Origin: Rhizophagus irregularis
Taxonomy: Eukaryota; Glomeromycota; Glomeromycetes; Glomerales; Glomeraceae
NCBI RefSeq assembly: GCF_026210795.1
Contig: NC_089458.1
Span: forward strand, 2,310,001-2,374,000
DNA length: 64,000 bases
Direction: 5' to 3'
Numbering within the stretch: the stretch's first letter is position 1; the number at the start of each line of letters is the position of its first letter. The position numbers were made by a program, and so were the translations under genes. Below, piece by piece: positions 1 through 64,000 of the stretch. The notes beneath the pieces were generated by a model. The model saw nothing but the letters and a program-made list of their open reading frames with translations, did not search any database and was not told the DNA's origin.

Positions 1-570
1 AAAGTCTATAGTTAATAACGGATAAAGTACGAAAAAAAGAATAATAAATTTAATTATTACGGGCTTAAACATGAACGACCATAATGAATAATGCATTCTG
101 CATCAACGTGTTTTGCTGCTACCTCATCCACACAACAGCTATGGTTAAATAAGAAGAAAGCTAATTAATTTGTGACCTTCCAGCAAATGAAAAAACAATT
201 ATTACTCATTACCTTCCATATGAAGTATCTGCTAGAACAAAAATTTTTTTCTTGGTTCTTTCTTTTAGAGCTGTGGCAACTTCAGTGGAGTCTGCTAATA
301 ATTCGTCAGGAAACTGTAAAGCAACCTACACATAGAAATACTTCAGAGTTTATTGAAAAGTAGAAAGTATGTTCAAAAAAGTTAGAAGTCCACCTTTTCA
401 AACCCGTTGTCCAGTAAAACTTTAACGGTTCTATCAATTTCATAAATGTCTTCTAATTGTTTGACGGAAGCAGCCAACTTCTCACTTTTCACCTCAAGAA
501 CGCGCTCTATAACAGCGCTTCCGTCGTCAACAAAACCGTTCTTTCCTTGAAGAGAGGCCATGCTGGTCAT
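1..570 (-). CDS. DPH2: Diphthamide biosynthesis protein 2 (5' part, runs off left edge)
   Basis: Dph2 pairs with Dph1 in the iron-sulfur enzyme that adds the 3-amino-3-carboxypropyl group to histidine of translation factor eEF2, the first step of diphthamide synthesis. Exons read 570-394, 325-213, 138-61 and 5-1, then the gene leaves the window. Visible blocks are [22 protein letters not shown] and HYGRSCLSP. The cysteine block is the signature of the Dph1/Dph2 family, and the LADTSYGS...CCVDEVAA wording is closer to Dph2 than to Dph1. Intron 1 starts with an unusual GTGGAC. The ATG at 570 is the first in frame. Dph1 is the main alternative. Confidence 0.85.
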
Positions 571-703
571 GATACCATATTCGACGATTAACTTTTATCA
601 GTATCAGTGTAACCACCATAAACCAATTTCATTGGATAATCAATGATATAACTATAGCTTTTGAAATAAGATCAAGTCTCCTTCTCGACATTCATTGTTT
701 ACA

Positions 704-1448
704 ATGCCTCCTAAGAAATCAGGTAAGAATCATTAATTGAAAATTTAAATATTATTAAATATGAATCTGAGAGAAAAGGATGATTATTAAAGCACAGTAA
801 AATTTACTTCGCAAATATACTTTTAATTATTGTTGTGCCGAAATAACTAAAAAATTTTACATTAGCCGACAAATCCGTTTCTAAGGAAAAATCCAAGGCG
901 TTATCAGCCAAGAAAGCTGTTTTAAAAGGAGTTCATGGAAAAATTAAAAAGAAGCCACGCACTTCCACAACTTTCCATCGTCCAAAGACTTTGCGTCTAT
1001 CGCGAAAACCCAAATATCCTCGCAAATCCCTTTCTCATACACCTCGCCTTGATCAATACAAAATTATAAAAAATCCGCTAAACACCGAATCTGCAATGAA
1101 AAAAATTGAGGACACAAACACGCTCGTTTTCATTGTTGATACTCAGGCTAATAAACGCCAAATCAAGGATGCAGTGAAAAAACTGTATGACGTTGACGCT
1201 CAAAAGATCAATACATTGATAAGGTATTAATGAGCCCTTTGTATTCAAATAAATAAATATTAATATAATTAAACGTAAAATGTCTACTTAGACCAAACGG
1301 AACCAAGAAGGCATATGTTCGCCTTACAAGTGATGTTGATGCATTGGAAGTCGCAAATAAGGTTCACCTCATTTATCAAAATTATATTTTCTTTATTTTG
1401 TCATTTGTGTACTAACTTATAATAATTTTACAGATTGGATTCATTTGA
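704..1448 (+). CDS. RPL23A: 60S ribosomal protein uL23 (L23a, yeast Rpl25)
   Basis: Ribosomal protein at the peptide exit tunnel and a docking point for nascent-chain factors. Four exons, 704-722, 866-1223, 1292-1361 and 1434-1448, join into 153 residues, the usual length. The lysine-rich N-terminus is followed by the conserved block [14 protein letters not shown], then [20 protein letters not shown] and a C-terminal VANKIGFI. Exon 1 codes only MPPKKS plus one base, and the last exon codes four residues and the stop. The start is fixed by the MPPKK N-terminus. It diverges from DPH2, with 133 bases between the two starts. Confidence 0.95.
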
Positions 1449-1904
1449 TAAGTAAAAAAGAAAAAAAATATTTATAACGGATGCTAAAAATGAGAATAAG
1501 TAATATCATATTATAAATTATATTATATCTCAGAGATACAATTGTCATTTAAATAAGAATAAATTTAAATCAATCAACTTTAAATAACACAATTAGCAAA
1601 TAAATTACGTAAAAGAAAATTTAATCGGCACTTTTTAAATGCTTCAGTTAAAACGATATATTAATTTATACTCCGGGAAAGAATTTACTAAACTTTTGAT
1701 TTTAATTGTTTTCACCACGTGACACAATATTTTTATAACATAAATACTAATAGATATCACACCAATCACAGCAAGTAAGATGGATTGATTATCGCGTGAT
1801 GTGAAATTCTTATATGGTGGGAAAACGCCAAATCGATAAATGCTATCTTAAATTTTCACAGCAAGTAGTTTATATTTCTCAGTTATTTAAATATAAAATA
1901 TATA
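1449..1904. other. Spacer between uL23 and PEX14
   Basis: AT-rich spacer holding the uL23 3' end and the PEX14 promoter. One CCACGTGA E-box-like site lies near 1717. No gene or repeat was seen. Confidence 0.5.
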
Positions 1905-3343
1905 ATGAAAGAAAGTGATGATAAATTTCAGGATGCTACTTTAGCAAACAATTCGCCTGCTGCTGGTGAAAAAGAGAATGGCCGTCAAGCTGCATTAGAC
2001 GTAGGAATTGCGACTAACAATGATACAAATATAACAAATAGTGATAAAGTTGATAAAGTTCGCGAACTATTGGGTCAAAGAATGACTCCGGAAGAAAGGG
2101 AGAGAAAAAAGAAAGAATTAATTGAAAAACAAAAGGAAGCTCGTCAACGAGCTGGGCGAACTGAAGAAGTACAGTTAAATGGGGAAAATACTAATGTTAC
2201 AGATACTAATGCTACTAATGCTATTCAGCCTACACAGCCAAGGGAGAACTTAATACTTCCAGCAATAAAATTTTTATCTAGCCCGCAAGTCCGTAATGCG
2301 AATGAAGACAAAAAAGTTAAATTCTTGTTAAGTAAAGGCTTAACGCAAGCAGAAATTGATATTGCTAAAAATAGAGTAGATAAAGAGGTATTACATATTA
2401 TACCTTTTTTTTGCGAAGTGACATTTTGGCGATTTTATAAGAGGAATTCATCTTCAAATAATTTTTATTTGCAAAACGGAACTTTTTTTAAAAAAATATC
2501 AGCAATCGGTAACTCCTCCAGTTGTCAACCCACGGATGATGGGTTCTGAAACAATAACACAACCGCCAACTGACCCAACTGACCCGCCACCTGTTCCACC
2601 ACGCACGTATCAAATGACGGCGACAAGAACTCCATTATGGAGACAACTGATAGTAGTCTTACTGGTTACAGGCGCTTTTAGTGCCGCGATGATCGCGGTA
2701 ATCAAGGTAAAGGAAATTGTGCTTTCATTATATTATACTTATATGCTAATTTTATTCTTAATTTAAGAAATTCCTTGGTCCTGCAGTTACGGCCATTATT
2801 TTTGCCAAGCAACAATTATTTTCCCATCAACTTAATCTTTTCAGAATGTTTAACGAAAGTCTTTCGACAATTTTGTCTTTACGTAAATCAACTTCACCTA
2901 GTAAACCTCTTGAGAGAAATAACGTTAATGAAGATGATGAATCGCTCACACCATATGAAATAGATGAAATTTCTACTCCACCTACTTTACTTGCTCCTCT
3001 TGCCACTGATCTATCTGAATTAACTGAAAAATTAAGTATACATCAACAAAATTTAGCAAAATATGATACAATGCCAGATCTACAACTTTCTTTGACATCT
3101 TTAGCAACGTATCTTTCTTCGAGTATTTATTCATTTTCTTCTTGGTCATCTTCAAATGATCGTGATTCTTCTGTTTCACAAGTTCGAAGTGAAATTCGTA
3201 GTTTGAAGGGATTGTTAATTAACCGTAGAAATTTTCCAAAAATTCCTCCCGTGCCATCGTATTCAACTCAATCGCAACAATCTTCATCTCGGTCTCAACA
3301 ACCTCAGCAACAGGTAGATACATTAAATGAAGACGTAGAATAA
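1905..3343 (+). CDS. PEX14: Peroxisomal membrane docking protein Pex14
   Basis: Pex14 sits in the peroxisome membrane and docks the import receptors Pex5 and Pex7. Three exons, 1905-2387, 2503-2706 and 2768-3343, give 420 residues. The N-terminal domain that binds WxxxF motifs is at about residues 115-160 (RENLILPAIKFL, then KVKFLLSKGLTQAEI). A Pro-rich stretch with PPPVPPRTYQ follows, and a hydrophobic segment (LIVVLLVTGAFSAAMIAVI) lies near 210-230. The C-terminal half is Ser/Gln-rich, as in fungal Pex14. Introns are 115 and 61 bases, both GT-AG. Confidence 0.9.
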
Positions 3344-3663
3344 ACATCATGGATCTTGGAAATAAGATTAATATGAACGTCATTGTAATATATATAAACT
3401 TTGGAAAAACTCCGCTTGTCACTACTATGTATTTATTTTACATAATTTTTTGTAATTTATACTTAAATTGTATAGTTATCTTAAATATTAAAGCATATGA
3501 TAGACATTTCCCAAATAAAACAAATACTAAGATTTTTGAACAATTCAGAATTATAAATTTAAGCAGATATTAATTATCATGTAATATTCAATAGCGAAAG
3601 TTAATAAAGTTTATTGATACCACTGATGCGATTGTATGTAACAAAATAATGGATAATTTGAAA
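3344..3663. other. Spacer between the convergent PEX14 and Rab escort genes
   Basis: The 3' ends of two convergent genes share this AT-rich stretch. Several AATAAA-like hexamers occur. Nothing else was seen. Confidence 0.4.
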
Positions 3664-6056
3664 TTATAAATCATCATCATCAGGGTCCGGCACGGCAGGT
3701 AAAAATTCCTCATTTGGACACATCTTTTCAAAAAGTTGCTTTGCTTGAATTGTTGCCGTTTCGAAATCCAACGATGAATCAGAATCGTTAGTAACAATTA
3801 TATTATCGGGTAGTAGGGAAGAAAGCGTAGCATCACGAAATTTATGCCGGTAAAATAAAGCAAACAAAGGAGATGATAACGAAGCATCTGAAGAGATATG
3901 AAATACCAAGTCAATACAATAACTAGGATTTTGAAGCTTGAATAATTAACTTACCATCATTTGAAATATTAACTAATTTCTCTAATGCCTTGTACAAATC
4001 TTCTTTGGCACTTTTTCCAGAAGCTTTTGTGGACATGTACAAAACATCTATAAAATGAAAGAAATATAAGATGATTAATAACCTCGTAGTGTCAAATAAA
4101 ATATTAAATACTTTATAGTTGCATTAACTAACATTTATCTTCGGGACAAGATCGTGTCCCCTCTGAAAACTGGAGAACTCTTATCGGATATTCATTACCC
4201 ACGGAATCTGGTGGAAATATGGTGAGAGAAGCATCACCTTCCTCGTGAATATATCGATCTATGATCACAATCGCACGAGAAATTTGCTCACTAGTATGTT
4301 TGTTTATTGATTAATCCTTTAAAATTGATTAAATATGAAAATTTATATATTTGTGACGCACCATTCTTCATTTTCCTGTAATAACTTTTCAGGTATGTAA
4401 TCAATAGATGTAATTAAGTATGTGGAAGAAAGTTGTTGGCCATTCACATCAATAAGTCCAGTGAAATTATTTGAACTCTTGTCAATTAAGAGATGCTTTA
4501 TGGAATGATTTAACATATATATTCCACCAAATACAGCTGAAATCCTATATATTATAGAAGAATTTAAACATTGTCCAAAAATTCAAGTCACGTAATAAAA
4601 AAAACATATGTAAATTAATAACATTGCATACCTACAGAAGCCTTGGGAAATTTCACTCCCAGCACCATATAAGGCTACCAAAAAAGCAGCATTACCATAA
4701 CGGCCAAGAGATTTTAAATATCTTTGTGTATATGTCAAGCCTTGTATAGTATTTACTTTATATTATAGAAATACAATGATATAAAAATCTTATGTAATAG
4801 TTTATGAGGTATAAACTAATTTAAATACAAACCATCATTTGCTTTTGTTTGAATTAAAGTGATCGCGTATAAAACTGCTGATAACAATTTGCCATCAATT
4901 TGGAATTTTTCTTTGAGAAATTTTTCATAAGGTTTTTCTTCATAACCTATTGATAATTGTAATTATCAAAACTTACTCATCGACATAATAAAGATTTGAA
5001 AGAATAATTATAATACCTTCAAACGTTTCTGGAGAATTAGTAAAATCTAAAGCAAATGTTAAAAATCTCATCAATTTTCTTTTGTCAATCAAAGTTACTG
5101 TTTGACTTGTAAATACATCTTCCTTTGAACATGGGACCTATAATTGTTAACAAAATAGGTAAATACTTCGTGATATCAGTTGAGTTTGTAATTTAAATTA
5201 ATGTTAATAAACCTTATCAAAAGTATCTTGATCAGAATATATGTAAGTCTTATCCAAAGCTTTAAATTCCAAATATCTACCCACACCGGAACTTATTAAT
5301 AATTCGATTAATTCACCACGACAAGGCATTATTTTTGGCGCTATATCCAAATTATATTGCTTTGATTCTTTGAGTAATTTTGCCAGAGTTTCCCTTTCGA
5401 AATTAGACAGACTTGTCGAAACATGACGTATTGTTTCTTCTGATGTATCTTGTTCATCTTTATGAAGATATTCTTCATTTTCTTCGGTACTATTTGTCTG
5501 CTTTAAAATACCGTATATCTCATATTCAATTGTTGAATAGGCTTGACGGCGAGCCTTGGAAAAATTGATTGGTAAAGCTTTCTTTCCTTCGAAATCTGTT
5601 GATAATAATGATATTCTTATAATTTATTCCTGATTCAATTTAAAGGATATGAAGTTTGAAATTAATTTTACTTTCTTGGCTGTTTCCGCTCGATTCCTCT
5701 ACATGACCTATATATTAGAACCAATTTCTCAAATTATTAACAAAAAATTTACATATAAAAGTCTCTTACAAATTGTCACTAAATAATATGGGCAACCTTG
5801 TAAAAGCTGAGCCCAATCTAACAATTCTTGGAAATTAAACGAAGTCCAGCTGCCTCCATAATATTCATTTGTATCCATATGCAACACAGATTTACCGATT
5901 CTCGCTAAAGCCCTGTTACGTTTATTTAATTTCACGTTAAGTCGCTACAAAATACTATAATAGTCAAGGAAATTCATACCCTGCAAGGATTGATTCGACA
6001 AAACCAGTACCAAGTATAATAACATCATATTCTGTTACTTCCAATTGCTGAGGCAT
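3664..6056 (-). CDS. Rab escort protein (REP/Mrs6 family), with a 2-base frameshift
   Basis: Rab escort protein presents new Rab GTPases to geranylgeranyl transferase II and delivers them to membranes. Eleven exons: 6056-5980, 5912-5797, 5707-5672, 5595-5213, 5139-5017, 4946-4833, 4740-4632, 4544-4362, 4290-4133, 4047-3955 and 3887-3664. Seen are the dinucleotide-binding start YDVIILGTGFVESILAG, then NEYYGGSWTSF, GLTYTQRYLKSLGRYGNAAF and YGAGSEISQGFC. The YYGGSWTSF form fits REP better than Rab GDI. All exons join in frame except exon 5, where the frame shifts by two bases at about 5099-5102, inside a TGTG run. Removing the shift would leave 537 residues. An assembly error is as likely as a real mutation. 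Confidence 0.87.
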
Positions 6057-6266
6057 TTTGGTTTTGTAAATTTTGGTGCAAAGAAATTTTTATTCACGTT
6101 ACAAAATAGGGAAGTCGGTTCCGACTTGCTGGATCTAAATTAAAAATTAAGGTTGGTTTGTGTATTTGCGTTTTTGTGCATAATGCAAAACATTTTTTTT
6201 TTTGTCCAAACTTAAATTTAGTTGACTTTTACTAGCGTGGGATAGTAAAATTTTCTTAACAAAAAA

Positions 6267-7262
<996 letters not shown>

Positions 7263-7457
7263 TAAATAGAATAGCTAATTATAAAATTATTAGACATTAG
7301 ATATATAGAATATATGTAAGTAGATATAAGAATCGCGTGAATTCGCGCGTTTTTACTTTCTAAAAAAATTTCTAATAGATTATAATATCACAATATATAC
7401 ATTAATTTATTACTTTCACAGAATTACTTTCATCTTTCTTATTTGTACTTATGTCTT

Positions 7458-8664
7458 CTAATTTTTTAACTTATTTGATTTCTTCCTTTTCCTTTTCCTC
7501 TTTTTCTTGTTTAGCTGATTATTATTATCTATTGAAGATTTTTCATTATTATTCTCTTGTGGTTGACTCTGAGAATCATCGTTATTTTCATAATCATCGT
7601 ATTTTCGCTTTTTACTTGTCGGTTCCTGATTCGTATCTCAATTATTAATCAAGAATTGTAAACAATCCAAGAAAAAAAGTTAAATTAAACGTACATTTGT
7701 TAGACTGATCTTTCCCATTTCACTATTCTTTTTATTTTGAGGTAAAACCTTCATTTTTTTTTTCTTACAACTCAACGGATTAGGTTCTTTCGGTCCTTTA
7801 CGTTTCTTTTTTGGTTTTTCAGTATCTACTTGAATATCAGAATTAGCTTTCGCTAAAAAAGATAATTCCTCAACTGATGCATGGGTTTTCACATTTTCGA
7901 TCTAATCAAAATGCACAATTTTCAATTAAAATTACGAACATTGATTTTTATATCATTTAGAAATACCTTTTTTGATTTTTGCAATGTGGCATAAGAAGGA
8001 GGTTCAAGGATTAATACAGTTCGATTTATGTATAATAGTGGAATGCCAGGAATAGCGCGAAATCGTTTACGAAGCGATTCATTTTGCGTGGCTACGCAAT
8101 AATTATGAGGATTATCGGGCCCTTATAAATTCATTAAATATTATTATTTATAATTTAGTGTTTATTTAGTATCATGTTAAATTGAATATTACCTATAATT
8201 GACAATATACATTCAGCACTTGAGACTGGTTTGTGTCTATGTATACATCCTCGTAGCTCGAATCTTTTTAATGCGTTTTCCGTGCCAAATTCATCTTTGC
8301 TTTGATCTTTCACTTCAGCTAATGTACAAGAAGTATATACTATCATCATAAAAGAACATTACGATAATAAGTTTATTTAAAGAAAATCAATTAACAATTT
8401 AACATAAATTAAAAGCATACATTGCTTTGTATTGCCTAGCATTACTGTACAGAGTTGCTTAGAAATATCCATCTTATATCGTAAGGCAGTTCGCATAAAA
8501 TTGCTGTCCACTTTAACACAAAGTATCGTTATCAATAAAATTGAAAATTATTTTAAAATTTTATAATTATCCCAACCTAGTATTTGATAAGGTTCTCTAA
8601 AACCAAACGATATAGAATAAAGTGCCATAAGTCGTTTATATTGTTTCGTTCTTTTCTGTCGCAT
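7458..8664 (-). CDS. UTP23: rRNA-processing protein Utp23 (PIN-like)
   Basis: Utp23 is a nucleolar protein of the 90S pre-ribosome that helps release snR30 during 18S rRNA maturation. Six exons, 8664-8577, 8510-8421, 8339-8193, 8121-7967, 7901-7695 and 7625-7458, give 284 residues. Seen are the start MRQKRTKQYKRLMALYS, then FGFREPYQILVDSNF, SAECILSIIG, NPHNYCVATQNESLR, and IPGIPLLYINRTVLILEPPS of the PIN fold. The tail is Lys/Arg/Asn-rich with several basic clusters (KPKKKRKGPKEP, KKKRKRKRKK), as expected for a nucleolar protein. The 3' splice site of the last exon was chosen by reading frame. Confidence 0.9.
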
Positions 8665-8796
8665 TTTTATTATAAATTATAAAATTTTGAAATTTACGAC
8701 TTGCAAGAGTGATAAAAAATTTATGGGTACACAAACATCAACAAATATGGTAATGTAAACTGAGATAGACAAATAGTCAAATACCGATTTATAAGT

Positions 8797-9565
8797 TTGT
8801 CTTCGATGGATTTCGATAATGATTCCGACGAACAACATATTTACAACATTGACAAAGGAAAAGGAAAAGAAGTCGAAACGCCAGAACCTGTAGAGGAGGA
8901 AAACATTTTACCCGAATCTGTTGAAGACACAGAATCTAGCGAAGAAGAAGAATCGACGGTCATATCACCTTCTAGGAGAGAAGAAGAGTTTATACGAAAA
9001 GATCGTTCTTTACTAGATTTTCTTCGAATATTAGACGGCTTTGAACCTCTCGTAAGGAAATTGTCTAGTTTAGAGCTTCTGGAATCTCTTTAATCTCAGT
9101 TTTTTAATTTATATTGTTAAAAGATTCCTGACCACGTATCAGAATACTATCTCTCCAGATCCGGAGCCTCCTGTGATGATATTCGAGTGTTAGTCTATTT
9201 TGTTATAAATCTATAAATAATATTATCTTTTTTTTATATAAGAATTTTTTTTTTCTTTTTTTTAATTTAATCTCTGCATTAAAAATTATTCAAAGAATGC
9301 GTCTCATGTCCTTAGCCGCCCAAAAATTTGTTGCTGACATTGCAACCGATGCCTTCCAATATTGTAAAATTCGACAACAAAGTAAAAAGAATCTTGGAAA
9401 GGTATTTGATATAGAATTTTTAAGTTTATTCAAAAGGAATTTAAAAATAAATTGCTTTGAATTTTATAGCAACGTAACAAGACAGTCCTTAACCTAGAGG
9501 ATCTTGCTGCTGCACTTTCAGAATATGGTATAAATGTCAAGAAGCCTGATTATTACCGTGCTTAA
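8797..9565 (+). CDS. TAF10: TFIID/SAGA subunit TAF10
   Basis: TAF10 is a histone-fold protein shared by TFIID and SAGA. Four exons, 8797-9051, 9124-9188, 9296-9401 and 9470-9565, give 173 residues. The first 70 residues are acidic and variable. Then come SLLDFLRILDGFEPL, IPDHVSEYYLSRSG, MSLAAQKFVADIATDAFQYC and the near-invariant end LSEYGINVKKPDYY. The gene diverges from UTP23, with 132 bases between starts. Met-1 at 8797 and Met-4 at 8806 are both possible starts. Confidence 0.95.
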
Positions 9566-10547
9566 GTCATCTATCAAAAACATTAATTTTTATAATAGTA
9601 CACTCGAATTTTTACAATATAATAAGTGTATTTAAAAAATTTTGAAAGTTGTTAAAGCCTGTGAGATTTAATCTCAGTAACATATAACAATAAATTGGGT
9701 GCTGAAAAGCTTGTAGTTAAGAAAGTTATTATTGGTTTTATATACTTGCAAATTTAAAGTGAGGGTTTTGTTTTATAAGTTCATCTAAAATTTGAAGTAA
9801 TACTTGGGACAATTTATTTAAGGTTAAAAGGAATTAATTGTGAAAAATAAACTATCTAAACTTGTTAGTTTGGCTATCAGTATTCAATTTAGATTTAAAC
9901 TGAATTTCAACCATTTATTTGTAACTGTAAATTATAATTTTATTGAATATTCAAATGGATTATGGATTTAAATCCTATTTTCAAGAATTATTATATTTAA
10001 TTATAATACTTTTTTGCCAACTTATCTACCTGATTGTTATATACATATCATTAATAGCATATATGATGATTTTCTTGAAAAAGTTTATATTCAGTTATTC
10101 ACATATAATATTTTTTTTTTATAATAAATCTGAAATCTTTATAATTTGAATATATTTAATAAATAATGGCAATATTGAATATAAATAAAATAATTGGTAT
10201 CATGATTTTATAAAATATTAGATATATTAAATATTATAACAAATCCAATATAATATTTATTATTCTTTTATTATTAGCTAACATAAGAAAGATTAACATT
10301 TAAAATAATAAAAATAATTAGCCAAATAAAAAGTATTTACTAATTCCATTAGTATTTATATTTGTATAATAAATATATAGTTTAATTTGAAAAGTATAAT
10401 TAAAGATAAATAAAAAAGTAAAATAACTTTACTTTATAAAAAAATAAAAAAAAAAGGATTATTGTTTTTTAATAAAATTTGGTTGAATAAATTATAAATA
10501 TAATTATAATATATTTAAACCAAAAATAAAAAATATATTTTATATTA
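9566..10547. other. AT-rich spacer
   Basis: TAF10 3' flank grading into AT-rich DNA with short A and T runs. The short open frame at 9943-10149 is AT-only low complexity. No gene or defined repeat was seen. Confidence 0.4.
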
Positions 10548-10813
10548 GAAAATTTCTAAGTTTACACGGGGTGTTTGTACACAGGTCATATAAATATAAT
10601 TTTTAATAGACTAATTTTTTGTTTTTTAATTTGAAATTGAATGCTACCGACATTATACTCTTTGACTTTTTATTCTTATTATATTACAGATAAATATATG
10701 TATTTTCACCTGCTCTGCAAGTTTACTTAAGGCATTAAAGAAGGTTTTGAATGCCGTTTTTAATCTACTAATATGACCGTGTTTAAACACCCTGTGTACA
10801 AATAGAAATTGCC
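10548..10813. mobile_element. MITE, family A copy 1 (Mutator-like)
   Basis: 266-bp element with imperfect terminal inverted repeats of about 30 bp. The left end has TTTACACGGGGTGTTT; the reverse of the right end has TTGTACACAGGGTGTTT. It is flanked by the 9-bp direct repeat TTTATATTA at 10539-10547 and 10814-10822. The interior shares GCAAGTTTACTTAA and a TTTTGAATGCC stretch with copy 2 at 57617. Nine-base duplications point to the Mutator superfamily. It has no coding capacity. Confidence 0.85.
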
Positions 10814-10822
10814 TTTATATTA

Positions 10823-11151
10823 TATATATAATTATTTTTTAATTAACAATTTCTATTTATATATAGATATTTAAATACAAATTTTCAAAAAAATAGATTT
10901 TTTATACTGATTATTAAGCAGAATTAATTTAACAAATAAAAAAAAAAGAATTTGTTAAATAAATTAAAATTGATATTTAAATTAACTTTTAATACTTTAA
11001 GTAAACTTGCAAAATAAATAAAAATAATTTTTTTTTATTATACTAAAAAAAAAGCAATAAAAAGAAACAAATCTCTAAAAAAAACCTAATTACCTAAATA
11101 ATAGAAAAATACCTTATTTGACAAAATGCAATAGTAAATATATCTCATAAG
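10823..11151. other. AT-rich spacer
   Basis: Low-complexity AT-rich DNA between a MITE and a retrocopy. Nothing coding was seen. Confidence 0.4.
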
Positions 11152-11166
11152 ATATAATATATATTA

Positions 11167-11185
11167 TTTTTTTTTTTTTTTTTTT
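11167..11185. repeat. Oligo-T run, 19 bases
   Basis: Homopolymer that reads as an A tail on the strand of the retrocopy at 11168-12089. Confidence 0.8.
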
Positions 11186-12089
11186 AATGATTTATATATG
11201 CTTTATTGATATGTAGTTTATATACCATACAAACAAATTATCATAAGCTATATTCACCCAGTAGGATGCAATCATCAAAATATAGATAAGAATAAATATA
11301 GAATAAAAAATAATTAGTGTTGTATCTATTGATTATAAAAATAATTAATATTATGTCTATTGATTATATTATAGAAATTATACTGTTGCTAAATCAATTA
11401 TAACATTATTAACAACATTTTTTGTCTTTTTATAAGCCCAACTAAACCACCAGTTATTATTACTAATTAATAAACACATTTGATCTTGAGCTTTTTTTCC
11501 CATTCTATAGCATTTTGATAATATGAGATTTTCATTTTTTAAGTTTTCAAGCTGTACTGAATCCAATTCTAATGATGTATCACCAAACTCTACCATTTAA
11601 TTTTCCTGTAAATTTGTTATATTATTCTTCTTTGATTGTTGTTTATTCTGTTTTAATTGCTTGATCTGTTGATGAACGGATTTAAAATAATGATCCATAT
11701 TTTCAGATTCATTTAATTTGTCTTTTTTTCCAATATTTTTAGCCTTTTCCCATGCATTAGTAGCATTACATCTAGGCAACCAAATTAGTTCCTTAAAGTG
11801 CATGATAAAGGAATTCAAAAGTGAAGCCAAAAATAAAATGTTTTTTGACTCTGAGAATCCAAATATTTGTTTTGATATTTTGGAAAAATTAGTGTCAATC
11901 TTAGCTTCCAAGGCCAGTGAGCAAAAATCAAAAAATTTTTTATCATCATGTTGTGTTCCTAGTATCTGGTTTAATTTCTTGTTTATAATATTAGGTGTAT
12001 CCTCTGTTGTATTACTTCATTTATGAATTATGGAAATCATATCATTTTGCATTTTGCTTTTGATTATAGGCCATAAGTTCTTATTGGCC
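11168..12089 (-). pseudogene. Retroposed, decayed copy of an unknown gene
   Basis: On the minus strand an intronless reading frame starts near 12088 (MANKNLWPIIKSKM) and continues through KKFFDFCSLALEAKIDT, IWLPRCNATNAWEKAKNIG and VEFGDTSLELDSVQ to about 11378. At least two in-frame stops break it. Its 3' side ends in an oligo-A run, seen as 19 T at 11167-11185 on the plus strand. The 16-bp sequence ATATAATATATATTAT lies at both ends (11152-11167 and 12090-12105). No introns, an A tail and a long target duplication indicate reverse-transcribed origin. The source protein was not recognised. The direct repeat is low-complexity, so chance is not excluded. Confidence 0.6.
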
Positions 12090-12187
12090 ATATAATATAT
12101 ATTATATATTTCTTTTAAATTATATTTATTAAAAATTTTTTTTATATAATTTTTTAATGCTAAAAAATTATTTAAATTACAAAAATA

Positions 12188-12617
12188 GGGTATTACTAAA
12201 TATCACCAGTGGTGATCATTACCACACCACTTAATTCTGGCTGAAAATTATAATTTTGGCCAGAGTTAAAAAACACATCATAATTTTTTTTTAAAAAATT
12301 TCAATTTAAATAATAAATGTATAAAATAAACCTGAGTAGATACTAATCACACTAAAATTTTGAAAATTTGACTAAAAAATCTTTTTTAAAACAAAAAATT
12401 GTATTTTACTTATAAAATCAAACTTTCCTATTTTTCTCAAAAACTATCTAAACAACAGCCTTTATAATTTAAGACAAACTTGTTCTACCCATAAATTTAC
12501 ATATAATAATGATATTTATATTATAATTAGAATAATGTCACAGTCAAAAATTTTTGAAAATTCAAAAAATATTTTACATGTGATAACGATCACCACTGGT
12601 GATATTTAGCAATACCC
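12188..12617. mobile_element. MITE, family B copy 1 (Mutator-like, complete)
   Basis: 430-bp element with terminal inverted repeats of about 30 bp. The left end starts GGGTATTACTAAATATCACC, and the right end reversed starts GGGTATTGCTAAATATCACC. Each arm has an inner palindrome, CACCAGTGGTG or its partner. The 9-bp duplication ACAAAAATA lies at 12179-12187 and 12618-12626. Related pieces occur at about 24244 and 62900-63212. It has no coding capacity. Confidence 0.88.
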
Positions 12618-12626
12618 ACAAAAATA

Positions 12627-13519
12627 TATATAGTTTGCTCAAAATAAGTCCAATTTTTATCATTTAAAATGCAAAATAAACTTAAATATTAGGACATTTT
12701 CATGATCATAATGCTTTTTTACTTTTTGAAAAAATTAACTATAAGTATTAATTTTTGAAAAACTAATATGATGTAAAATTTGTGAATTTAGAATGGATAT
12801 AATCATTAAAAATTTCTCAAATATTATCAAAACTAATAGAAAAGTATAAATTAAAAAATTTTTTTTGACTATCTACTGCATGATTAAAACAATAAAATTA
12901 TATGATTTAATTAGTAATTTTTGGCTAAATATTTAAACAATAATTTTGTTAATAATATATTAAAAAATTCTTTAATTTTTAATATTTAATGCTTAATAAT
13001 ATTAAGTTGGAATCTAGTTAATTTGCTATTATTTTGGGTAATATTTTATTAATTTCAAAATTATGGTCTTTTCTTAATGTTAATTTATATCTGATATATT
13101 ATATTATAATGGATATTTTTAATATTGCAAAAAATTATTTTCATTATATTTTAGTTTAAAGAAAAATATTTATCAAATTATAATAAAATTTTTTAATATT
13201 TATTCCTAATCTTGCTGCATTTTATGCAATACTTTGTATAATAAAAATACAATAATATTAAATGTTAATTAAAGTAGTGTTCCAATTCATTAATTTCATA
13301 TTTATATCTGTGATTAGATATCCATCATTTACAGTTATCAGATATGTATTTTTGTAAATAGATCAGATGAAAGGAAATTGAAAATATTCACTTCAAATAC
13401 TCATTACTTATAAGATATTCTAGATTTAAATCAGGCTAAATTTATAGTACTAACCTGAAATATGAAATTTGTGTAATATTATGTAATATAAAAATTTAGC
13501 CAAAAATTTATATAATCTA
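12627..13519. other. AT-rich spacer
   Basis: About 900 bases of AT-rich DNA between two MITEs. No open frame, RNA gene or clear repeat was seen. Confidence 0.4.
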
Positions 13520-13989
13520 GGGGCAGTATATAAAATTCATATGCACAATGTACATACATATACATTTTAATTTTTATATGCATAATTTTTAAAATTCAAT
13601 GTGCATTATTGTGCACAGCATAAAATTTCTTAAAGAAAATATTAATAAAATTAATAAAAATGTGCACTATTGTGCACAAAAATTTTTTAATTGTGCACAA
13701 AAAAAAATGATTTATATGCATATGTAGGACTCCACTTACTTATAATAAAGGTCATCGTAAAAAATTGGTCCTCTACTAATAGTTTTTACCTTACTTTTTT
13801 CTTAAATTCTATTGGTTAATTAGCTAAAAGGGAAAAAAATCATAACAATGTAACATAAAATTTCCTTTTATAGTAGGATCTGCAAAGAATTTATATATGA
13901 TTTTTACCTTAGCCTGGGGTGACCTATCTTATAAGTAAGCAGGGTCCTGCATATGTACATATAATTTTTTTCAGATTTTATATACTGCC
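13520..13989. mobile_element. Tc1/mariner-like MITE with an inner foldback
   Basis: Left end GGGGCAGTATATAAAAT after TA, right end ATTTTATATACTGCC before TA. The interior has a second imperfect inverted repeat between about 13714 and 13935, with arms carrying CTTACTTATAA. Several TGTGCAC motifs lie in the left half. TA flanks suggest Tc1/mariner ends. The two ends differ by two bases in length. It is non-coding. Confidence 0.6.
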
Positions 13990-14040
13990 TAGGGGATAGA
14001 TAAATATATGGAAAGACCAACTTATGGTTATACAAATATA

Positions 14041-14611
14041 CACAGTGAAATTCGATATAATAGAACCATCCGTTCCAGTAAAAATATCCGGTATATCGAG
14101 ACTTCCGATATATCAAAAAATTTAAAAAATTTCGATATACCGGATTTTATATATAAATCACATGAAATTCCGTTATATCAAGTTTTTATTTGTGCGACAT
14201 GTGCGACGAACATTGAAAATTTAGATTATTTTTATTTAAAACATTATTTGAGAAATTTTATACACTGAAATTTACCAAAACTTAAAAAAATTTTGCTTTT
14301 TCTTACTATCTGAAATAATTTTTTATAAAAAAAAATGATGTTGCTCAAAAAAAATGAGATTATCTGTATCACGTGAAAATACTGTAATTTTATTGGTTTA
14401 AAATTGTGAATCGTCATGTGTTCTGGTATATCGAACCATTTTTATTATAACCGTTCTATTATTTGTTCCGTTATAGCTATTATCGAGATTTTACTAATAA
14501 ATTCCGTTATATCAAACTTATTTTAATATATGTGATTTGGTTCCGAAAAAAAGTTCCGGTATAAGGCCAGTTCCGGTTTATTGGGGTTCCGTTATATCAG
14601 ATTTCACTGTG
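14041..14611. mobile_element. Pogo/Tigger-like MITE
   Basis: 571-bp element flanked by TA (14039-14040 and 14612-14613). Left end CACAGTGAAATTCGATATAA, right end reversed CACAGTGAAATCTGATATAA. Terminal CAGTGAAA followed by repeated subterminal CCGTTATATCAA-type motifs is typical of pogo/Tigger elements. The open frame at 14008-14268 is made of these repeats and is not a gene. Confidence 0.75.
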
Positions 14612-14918
14612 TATATGGATTACAATGATCTTATTTTAATAAAAAAGTGATAATTATGATATGATACAATCACACCATGACAGCACATTATAAAGCTATA
14701 CATGATATAAATTTTATTGCCTTTGTGTTTTTAGTTTTAAGATATTTAACATTAGCTACTTAAAATACCTTAAAATTATATAAAATTTTATTATTTTATT
14801 ATATACTTAAAAATAATATATAATAAGTAAAAATATTACGTAACTCTTTAATCATAATCATGTGATATATGATGATTACATGATTTACGCAGAATTTTAA
14901 CTACTCCAAAAACACTAC

Positions 14919-15762
14919 CTAGGGGTGTGGGGGTCTAACTGGTTGGTTATACAATATAATTTTGTATTACCAAACTGTCCCACTACCGTCACCCCTGAAT
15001 TTTATTATTTTAATATATCCAAGACATTCCAAGCCTAAAACTTTTGACGCATAACGTTTCTAAAAGCCGATGTTCGAAAGTAGATTAGTATTGGTAAGAG
15101 TCATATATTGGCAAATTTTCATGACTATTAGAGCGTTATTGGGTTTCTCAAGTTAAAGTTTTAATATAGCTTATTAGAAAAACTATTATTTCGAAATATA
15201 TATTAAAAAAATTTTTTTAAAAAACAATGAAAAATATGTTTTTAACAATAAATATCACTTTTATATTAAAATTTTATTAAATACATTCTCTTTTATTAGT
15301 GAAAACTGCATACAACTATTTATTGTAGATATTTACTATAGACAATATTTTTTTCAGTTTTTTTTTAAAAAAAAAGGTTTAAAAGTTATTATAAATTAAA
15401 AGTCTATATAAATAACGTTTTCTTGTAATAAATAAACTTGTTTTACTTGTTTTAGACTTCTAAATATTGATTTATTCATCATAAATACTAAAATAAAACC
15501 GCTGACGTTGTTTTTTTCTTCTGGTAAGCGTCCAAACATTATTTAAAGTACTTGGATGCGACAAAACAGATGTAAAGATGATCACGTTTCAAGGATGACA
15601 TAATTGGGTGGCTGGTTTTTTTAATTGCAGGGGTATTTTGTTCACCGATCATCGTAATTTACTAATAACGTATATGAATTTATATGGAGGACAGTTTTGA
15701 TTTATTAGACTTATTGTATATTATATTGTGTAACCAACCAGTTGGACCCCACACACCCCTAG
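14919..15762. mobile_element. Non-autonomous hAT-like element
   Basis: 844-bp element with ends CTAGGGGTGTG and CACACCCCTAG. The longer inverted repeats include CAACTGGTTGGTTA and span about 40 bp. The direct repeat ACACTAC flanks it at 14912-14918 and 15763-15769. TAGGGGTGT-type ends are typical of hAT elements. hAT duplications are normally 8 bp, so one base may have changed. No transposase frame remains. Confidence 0.75.
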
Positions 15763-16386
15763 ACACTACCAAAAAATTTTTGGTAATGTGACTTGATGAG
15801 TTTTATTGGTCAGATTTATTTTGTACAAAAAATTTTCGCAGCTTTTTTCAAGAAAAAAAATAAAATGAGAACATTTATCTTAAAAATACTTGTAGATTTT
15901 ATAAAAAAAAAAATTAAAGAAATGTTTAATTTAAACATTTCTTATCAGTTATAGTTCTTTTCACTTAATAAAATTTATTGTTGGTTTTTTTTATTAAAAT
16001 AAGTGTATAATTTAATAATAGTAATAAAAGATAATTTTTATAATGTATTAAATGGAAAAGTCTTATTCTTATTCAAAACTTGATAGTTTACAGTACCTTT
16101 ATACACCCAAGGTTGTAAATAAATTTTGTATTTAATATAAAAAACGCGTTTTTATTTTCACAACAAAATAAAATACAATTAGATTTTAAAGAACATAGAA
16201 TAAAGTAAACTATATTTCAAGGGAAAATAGTAGTACAAAGTCACGTTACCGAAAATTTTTTGGTGGGGTAGTTCAGAATTTTTGGGTATACTGACGTAAT
16301 GTAACACGAATTAAAGTCACGTGAAGTAAATTTTTTAAGTTTTTAAGCCTGCTGCGCCTGTTGGTATCCAATTTTTTTTAAAAAAA
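15763..16386. other. Promoter-side spacer of NAS2
   Basis: AT-rich DNA with a 12-bp inverted repeat at about 15920 (AGAAATGTTTAA and its complement, one base apart) and a TCACGTGA palindrome at 16317-16324, about 60 bases before the NAS2 start. No gene was seen. Confidence 0.5.
16317..16324. promoter_or_regulatory. TCACGTGA palindrome upstream of NAS2
   Basis: Eight-base E-box-type palindrome 63 bases upstream of the NAS2 start codon. Such sites are bound by bHLH factors such as Cbf1 in yeast. The role here is inferred from sequence and position only. Confidence 0.4.
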
Positions 16387-17384
16387 ATGGGTAACGAAAT
16401 AACACCAAAATCTGCAGAATTAACAGCTCGCCAATTAATGGGACAAAAAGACGCGATTGAAAATGAATTGAAGGAATTGGAACAGATACTAAAAGGAGTA
16501 AATACGGCATGATTTTTTGAAAAATATATTTTTTCTTTTGGTTCATTAACGTTTATATATCAAATATTAGCAAGGTGTTGAAATGGATGAACCTTTAGTT
16601 GATGAGTCAGGATTTCCACGCGATGATATCGATTTAGTAGCCGTTAGAACTGCTCGTTCAAAATTAATTTGTGGGTTGACTCTTAGAAATCAAAAATTTT
16701 CTTCGCATATACTAATGATTTTAGTGAACAGCCTTACGAAATGATCATAAAGATATAATGAAACAAATTGAAGAAGCCCTTCATGCAATGCATGCAGAAA
16801 ATAAAGCAAATAAGGAAGATAAGTCGGTTGAAACAGGTTTGTATAAATTAAAAATGGTTATTTATGAAACTCTAACATACTTACTTTCTTAGCCATAAAT
16901 CGTCCGAGGCCTTTTGCTATCGTTAATTCGGTAGCACCAGATTCACCAGCAAGAGAGGCAGTAAATACAATTACTATTAATTACTCTTTTAATCACGAAT
17001 TGACACTCAATGCCTTTTTCACGAATAGGGTTTATTAAAAGGAGATGAAATTACTCGATTTGGGTCGATCCATTCGGGAAATCACCAAAAATTACAGGCT
17101 TTAAACACATATGTAGTAGATAATGAAGGGGTGTGTATGTTAATCAGAGTTTTTTTATCATACAAGTATATTATTAATATTTAATTATTTTTTTTAGAAA
17201 TCCATTAATGTAACAATTGAACGCGGAAAAGAAAAATTAGTATTACAACTGACACCAAAACGCGGATGGGGTGGAAGAGGACTTCTAGGGTATGTTAATA
17301 AATTAGTTAATGAAACTAATTTTTGAAAAATTTATTAACTTTCTCTTTTTATTTCTTAGTTGTCATATTAGTTTATTAAAGTAA
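16387..17384 (+). CDS. NAS2: 26S proteasome assembly chaperone Nas2/PSMD9 (p27)
   Basis: Nas2 binds the ATPase Rpt5 and prevents early base-lid assembly of the 19S particle. Seven exons, 16387-16497, 16571-16670, 16732-16836, 16893-16960, 17029-17130, 17198-17289 and 17360-17384, give 200 residues. The N-terminal coiled coil (AELTARQLMGQKDAIENELK) is followed by MDEPLVDESGFPRDDIDL and VRTARSKLI. The PDZ domain fills the C-terminal half: PRPFAIVNSVAPDSPA, GLLKGDEITRFGSI, then GWGGRGLLGCHI at the end. Exon 2 to 3 is joined through GTGGGT, chosen by frame. Confidence 0.93.
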
Positions 17385-17717
17385 TATTCATTACATCATT
17401 ATTCTTAAAATTTTCTTGCAATTTATTCACAAATAATTGGAAATTAAATTGGCTAAAAAGCCTACATGCAAAATTAATTAAAAAATATATATATATGCGC
17501 AAAAGTCCATTTACATTTACTAAATTAAATACTATTAAATATGCAATGTTTCTGAATTCTTATTAACAAAATGCAATTAAATATTAATGTCTGAACGCTT
17601 TAGGCAAGCAAGGCAAACAAATATGCCTCTACTATCTTTACCTTGTAGGATTATCTAGATAATGGACCTGATCTTCTTAGTATTATTAATGTACTAAGCC
17701 ACAGGTCACAAACTGAA

Positions 17718-18754
17718 CTAACAATTACATCCGTCATCCTGTTTACTTTCCGTTTGTGTTACATTTACATTATTGCTAGGTGAAGGCTTTTTCTGCCATA
17801 AACTTGGTGTTTCAAGAATCTAAGAAGAATTTTCAATAAATAGAGATTATCTTTGTAATACAAAGCGAAGAAAAACTTTACCTTTCTAACAAGTTCTTCA
17901 AAAGCATCCTTGACTCCATATCTAGTTTTGGCACTGCACTCTAGAAACAAAGTATGAGACTTTCGTGCGTATGCTTCAGCTTCCTTACGTGAAATCACAC
18001 GTTGCTCTTCCTTTATTATTAATAATATAAGCGTTATCTAAAAGTCTTAAAAAAAGAAATATTGTAATTCGATTAAAGAATACCTTATCAACTTTATTTC
18101 CAACTATCATTTTGACAACGTCTTTGTTTGTACAATAAGTACTCAATTCATTAAACCAGTTATCAAGCTGATCAAACGTTTCACGATTGCTCACATCGTA
18201 AACTGTCATGTAAAAATAAATAAAATATTAGCAAACCGTTCTTCAATGAACTTAGAAACTAGTAAAATGAAAGTAATAAAAGCACCAAGAATGACGCCTT
18301 GAGCACCACGATAGTAAGAGGACGTTAGCGTTCGGAAGCGTTCTTGACCTGCAGTATCCTAAAAATTTATAGTTTATTAACACAGAGACTAAAAATATTA
18401 TAAAACCATGAGTAAAGGTACATACCCAAATTGTTAATTTATATTTTTTTCCCTCGAACATCATGTCTTGAACTTTAAAATCTACACCTGAAATTAAGAA
18501 CAAATTAAGTAATTGTAGTTTTATGACAATAACTGATCTAAAGCCAGAGTCATTAATTTCAAACTTCTTATTTATATAAGATTGAGGTTTTGAAGCAAAT
18601 TTTAAAATGTAATATTACCAATTGTAGCTGCGACCTCGTCTTGCGGCAAAAATGTGTCCTCAGTAAAACGCAAAAGTAAGGACGATTTTCCAACATTCGA
18701 GTTACCAATGAGAAGAATCTTGAGTGTCGCTTCGTAACCGTCAATTCCTGCCAT
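17718..18754 (-). CDS. RAB18: Small GTPase Rab18
   Basis: Rab18 acts at the ER, Golgi and lipid droplets. Six exons, 18754-18619, 18487-18426, 18358-18286, 18202-18084, 18010-17882 and 17819-17718, give 206 residues. G motifs are complete: the P-loop GNSNVGKSS, Thr in [23 protein letters not shown] and ECSAKT. AQGVILVYDV and LETPSLW near the end favour Rab18 over other Rabs. The C-terminus is CNC, a CxC geranylgeranylation motif, so the product would depend on the Rab escort protein coded at 3664-6056. It converges on NAS2, with 333 bases between stops. Confidence 0.92.
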
Positions 18755-19634
18755 ATTATTTATTATTAATTAATTAAAAAATAAGAGGAAACTTTTAAAT
18801 AGAAGTTGAATCAATTATGGCGGTAAACAAAACGCGGAGTCTATATTTCTTCTGACTCGAAATTGATGTCATGCCAGCTAACCTATTCAATCGTCGATCA
18901 TGACCAATAAAAGGTTGAAGATCAGACCAAGACCCTGCCCGGCTTTTAGATTTGAACTAATCATAAAAGTAGAGATTATCGATAAAAACTACTTTAATTT
19001 TATTACTCCTACCTTCGTTACAGACTAGGGTTGGGGAGAGGCTTTAATTTGATTAATGGACTGAGATTTTGAAATTTTTAACTAGTGATAATTTCTTAGT
19101 GAATTGTATCCTATACGTTTCTCTTATGTAATAAAAAACCATAACCGTCTTATAAACTTTATAACTAACAATTTATTTCATTTCCTACTTAAAAGAAAAT
19201 TTATTATTTAACAGTTAAAACTTGTTCTTTCTCATCAGCTTATCTTGACGAAATTCTTCACTAAAGTGTAATTGCGTCCCCTTTTTTTAGAAGTTTTTCG
19301 CAATATTCTTCAAACACCTTTGCAGGGATTTGTATATAAAGCTAAATTCCTAAAAATTTAATAACAATTATGACAGCATATTTCCATATTTCCTTATTAA
19401 ATATTATATATTAAAATAACTTACAAATTTTTATTTGAAATTTTAGTTTTTAAACAAGGATTTTTTGATATGTACATTCTACAAAGGCCAAATAATAATA
19501 TCTTAATAATATATAAAAAAATAACAAAGCGAAACCGTTTAAGTTAACGGGAGATATAATTTACAACTCGGAAATTTTGTTAAATAAAATAGGAATGGTT
19601 TTGATAAAAAAGGAATGGTTTGCATAAGAGGATA
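18755..19634. other. Spacer between RAB18 promoter and SIN1 3' end
   Basis: The right 430 bases are SIN1 3' flank. A coding-looking stretch on the minus strand at about 19212-19346 reads IPAKVFEEYCEKLLKKG and then, in another frame, LHFSEEFRQDKLMRKNKF. It has no start and shifts frame, so it may be a remnant or an unjoined terminal exon. No RNA gene was seen. Confidence 0.4.
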
Positions 19635-19746
19635 TTAATAGTTTGAAAAAGACCTAGTTTTTAATTTATCACTATTATATAACCCCATGAGAAACTTTAC
19701 TTTTTGACAAATTTCAGCTACAAAAACAAATATTCAATATAAAATG

Positions 19747-19807
<61 letters not shown>

Positions 19808-22323
19808 GACTTACTAGCTACTTTGGAGGATTCTGCCTCAAAATCATATGTCTTTGTTCCAGTATCTCGATATACTTCTAATTTAAAACTAGATTGAGCT
19901 TTTTTACTTATCTTACATGATATAACAGATGTAATATGATATGATGACTATTATAATATCGTTTAAATATTGTTAATAAATTAAGAAGATAATGTATTAA
20001 AATAACTCTAGTTACATACCGTTTTCATTGATTCAAACATTGTTCTAGTTTCTGAAGGCATAATATGAATGTAATCCCCATCTATTGCTAATACACGTTC
20101 ATGACGTCCAACAAACATTGGTATTTTTCGGTTAACCGTATATTTCTAAATATATTAGTTAATTAAACATTATAACTAAAATTTAAGATAATTATAGAAT
20201 GAATCATTTATATTACCTTATATACAGACATGTATTCATTGGATGACACATATTGTGGTTGAGGAGGTTCATTAAGTGTTCGTCGCTTAGATTGTCTTTG
20301 CTCTTTGGGTGCTAAAAAATATGTTTATGTTAGTTGGAATTAATTAAATTAATAAGCTAATACATTGACTTACTTGTAGGACTAGATGGAGGGGATGGTT
20401 TTTTTACAAGAGCTAATTCCTGAGAATTTCCAACACTTTCCACAGTCTTTTCAAGATCTAAATAGGTGCTTGTATCAGCAATTTTAAAAGTATAATCCTT
20501 GGGTTCTAATTTACGCTTACGACAAACCATGTCAAGAACACTATAAAAATGCGTATCAGCTGGTACATTTATAGTTGTAGTATGCGCAACCTCAGCGACT
20601 TCAGAATAAGGTGTAAGCCTAATTCGTAAAAATATTTGATTTGTCAAATCAATAGCAGATGATACTACTGTTGTACTCGATGTAATGGCTGAATTTGTAT
20701 TAACTGTAGATCCATTTGACTTTATAGATGGACTAGCTAATGGTTCCTTAGGTGATGGTTTTGATTTAGCAGAAAGTGATATATTCTGTTTAACTGAATT
20801 ATTATAAATCAAATATGAGCATTTTAGTTCCAAAATAATAAAATAGTATAAATAGAAGGGCATTAAACAAGATAACTAACCCTGATTTGGATTTGCTTTA
20901 CATAATGCAAACTGATCAGTGGCAAATTTGGATATTTCCCGTGTTCTATCGGGAACTATAATAGAAATATAATCTAATTAAAATTTACTCAACACTATTT
21001 AAATAAGGACATAACAATAACATAAATACCGGGAAAATCAAAATCTATTTCACCATCATCTTCCACTATTCTCATAGTCCATTGTAAAACATCACAAAAC
21101 TTTGGTTCCAACGCAGGTTCTCTTTTTTCATCCCAATATTGATATAAAGTATACCCAATAACTTCCTCAACTGTAGCATCTCTTTTGACAACAACAACAA
21201 GTGGGTGTAAAGGTTTATTACTAAACGGAAGATATATTTTCAAAGTTAACGGATTGAGGTCTCCTTTTCCAGCAAAAAAGCTATATTCTTCCACAAATGG
21301 ATTATCTAATTTACTCTTCTTTTCTACTATTAATGCTGTTAGTGCAGAAAACGGTTTGGGTTTTGAAATAACTTTTGTTGAGTCTGGTAAAAGTTTTCGT
21401 TCTTCTGCAGTAGATAATGAAGGTCTCGGAGGTGGACTAGATGATATATCTGTTCCATCCGTCGTCAATAATGATGCTTCCGAACCTCTTCTATCAGCAA
21501 GAACTTTGTCGCTTTCGGCTGATGTAGTTGGTGATAGTTGTGGCGTTTGTTCAGTAGATGAAATTCCAAGTATACTATCTGGTGAAGTTATCAATGCACC
21601 ACCTCCAGGTGAAAATGAATGAGCTAAACTTGGACGTGAAGTCGGCGGTTTTGAAGGGGATGTTATAAATACTGGTGGAGGAGCTACAATTTGTTTAGGT
21701 AAATGTCGTTTTGTAAATAAAGGTGGTGGTTTTTTACTATAATAATTAACAAATAATGCATAAATAATTTGAGAAACTTAAAGAAATCATTGTTACTTAT
21801 TGCTACAAAAAGTAAAATTTATTAATCACATATTATTAAACTCTTACCTATTATCCTCGTCGTCAATATAGATATCGTCGTCACTATCCCCGTTTTTGTT
21901 ATTGTTAAAACTCGAATCTTCTCTAACAGCCTGCGTAGAAGTTGTATCTCTGCTTCTATTTGAGTGAGTTAACGGTTTAGGCCGACCTCCCGATATCGGT
22001 GAACCAGCAGCGCTACTCGCTATACTTTTGCTACTAAAATAATCATTCCCCGACATACTAATGTTCGGAGAATGACATGCCAACATCTCTGGATATGAAG
22101 GTGCGGCGGTCTTAATATAGTCATTTGAAAGAACAGTTGGGTTAAAAGTTATAACACGCTCGCCAATACGATCTCCAACACGACGGAGATAACCTATACG
22201 AAGTTGGTGAATAATATAACTTTGTAATGATCGGCTACATTAGCAAAATTTTACTTTTAAGAATGTAACCCGTTTATTACAAATAAATAACCACACTTAC
22301 TCTGGATCATTCAGCAGAGACAT
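19635..22323 (-). CDS. SIN1: TORC2 subunit SIN1/Avo1
   Basis: Sin1/Avo1 is a core subunit of TOR complex 2 and recruits AGC kinases such as Akt/Ypk. Nine exons, 22323-22301, 22234-21848, 21736-21030, 20955-20881, 20793-20374, 20311-20217, 20145-20020, 19947-19815 and 19717-19635, give 682 residues. In order: an N-terminal helix with YIIHQLRIGYLRRVGDR; a long Ser/Pro-rich linker; the CRIM domain (LTLKIYLPFSNKPLHPLVV, then RIVEDDGEIDFDFP); a Ras-binding-like domain (IFLRIRLTPYS, DYTFKIADTSTYLD); and a C-terminal PH domain (YMSVYKKYTVNRKIP to EICQKVKFLMGLYNSDKLK). The last intron holds the AAT microsatellite. Confidence 0.93.
19749..19804. repeat. (AAT)n microsatellite in a SIN1 intron
   Basis: About 18 perfect trinucleotide copies inside the last SIN1 intron, 10 bases from the upstream 5' splice site on the minus strand. 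Confidence 0.95.
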
Positions 22324-23075
22324 TGAAAAAAAAAAGATAGTGCCAAAGCAAACTGTTTGTGCGTTAATCTAGCATGGGCAATTAGAAAAAGCTGTAATAT
22401 TAGGAGCTTTGTTTATTAAACTTCATATTAATAAAGTTTGGTATTCGGGTATTCAAAGTGTCCAGTCAGTCGGTATAATATACTATAACAGATAATATAC
22501 GAACATAGTTACCAAGTGAGTAACATAAAGTCACATGAAATTTTTACGTTCGTAACAAACAGTTGAATAGTGTAACACTATAGGGGTAAATTTACATTTA
22601 AACCTACACAAACTTATTATTAATTTATGTTCTTAAACTTATATTAGTTATAATTTTATATAACAAATTTATATATTATATAAACTTGAGCTGCCAAAAT
22701 TTTTCATAATGAATGCTTTATAAGTAAAGTAATTAAGGTAATTTCAATATTAAAAATTACCTGTTAGATAAATATATATTAATAAATAAATTAACAAATT
22801 TATTTTTTTTAAATGTGACTTTTACATTTTTTAATGAATTTTATATTAAATTTTAAATTATTAAAATGGGAGTTATTTCTATATTATATATTTCAATATT
22901 TTAATATATTAAGCTATATACCTTTCTTTATTATACTAAAAAATTTATTTTTTTTTTGCAAGGTAGTGCAATTTGTAAGTTTATTAATTATATGTAAGAG
23001 TGTAGAATAACTGTTATATAATTAATTTATTAAAACTTCAAACCAGTTCCCCATCTATAAGATTGCTCCTGTGCC
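22324..23075. other. SIN1 5' flank and AT-rich spacer
   Basis: The SIN1 promoter side is followed by AT-rich DNA. No gene or defined repeat was seen. Confidence 0.4.
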
Positions 23076-23368
23076 AGGACCCCAGACATCTCTTATAGAA
23101 CTCACAACTGACTTTTTGCCAAAAAAGACCCAGTTTGCTCTTTTTTATTTTCCGTTTTTTGCGATTATCTTGGTATCCAGTGATCCGATTCATGCGGATT
23201 ATTTTTTATTTTGTAGAGATCGATGAGAGCTACAAAATAAAAAAAAGTTCGTACAAATTGGATCACTGGATGCCAAGATAATCGCAAAAAACTGATTTTT
23301 TTTTGTGAAATTTAGGTCAATCTGCGAAAAAGTTGCCACTGAGTTATATATGTAATGTCTGGGGTCCT
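23076..23368. mobile_element. MITE, family C copy 1 (hAT-like)
   Basis: 293-bp element with ends AGGACCCCAGACAT and ATGTCTGGGGTCCT and the 8-bp duplication CCTGTGCC at 23068-23075 and 23369-23376. Inside is a large inverted repeat whose arms carry GCGATTATCTTGGTATCCAG and its complement. Copy 2 lies in opposite orientation at 55627-55915. An 8-bp duplication fits hAT. It is non-coding. Confidence 0.88.
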
Positions 23369-23376
23369 CCTGTGCC

Positions 23377-24243
23377 CTACCATCACCTTATGAAATTCAC
23401 CTGTATCCTTCAATAATAACTATTGAATTATATAGGATCATTATATCATAAAGCTTCAGTATGTGCTTTTACTACCCTTTAAACAAAAAAAAAAATAAGG
23501 TTATGTTAAATTTGTATATTTTTATATTATTATATACCTTCCATAATACCCTATTTCCTTCTCTAATGAATTGATTCATATGATATTGTCTTGCTTTTCC
23601 TAATGCTATTGACCATTATTCATTATGTTTCAAGATTTTTCTGTTTTCCAAGTCATATATGCCATTCTCCTTCTGCAATGTTAGAATTCTGTTATATACA
23701 ATGCATTGATGTGTTAGTGACCTTTTCATTTTTTTACTCCTTTAATATGTTTTCATTCTGCTACTGCTTTACAGCATAATTGCCAAATAATATTGTAAAA
23801 TTCATTAACAAATGTTTCTAAGAAAAGAGCTACTATAGTTAATTCCATTCTTTTTGATTTGACAATAGTCTTAAGTTCTCTATATTTACTTTTTGGAAAG
23901 TAGCTTCTTAACATTAAGTATATCATATAAGGAATAGGCAAATCAAAATTAAAAATTTCTTGAATATTTAATTACATTTACATATAGTATTATTGGCTAT
24001 AGTTGTCCATTTATTTTTAAGTTGTTAACAATATATATATCATATGTTCATCATCTTTATTTTCTTCAAGATAAAACCTATACTTTGCATTTTCATATAA
24101 GTCATATCTTCTTTCTTTCATGATTTCCAATGTTAAGAGCAGATAATTTAGGAGTTTCAAATGTTTAATAAATCTGTTATTTATTAGTGATGTTATGCAA
24201 TTATTATACTAAAAGATTAAATAGTAATCAATATAAAAATAAG
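23377..24243. other. Spacer with a short coding-like remnant
   Basis: A minus-strand stretch at 23753-23941 reads MPIPYMIYLMLRSYFPKSKY and on for 62 residues. It has no recognised match or continuation and may be a scrap of a decayed mobile gene. The rest is AT-rich. Confidence 0.35.
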
Positions 24244-24545
24244 AGTAATGCTAAATCTTACCAGTGATAATTATTACCACTGGTAATTATCACCACTTAA
24301 TTCCAGCCAAAATTACAATTTGGCCAGAATTATAAAATGCCAGTTTAATAATTTTAGCCAGAGTTAAAAATCTAATCATAAAATTTTAACTTAAATAATA
24401 AATATATTAATAAATATTGAAGTAAAAAAATTAAAAAATTAAAATTTTGCATTTTTTTTAAAAATTATCTGAAAAAACAATCTTTTTGATTTTAGGCAAA
24501 TTTCTTCTTCTTATAAATTTACATATAAAATAACTATTTAATATA
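24244..24545. mobile_element. MITE, family B copy 2 (truncated)
   Basis: The left end TAATGCTAAATCTTACCAGT and a CACCACTTAATTCCAGCC block match copy 1 at 12188, with TTGGCCAGAATTATAAAATG and TAAATTTACATATAA further in. The right terminal repeat is missing. The right boundary is approximate. Confidence 0.7.
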
Positions 24546-26490
24546 CAAAAGGTAGCTAAAATTATCTAAACACTTGTAATTATCTTATCATCCAATATTA
24601 TCAAGTTTAACCTCTTTATTACACATACACTGTACAGTTATTTTATTAATAACTTCCAAAAAATGTGTGTTCTTTTAGTAATGTTCCAATTTATCACAAT
24701 TTTTAAAGATAATGTTATCAAATGTATAAACTATTTTAGGCTTTTTTATTACTGGGTTGTTTGCGATACATTTTTATAATATTTTTTAGACTTTCTCATA
24801 TTTGTTTTATTTACATATAATTTTGTAAACAATTTACAACTTGCGTAAATAAAATAATATTTAAATAAACACGCTAAATAATCTTACCTTATTAATTGTA
24901 TGAACATTTGAAATTTTACCTTATAAATAAATGTAACATCTTTAAAAAATATATAGATTTTACCTTATTAATTATAAGTTACATTTTAAAAAAAATGCAT
25001 CTATTTTATTATATATTATCAGTTATATAAAAAGAATTTACCACAAAATTTCAGTTATATTTTTTAATATCTAATAAATTTACCTTATAAATTCAACCAG
25101 TTTTTTTAATTATTCTATGTAATTTTTATCTTGTAAAGACTTACTATTGTTAAGTAAGCAGAATCCTATTTTAACATATTAAAAAGATATGTTCTCTTTT
25201 TTTGTTAGTTATATTTTTAATTTTATTTCTTACTAACTATATTTTTTTTTCTTTATGCCATTCTTTAACTTTTTTTTTTCAATATTATGTGACATGTTTT
25301 GCTTTTAACTTGCTTTTATTTGGTCATTAACTTTTTTTTATGGGTTTACTTTTAATAAACTTAATTATAAGGGTTTTTTTTTTTCTTTATGATGGATATT
25401 TTTTTTATTTTTTAGTCTTTAGATTCTTATTTTATTATTTAATTTTTATTTTTTACTAACTATTTTTTTTTTATTCTTTACTCTATACTACTTTTTAACT
25501 TAATATATTTTACTTTTCAATATCATAAATAAATTTTACTTTTTGACTTTATAGACTTTATCATCATTTTATTCTTTAACTTTTTTTATAAATTTCATTT
25601 TTTATTCTTATAGCTTTGTTCTTTGTTTGCTTTGTTATTGTCATATATTTTTTTATGTATATATACCATAAGGTGACATAAAGTTAAAAAATTTGTTCTC
25701 ATATTCTAACTGGATTATCAGAGCAGAAATCTTAAATTTTTATTTTTTTTATTAACCAATCAAATTGCTCTAAACTATATCATATGATAAATTAAATTTA
25801 TACGCATATCTGATAAATCATAACACTATCTATTATGTAAATACCTAACATTTAATGAATAATAAAAAAAAAAGAATTTAAAAAAAACTACAATTAAACA
25901 TGAAAATAAACTTGTAATTAACTTGATATATAAAATCTGTTTATGACTTTTTATTGAATTAACTATATTAATATAAATATACATATGAAATCTTCTGTAT
26001 TACATTGATCAGATAAAAAAAAAATTTATTTTAAAAAAAAATAAAAAGCTATGCGACCGGGTTAAATTAAAGCAATTTTGATATAAGAACCAATTTTTTA
26101 ATTTTATATCACCTAATTACTAATCCTGTTAAAAATAAATAAAGTATAAATTTGATAGTTTTTTTCTAATTAATAAACTTTGATTAAATGTTTTTAAACC
26201 ATTATAGTACAAAAAAATTTTACAAATAAAAGTATTGCAAATTTTTTAGTAACGAAAATAAATTAAATTAACCAATCAAAATTGATTGGTGTAAAATATA
26301 AATTTTTAGGAGGTGGTTTCTCCTGGGTTATTTAACCCAAAGGGCAAGTTAGCAAAACTTTATTTATAAATATATTAATTTAATAATAATAATTTTAAGG
26401 GTTTAAATTTTATATGCAGGTATGTTGCAACACACCTTTATTTTATCTGATATTTATAATTATAACTTATAACAATTATAAAGCATTTAA
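24546..26490. other. AT-rich spacer, strongly T-rich at 25190-25670
   Basis: No gene was seen. Between about 25190 and 25670 the plus strand is a pyrimidine-rich tract with many T runs of 6-10. The rest is ordinary AT-rich DNA. Confidence 0.45.
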
Positions 26491-27273
26491 TTGCTAATTC
26501 GGTTAAGATCGGCAGTGTTTTACTATGTAAAATCAGGGCAAAAAAAGAAAATAATTATCTCTTGATCCAATGATCCAATTTCAATGAACTTTTTTTTGTT
26601 TTATAGATCTTGATTTCCTCAATAAAATAAAAAATTTATTGAAATTGAAATACTAAATTATAAGAAAATCGTGAAAAAGTATTTCATATTATTATTATGA
26701 CTAAATTTTAGTAAATCATAAAAAAAGAATTGATTCCTAATTCAGTGATCCAATTTCAATAATTTTTTTTTGTCTTTTAGGTCTTAACCTCTTCTTCACA
26801 ATAAAAAAAAGTTTGTCAATATTGGACTGCTAGATCGGAAGATAATCACAAAGATATATTTTCGCTCATATCACGAATCTAAAAATCGTCTGGCAAAATA
26901 TGTTTTCGCAATTATCTCACGATCTAGAGGCCCAATTTTGACAAAATTTTTTTATTATGTAGAGATTATTGAGATCTAAATAACAAAAAAAAGTTTATCG
27001 AAATTGGATCACGAATCAGGAAATAATTGTCTGCTTTGTTATTAATGGAATCTGATCGTTGTCAGTAAAATATGTTTTTGTGATTATCTCACAACCTAAT
27101 GGTCCAATTTCAATGAAATTATTTTTATTTTATAAAGGTAATCCAGACTTACAGAACAAAAAAAAGTTCATCAAAATTGGATTATTAGATCATATGATAA
27201 TTATTTTTATTATTTGCACCAATTTCCCCAATTTTACATAGTAGGACACTGCTGATCTTAACCGAATTAGCAA
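26491..27273. mobile_element. Non-autonomous DNA element with TTAA flanks and internal palindromic units
   Basis: 783-bp element with inverted ends of about 45 bp. Left TTGCTAATTCGGTTAAGATC; right reversed gives the same 20 bases. Each end abuts TTAA (26487-26490 and 27274-27277). The interior is four or five imperfect units of about 150 bp. Each is itself a palindrome around an A/T-rich loop, with arms like CAATTATCTCACGATCTAGA and ATTGGATCACGAATCAGG. TTAA targets are used by piggyBac elements, but the ends are not the usual CCC type, so the family is left open. Confidence 0.75.
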
Positions 27274-27277
27274 TTAA

Positions 27278-29133
27278 GATTATTATTATAGAAGAAAGAA
27301 AACATAAAATCATTCTTTACCTTAAAAAGTAGAAAAATCTAAACAATCTTATTGGTAAAAAGTTCAATATTGAAGATAAGTATTGTTAAAGTAAGAATTC
27401 TAATCATTTATATAAAAAAGGTAGTAATTAATTGTTTATTACATTCTGCTGATATTATCAATCTTTATACTTAGTTTATGAATTGAATTTGGATTTAATA
27501 CAACAAAATAATTACTGGCTTATATAAATTAAATTTTGGGTATAAATTTATATATACCTAATTGCCTATTGGTAAAAGTATTAATTTCCTACATATGATA
27601 AATATATATGATTATATATGTAAAAAATTTGATAAAAATATTTCATAATATAAAATATACTTAAAATCATTTATTAATTAAAAATATTTGAAAATAAAAA
27701 CTTTTTCTATCACTGAGTTTAAAAGTGCAGATTATATAATATGTGAAGTTGCCTTTCTAAATTAATGAGTTTAATCAAAACAGTATCAAAACTATTCTAA
27801 AAATTTCAAAACTTAAGATAAAAATTAATTTTTTATTTTCAAGTTAATAATTGAATTATAATTAACATTTTGTTCATTCTACGTCTAATAGTATTTATAT
27901 ATATAGCTTTATTTTGTAAAGAAAAAAAATATATAGAAAATAAATCTAGTTTAAAAAACAAAACTAAATTATCTTTTAATAAAGTAGCAAAAATTAAAAA
28001 CAATAATTGGAAAATATGAAACACTTTGTATGATTCCAATTTGGTAGTAATATGCTAAATTTTTGAAAATTGTCTCGACAAGCTACCGTCAATAAGAACT
28101 TGATATGGAGGTTGATCCTATCCATAAGAGGGCAGCTCTTTTTATAATGCTTTTTAAATAGGCCTTCTATCTTGTATACCGTACTTTACTTTGTTTTTAC
28201 TTTTGTAAGGTAAGTATAAAAGTATTTGATTATGCAAATTGGTAATTAGTAAAGAACTTACAAAATATGAAAATTTTATTGTTAATAATATTAAATTCTT
28301 TCAGATTTTAAACATTATTTTATAGTTTGTTTAACAAAAATTTATGTAATCGGTAATTTATAAAATCCGGTATTTATTCCGCCGGTATTTTTTTTATACT
28401 ACCACCTGTTGTGTGAAGAATTTCAAACAAATTTAATAAACTATTCCAATTATGGCAAATAAAATATGATTGGTTCGGTATAGCACATGCATATGTAGGA
28501 CAAAGATGTTTCGATAAGCTACACAAGAGTGATACACAATACTCCACAAATTAACCCCAACAATGTTTGTTTGAATCCCCTCAAAGTCTCGAACTGATCA
28601 TTTATTAAATAAACATTTCGGTTAATTGTAACCCTAATGAATAAGTGAAAAAAAAATTTTAATTTTGGAATAGTAAGTTAAGAAATGAAAACCAATCAAA
28701 TTTATGATAAATTAGCACAAATTAGCACAAACGCCCCACGCCTCCACGATCTACCCCCTTTTTTCTTTGACTTCGGCATTTGACCCTACTTTTTTATAAT
28801 TTTATAATTGTGCAATAGGGGCCTACTATGATTTGTGTTCCTGCGGAGATTTTGAAATGCCACATTACTCATGCCACAACGGATGCCACCAACATTTAGT
28901 ACCCTAGATCAGTTTTTGCATCACCGTATAGCAGGTAGCACACTCACATTACTCAAGAGCCTAATTGCAAGGCGACTTTTTTTTTCGTATCTGGTCAAAC
29001 GGTACATTGCTCCGGCCTCTAAGTGTTCCCGTTCTACCATCGCCGCATCTGCTAGCTTTGCCTAAAACCTATTCTTCCCAAAACTAAAGAGAACTCCTTT
29101 GCTCCCTACTACCAACACACAACCTAATAAAAG
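27278..29133. other. Spacer and 14-3-3 promoter region
   Basis: AT-rich to about 28700. The last 430 bases are richer in C and CT runs and end in a pyrimidine-rich leader before the 14-3-3 start, as in highly expressed fungal genes. An open frame at 28871-29065 lies in this leader and looks accidental. Confidence 0.45.
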
Positions 29134-30699
29134 ATGTCTCACGTAAGTTTTGAATCTTATACTTTACTGCGCGTTTCTTGAATTTCGTAAGAGTTAGTGA
29201 TCGTTTTTTGGATGGGTTGCTATTTAGTTGTGTCTTTAAAAAAGTTAGATAATATAAACATAACCTCCCATAAATACTATGCATTTGTTTTCTTGATATT
29301 ATATCATTGCACTTTCTAAACACGGTCATTCTTCATATTTTTTCTTTAGGAACGCGAGAACCAGGTATTTGACCGCGTAGAGCTTTAATCTTAATTATTA
29401 CTATTATTATTTGTTTGTATAATTATTTCAAGGAAAATGTGACAAAAAATTGTTTGATTTTTACTTGTTGTTGACCTCCAACAAAAAGGTTTATATGGCT
29501 AAGCTCGCTGAGCAAGCCGAACGTTATGATGGTAATATTTTATTTTTATTTTTGAAATTTGAATATTTTTTACTTTTTTAATTTAAATTTATCTAAAACC
29601 TACACTTGCACAATTGCACAATTGAATCCGATTGATCAGAAATGGTATCTTATATGAAGGTATTTATCCAAGAAATATATTATTTTTAATTTATTTTTTT
29701 TTTTAAAAAAAAAATTCATTTGACTAAATATTATTCAATACTTGCTTAAATTATAGGATGTTGCAAAGGTATTTTTCAAAATTTTACAGAACAATACATA
29801 ATTATTTTTTTATCATTACTTATTATTATTCGAATCATAATTTATGAATTATTGTACAAATTGTCATCGATGATATATTATTACTAGCTTGGAGTAGAAC
29901 TTACTGTAGAAGAACGCAATCTCCTCTCAGTCGCTTATAAGAATGTAATTGGTGCCCGTCGAGCGTCTTGGAGAATTATTTCATCTATCGAACAAAAGGA
30001 AGAAAATAAGGGTAATGAAACCCAAGTTCAGAAGATCAAAGCTTACCGTCAAAAAGTTGAAACCGAACTTTCAGAAGTATGCTCGGATATCCTTGCCGTA
30101 TTGGACGAGCATTTGATTCCATCTGCTGAAGCCGGTGAATCTAAAGTCTTTTATTATAAAATGTAAGTGAATTTATAATAATTTATAAAAAATTAATTTT
30201 GTTGTTTTAACCTAATGTTGTATTACAGGAAAGGTGATTATCACCGATATCTCGCTGAATTTGCTTCGGGTGAAAGACGAAAAGAAGCCGCCACCCAGGC
30301 TCACGAAGCTTATAAACACGCAACAGATATCGCCCAAACTGACCTTGCTCCAACTCATCCTATTCGTCTTGGACTTGCATTAAACTTTTCAGTTTTCTAC
30401 TACGAGATTCTCAATTCACCTGATCGCGCTTGTCATCTTGCAAAACAGGCATTTGATGATGCTATTGCTGAACTCGATACTTTAAGTGAAGAATCGTATA
30501 AAGATAGCACATTAATTATGCAACTACTTAGAGATAACTTGACCCTTTGGACTTCAGACTTGCAAGATGGTGAGTTTGTTTGTTTATAAATAATAAATGT
30601 GAAAAACTGTGTAGTCTAAATATTTTTTTCGAATTTACAGCAGAGGGTGAAAAACCGGAAGAAGCTAAACAAGAAGTTGAAGCTGAAGAATCTAAGTAG
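29134..30699 (+). CDS. 14-3-3 protein
   Basis: 14-3-3 dimers bind phosphoserine/threonine motifs on many signalling proteins. Eight exons, 29134-29142, 29350-29364, 29489-29531, 29640-29659, 29757-29768, 29888-30162, 30229-30569 and 30641-30699, give 257 residues. Seen are [70 protein letters not shown] and [16 protein letters not shown], with an acidic tail. The first exon is 9 bases and exon 5 is a 12-base microexon coding DVAK. The start was chosen because MSHEREN splices to the conserved helix 1. Confidence 0.96.
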
Positions 30700-31416
30700 C
30701 AATAGTTAGTTAATTTTATTAAAAAATATATATTTCACACTTCATATATATAAAAATCAGGTTTCCCTCATATTTACATTAAGCGTGATCAAGTTTTTTT
30801 TTATTTTTTTTTCGTTTGTTTATTGCAAGTTCGTTTTCTATGTGTTTGGTTCTTTTGATGGTTTTTATGGTCTGTGTTTGGGAATTCCATTTCGGGCGGT
30901 CTGTTTGTTACAGGGGTGTGGTGGTAGTGTGTTGCTTTCAAGGAGTCCTTTTTTTGGTGAATTTTATTCTGTTTCATCTTTCCCTCTACCCTCCCTATTT
31001 TATTATATAATACAATATTACCTTTTATTAAATACAAGAAAGCCTAAAAAAACGGAATAACAATACAAAGAAAAACTTTATTTATCAATTAAAATGTTCT
31101 TCGATGTATATTGGGTGCGGTGGAAAATGATAAAGAAATAGTATATGGAACGAGATGATGCTTTTGTTATGTAAACTGTATTTATAAATCAAAGGATAAA
31201 ACATGTGGAATAAAAAATTTGTTTATAAACATTTTTTATAGTTCGAGCGAAAAACTTTTATTAATTAAATGAACTAAAAAATATAATGAAATTCGTCCAC
31301 GTTTCACGTTTCGATTTAACGATCGTGTGACATATCCGAGGCTTATTGTAATACTAAATGGATATATAAGTACTACCTATAAAATTACTTAACGAATAAC
31401 TGACTTTACTTTTATA
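30700..31416. other. 14-3-3 3' flank and TVP23 promoter
   Basis: A T/G-rich 3' flank (30780-30990) is followed by AT-rich DNA. Open frames on both strands here are shadows of low-complexity sequence. No gene was seen. Confidence 0.45.
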
Positions 31417-32367
31417 ATGGTACGTGTTTACTTCGAGATTATATAAAAGCGCGTCAGATTTTATCATGTTGTAACAGCTTTTATTACGTTTGAAGGAATC
31501 ACGAGCTGGTTTATTGTCAGGAGCCGCTCCATTTGCTGGTACTGAAACTTTAGAACCAGATATAGAAGCTACTCAAACAAATGCAAGGGGTAGCAGAACA
31601 GCTCAAAACACACAAACTCAAACTCAAAGCATTTGGGAACAATCCAGGTAAAGTTAAATAATTAATAGATTATTATAATACTATATTTTATAGCTTAGCA
31701 TTTAAACCTTAAATTAATACAGGTGTAAATTTATCAATTCTTTACTTAATATATTTTATATCTGTTTCAATATTTAGTCATCCAGTAGCCTTAGTATTCC
31801 ATTTATTATTTCGTACGGGGGCTATAGCTATATACCTTTTTGGTAAATTGTTTACCGAACGTAACACATTCATCTTCATCATTTGTGTTTTGTTATTGTC
31901 ATTTGATTTTTGGACTGTTAAAAATGTGACTGGAAGGTTGCTGGTAGGATTAAGATGGTGGAATGATATTCAACCTGATGGAACAAATGCCTGGGTATTT
32001 GAAAGTAGAGACGTGAGTTTCCTTTTATAATCCCAATATTTAAGTATATCACAATATTGAGCTAATTTCGTGTTCTTTTTAGCCTTCAAGACCTGTAAAC
32101 CCCATGGATTCACGTATATTTTGGATTTCACTTTATGCTACATTAGTAATTTGGCTATTTTTAGCATTTTTCACGATATTTGAACCAACATGGCTTATAA
32201 TTGTAGCTATTGCTATAACCTTAAATATGGCTAATGTTGTCGGCTACACCCAGTGCGATAAAGATGCTAAAAAGAAATGGGCTACGGGCTTTGCAGCTAG
32301 AGCAGCTACAAATCCAAATATGTTTGGAAGGTTGTTTTCAGCCGGAATTGGAAGATTTTTTGGTTAA
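31417..32367 (+). CDS. TVP23: Golgi membrane protein Tvp23, tandem copy 1
   Basis: Tvp23 (FAM18 family) is a multi-pass protein of late Golgi/TGN vesicles. Exons 31417-31419, 31496-31647, 31778-32012 and 32082/32083-32367 give 224 residues; frame requires 32083. The first exon is just the ATG. Seen are SHPVALVFHLLFRTGAIAIY, NVTGRLLVGLRWWNDIQPDG, WVFESRD, FWISLYATLVIWLFLAFFTI and NVVGYTQCDKDAKKKW. There are four hydrophobic segments and a Gln/Thr-rich cytosolic N-terminus. A diverged second copy follows head to tail at 33167. Confidence 0.93.
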
Positions 32368-32784
32368 TTAGTTATTAATTTTGGAATAATAATTTTGAGT
32401 ATGATTTTTATTATTGAGACGTTAAAAAAGGTAAAACGTATTATATAATTTATAATTAAAACAAACATTAAAAGAGAATTTGTATTTTACGCATCCTGCA
32501 CAAAATGCACCTCTCGAACTGCGAAGTTACAGAGTTTAGGGTTGTTAGGTTAGGACACATACTGCATTTTGGTGGGTGAGTAAAAAATAAAAATCCAATT
32601 TAAATATTGAAAATAGATAATGAATATATTTTAAAATCTTTAAATTATTCCTTCTGTTTTATATCTTTATTTTTATTAAAAGCGAAAGTTGAAAACATAA
32701 TTTAACAATTATGGATTAAAGAACCAGGTATTGACTAAAGTTTCACACATTGATGATCAATAATGAAGACAAATACTTTTTCCT

Positions 32785-32830
32785 TAATTCTAGTTTGGTT
32801 TGTGGCCATCACCATATCACCGACATTTAA
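32785..32830 (-). pseudogene. Fragment of uL14/RPL23
   Basis: The minus strand reads GDMVMAT, matching the uL14 block [19 protein letters not shown] coded by the intact gene at 34415-35280. Adjacent bases (TCTAGTTTGG against TCTGGTTTGC) also align. It is probably what remains of the neighbour's sequence carried along in the TVP23 tandem duplication. Confidence 0.45.
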
Positions 32831-32960
32831 TCAGCATGATTAGAATTGTAATGATTAATAAATATAATAATTTAGTGATAGTGAAAAATTCCACCTCGGA
32901 GAAATTTTAAGATTTTTATCTTATCTGTCAATCAATATTGATTTTCGAGGATCTGCTTGA

Positions 32961-32972
32961 GATCACGTGATC
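32961..32972. promoter_or_regulatory. GATCACGTGATC palindrome upstream of TVP23 copy 2
   Basis: Perfect 12-base palindrome with an E-box core, about 195 bases before the copy 2 start codon. Binding by a bHLH factor is inferred only. Confidence 0.4.
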
Positions 32973-33166
32973 TAATTCGTGTTATATTAACAACCTGCCA
33001 GATGGCCATCTTAGCAGAAGTGATTTAAATTATTACTTTGATATAACGAGGCGAAATTTCGAAACCTAAAATTGTGCATGTTGTGATACCTAAATAATAT
33101 AAAAGTACTACCTATAAATGACTTTTAATGGAAAAGTAGAATTCTGATAGCCAACTTTTCTTTATA

Positions 33167-34200
33167 ATGGTACGTGTTCAACTTCGAAATTATAATATTT
33201 ACGCGTCAGATCTTTCATGTTATAACAGCTTTTTTATTTCGTTTAAAGGAAGCACGAGCTAATTTACTGTCTGAAGCCGCTCCATTTGCTGGTACTGAAA
33301 CTTTAGAACCAGATATAGAAGCTGTTCAAGAAACAAATGCTAATGAAAACATAACACCTCAAAGCACACAAACTCAATCTAATACACAAACTCAATCTAA
33401 TACACAAACCCAATCTAATACACAAACCCAATCTAATACCCAAACTCAGAGCATCTGGAAAGAATCCAGGTAGGTTTGTGATAAAATAGACCGTGTAATA
33501 TTCCTGTAATATATTTGTTTTAATTAAAGAAATAGAGATGTGTAAATTTATCTCAATCAATTATTTCTTTATTTTAATATACTTTATATTGGTTTTAATA
33601 TTTATAGTCATCCAGTTGCTTTAGCATTCCATTTGTTATTTCGTACTGGAGCTATAGCTATATACCTTTTTGGTCGTCTATTCACCACAAATTTTTCTTT
33701 AATTTTTATCATTTGTGTTTTATTGCTGTCATTTGATTTTTGGACTGTTAAAAATGTGACTGGAAGGTTGCTGGTAGGATTAAGATGGTGGAATGATATT
33801 CAACCTGATGGAACAAATGCTTGGGTATTTGAAAGTAGAGACGTGAGTTTTTCTTTAATAATCCAATATTTAAGTATATAACAATATTGAGCTAACTTCG
33901 AATTCTTTTTAGCCTTCAAGACCTGTAAACCCCATTGATTCGCGTATATTTTGGATTTCGCTTTATGTTGCATTAGTAATTTGGCTATTTTTAGCATTTC
34001 TTACGTTATTTAATCCAGAATGGCTTTTAATTGTAATTGTTGCTATAATCTTAAATATGGCTAATGTTGTTGGTTACACCCAATGTGATAAAGATGCCAA
34101 AAAGAAATGGGCTGCAAGTTTTGCAACTAGAGCAGCTACTTCAAATCCGAGTATGGTTGGAAAATTGTTTTCAGCTGGGCTTGGAAGGTTTTTTGGTTAA
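33167..34200 (+). CDS. Golgi membrane protein Tvp23, tandem copy 2
   Basis: Same layout as copy 1: exons 33167-33169 (ATG alone), 33249-33469, 33608-33842 and 33913-34200, giving 248 residues. The N-terminus is longer because of an in-frame 18-base repeat coding TQTQSN. The membrane core HPVALAFHLLFRTGAIAIY and NVTGRLLVGLRWWNDIQPDG are retained. The stretch from about 33727 to 33840 is almost identical to copy 1 even at silent sites, while exon 4 differs more. Both copies look functional. Confidence 0.92.
33366..33449. repeat. 18-bp coding minisatellite in TVP23 copy 2
   Basis: Four full copies and a partial copy of ACACAAACTCAATCTAAT, in frame, coding TQTQSN repeats. Copy 1 has only one short TQTQ stretch. 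Confidence 0.93.
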
Positions 34201-34414
34201 ATAGTTGTTAAATTTGGAAATAATAATTTCAAGCATGAGCTGTATTATAAAACTAAAAGAAGCAATATATATATTTATAATTTGTAGTAATTTTTGAAAT
34301 TTAAACATTATAATATCAAAATTTTAATTGAAAATAGAAAAAAAACCGAATATATTTCATATTATATTGTAAAATTTTTAATTAGAATCATTATTATAAA
34401 AAGTTTTATTGATT

Positions 34415-35280
34415 TTATACCTTTATTAAAAGAAAAAGTTGAATACAAGTCAATAGATAATATATAATTATGGATTAAGTTAAAAAACCTGATATAATAT
34501 TTACCACAGTTCCCGAAGAAGAAGCAATACGTGGCCAAAGATCTGCACATTCTTTTCCTACCGGTCCAGTGATAGCAGAACCTTTCATTTCTCCTTTGGG
34601 GTTCACAATGACTCCAGCGTTATCTAAAAATTTGATTTATTAATTATATAGAGAAAAAAAAATTCATAAAATTAATTTATATACCTTCGAAATAAAGGAA
34701 GACGCCGTCTTTCCTACGCCAAGGTTTCCTTTGACGAATCACTACAGCGGGCATAACTGTAGATAACGTACAATTAGTTAATTTAATTAAGCCTCACAAT
34801 AAAAATGATCTTAATGAGGAATATACTAAATATTTTAAAAATTAACCTTTTTTCCTCAAATCTGGTTTGCCTTTCTTAACAGTTGCCATAACCATGTCAC
34901 CAACACCAGCTGCAGGTAATCTGTTTAATCGACCATGGATACCCTTGACTGAGATAACGTACAGATTTTTGGCTCCGGAGTTATCAGCACAATTCATGAC
35001 TGCACCAACCGGAAGACCCAAAGTCATTCGAAACTTATTACCAGAAGCTATATGAAAGAAACATTTAAATAAAATTAAAGGAAAAAATTGTTTAAAAATA
35101 TAAAAATCAATACTTACCCCCACCACGTCCTATAAAAATTAATTATCGTAGTGATAAAAAAATGTTTAAATAATATTAATTTCTCAAAGTAATAAGAATT
35201 TTAAAACTGTCTAAGAAATGAACAGTTGAATGATCAAAAACTTTAAAAGTATAAAAAATTGTTTCACCTCTCTTAGACAT
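34415..35280 (-). CDS. RPL23: 60S ribosomal protein uL14 (L23)
   Basis: uL14 sits at the intersubunit face of the large subunit. Exons 35280-35268, 35129-35118, 35047-34847, 34756-34685, 34623-34505 and 34420-34415 give 140 residues, the same length as human L23. Seen are [73 protein letters not shown] and [18 protein letters not shown]. Exon 2 is 12 bases. If the last intron is not removed, translation continues eight residues (NIISGFLT) to a stop at 34477-34475; the spliced form, ending in GTA TAA, restores the family length and is preferred. Confidence 0.93.
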
Positions 35281-35585
35281 TTTGACTTATTCAAAAGGTA
35301 TTGGTTGGGTAAAGAGGAAGTCTCATCCAATCCAAAAAAAATATTTTCTTAAATGCCGCAAAGATTTCACGTGAAAAGATCTACAAGCATATCGATATAT
35401 AAGATATTATACAACTATTCGTTACTTTTTTTGAATTAAAAGATTTCTTTGAAAAAAAACTTATTTTATTATTCGCGCGATTTTTAAGCTTCTATAGTTT
35501 ATGTCCTAATCGATTATCGATTGACGGGCAAATTATAACAATATTACAATAGATCCAAAAACGCGATCTATTTTTTTTTTCAATT
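35281..35585. promoter_or_regulatory. Shared divergent promoter of uL14 and the glycosyltransferase gene
   Basis: 305 bases between divergent starts, with a TCACGTGA palindrome at 35367-35374, about 95 bases upstream of the uL14 start codon. No gene was seen. Promoter function is inferred from position. Confidence 0.45.
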
Positions 35586-38500
35586 ATGATGGTAATTATA
35601 GCATATCTTAAATTATTTTAAAGAAATAGAATTTTGCAAACCATTTTTCGAATTATTTTTTTGTCAAAGTAGTCACACCTTCCGTCATTTCGACCTCGTC
35701 CAATTGGAATACCTCGCAGATTTTACCTACCACTCTTTTTCCTCAGAGGCCTTAGTATAGTACCTGCCACCTATAGTTTTTTTTCATGTATTTCATATGC
35801 GAATTATGTTAATGAACGTGACGCAGATGGCTTTTTGGAATTAAGAAGCACCGAGTTGGATTACTGGTTAGGTTCCATATGGGTAAGTAGTCTAATACTA
35901 CATAAGTATTTTATATTTTATGGTTGATTCTGATGAGAATTGCATGTATCAGTTTAAATCTAATAAAACAAGTTTTCGAAATCTTTTATTCTTCAAATTT
36001 TGAGATCATTATCAAGTGTATTTTTAGCAAGATGGGTAATTGTGGAGTAGATGCATTTCAATTAATTTATATATATATTAATTAATTTAATAATGTATTA
36101 ATATAAGATTTCATATTGTGTTTATTATTTGAGATTATTTCAAGGTTTATGAAATAAATCAGATTTAATCGATTGGACTCTCAGTTATAATGGATCTTCA
36201 TCGGATATTACAAAATAACTGAAATTTGCAATTAATCTGCTAAGATTGTTGGGTGATTTGATGAATTACCAATAAAAATCTTGTTGTATACCCCTAAGAA
36301 CATTATATATTTGACCGATTTAATATTTCGGTTCCTTTTTTTTACGCTAACATTTTTAGTGTCTTTTGGCCGGTCTTTGGAGTTATTGGCTTGCGGATGG
36401 TCTCATGCGCCGATGGCTCTTTTATTATGAAGTCAGCAGCGCGATAATCCGTTTAATTTCATTACAAGCTATTAATTGGGTTATTACAGCTTTTGTAATA
36501 ACACATTATGGTCCAGATGAGCCAATTTGGGCTTGGATGATTTGTAGCGTTGTTTTAGCCGTATGCAACACAATTCAATGGCTCTTTACTTCAACCACGA
36601 AATATCAGAAAGCTGATGAACCTGAAAAAATAAGACAATTGATAGTGAGAGAAATATTTCGTTATATAGTTATACCTCTTGCAATATTTACATTTATTAC
36701 GATGATTTTTCTTCTTGAACAGCAATCAAGAATCCGTTATAATTCCAATCTTGGACTTACAACTTACAAATTGAACACTAATTTGAATCTTAATGATATT
36801 CGTTCAGATTCAAACGTCAAAGTAATAATGATCGTATTATCATCATGGACGGAAAGTGGATATAAGAAAAGACAAACATTCCGTGATACTTCTGCAACAT
36901 TATTTCCTCAAAATTCAAAGAAAATTTCAATAGCTTATCGGTTTATTCTAGGAGATGCTCCATCATCTAAAGCACAAATGAACATGGGACAAAAACTTCT
37001 CGATGAATCAAAAAGATATGGGGACATAATTATTGTACCTACTTCTGATTCACAAGATAATTTAAGTCGTAAGGTTTATAAGGGATTTGAATGGTCCAAT
37101 AAATATGCCTTTGATTATATTGTGAAAGCAAACGATGATATATTCGTACGTATGGACATTTTATCTCACGAATTGGAAGAATTAGGTCCTGATAAAAAAT
37201 ATTATTGGAAAGGTCTTAGTTATTGGTATGTGTTATCAACCCTTTTTTATTGTTTAACCGATTGAAATTATCTATGTTCCAAGAATGTATTATTTATTTA
37301 CTTACTTAGGAATATTCCGACTCGTAACGCAGAAATTAAAAATACAGCTGTTGGTTATAAACTTCCTGTATTTCCACCATTTACAGCAGGAGCATTTTAT
37401 ATATTATCACGTGATATAATCTCTCTGCTTGTAACTGATACACCCCGTCTTTTTATAAAGAATGATGACCAAAATTTAGGTATATGGCTTTTTCCTTACA
37501 ATATTAAGCCAATTCATGATCGACGTATTCAACAAACTGATGTTTGCGAAGATGATATGATTGCCAAACGTTTTGGTGAAGATTTTGAAGGTGGTCAAAT
37601 TATGAAAGACATGTATGAGAATGTTATAAATCACAGAAGGATGTGTGAAGGATTTAAACAACGTTTTTGTGCATTGTGTTATCCTTGTTGGGGACGAGAA
37701 AATCACTGGAAAGATTTGAACTTTGATTGTGATGATGTAAAAGGCATAACTTTACTTAATCAGACAACTTTGATCATTGATAATCCTAAATACCCCGTGT
37801 CCGTATTTGATGATCCCATGAATGTCACAATGGGAAGTGAGGAAGATAGGTGGATAATCCCAGGTCTTCTTTCACAGCATTCTTCAGTATATTCTCGGAC
37901 AAATCAGTGGTATTTATTACATTGGGTATGTTGGACAACAGATCCATCTACTTTCCAAGAACGTCATTACAAAGCTATAGAGCTTATTTGGGTTCATACT
38001 CCTAAAGCTATTGTTTTCGTCTTAACAACAACTTTACCACAAGATTTTTTCTTGGAATATCAAAATCAAGGTTATATAATTCATGTGATTAAATTTAATA
38101 AGGAATTGATGTTGGAACGACAATGGTTTCTTGGCCAGAATTCCAAAAACTGGCTTAATGATTGGAATAAGTTGGAAAATAATCAGTTCTTTTCTTATCA
38201 TTTAACTGATTATATGCGATATTTGTTATTATATAAGTACGGTGGTGTTTATATGGATATTGATGCTCTTTGGGTACGAGCCCCACCAGATACAAACATT
38301 GAATTCATTGGGTCGGATTCTTCGAGTATTTCTTCAGATTTTGAATGGACGTTAGATAAAGATGGCACATATCTTGTGCCCGGAGTTATGAGGTTTAAAA
38401 AAGGTTGGTCTATGTTTAGAGAGATAATGGAACAAGCTTTATCTCCTAGTTATTCTCCATCATGTTTCAACTGTATTGGTTCTCGAGCAATAACAGTTTA

Positions 38501-39230
38501 TGTTAAAGAATATCGAGAAGTTCTTGAAAGACATGGACTCATAATTTTACCTAATCATATTCTTTGCCCACGAAATTATATTCATATTGACAAACTTTTG
38601 AGATCTGATCCAATTGCTCAAAAAGAATTTCAAAAAATAGGAGAATCATCCTGGAATATACATTTGTTCGGAAGATCGACTAACTATCAATTTATTGAAA
38701 ATGGCAGTGTAATTAGTTTATTATTAAAGACATTTTCTTTAGATGTTCCTCACGCATCGGCTCCATTAATAGCAGGCGGGAAACCAAATTTTAGTAATCC
38801 ATCATATCCATTCGTCTTGGAAGGACCAAAGAAATATCGATTTGTGTCCTCAACTACAGTAAAAGAAGTGGATCAATATACAGGATCTTTAAATGGGCAA
38901 TTTCAAGGTTTAAATTTAATATTTATACGTGGTGGACCTCCAATAGTAAATCAAACAACGATAAAAGCGAAGGCCTTAAATGGAAAATTATCTTTTAATT
39001 TACATGGTGGAGATTGGAGTGAAAGTTCTCTTACAATTAATAATTCAACGAAAAAGGACGTTAATGCTTTACTAAATACTCTTACATATCGTCCAAATGA
39101 TCACTTACGGAGAACGGAAGAAAAAGATGATATCAGTTTAGAAGTTACATATGGTGACCACCAAGCTAAATTAATAATTGAAATTGAAATTCCTATTTGG
39201 CAAGATAACGTTGAACCCTCTTTAAAATAA
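35586..39230 (+). CDS. Polytopic membrane glycosyltransferase fusion, GT31 plus GT32
   Basis: Four exons, 35586-35591, 35673-35882, 36360-37225 and 37310-39230, give exactly 1000 residues. The N-terminal 200 residues hold about five hydrophobic segments (FYLPLFFLRG, SIWCLLAGLWSYWLADGL, LISLQAINWVITAFVITHYG, MICSVVLAVCNTIQWLF, YIVIPLAIFTFITMIFLL). A beta-1,3-galactosyltransferase-like GT31 domain spans about 225-430: RQTFRDT, then the acidic motif FDYIVKANDDIFVRMD and AGAFYILSRDIISLL. A GT32 domain of A4GALT/Och1 type spans about 500-780, with HLTDYMRYLLLYKYGGVYMD and DxD in MDIDALW. A beta-rich C-terminus (VNALLNTLTYRPNDHL) may be a repeat-type fold. Donor and acceptor sugars cannot be read from sequence. 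The two-codon first exon is inferred; the rest is firm. Confidence 0.82.
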
Positions 39231-39583
39231 GATGGATAAATTTTTATAAATTTTTTGAGTACAATCAAGACAATTTTTTTTTTATTGTAGTTTTATGAAA
39301 ATTTTTTGTTTTTACACAGACTATTATTATAAAATTTTTATCAGAAAAAAAAAAAGCGCGTAAATTTGTCGCGCGTTTGGTTGAATCACGTGATGTACAT
39401 ATTCTCTTTAATAATAAAAGGATGAATCTTTTTATCATGAACAGATATTTAATTCTTATGAAATTTAGTAATATATATATATTTTTTTATATATTTAATA
39501 ATAACATCACTGTTTCTTTATTTAACAAATTGCACTTTCTTAAAAATACAAACCACACTATTCGATAATTAATTAATAAAGAT
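39231..39583. other. Spacer between convergent glycosyltransferase and prefoldin genes
   Basis: 3' flanks of two convergent genes, with TCACGTGA at 39386-39393 and a short GCGCG patch before it. No gene was seen. Confidence 0.4.
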
Positions 39584-40508
39584 TTATTTAGTTTGAGAAC
39601 TTGAAGCTCCTTGAGCTCCTTGAGAAATCTTATATTGCATAATATCAATTGTTGCTAAAAATAGGAAAGGTATGAATAAATATAATACACATAAAAAGAT
39701 GAATATTAATGATGATGATCTTACATCTTAAATTGCTCTGTTTAGTTAAAATTGTTTGTCGTAAAGTTTCAACATTCTTTTTTACATACTCGACTTTATC
39801 AGAATAAAAATTTATAGCATCGACCGAATTCTTTTTAAAGTAATAATATAGTTAATATGTTATTATAAATTAAATTAAGTTAAATTTAACAATAGTGATG
39901 AAGACAACATAATAACCTTTTCAACATAATAGCCTGTTCCAACATCTACCATTACTTTATCAGTATCAACCAATTCTCCTGGTACATAAAGGTATTTGTT
40001 TCGTTAAAGAGAAAATAAACATTTAATCAAAACAAAAAAGAAATTTTTTAATTATAAAAATAAAAAGGATATCGATTGTGTTAACGGAACAAGAAGAATA
40101 TCTTTTCCTATAAAATAAAAGAAAAATTTGAAGATTGATAATGAAATTGATTTTGAAAAATATTCATTAAACTGCCTTACCTTCTTTAATAGTTTTTACA
40201 CTATCTATACAATCTTGAAAACGAGTTTGAGCTTGTTTAAGTTTTTCATACGAAGCTGTCAAATGTGCTAATTCCTAGCAAAAGCATTAAATTAAAACGC
40301 TAAAACGCGAAACCAAAAAAAAAAAAACAATTAGAATTATATGATCTTCTGTTACCTCTTCTAATTGTTTCTTAATTTCAACTAATTGAGTTATATCCAA
40401 GTCACTTAACTCTATAGTTGGTTGTTTAGCTGAAGTTGAGGCCGACATATTAATTTCTTCTATAGTTGAGAACTTGAATGGTTTTTTATCAGGTCTGAAT
40501 TTTCCCAT
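39584..40508 (-). CDS. PFD5: Prefoldin subunit 5 (Gim5), with a U12-type AT-AC intron
   Basis: Prefoldin hands unfolded actin and tubulin to the chaperonin CCT. Exons 40508-40356, 40274-40181, 40107-40073, 39991-39917, 39830-39725 and 39654-39584 give 177 residues from the first ATG, or 157 from Met-21 (MSASTSAK), which suits the family better. Seen are [53 protein letters not shown] and [16 protein letters not shown], alpha-class prefoldin coiled coils around a beta hairpin. The junction LTQS|LYVPG lies at an intron starting ATATCCTTTTT and ending AATAC. No GT-AG choice preserves the frame there. Confidence 0.92.
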
Positions 40509-41025
40509 TTTTTTATTAGGAATTCTTTTGATCTGTGTAGTACGAGACTTTTTGTTACACTATCGATTTTTAGTGACACAACTTTACGGTGTAGCTTAAA
40601 ATTTTGTTATGTATGTTATGTATAAAAAAAAAAATATTCCTCCATGAACAACATATAAATCCTTTTTTCAATGTTTTGAGATTTGAAAAAAAAATTTCAA
40701 TATTTTTTAATTTTTTTCTCCGAAAAAGATTTAAATCACGTTTCGTCATTAAATTAAATGTTATGATACCATTTTTTTTTTTTTACTGATAGATAATCTG
40801 ATGAATAAAGTTTTAATTGATTTTTACGAGAGGCCAATAAAACTGATAATAGTATGTGATCGGTGACACATGATCTACATTTATAAATAAATATATATAT
40901 ATATATATATGCAGAGAGTATTTCTTTTTTCCAAAAATTTTAAATATTTACAGTGTAAATATTTTAAATTTTTTTTCTTTATTTTTATTTTTTATTTTTT
41001 ATTTTTTTTAATATAATATATTAAA
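40509..41025. other. Divergent promoter region, prefoldin and cysteine-rich gene
   Basis: AT-rich with an (AT)n run at about 40890-40910 and long T runs just before the start at 41026. No other gene was seen. Confidence 0.4.
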
Positions 41026-42143
41026 ATGGTAGATTGCGATGAAAATGGTAAAAATGATGTAATATGTATTTGTACACAATCAATATCGAAGCAAGACTGG
41101 CAGGTTAGTAAAAAAAAAAATTATATACTGCATTATAAAAATGTAAAAATGTAAACGAATTCTTTAATTTTTCTTAGGATCATCAAATCGTATGTCCAAA
41201 AAGAAGATACACATGCTCTTCATATCTTTCATTTATTTGTATTACAGAAAGTAATGAATATTCGTTATCATTGGTTGATTCAAATTGTCCTCTCTCACTA
41301 AAAGAAATAGCCAAATTACAAGTACTACAAAGGTATTATTACGTGAGTAAATTTTAATAAAAATTGTTTAAATTAAATTTAATGAATTTTATTATCATCT
41401 TTAGTGAAAAAGGTAATAACTTGGAATGGTTGGAATCAAATAAAATTCCTTTTAAGTTAATTCATACTTTAAGAAAAGAATGTCCAACTTTTGGGAGCAT
41501 GCAAGAAATGATGAATCATGTCGAAAACGTGTGTCCATATTGGAAAGTAAAATGTATGGATTTACCTTTTGTCAATTATTTACCTCGTTGGCGGTATACA
41601 CCGGCTCATATGATGATTAGAAATTCTCACAAAGATGATAAATGTTTAGAAATTTCTCGTCGAGAATTCATTTCTCATTCTACAGAAACGGTAAAATACA
41701 TTTTTTTTTATTTGATTAATTAAAAAGTTCCAAATATTAAAAACCTTTTTTTTTTGTATGACTGTATTGTATTGTAGGCGCTTGATCCGATAAGTCAAAA
41801 AATTCGAGCTATTCCAATGATTTTTCCTTATTATTGTAAAATTTGCAATCAATATCTCCCATCTTCAGGTACTCATATATGTATTAAAGAGATAAATTCT
41901 AATGACAAACAAATTTATAGTTCAGAAATATTATGTCCCGGATGTAAATTAACAATTAGAGTAAAATCTGAAAAAGAAATTGAAAATACATGTGAAAGTT
42001 GTCGTAACAATAAAATAGGTGTACTTATTATTCCCCCCGAACATCAAGAAAAGGAAATTATCAAATGGAAAAGTGAAATAAAGGAAAGAAGAGTAAAATG
42101 GTCAGTAATTAAGACACTGTTCTCTCATAAAAATACTATATAA
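41026..42143 (+). CDS. Cysteine-rich protein of unknown function
   Basis: Four exons, 41026-41103, 41178-41332, 41405-41690 and 41778-42143, give 294 residues without signal peptide or membrane segment. Cysteines come in pairs that could bind zinc: DVICICTQ, IVCPKRRYTC, HVENVCPYWKVKC, PYYCKICNQYLPSSGTHIC, and ILCPGCKL with TCESC. The HVENVCPYWKVKC stretch recalls TRAF-type zinc fingers, with a His-Cys-Cys spacing. The C-terminus is basic (KWKSEIKERRVKWSV). The gene was not recognised. It sits between prefoldin and RGS genes with no operon logic. Confidence 0.75.
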
Positions 42144-42720
42144 AGGCTATTAATAAACAATGTAGATCGGTTTATATTTATTTGTTCCAATTAATAATTA
42201 ATTACATTTCCTATATTGGGAAATAATGTTTTTATTGTCAGATATTTTTATATAATAATTTTTTTTTTTATAATTTTTATGTATTTTTTTTATTTACTTA
42301 TGTGTTTAATTTCAAATTTTTAAATATTACACCTAATTATTCGGATTATGTTATTTTTTTCCCGCCAATTAATTTTTAATACATAAAGTATTGAATTTAT
42401 TAAGTATAAAGAGTGACACGACATCAAAAAAAACACCACTTATCAACGCGAGAGTGTAGTCTTGATTTTTTTCAAGTTACAAACGTATACAATAATAACA
42501 ATACACAACCTGAACTTTACTCTTAATTTTTTAAAATTCTTTTTTAATCCCCCTTTTCATTTCTTTATTACTATCTTTTTTTTTTTTTTTTTTTATTATT
42601 ATTATTTTTATATATATATATATATAAATATATACTTTCTCTTTTTTTTTTTTTCTCTCCACTCTTTTTTTTTAAAGAAACGTTTATTTAAATTTAAATA
42701 ACTATTTAAAGAAGATAACA
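42144..42720. other. Leader and promoter of the RGS gene
   Basis: T-rich and CT-rich stretch with long T runs (42570-42590, 42640-42660) and a short (TA)n. Probably 5' leader. The open frames here are homopolymer artefacts. Confidence 0.45.
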
Positions 42721-44206
42721 ATGATAAAGTTTGGTTTAAAATTCTTACAAGATAGAAAGAAAGAGGTGAATATTTTAAAGATAATAAATAATTATATAAT
42801 GTCAAAAAAAAAAAAAAAAAAATTTTCTTCTCACATTTTTTTTTTTATTTTTACTTTATTAGGAAAAAAATTTAAACCAAGAAATTATACCAGAATTACC
42901 TGCTTTTGAATGGCAAGTAACAGAGGAGACAGGGTTTGAAAGTTGTTTACTTACAACTTCTTTAACTACAATAATACCTCCAGAAGATGCAATACTTAGT
43001 GTTACGGACAAGGATAAGCGTCGTAAATCTACCATTTCGGTTAAAGGGCATTCAAGATCTTCAACAAATGTTGAATCTGGTAGAATAAGATTAATGCAAA
43101 TAATTGATGATAAAAATTCAAGAGAGAATTTTAGAAATTATTTAGTTTCAAGATATTGTGAAGAAAATTTAGATTTTTATATGGATATATTAAAATTTCA
43201 ATCAAATTTTAAGAAAGAAATTTTAAAAAATAATGAAATTATTACTGCGGCTAATTATATATGGAATGAATATTTAGATCCTCAAACTTCTTCTAAACCT
43301 TTAAACGTTCCTCAAGAACTTTTAAATCAATGTAAACAAAAAATTTCTCAAAATTCATTTACCATCGATTTATTTGATAAACTTCAACAACATTGCTTTG
43401 ATTTAATGTTACAAGATTCTTTACCAAAATTTACGCGTAATTCGATGGCAATATTATCATCACCTTCCTCATCAGAAAATTATTTAAATTCTTCAACCTC
43501 TTCTCTTTGTTATCTTCGTCCCCCTGATAAACAACCTTCTTTAAGAAAATCACTTTCTTCTGGATCACTTCGTGCTAAAATGAATTCTGCCATTGCTTCA
43601 TTAAAAACAACTAGTGAAACTACATCACAAACCACCTCACCTTATATTTCACCACCTCCATCACCTATTCCCCCACAATTTTCATCACAATCATCTGCAT
43701 CATCTCCCACATCCACTAGTACATTCTCAAGCACATCATCTACAACATCTACATCAACTACGTTTTCAATTCCAACAACCCCTACATCAACGGTACCAGT
43801 GGTACCAATTACAGTAATAAATAATCAACAAAGAATGTCAATGGCATCAGCTATGTCCATATCACATATCACCAAAAGAATGTTATTAGGTCGTCGTAAT
43901 TCAACAAGTTCAAATCATTTTTCTGTATCAGCACTTTCTTCTGTACTTTATTTAAGTAGTCTAGAAAAATTTCGATGCATGCCAAGTTCTTATCCGTGTT
44001 CACCCGGGACAAATAATAATGATGAAAATAAAAAAGATGATAGTGATAATTTTTCATCTACTTGGCAAAAACTTCGAAGAAATATTTCTACACCTAATTT
44101 TCAATCTCGTCCAAGATCACGTTCAAGTACACTGTTTAATACCAATAATAATAATAATAATCAGGACAATAGTAGTGATAAAAAACTTCCACCACTCCCT
44201 AGTTAA
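42721..44206 (+). CDS. RGS-domain protein (regulator of G-protein signalling)
   Basis: RGS domains speed GTP hydrolysis by G-alpha subunits. Two exons, 42721-42765 and 42863-44206, give 462 residues. The RGS domain spans about residues 95-220: LMQIIDDKNSRENFRNYLVS, RYCEENLDFYMDILKFQ, AANYIWNEYL and LFDKLQQHCFDLMLQDSLPK. After it comes a low-complexity tail rich in Ser, Thr and Pro with RRNSTSS and PRSRSSTLF, likely phosphorylated. The domain arrangement is simple, with no DEP domain or 7TM segment visible. The start is the only ATG that splices in frame. Confidence 0.88.
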
Positions 44207-47200
44207 ATTTATTATTAAAGACGAGAATTAAAAATATGATTTAGGTTTAGGAATCCATAAAATTTACCTGTAAAACATTAGTTAGGATTCTTTAAAATTT
44301 AAAATAGAAATTATACAATTAAACATTTTTTATTTAGAGGAAAAAAAAATAATAACTCCTTATATATTGTATTACAATATATATTGAGATATTATTTATA
44401 TTTATTTCTTTTTCTTTTGACAAAGGAAGATAAAAAAGTTTACAACGATAACAACGATAAAAATGATAACAACGATAACAATGATGACAACGATTGGACA
44501 TATGTACAACAACGTAATCACTTTGTAACTTTTTGGGCAGAGTCCTAAATGTATATTATTTTTTATATAACATTATTAAATCAAATTCAAATTCTTTCAA
44601 TCATTTACATTTTTATTGTTTTAAAAGCATATTAAATATGATAAATATGATAAATATGATAAATATAAGGTTTCTTTAACGCGTTTTTTTCTTTTTTTTT
44701 CGCGCTTTGTACGCTTTGTATGCTTTGTATATACGCCAAACATACTATTATATACTATATATAATACAGTAAGATCATCAGTTTATTAGCGACGATGCCG
44801 ATCAGACAGAATGAAACTTTGCGTTATATCAGTATAATAAAGTTTAAAGTATTACTATACTTTAAGTTGGAAATCTGTACATTTATGTTTATGTAAATTA
44901 AAATTGTTTATTTTTGATCTCATTAAAAGAAAGAGGTTATATAATTTTTACAAATTAAAACGGAAATTAGGTTAAAAGTTCACAACAAATAAAAAAATAA
45001 AATTGTATACATTTTGCACCCTTCTTTTTTTTTAAAAATGTGCACATGTGCATTGTGTAGTGTGTACGCACATATGGAAAATCATTGAATAATCAGCACA
45101 TGTGTATGTGTATAATTTGTATCTGATATAAATACTATAAATAAAAAAATAAATACTTTAATAACTGTATATTGAAAAATAATTGAATAAAAATTTTTGA
45201 TTTCTGAAATTGATTAAATCATAATAATAATAAACATTAAAGTATGTAATAAGGGCATGAGTATGCATGATTCGTTTCATTTCTTTGTTTTACAACATTA
45301 TTTTTATTGTTTATTTTAAAATGTATCGAAAGTTCCTTTTTCTGCGGTTTTTTAAAAAAAGAAAAAAAAAATTTTTTTTTTTTTTTTTCAATCAAGTAAT
45401 TAAATATATCAATCTAATTCTAAATTTGATTTCATTCATTTTTTTTTTATTTCTTTGGAAAAAAAAAAAAAGAAAAGAATGAAAAAAAATAAAAATAAAA
45501 AAAATAATAATAATAATTAATAATAATTAGAATTTTAATAATTTTTAAATGAAATTAATTGATTTTTATTTAACGATCAAACATAATTTGGGGAAGATTT
45601 ACATTTTTTTTATGATGATGATAATAAATAAATAAATAAATGAATGAATTATTAAAGTAATAAATTTATTAATTTCCTACCCTTTTTTTTTTAAAAAAAA
45701 AAAAAGGGAATTCTTTTTCTGTTTTTTGACGGGATTAAATCGATTTTCATTTGATTAATATATAATGTATATTATATATATTAACATTTACCCTATCAGG
45801 GGTCTAGATCAAAAGACCGAATGTCACACACCAGTTATGGTCACGTGTACATGCATTTAACATTTTAACAGTACACATATAACATATATTTATCATGCCA
45901 TTTTTGGGTATTTTGACCGGCTTCTTCGGGGATTTTCGCTTAATGACAAACGGTTTATTAACTTTTTCGAAAAAAAGAAAATTATATTTTCACGTTTCAT
46001 TCAAGTTTTATGAAAAACTTGCTTTTATTTGATTGGTTAGAAATAAAGTTTTGCGTTTTTACGTATATTCGATATTTCGATTGCATGTATTACATATATA
46101 ATTGATAAATTTAGATCAACATTTTTTAAGATCAAAAAAAAAAAAAGATTTTTTTTAATCGTGTTTATAAATGTACTAATAATGTGATAATAAAAATAAA
46201 TTAAACCGAGCTTCTAACCTGTTTCTCATCTAGTTCTTGAAATCTTTTATACTGAAACTTAGGAGATTTTAAACTTAAAACTATTTTAAGTTTAACGCTG
46301 ATATGTGTTGGTTCTGTTTCAAATTGTTCAAATGGTGACATTTACTCTAGAATCATGCACTTTTAATATTGATTGAATATAAATGTATTAATGTAACAAT
46401 TCCGATCATGGGTTTCAGGTTATCGGAAATAACAAAAATTACTATAACAGGATTTACCATATTTAAACCGAATAATCAGATTATTGTTATAATGTATAAA
46501 ATTGTATAAAAAATATATATATATATATATAAATAATATGAATGTATTAAAATATATATATATATAATTATAAATAATATAATGTTAATGTATATATAAT
46601 GTTAATGTATAATAAATATACATATATATATATATATATAAATTATACTATTCGAATTTTGAAAAAAAAATTAAAAATTACATAAAAAAATAAATTAATT
46701 TCAATCATTTAATTATGTTACAACTTACGATATATTTGAAAGTAAAGGAATAAAGTCATTATATTTCAAGCGGAAAAAAGAAAATTAAGTTATAGTAATG
46801 GTCAAGGATATTTGATATTTTAGTAAATCAGTTTATCTCTTTAGTCTTTACCCGATAAAGATGTTATTTTATTTTCTCATACATTTTGTGTGTGTATATA
46901 TGTATCTATTGCTGTTGTATCATATATGTACAACAAAAATATATAGTGCGTCATCTTTTAATGGGCATATTACGCATATATTTTCACACTTATTTTCACA
47001 TTCTGATAAAAAAATTATCTCTTGCATAAGTAATATAAAATTAATTACATTACAGTATTAAAAAATTACTCACAATTATTTAAAATAAAAAAATATTTTT
47101 CAAGAGTTTTTGTTTATTTATTTTAAAAAAGTTATAAAATTTTAATCTTTTGTACATATGAAAATTTAAATCTTTTCGTTTGCCAAGATTTCGCGAATTA

Positions 47201-48433
47201 CGGAAATCCCGTCGTCATATATATAAATGTGTGATGATCATCATTACTAACCATATTTACTATATTTGTAAATATTAACCTTTAAACAATAAATTTAATT
47301 TGATTATATAGACGAATGAATTCCATTAATCGTTAGTTATGACCTTTTTTATTTAAAACATAAGCCTATGATCATTACTAAAATGATTCATGTTTCATCC
47401 CATGATTCGTTGATAAATTAAAGACTTCTTATTATAGACTAGCTTACCGATAGAAAAAATCGTATGATGTAAATTTCGGGTGGAAAAACAATGGATTGTC
47501 AAAAGTATTTATCTTTTATTTATTGTGATATATTTTTTTAATTTGAAATGGCAAATAAAAGTACTGAAATTTATATTGCACTAGAAAAATAGAAAATTAT
47601 ATATGATATCGATGTTTGTTTTCCAAAATTAGGAAAAAAATTATTATCGTGTTTCGTCCGGATTGTTTGATGGCTGAGGAAATGACAATGTTAAGGCGAA
47701 AAATGATTTCATTTAATTATATATTATAATACCAAAGAATATCAAGTTTACCGAACTGAAGTAATACTAAAAATAAGTTTTCTCCCCTGAGCCTGAGCCT
47801 GGCGTTATAGAATATAATAAAAAACTGTCATTTAGTTTGTATTCAAGTTTTCAGGTGTTGAATTGTTTCAAATTCTTTGTTTACATTGAATCTCGTAAAA
47901 AAAAAATCTTATAGTTCTGCTTATATGCATACTTGTATTCCAAAACGCTTTATTTAGGCACGAAATTCCTTGATTTGATTGGCTAAAATCATGAGTATAT
48001 TTCAAATACATAATTAGTAAACAAATTATATATATAAAAAAAAACCCATACTTGATTATATAATGAGACCCAATCATTCGCCCGAACGAGGAATTCGTTT
48101 GTAACACAATCTGTAACATTCGCGATAAATTTTATTAATAAGAGCATAGTTTGCTCGCATCCTTCCTTACAGTGGTTTTTTTTTTTCTTTTTTTGAAATT
48201 CTTTTAGGCTTTGATAGCCTTTTCAAACTTAAAATCTCAAAATTTTTGCTTATAATTTATATTTATTTATTATTATCATTCTTAGATTTTCCTTTCCTTT
48301 CCTTTCTTTTTTTCTTAAACATTTCTTTTAAAACCTTCTTTTTTTTTTTTTAATAAAAAAAAAAGAAAAATTTAGAAAAAATTTAAAAATTTTTAAAATT
48401 TTTTTTTCCTTTTCCGCAATACCTATTTTAAAA
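44207..48433. other. Gene-poor AT-rich spacer
   Basis: About 4.2 kb. It holds A/T runs (45350-45390, 45690-45710), short (TA)n tracts (46510-46660) and TGTGCA-rich patches near 45040-45110. Inspection found no spliced gene, transposon ends or RNA gene. The last 250 bases are T-rich leader of the next gene. Confidence 0.45.
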
Positions 48434-48864
48434 ATGTCACAATTTTTTAAAATGAAGTTATTTTTGATCCTCTTTCTTGCCTTTACTATTGGTAAGTCAT
48501 AAGTCATATTAACTATTATTTATGAATATAGACAGACATATAGTGAGCTTTACTAACTAATATTCATTTTTTTTTTATAGTAGCTGTGCAGGGCTCAGCT
48601 CAAAATCAAGAAGACCCAAAGAAAACATCAACAGTTTTCGTTACATCTACATCAGTAGCTGCCTCACCCACATCAACTCCTGCTGGAAACAATTCACTTC
48701 CCGGTACAACACTCGTTGATTCAATTGGACCTATTGTTGCCGCATCAATCGTAGTGTTTTTAATTATAGTTATTTTAATTGCTGCTTTCTTTTTCACAAG
48801 GAGAAAGAAACAAATCATAAAAAATAATATAAATATACGTAACCCAAATGACCCAAATGTTTAA
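48434..48864 (+). CDS. Small secreted-type single-pass membrane protein, unknown
   Basis: Two exons, 48434-48491 and 48581-48864, give 113 residues. A signal peptide is visible (MKLFLILFLAFTIVAVQGSA, starting at Met-7 of the frame). A short Ser/Thr/Pro-rich outside segment follows (VFVTSTSVAASPTSTPAG). One strong transmembrane helix (VAASIVVFLIIVILIAAFFF) stops at a basic RRKKQ. The cytosolic tail is Asn-rich. The layout is like small O-glycosylated cell-surface proteins, but the family was not recognised. Confidence 0.8.
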
Positions 48865-50206
48865 AGGGTGACCCGGAAAAAAAAAATGTGAAGTGAGCAC
48901 TTATAATTTTTACATAATATAACCTTATTTCATATTTTAAACTCAATTAGAGCTAAGCTGAAAAAAACGTTCTTTTTTTCTTTATCAAAGACACACAAAC
49001 ATGGCTTAGATTAGAAAGAATTCAATTGATTTCTTTTTTTTTCAATTGGATAAATTATAATCAAAAAAAATTCAATATTTGAATAATTTAATAATAATTT
49101 TTTTTTTTTTTGCGGGTATAATTTTGGGGGGGGTAATACGGGTATACATTAAAATAATAATATTTTATTTTAATCGTACTGTAAATTATTAGCATAATTT
49201 TGAGGTTTTTTCAACAAATTTTTGTATAATAAAATTTTTTTTTTTCCGCTAGATTTCTCATAACAATATACATATATAAGTGTATTTTTTTTGTTTTTCA
49301 TTTTTTTATTTTTCATTTTTGGTTAAAAACTTTTTTCTTTCTGTACATAATGAACTGAACCGTTTTCTTCTAACAACGAAGGTCGTAATAATAAATTTTC
49401 GTAATGGATTGGTGTGCTAATTGGAAGATCAAAACGTAACTTTTAAGTTTTTTTTTTGTTTATTTTTGCTTTTTGCATATCTACAATATTTTTTCCTTGT
49501 TTCGTTGTTTCGTTACGCCCATTGCCGATCCCCGTAGGTAAGGTGACTATGAAATACCTATAAATGCACTCCCTAGGGACCAACCGGATATGGCGTGTTG
49601 TAAATATAGAAATATACATTTCTAGAAAGTAAAGAACTTAACTTATAGGAGATCTCATAGATGTGGGTAGTGCAAGATGCATTTTAATTGGATTTTCAAG
49701 ACTTACGTAGAATACTAGAATATGTTTGAATTAATGAACTGCCTAAAGTGGGATTTCCCTTCGGTTATCATTTTAATGGTTAAATATGAGATATTTAAAC
49801 GAATAACTTTTCTGATTAAAAGAGAGTCCTTATGATCAATCACATTTTTTTTTTAAATAATAAAATAATAATGAAATAATAGTAATAATAATAGTAATTG
49901 AAATTTAAAATTTATGGCGTGAGAATGTTGACATATAATTGTCATTGGCTTAATATAATTGTCATAGGCTTAGTATTCTATAAATGATCAAATCTAAATA
50001 GTTGGGCGTTATTTCATAATCAAAACTAAATTTAATTAAAACTTTTAATAATAATTAGAATAATATATGGATCAATGTATATTATCCTTTTAAAACTTTT
50101 ATATATATATACGATATATTTATACGATGAATAAATTTACTCCCCCAAATCCTACATTAAATTTTTACATAATTTTTTTTAAAAAAAAAAAAATTACCCG
50201 TAAATC
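48865..50206. other. Spacer and glutamine synthetase promoter
   Basis: AT-rich with homopolymer runs, plus a moderately GC-rich patch at about 49515-49600 containing CTCCCTAGGGACC. No gene or tRNA fold was found. The direct repeat ATAATTGTCATNGGCTTA occurs twice at 49934-49970. Confidence 0.4.
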
Positions 50207-52662
50207 ATGTCTCAAGAAGCTCGAATAAATCGTATCATTGATGGTTATAATAGACCAAACCGTGTTGTGGAATTTCCTAAAAAAAATGGAACACCACTTT
50301 ATACTTCTGAATTCTTTGGTGAAAATGTTTTCTCATTAAAAACTATGGCAAAATGTTTGCCAAAACCTGTTTATCAACAATTCATTAAACAGATGCGTGG
50401 TGGTCAAGTTATGGATAAGAATACTACTGATTCGGTTGCTCATGCCGCAAGAATTTGGGCAATGGATAGAGGTGCAACTCATTTTACTCATTGGTTTCAA
50501 CCTCAAACAGGAAGTACAGCAGAAAAACAGGATTCTTTCTTAACAATAAATAATAATTTTGATTCAAATGGTGAAATTTATCAATTGGATACATTCTCAG
50601 GATCTCAACTTCTTCAATCTGAACCAGATGCATCATCTTTCCCATCTGGTGGTATGCGTTCCACTTTTGAAGCACGTGGTTATACAGTTTGGGATACCAC
50701 GAGCCCCATGTTTATTCAACCTGGTCCTCATGGTACATCCATTCTTTATATACCTTCTATATTTATTTCATATAATGGTGAAGCATTAGATGAGAAAACT
50801 GTTTTATTGAGATCTTCTGAAGCTCTATCAAAAGCTGCTGTTGAATTATTGAAATTGATCAACCCTAATCCAACTGGTATGTTTTAGTCCAAAAAATTTA
50901 CAAAAACCGTTGATCAATAAAATTAACGAATAATATACATTTTTTTTTATTATTATTAGATGAGAACCCCCATGTTACACACGTTTATACTACATTAGGT
51001 GTCGAACAGGAATTTTTTCTTATAGATCGTGGACTTTATTCTTTACGTTCAGATTTAAAAATTACTGGTAGAACTCTTGTTGGTAGACTTCCTCCAAAAC
51101 ATCAACAAATGGAAGATCATTATTTTGGAAGAATGCCTACACGAGTTTTATCAGCTATAAGTGAAGCCGAACTTGAATTAATCAAATTGGGAGTCCCTGT
51201 TAAAACGAGACATAATGAAGTTGCACCATCTCAATTTGAAATGGCCCCAATTTTTGAAGATGTATATATATATATATTTTAATTTTTAATTTTATTCACC
51301 TTTCTTTTATTAATCTTCAATTTATTTATATTAATTATATTAAAAAAAATTTTAAAAATCCTTTAGGCAACGATCGCTGTTGATCATAACCTTTTAACTA
51401 TGGATGTGCTTCATAAAGTTGCTCATAATCATAAACTTAAAGTACTTTATCATGAAAAACCGTTTAAAGGTATTAATGGTTCAGGAAAACATTGTAATTG
51501 GTCACTTTCTACGAATCATGGTGAAAACCTTTTGGACCCTACTTCAACACCTGAAACAAATTATCGGTTTCTTTTATTCTTGGTTGCTATTCTTAATGCT
51601 GTTCATATTCATGCCGGTCTTTTAAGAGCTGGTATCGCATCAGCTTCTAATGATCATCGTTTGGGTGCTAATGAAGCACCTCCTGGTATCGTTTCTGCTT
51701 TCTTGGGTGAACATTTAACAGAAATTCTTAATGCAATTGAAGAAACTCGTGCAATTAAAAGTTCAGAACCTCATTTTGAAAGTATTAAAGTTGGTGGTAC
51801 TGTATTAGATATGAAAATTTCAACACTTCCAGAAATTTTACGTGATTTAACTGATAGAAATCGTACTTCACCTTTTGCTTTTACTGGTAACAAATTTGAA
51901 TTTCGTGCTGTTGGATCCAAACAATCAACTTCATTCCCAGTTACATTATTAAATTCTGCTGTCGCTTCTTCAATTCAAGAAGTGACAGAAGCTCTTTTAA
52001 AACAAAAGGGTGATAAACCTACTCTTACTGATGAGGATAAAATATTTGTAATAAGGAAATATATTATCAAAACTAAAAATATTCGTTTTGAAGGTGATAA
52101 TTATTCAGAAGCTTGGGTTAAAGAAGCTGAAACTCGTGGTTTACCTAATATTAAGAAATCTCCTGAAGCTTTTACAAAATTATTAGATCCTGTTAATTCT
52201 GATATGCTTATAAAGAATGGAATATTTACTAAATCAGAACTTCATTCTCGTCATCATATTTTACTTGAAAAATATACAAAAGATATACTTATTGAAGCAA
52301 GAACTCTTGAAGCTATAGTTAAAACTCAAATACTTCCAATTGCTTATGAATTTCGTAAATCATTAGCTGAAGGAATTAAATCAATAGAAAGTGTTTGTAG
52401 TAAAGAACATTCAGTTCCTGAAAGAAATATAATTGAAATTACAACACCAATTGTAATTGATTTACAAAAATATATTGATTCAATTACAACTATGATTAAA
52501 GAAGTTGGTAAAATTGATGACCCATATAAACAAGCTGAATATACCGAAAAGAATTTATTACCCATTATGGAAGAAATTAGAATAAAAGTTGATAATTTGG
52601 AAGAATTGATTTCTGATAAACTTTGGCCATTACCAAAATATAATGAATTATTATTTTATTAA
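50207..52662 (+). CDS. Glutamine synthetase, type III (GSIII/GlnN)
   Basis: Makes glutamine from glutamate, ammonium and ATP. Three exons, 50207-50876, 50960-51261 and 51367-52662, give 755 residues, close to the long type III form and about twice fungal type II. Seen are [20 protein letters not shown] near the start, the GSIII core [13 protein letters not shown], then [19 protein letters not shown], the substrate loop [20 protein letters not shown] and [20 protein letters not shown]. The C-terminal helical domain ends near [19 protein letters not shown] fungi assimilate and transfer nitrogen, so it may supplement type II enzyme. Type III is mostly bacterial, with scattered eukaryote cases. 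Confidence 0.93.
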
Positions 52663-52734
52663 TTTTAATAACTGATAATAATATAGTTTATGGTTAATTC
52701 TTTATATATAATTTATGAATTTTTTTTTATTCAT

Positions 52735-52839
52735 ATATTTATCGATTTTTAATATGTTTTTTTTTATTATTAAATTTTTTTAAAAAAATATATTTATCGA
52801 TTTTTAATATGTTTTTCTATTCTTAAAAAAATATATATA
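52735..52839. repeat. Short tandem repeat of about 52 bp, interrupted by Tc1
   Basis: Units with ATTTATCGATTTTTAATATG occur at about 52738 and 52791, and again at 54157 just after the Tc1 element. The transposon therefore sits within a small tandem array. Confidence 0.7.
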
Positions 52840-54154
52840 CAGATGGTGATCAAAAGTATGCGGACATTTTTTAAAATAAAAATTTCATATAAAATAATAT
52901 AATAAAAATAAAATTTATTAAGTAAATATATTAATCTGATTGTCCTTTATTAATTTTATGTAAAAAAAAATTATATATTAATAATTAATACTATATCCAT
53001 TTGCAGCAATAACTGCCTCAATTCTCTGTGGCGTGCTATCAATTAATTTTTTATAATATTCTGGAGGAATATCATCCCACGCATCTTTAACATATTTCTC
53101 AAGTACTTTGATATTAGATGGTGGTGGGTCACGTCGATGCACCATTGCTTTCATTTCTGCCCACATGTTCTCTATGGGGTTCAAATCGGGGCTTTGTCTT
53201 GGCTATTGAAGCCACAATTTTGGCATCTTCACGGGTGGCCATAGCGACTTTTGAACGATGTGGTGGAGCATTGTCTTCTTGAAAAATTCCATTACCCTGT
53301 GGAAAATGCTCGTCCAAAGTAGGTACAACATAGTTTTGAATAATTTTAGCATGAGTTTGACCTGTAACTGAGCCTTTTAACGGAACAATTGGTCCAAGCC
53401 CACGCCAGGAGAAACAACCCCAAAACATTCTGCTAGGACTGTGTTTAACGGTAACTGCAATACAATCAGGATTCAATTCTTCTCCTGGTTCACGCCAAAC
53501 CCTTCCCTGACGACCTTTCTGAAATTGTGTAAAAGTGCTTTCATCTGAAAAAAGCACTCTTCTCCATTTTCTTGTCGTCAATCTCTGCGTGCAAGAGCCC
53601 ATTCAAGACTGACTGACGACGTGCTTCTGTCATTGCAGGTTTATGACGGGGAATACAGGACTAGCAATCTAGTTCAACCTTTTTGAGGTTTAGGCGTAGA
53701 TACAGAAATAGGTTGCTTTTTACGAGCTGTCCAAACAGTTGCAAGCTTTTTTGAACAAAGTCGACGATTTTCACCATTTTCTTTAACAAAAGCTTTGAGT
53801 TCTTGTCGTGCTGGTGAGTCAAGAGTGGAGGGCGACCTGATTTTTTTTTTGGTGTGAAAGAGCCAGTTTCACGAAAATGTTTAAGTACATCATAAACAGC
53901 AGTTTTACTACACCCCAAGTGTTCTGCAATTAAACGGCCCGATTGTCCACAATTATAACCATAAATAATCGCATATCGGGTTTTTGGGGTGAGTGGCTTC
54001 ATATTTGGTGAATGTTTACTAAAAAAAAAACATTGGGGAGGTTTTTATTATGATATAAGGCGTTAAATGACGTATTGTTTATATTACGTCATCACGTGAT
54101 GATCGGCATAATTTTGGCAAATTAAAATGTCCGTATACTTTTGATCACCATCTG
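52840..54154 (-). mobile_element. Tc1/mariner transposon, decayed
   Basis: 1315-bp element flanked by TA, with inverted ends starting CAGATGGTGATCAAAAGTAT on the left and the same 20 bases from the right except TATAC for TATGC just beyond. The transposase lies on the minus strand from 54002 to about 52978. An N-terminal helix-turn-helix (AEHLGCSKTAVYDVLKHFRE) and a GRP-containing linker (KKKSGRPPL) come first. The DDE catalytic region has FSDEST, FQEDNAPPH and, in another frame, NPIENMWAEM. Several stops and at least two frameshifts (near 53650 and 53180) make it inactive. The spacing fits DD34E Tc1 elements. Confidence 0.93.
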
Positions 54155-55626
54155 TATTTATCGATTTTTAATATGTTTTTCTATTCTTAAAAATATATAT
54201 ATATATCGATTTTTTAATATAGAAATTTTTAGTTTATATATATATATTGATATTATTATTTATAATTTATGTCTCACAACACGGATTACATTTGTTATAT
54301 ATTTGACTCTAATAAAGGTTTTTTTTTAGAACGTTATCTTGATTCTATGTTATTTACATATATATATACCTGCTTAAATACAGATTTATCCCGAAAAAAG
54401 TAATTAGCTTAAGTTACTGCTTTGGCTAGTAGCAAAAAGTTGGTTTAAATCAGCTAACTGCTTTTGCCTGGTCGATAAATTAAAGAATTTAACTTGTATT
54501 TATTTATTACATTCCGAAACTTTTATTTTTTTTTTATCTAACGCTAATAAATTGAGTATTAAAAATTTTTTTTGAAAAAGAACCTGCCTAGCATTGATGA
54601 AGTTCACATTGATATCATTATTGATATAAAGATTGATGGCCCAAGTTTCCTTAGTTTAAAAGATACTGTTCAAAATATGGAATTGTAATAAAGCTGTAAT
54701 AAAATTATTCAACATAAGTAAACATGTTTTTTTGAGTTATTATTTTATTTTCATCTATTGTTTAAAGCATATAAAATTTGATTCTGATTAAAATCAAAAT
54801 TGATGATGTTTTCTTCCAATTTTTTTGGAAGCCTTTTGATTTTTTTATCCATAAATATTATAGGGATTTGGAGAAGCCATCTTTAATGAAAACATAAAAA
54901 TATTGCTAAATTAGGAATTTGTAAAATCAATTTGTTTATTATGAAAATGTCTTACCATTGATGATATTTAAAGTACTTGGAATGTCTGATTTATTAAGAC
55001 TAGCCATTCTTCCTTTAAAGATAATTAAGAATATTTTAAAAATACATGTTGATAATGCAATCTTGAAAAAGAAATTAATAAAATCAGATTTTTGATAATA
55101 TTCCTTTTAAAAGGATTTTACAATTAATAAACAAATTGTATAATGAACTAAATAAAGGAATATTGATATTAGAGAAATTGCAAAAGTAATATAAAAAGTT
55201 TTAAATTAATTTATATTATACAAATCAATTTGTAAATATTTACAGCAGTTTAACACATTCATTTATACCTTTAGTCAAATAGAATGATGGGTAATTTGGT
55301 AGCTTTTTGTAGTTTAATTAGTAGCTCTTGTATTTGTATATTTGTAACTTTTTTTCTTTATTAATAAATGCATAGTGATTAATAAAAAAAAAAATTCTTG
55401 TACTATTTGTTTATTCAAATAAATCTCATATTCTATCAGTAAATTGTAAGTTATTTTACTTATTAAAAGTATATCAGAAATCAGCTAATTTACTCAATTA
55501 ATAGCTTTGACTTTCTATTTTATCTAATCAAATTCTAATTGGTTAAATAAATATATATATTAGGATTAATTTTATATTTACCTCTAATGAATTTTATTGA
55601 AGTATAATTTACATTATACTTTATAT
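54155..55626. other. AT-rich spacer with weak coding-like scraps
   Basis: Near 54577-54690 the plus strand reads NLPSIDEVHIDIIIDIKIDG and ends shortly after. No start or further exons were found. The rest is AT-rich. Confidence 0.35.
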
Positions 55627-55915
55627 AGGATCCTGGACATTACATATACAACCTAGTGGCAACTTTTTCGCAAATTGACCTAAATTTCACAAAAAAAAAA
55701 AATCAGTTTTTTGCAATTATCTCAGTATCCATTGGTTCAATTTGTACAAACTTTTTTTTGGTTTGTATCAAGCTCTACAAAATAAAAAAAATCTGCATGA
55801 ATCGGATCACTGGATACCAAGATAATCGCAAAAAATGGAAAATAAAAAAAGAGCAACTTGGGTTTTTTTTGGTAAAAAGTTAGTTGTGAGTTCTATAAGA
55901 GATGTCTGAGGTTCT
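55627..55915. mobile_element. MITE, family C copy 2 (hAT-like, opposite orientation)
   Basis: 289-bp copy of the element at 23076, inverted. Ends are AGGATCCTGGACATTACA and the complement of AGAACCTCAGACATCTC. The 8-bp duplication CTTTATAT lies at 55619-55626 and 55916-55923. It shares the GGATCACTGGATACCAAGAT arm. The open frame at 55656-55883 is just this repeat. Confidence 0.85.
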
Positions 55916-55923
55916 CTTTATAT

Positions 55924-56383
55924 ATAAATTTAATAAATTTTATGGTAAAATTCATCTGCTAATAAAATATTTATTAAACAAAAAAGAAAATTTTACATGT
56001 TTTTATTTATTTATATTATATTTTATTATATTTTTAATTATATAATAATATTATATTAAAAATTATAAAAAATCTGGTTTTTTTTATTTTTTTCAAGAAT
56101 GAAAAGTTTAAATTTTAATAAAATATATAATAAAATAAAATTATTTCCAATGAATTTTACCTTCAGTGAATATTAAAATAATCCTATATATTTATTATAA
56201 TTATAATTTAATTGCTTTAAACTGTTTAAATAAAAATTTACAAATATTAATAAATTACTTAAAATTTGACAATAATACTAATTTTACAGATTTCATGAAA
56301 ACTTTAGTATAAAACTAGTATAAAACTATTATTACAGAATTTAGCAAATAAATTTACTTTATTCTCATCCTTATTTTTAGTTA
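55924..56383. other. AT-rich spacer
   Basis: Nothing recognisable beyond A/T-rich low complexity. Confidence 0.4.
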
Positions 56384-57160
56384 CAGTGGTATGCAAAAAA
56401 AATGATAATTTTTACTGCAACAGATCATTATGATTTAACTTTTCCAATTTTAGTCGTATATATATAAATAAATATGCAAATGAAAATCTTTATAATTAAG
56501 ATATTATTTTCAAATGAAACTTTTTCTATACTTTAATAAAAATTTTAGTTTATTTAACTTTAAAGTAATTTTATCCAAGCAAAAAACTTAATATTAAATA
56601 TAATTCCATTTCTGAAAACAGGAAATACATAGTGCTGCTTAAATATACTTATTAATAAAGTTTCTATATAAAACTATCATTAAAACTTAAAAAAATTGGA
56701 AATTAAATGTAAAAAATGCTTAGCAAGATAGCATTTTAGTTATTTTATTAGTAATTTAGCTATTTTATTAAGTAATTTTTTGAAAATAATATTTTAAAGA
56801 TTATAGATTGGTCTTTAATAATTCAAACCTAAAACTTATTAAAAATCATTAGGTAATCATTAAGAGGAATGTGGAGTTGTATGAACTAAAAAACCTTAGT
56901 GAATTTAAAAGTTTTTTAATGAAGAGTTAAAAAAAAAAAAATACCAAATAGCCTTATAATTGATTTTGTAAATTTAATATCATAACAGTGCAGGGAGCGA
57001 GGTTATTGAGAAAAAGGATAAATAAATATTATAAAAATTTTTTTAAATAAAATCTACTACTTCTTAGCTTTAAAATAATATATTGCATGTTTTAATTGGT
57101 GTAATAATAGTTGTATGACTATTCAATTTTAAAAATTGTCATTTTTATTATACACCACTG
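56384..57160. mobile_element. Non-autonomous Tc1/mariner-like element
   Basis: 777 bp flanked by TA. The left end is CAGTGGTATGCAAAAAAAAT and the reversed right end is CAGTGGTGTATAATAAAAAT, both followed by GA(T/C)AATTTTTA. No transposase frame was seen. Confidence 0.7.
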
Positions 57161-57616
57161 TATTTAAAAGTATAATTAATAGTAAGTGATATTTTTAAAT
57201 GTTATAATAAGATAAATCACTTACCAACTTTTTTTACTTCATTAAAAAAATACATGGCAATATCTAGTACATTCAACTCAACTAATTTTACATCTTCTTT
57301 AAAACTTGAACTTTTTATAAATTGCGTTTTAAGAATATTCACCTTACTAAAGTTTGAGTTTGGTATTAATAATTCAATAATAAAAGCTATATAATTAAGA
57401 TGTAAATAATAAATAAATTTTTTATATATAATATAAAATTGAATTATAAAATTATTTTTTATATTTAATAATTCAATTTAAATATTTTTTTAATTTATAA
57501 TTTTTATTAAGTACTATATGACTATAAAATAAAAAAAAATTTATTAAAATTGTATTATTAAATGTTAAAATAATTGTAAAAAATTTTTATTAATAAATTA
57601 TTATATATTGTATATA

Positions 57617-57917
57617 GAAAATTTCTTAATTTACACAGGGTATTTATATATGTATCATGTGACTTTATTAAAAAATTATGTAAAAAAAATTTTTTAATAA
57701 ATATAATTTTAAAAGGTATATGTATTTTTGTTTATTCTGCAAGTTTACTTAAAGTGTCAAAGTTGATTTTGAATGCCAATTTTGATTATTTAACAAATTC
57801 TTTTTTTTCCCCTGTTTTTATTAAATTTAATTCTGTCCAACATTAAATGATCAGCATAGGAAATTTACTTTTTTGGAACCCCGTATTTGAACACCCCGTG
57901 TACAAATAGAAATCACC
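57617..57917. mobile_element. MITE, family A copy 2 (Mutator-like)
   Basis: 301-bp relative of the element at 10548. Left end GAAAATTTCTTAATTTACAC, right end reversed with TTTCTATTTGTACACGGGG. The 9-bp duplication TTGTATATA is at 57608-57616 and 57918-57926. The interior GCAAGTTTACTTAAAG matches copy 1. Confidence 0.87.
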
Positions 57918-57932
57918 TTGTATATAATATAG

Positions 57933-58094
57933 TTTTTTTTTTCTGCAATGCATTTGATAGTTTATTAAACAGTACAATGACTTCAGATATTACATAAAGT
58001 AAATAAAAAACCTAATCCAACTATCTAATATAATTAACTACCAAACTACTTATCATGCTACATTGAAGCATCCCACGCTACATCACTGTACTTC
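57933..58094 (-). mobile_element. SINE-like retroposon, 162 bp
   Basis: Flanked by the 15-bp direct repeat TTGTATATAATATAG (57918-57932 and 58095-58109), with ten T at its left end, meaning a 3' oligo-A tail on the minus strand. The minus strand starts GAAGTACAGTGATGTAGCGT. A tRNA-type B box is not clear, so it could also be a short 5'-truncated retrocopy. Confidence 0.6.
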
Positions 58095-58585
58095 TTGTAT
58101 ATAATATAGTATAAAATTATACAATTATTTTTATATTTAATAATCCAATTTAAATAGTCTTTTTTTTTAATTTATAGTTTTCTTTAAACTTTATAAAATA
58201 AAAAAAAAATTCATTAAAATTGAATTATTAAATATTAAAATAATCACAAAAAACTTTTATTAATAAATTATTATATACTGTATATAATATAGTATAAAAT
58301 TATTTATATTAAATAATCCAATTTAAATAGTTTTTTTTTTTAATTTATAGTTTTCTTTAAACTTTATAAAATAAAAAAAAATTCATTAAAATTGAAATTA
58401 TATACTATATATAATATAATATAAATTATATAATTATTTTATATTTATTAATTTAATTTAAATAGTTTTTTTTTTAAATTTATAGTTTTCTTTAAATTTT
58501 ATAAATAAAAAAAATTCATTAAAATTAAATTATTAAATATTACTAAGATAATTACAAAAAACTTTTATTAATAAATTAATAATAT

Positions 58586-59459
58586 ACAGTATATTATATA
58601 ATTGGGATAAATACTAGAAAAGAAAACCAAATTAAAATCAGAATATTTGTTATTTTAAAAAATTTTTTTGTTGATTTAGTTTTTTTTTTTAACATTTACT
58701 TCAATTATTTAATGAAAAAGAATAAATAATATTATTTTTACTTATAAAAGGTAAATGATTAGTTGAAGATAAGTTAAATCATTTATTATAATAAGTAAAA
58801 TAATGTAATTATTTTCTATTAAATAAATTTTATATTCAAGAAACTTCTATAATTATATATAAATAGGTTATTAATAGTCCAAATAGTCTAATAAAATATA
58901 ATTTATTATTTACTTTCTTTTTTTCATTATTCTGTTTTTTTTTTATTATTATTTTTTCTATTAAAAGTTAAAAAACAACTTAATAAAAATAAATTTACAT
59001 TAAATAAGACAAATATATTAAATATTTAAATATTATTTAGATTTCATTTTATTTTTAGAGAAATTATATATTATTTATTTAAAAAAAACGTTTAAAAGTA
59101 AAAATATTTATAAATCTATAAAAAACTAAATATTTCATTTTGAAGATTTTTATTTGTAAAAGTATAATAATAAATTATATGATATTAATTAACTTTGTCT
59201 TTTTAAATTATATAATTCAATTTAGATGTAGTAAACTTTTGTATCATAATAATTAGTTAATATAATTATAATATACTAAATTTTTTAATAGTTATTATTT
59301 TAATATTTTACATTATATTTGCTAATACTTAAAACTTTCTATATTTTACAAATTATATAATATAATGAAATGTAAAAAAATAGAATGCAAAAAATACAAA
59401 TCTTTTGATAATAAATACATTTAAATTACATTTAAAATATTTAATATATTTAGTAACTA
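58586..59459. other. AT-rich spacer
   Basis: No gene or clear repeat was seen. Confidence 0.4.
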
Positions 59460-61520
59460 ACTGTTAAGTTTTACTTGATAAAGAAGCTAAAAATATGTCT
59501 TTGAAATATACTGAATTAGAATATAACTAGAGGAAATTGATAAAGCAAAACACTATAATACATTTCAATTTTATAATTTAAGGATAGTATTATTTTTCTG
59601 GTAAATATAATATAACTTTAAAATCAAATATGGCAATGAAAATATATTTAAAGAAATGCTTTGAATCAATCTAAATATAAGTTCAATATAATACAAAAGA
59701 AATATAAAGATTAATTTTATATTTGTCCAAATACTTATTACTAAACAAGTTCAATAGAGTGATTAAGAAAATGATTACTAGTATAAGATACATTTAAAGA
59801 AATACTTTAAATTAAGCTAAGTATACAAGCTTAATATAATACAAAAGTAATATAAAAATTAATTATTTGTCTAAATATTTGCTATTAAACAAGTTTAATA
59901 GAATGATTAAGAGAATGATTACTAGTATAATTTATACTTGTAAAATTTATGAATAAGCATTAAAGTTTTACTTGATAAAAAAGCTAAAAAATATGTCTTT
60001 AAAATATGCTGAATTAGAATATAAACTAGAGGAAATTGATAGAGCAAGAACACTATATACTCATACATCTTAATTTTGTAATTTAAGGATAGTATTATTT
60101 TTCTAGTAAATATAACATAATTTTGAAATCAAGTATGACAATAAAGATACATTTAAAGAAATGCTTTGAATTAAGCTAAATATACAAGCTCAATATAATA
60201 CAGAAGTAATATAAAAATTAATTTTATATTTGTCCAAATACTTGCTATTAAATAAGTTCAATAGAGTGATTAAAAGAGTGATTAAATGCAAGTACCTTCA
60301 AATAGATTATCTATTTTTAAAATTTTTAGTATCAGAAACTTCTAATGCAATGCAAATTTTAGAATAAGAAGCTATATAAACTAAAGCAAACTTAACTTCT
60401 ATTTCTAAATTAATGACATTTGTTCTAAGTTATCAAGAAATAATATAAATTTGAGGAAATATAATAATCATTAGATTAATATTTTTTTTCTAATTATAAA
60501 ACAACCAGATTAGTATCTGATGAAAATTAATTTGAGATATTTAACTTTATATTATTAAAATGAATGCTAATTTTAGTATAATTTATACTTGTAAAATTTA
60601 TGAAATTTTATCTGATAAAGAAGCTAAAAATATATTTAAGTTCTACCATGCTTCATTGCAAGTTCTTTCTGATGATATCTATCCTTTTGTAAATGTTGAA
60701 AAAGTTTTTAGATCAAAGGAATATGTGGATTTTTATATAAATGATAATTATCACTAGGCTATTGAGTTATTAAAAGATGGAGTAAAGTTAAATGAATATC
60801 AAAAAAAATTTCAAAGTGGTGGCATATATGTTTTTATCCTTAAATAAAATAGTGGGCAATCATTGATATTTGAAATAGTAAAATAAAAGCTCCAAAATTA
60901 GAGAAACATAGAAGAAATAATATTTATATTATTTGTACTAAAAATATTGAATCTGTTCAGTTAATATATCATAATGGAAATAAAGAAAATTTGTTAAAAA
61001 AAGTGATTAAGTGCAAGAAATACTTTCAAATAGATTATTTATTTTTGAAATTTCAGTACCAGAGATAAGGTTGCTTGTCTAAACCTCTTCAAAATCCTAC
61101 GATTAGTTTCATCAAAATTTTACTATAGATTTGTTATAGTTTCGGCAGAGTTTCGGCAGTTTCGGCATTTATAATAAGTTTCAGCAGTTTCGCCTTTCTC
61201 CAAAGTTTCGCCAGTTTTTTAATATAACTTTAATATAGTTTCAGCAGAATTTCGCTTTTCGGCGAAACGCCATCTTGCCTAAACCCCTAGGTTTCGGCAA
61301 GCAACCTTAACCAGAGATTTTTAATGCAATGCAAAACAAAAAGCCATGCAAAATAGCAAATTTAATATTAGTTTCTAAATCAATAACATTTGTCCTTTCA
61401 CTTAAAGTTATTAAAAAATAATATAAACTTAAATTAAAGCAAACTTAACATAATTAATGATATTTGTCTCTTCACTTAAAGTCATCAAGAAATAATATAA
61501 ATTTAAAGAAACTAAGGAAG
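59460..61520 (+). pseudogene. Decayed, internally duplicated coding repeat of unknown origin
   Basis: A block with TTTTACTTGATAAAGAAGCT, then a stretch reading MSLKYAELEYKLEEIDRA, then AGAAATGCTTTGAAT and CAATATAATACA motifs, occurs at 59460-59780 and 59950-60270, with partial units at 59790-59940 and 60550-61060. Best-preserved frame: 60560-60757, reading SDKEAKNIFKFYHASLQVLS and YPFVNVEKVFRSKEYVDFYI, stops beyond. Another repeated piece has CAATGCAA and AGAAATAATATAAATTT (60340-60450, 61320-61500). The parent family was not recognised. Many stops make it non-functional. Confidence 0.5.
61066..61309. mobile_element. hAT-like MITE inside the decayed repeat
   Basis: 244 bp with perfect 12-bp ends TAAGGTTGCTTG and CAAGCAACCTTA and the 8-bp duplication ACCAGAGA at 61058-61065 and 61310-61317. 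The interior is rich in GTTTCGGCAGTTTCGG-type motifs, unusually C/G-rich for this region. Confidence 0.85.
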
Positions 61521-62324
61521 TAGACAAGATATTGTTTAAAAAGAATATTTTAATTATATATTTCCAGATAATCAAATTATTCAAATTTCAAATTATTAGC
61601 AATGATATATGCTATATTGTAGTATATTAAATGATATTTCAGATTTTCACATTTTTATATTTTGAAATATTTGATTTTAAAATTTATTGTTATATATTGG
61701 AATTCCAATATACTCATTTAATATGATAATAATAGAACTTCTTTATTATAAATTTATGTATTCTAAAGATACTATATAGAAGTAGGAATAATAGAGATAG
61801 AGATTGTGATAGAGACTAATGTACTTATAAAATAGCTAAGATTCTTAGTAATTCATAAAAATATAATACTGCAATTTTACCTTATTATTAAATTTATTAT
61901 TATGGAAATTCCAGTTCTCTTTAAATAGTTATTCAAAAAGTATCCAAAGATCATCATTGAAAAAACTCCTACTGAAGTTAATAGAGTAAAACTTTCAGTT
62001 GATATTTTTAAATAAAATCCAAATAATATTGAGTTTAATAATTTATATTTAGATATAAATAGTATTATTTATTCTGAAGAATAAGTCTACTTCAGTTACA
62101 AAAGAAAATATGATGGTTAAAATAATGGAATATATAGAGTAAATAGTTATTATGATTTACCTTAAAAAAGTTTTATATCTTATAATAAAGATAGAAATTG
62201 TGATAGCCTGATAGGGATCAATGTATTTATAAAATAGCTAAGATTCTTAGTAATTTATAGAAATATAATACTGTAATTTTACCTTATCATCATAAAGATT
62301 TCAGCCCTTTTTAGATAGTTATCA
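61521..62324. other. Spacer with a direct repeat of about 100 bp
   Basis: The segment with TAAAATAGCTAAGATTCTTA occurs at about 61795-61890 and 62190-62290, each ending in ATTTTACCTTAT. The middle has coding-like but broken sequence. No gene model was possible. Confidence 0.55.
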
Positions 62325-62570
62325 AATTAACTCAAATTTAATTTAAATTAACTTTAATTATTCAAATCAAATTGATTTGAATCAAATTTGAATTAGTTCA
62401 AATTAAATCAAATTAAATTAAATCAGATTAAATCAGATTAAATCATTGAATCAAATCAAATTTAAATTAAATTCAAATTATATTAAATTAAATCAAATTA
62501 TAAATTAAATTTAAATGATTTGATCAAATCCAGATTTGAAATTTTTAGATTAATTTAATCTGTAATTAAT
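62325..62570. repeat. Simple-sequence block of AAATTAAATC-type motifs
   Basis: Irregular tandem of AATCAAATTAAAT-like words, both orientations mixed. It is low complexity with no coding frame. Confidence 0.8.
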
Positions 62571-62899
62571 AATATATTTAGTTTATTAATTACATACTGT
62601 ATAAATATTAATAAATATTACTTAGGCAGGTCTGTGTTTTTTAATATATAAATGCTATTTATATATGGATATCAGGAAAATTCTTGACAATTTTTTTTAG
62701 CAATTTGTTCTTATTAATACTACATATCAGAAGATTATTATAAGATATTATTTGTTTAGATGAGGGATTTGAAAATATTTTTGATAGATTTAAAAGCATT
62801 TATAAAGAATATAAAGAATGTAAAGTTCAGAGAATACTCATCAAGAAAGTTACAAAACAACTTGTTGGTTTAAAAAATTTTTTTTATAATTTATAATTT

Positions 62900-63212
62900 T
62901 TTGGAGTTTAAAGGTTAAACAATACATTATTTCAACTTTATTATACATAAATTTACAAAAATAAGATTTTCTTATATTAAAAGAGCTGTTATATAAGTAC
63001 TTTTTAAGAAAAATATAAAAATTTAAATTTATAAGCAAATTACATTTTTTACATTAAAAAATTTCTTTTTATTAAAAATTTCCAAATTTTTATTATTTCA
63101 CATATTTGTTGTTTAAATTATCTAAGTTTCTAACAAGTTTTTTAACTTTGGCCGAAATTATTTGGCCAGAATTAAGTGGTGATGTTCACCAGTGATGACA
63201 ATCAGCATTATT
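62900..63212 (-). mobile_element. MITE, family B copy 3 (inverted, truncated)
   Basis: The minus strand reads AATGCTGATTGTCATCACTG, then CATCACCACTTAATTCTGGC, matching the left half of the element at 12188. The distal terminal repeat was not found. The left boundary is approximate. Confidence 0.65.
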
Positions 63213-63500
63213 TTAATAGTAAGATACAAAAGACAATTATCATATTTTTCGTACCATTTGACTTTAAGCATTAGTGCATCACTGTAATAATCATTTTATA
63301 TTTAAGTACCATTTAATGTAGTTTTTTGTAAATAATTTATACTAATGATTTTAATTTAGAAATTTTTTTGGATAATTTGAACAGAATTTACAAGAATTTT
63401 TCTATTTTTAACAATCTCTCAGCTCTATTTTACATGATAAAGAACGTAACCAAAGAATTTTTCACGTTAACCAATAGAACTTTAATAAATATTTGTAATG

Positions 63501-64000
63501 TTATCGATTAATATTTGTATTTAAATATTCAACAAATAGTTCAGCTACTCGATCCATATCTAATAACGTATGCATTTTATTGATGTTTGTAAATTGTCTT
63601 CTTAATCTTCTAAATTCTGATAATGTTATCGTACGTGAAGGAAGATTGACGTTCTAAGAGAATCAAAAATCATTTCAATAGTTAAGGGATATTACTTCTT
63701 AATAAAATATATGAATAACTGTCCGATTTCTCCCAAGAAAAAAAAAGGATATTGTTCGATTTGTACGAGAGATTTTTACAGCACCACCTCCAACATTATG
63801 TTTTTGAGCATCCAAAACTTCATTAATTATATCTTGGGTGGTTTTTTCAAGTTCATATAAATAATTTGTTTCGCTTACTGGTTTCTACATCAACGAAAAG
63901 TTTAGATTAGATGATATTTACTCTTTTTTAAGTTAATGTATAAAATCATGACATACCGAAACAGTTGATAAATTGGGAGGCTTTGCTTTTTTATTAATAA
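63501..64000 (-). CDS. Unrecognised protein, C-terminal part (runs off right edge), with a U12-type intron
   Basis: Exons on the minus strand: from beyond 64000 to 63957, 63884-63753, and 63653 (or 63650) to 63501. The readable part is NLSTVSKPVSETNYLYELEK, then DIINEVLDAQKHNVGGGAVK, ISRTNRT and, after the intron, LPSRTITLSEFRRLRRQFT and LLDMDRVAELFVEYLN. It is helical and polar without cysteines or membrane segments. The intron starts ATATCCTTTTT and has TCCCTTAAC inside. The only GT start nearby breaks the frame. No family is proposed. Confidence 0.7.

Follow-up and report, generated by a model that had tools for sequence, protein, structure and literature searches.

Minor introns, a rare type that depends on a second splicing machinery, have already been described in the root-symbiotic fungus Rhizophagus irregularis. 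Larue and Roy (2023) predicted 205 of them from annotated introns, and their article (PMC10639083), in the parts that concern this species, reports the U11, U12, U4atac and U6atac RNAs, names four minor-spliceosome proteins, with 65K, 35K and 20K among those reported, and gives phase 0 as the rarest phase of Rhizophagus minor introns. The words prefoldin and PFDN5 are absent from its main text. The human PFDN5 gene carries a minor intron as well, according to the relevant portions of PMC8034651 and PMC10853781, and its position was not found in print in the sections of the literature looked through.

Here we analyze intron 3 of the R. irregularis gene for prefoldin subunit 5, a protein that assists folding; this intron is almost certainly a U12-type AT-AC intron. 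It is a further genuine case in a species whose minor introns were already known, and it may well be one of the 205 published. The original prediction had considered the retention of such an intron in this fungus to be notable; the intron is indeed retained, and in view of the published set (PMC10639083, as far as its relevant parts go) the retention is not new.

The prefoldin 5 gene and its AT-AC intron

The window, that is, the whole 64,000-nt stretch of DNA analyzed, contains a prefoldin subunit 5 gene of six exons on the minus strand, from 40448 to 39584, in which four of the five introns are GT-AG and intron 3 alone is AT-AC (Table 1). The spliced product of 157 aa matches the Pfam Prefoldin family (PF02996) with 97.2 bits, and among solved structures it comes closest to prefoldin subunit 5 chains (E 1.5e-27), followed by archaeal alpha; the identity first proposed for the gene is thereby borne out. 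The joining of 40073 to 39991 (TCG to CTT) gives the sequence ...LTQS-LYVPG..., and this junction aligns with LTSSMYVPG of a solved prefoldin 5 chain (LLVPLTSSMYVPGKL). If the intron is retained, the reading frame meets an in-frame stop.

Table 1. Exons, introns and splicing signals of the prefoldin subunit 5 gene (positions in the window, in the order of transcription)
Feature	Position	Strand	Remarks
Alternative in-frame ATG	40508	-	60 nt upstream of ATG 40448
Exon 1	40356..40448	-	ATG at 40448
Intron 1, GT-AG, 81 nt	40275..40355	-	
Exon 2	40181..40274	-	
Intron 2, GT-AG, 73 nt	40108..40180	-	
Exon 3, 35 nt	40073..40107	-	From the reading of the splice joints and the comparison with the solved chain
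Intron 3, AT-AC, 81 nt, phase 0, U12-type	39992..40072	-	
U12-type 5' splice site ATATCCTTTTT	40062..40072	-	Duplex with the genome's U11 -9.5, with U6atac -8.2 kcal/mol
Branch site CTCTTTAAC	40003..40011	-	Probable branch A 40004
AC 3' splice site	39992..39993	-	No pyrimidine tract between AC and branch site
Exon 4	39917..39991	-	From the reading of the splice joints and the comparison with the solved chain
Intron 4, GT-AG, 86 nt	39831..39916	-	
Exon 5	39725..39830	-	
Intron 5, GT-AG, 70 nt	39655..39724	-	
Exon 6 including stop codon	39584..39654	-	

Alternative ways of cutting around the junction were analyzed by two procedures. When 5' cuts from 40090 to 40051 were tried, two cut positions restored LTQSLYVPG, the AT-AC one and a GA-TA one shifted by a single base. 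Between 40107 and 39917 there are 92 pairs of the GT-AG, GC-AG or AT-AC kind that span 40 nt or more, and the full frame was kept by 16 of them, 15 AT-AC and one GT-AG. The sole full-frame GT-AG pair deletes 174 nt, including the conserved core, and was rejected. One of the 15 AT-AC pairs shares the 5' site of intron 3 and ends at an AC at 39998, adding two residues; we consider the distance of this AC from the branch A, a mere 6 nt, too short for it to serve as the principal 3' site. The boundaries originally assigned to the intron hold, and so does the accompanying claim that no GT-AG pair would restore the conserved junction. The same data bear on whether the segment is an intron at all, rather than an insertion within an exon or the product of gene decay or of faulty assembly. 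That reading is extremely improbable: the four other introns are ordinary GT-AG ones, the joined frame of 157 aa is intact and conserved, and the conserved junction reappears once 39992..40072 is removed.

The signals of intron 3 agree with its assignment to the U12 type. The intron extends from ATATCCTTTTT to TTTTCTCTTTAACGAAACAAATAC, its final bases being AATAC, and its start follows the U12-type pattern (A/G)TATCCTTT from the first intron base. The U12-type branch-site consensus is TTCCTTAAC, located about 10-15 nt from the 3' end; the branch site of intron 3 coincides with this consensus at seven of nine positions, and its probable branch A lies 12 nt before the last base, matching the distance of about 12 bases given at the outset. 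Between the branch A and the AC the sequence is CGAAACAAAT, which holds no pyrimidine tract. A generic AT-AC U12 pattern, ATATCCTTTN{25,55}TYYTTAACN{6,12}AC, has a single match in the window, which is intron 3, and was matched in one of 100 dinucleotide shuffles of the window, a result that serves as a guide because the pattern was composed after the intron had been seen. The 5' motif RTATCCTTT alone, with three matches in the window against 2.72 expected, is not unusual. The case for the intron lies in four features taken together: 5' site, branch site, the distance between branch site and 3' end, and coding junction.

Other open frames of the window have domain matches as well. On the plus strand, a single open frame (36366-37265) matches both EOS1, an N-glycosylation protein, and Galactosyl_T, and the frame adjoining it (37557-39230) matches a DXD glycosyltransferase. 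Further along the plus strand are an RGS-domain protein (43094-44206, 70.1 bits) and a type III glutamine synthetase in two open stretches, 50207-50887 and 51400-52662, with matches to GSIII_N (228.5 bits) and to the Gln-synt C-terminal domain (133.2 bits); the two stretches probably belong to one gene.

Minor-spliceosome components and other candidate introns in the genome

The search for minor-spliceosome components covered 146.7 Mb in 32 contigs, with Rfam gathering cut-offs applied to the snRNAs. The TEF primers of R. irregularis given in PMC4153046 agree with the origin of this genome: the forward primer matches it exactly at one place, and next to that place the reverse primer also matches exactly and in the orientation expected, for a span of 167 bp. 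All four minor-spliceosome snRNAs have matches above them: U12 (68.9 bits, the one U12 match in the genome), U11 (71.9 and 55.5 bits), U6atac (79.9 bits) and U4atac, which at 55.0 bits exceeds its cut-off of 53 by 2 bits. The corresponding genes, judged by sequence, are presumably expressed. A ubiquitin-like domain of the U11-25K type is present in two adjoining stretches (50.4 and 30.4 bits). Profiles of PDCD7 and SCNM1 found no match in this genome, nor in any of 14 control genomes, so that their absence is uninformative. In the 64,000-nt window none of 4227 Rfam families exceeded its cut-off. The second U11-like locus (L003, C30:407421-407547, 55.5 bits) is on the same contig as the window; this copy has a poorer 3' stem and lacks the TCCCAYAA element treated below, and it is perhaps a pseudogene.

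The 5' end of the genome's U11 forms with the 5' site of intron 3 a duplex of -9.5 kcal/mol; out of 2000 shuffles, 0.45% attain this value. Its duplexes with the four remaining prefoldin introns have -0.3 to -3.1 kcal/mol. For U6atac the value is -8.2 at intron 3 versus +0.4 to -2.6 at the other four, and 10.6% of shuffles attain it. By inspection, the branch segment UCUUU(A)AC can be paired to GAGUAAGGA in the U12 of this genome if one A is left bulged and one G-U pair is allowed. The energy of this duplex (-3.1) is not discriminating, being equalled or bettered by 58% of shuffles and surpassed by that of intron 5 (-4.9 vs -3.1).

This failure of the U12 duplex energy to single out the branch site of intron 3, together with the fact that some AT-AC introns are U2-type, is what can be said for removal of the intron by the major spliceosome, with either GT-AG or unusual AT-AC ends. 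Such a U2-type identity is nevertheless very unlikely, in that no enumerated GT-AG pair keeps the conserved core, the start of the intron fits a U12 5' site and pairs with U11 and U6atac far better than any of the other introns, and the 3' end has no pyrimidine tract. The U12-type assignment made in the original prediction is therefore upheld by the agreement of 5' site, branch site, intron ends and U11 pairing, and the result that it had named as a refutation, a genome devoid of every minor-spliceosome component, did not come about, since matches to the four snRNAs and a U11-25K-type domain are present.

As a U12-type intron, the segment would be processed as follows. U11 would recognize the 5' site and U12 would pair with UCUUUAAC, leaving the branch adenosine bulged out; U11 would then give way at the 5' site to U4atac/U6atac with U5. 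Cleavage by the minor spliceosome would fall just ahead of the AT and just behind the AC, 12 nt downstream of the branch point, so that TCG and CTT would be joined within the conserved LTQS-LYVPG segment.

Other candidates were sought by pattern in the whole genome. For the AT-AC pattern there were 34 rows, compared with 21 in a reversed control, the motif alone thus being weak; the counts were not used as proof because of the control. These rows correspond to 31 places, three being listed twice, and several are copies of repeats. Thirty of the 34 were taken as loci, the prefoldin intron included; 12 others were joined and read, and 10 of them scanned against Pfam, but since the scanned candidates were picked by eye from open frames no rate is derivable. 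In four of the 10 (L010, L020, L025 and L026) the junction falls inside a Pfam domain above its cut-off, the domains being a DHHC palmitoyltransferase, a short-chain dehydrogenase, a ubiquitin-conjugating enzyme and a neurobeachin WD40 domain. L019 has a match across the junction below the cut-off, L013 and L015 have weak matches on or beside it, and the joined products of L007, L022 and L030 gave no match in the Pfam scan.

The GT-AG U12 pattern gave 25 rows against three in the control, and a strict version of it one genome match against none. Twenty-two of the 25 were dropped, all being within one dispersed repeat. Among the others, L037 has a Nucleoporin_N match across its junction (25.3 bits against a cut-off of 23.7), L056 gave no match in the Pfam scan, and L047 was left out of the scan for having too little open frame. 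The dispersed repeat (22 copies, L040-L046, L048-L055 and L057-L063) has an internal stretch of 79-81 nt, GTATCCTTT...TTTTAACCAAGACTTAG, that mimics a GT-AG U12 intron; in an ungapped comparison of the flanks at 200 nt most copies still match, and six drop to 45-76% on one side. The 22 near-identical copies of a GT-AG version of the motif would be expected if the prefoldin intron belonged to a mobile, recently multiplied class of U12-type introns similar to introner elements. That possibility has next to no probability: over 50 nt on either side of the motif, the copies also match the reference copy, at 84-100%, which places the motif inside a longer repeat, and none of the other rows of the genome-wide AT-AC pattern resembles the prefoldin intron.

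Promoter of the U12 gene

The U12 gene (L066:1501-1740, equivalent to C19:2428390-2428629) was compared with the loci of U6atac (L065) and SRP RNA (L064). Upstream of the starts modelled by Rfam, the PSE core TCCCAYAA appears at -61 in U12, -63 in U6atac, -55 in U4atac and -55 in the U11 gene of contig C20. The sequence TATATAA is found at -27 in U12, with another at -76, and at -29 in U6atac; neither the C20 U11 gene nor the U4atac gene has it within 120 nt upstream. A strict PSE-TATA pattern derived from the U12 and U6atac promoters was searched in 147 Mb and gave three matches, with none in the reversed control: U12, U6atac and the SRP RNA gene, identified with 142.2 bits. In each of these three genes, 34 nt is the spacing between PSE and TATA. 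No U6 gene is among the three matches, and the pattern thus misses the best-known snRNA gene of Pol III.

At the other end of the gene, a T10 run begins 1 nt past the modelled end of U12, which contains no internal TTTT, a feature with little weight alone since 48% of simulated sequences lack TTTT as well. In the SRP RNA gene a T9 run lies 11 nt beyond the end. An internal T5 is present in U11 and U4atac, and their first run of at least four T past the modelled end is at 91 nt (C20 U11) and 38 nt (U4atac), that of the C30 U11 copy being at 14 nt. The Sm site of U12 is AAUAUUUG, compared with AAUUUUUG in the Rfam consensus.

SRP RNA is a Pol III product elsewhere, and U6atac is one in humans, as given in the pertinent part of PMC5493778. 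The U12 gene has a PSE and a TATA element at the spacing that it shares with U6atac and SRP RNA, followed by a T run after the gene, a layout of the Pol III type. On the basis of these common elements, the common 34-nt spacing and the terminal T10, transcription of U12 by Pol III is the simplest reading of the layout; the odds are lowered by the absence of U6 from the strict matches, and we would put even chances on U12 being transcribed in R. irregularis by Pol III rather than Pol II. A limited look-up of the literature, as far as its texts extended, met no report of a U12 transcribed by Pol III. The U12 promoter is a more novel lead than the prefoldin intron. If the reading were true, a spliceosomal RNA of the Sm class would have switched polymerase, which is directly testable, and the splicing of minor introns, that of prefoldin included, would be tied to Pol III activity.

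Comparison with described minor introns

The closest system is that of R. irregularis itself, in which the published set shares with prefoldin intron 3 the species, the intron class and the four snRNAs; intron 3, being of phase 0, belongs to the rarest phase of that set (PMC10639083, in its parts on Rhizophagus). Rhizopus oryzae and Phycomyces blakesleeanus, also early-branching fungi, have both AT-AC and GT-AG U12 introns, although far fewer are reported in them than in R. irregularis (PMC2846911, in its passages on these species). The word prefoldin is absent from the main text of that article. The present intron gives independent support to the persistence of minor splicing in a fungus that belongs to neither of the two large fungal groups.

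The comparison with humans concerns the gene itself. The gamma isoform of human PFDN5 is 45 residues shorter, as would be expected if the 3' site at the corresponding junction were shared. Human PFDN5 is the orthologous gene and likewise has a U12-type intron, so far as the portions of PMC8034651 and PMC10853781 that treat it indicate. Minor introns of prefoldin 5 thus occur both in humans and in a fungus, and since the human gene also has one, the minor intron of prefoldin 5 may be ancient. If the positions in the fungal and human genes coincide, the intron would be older than the split between animals and fungi.
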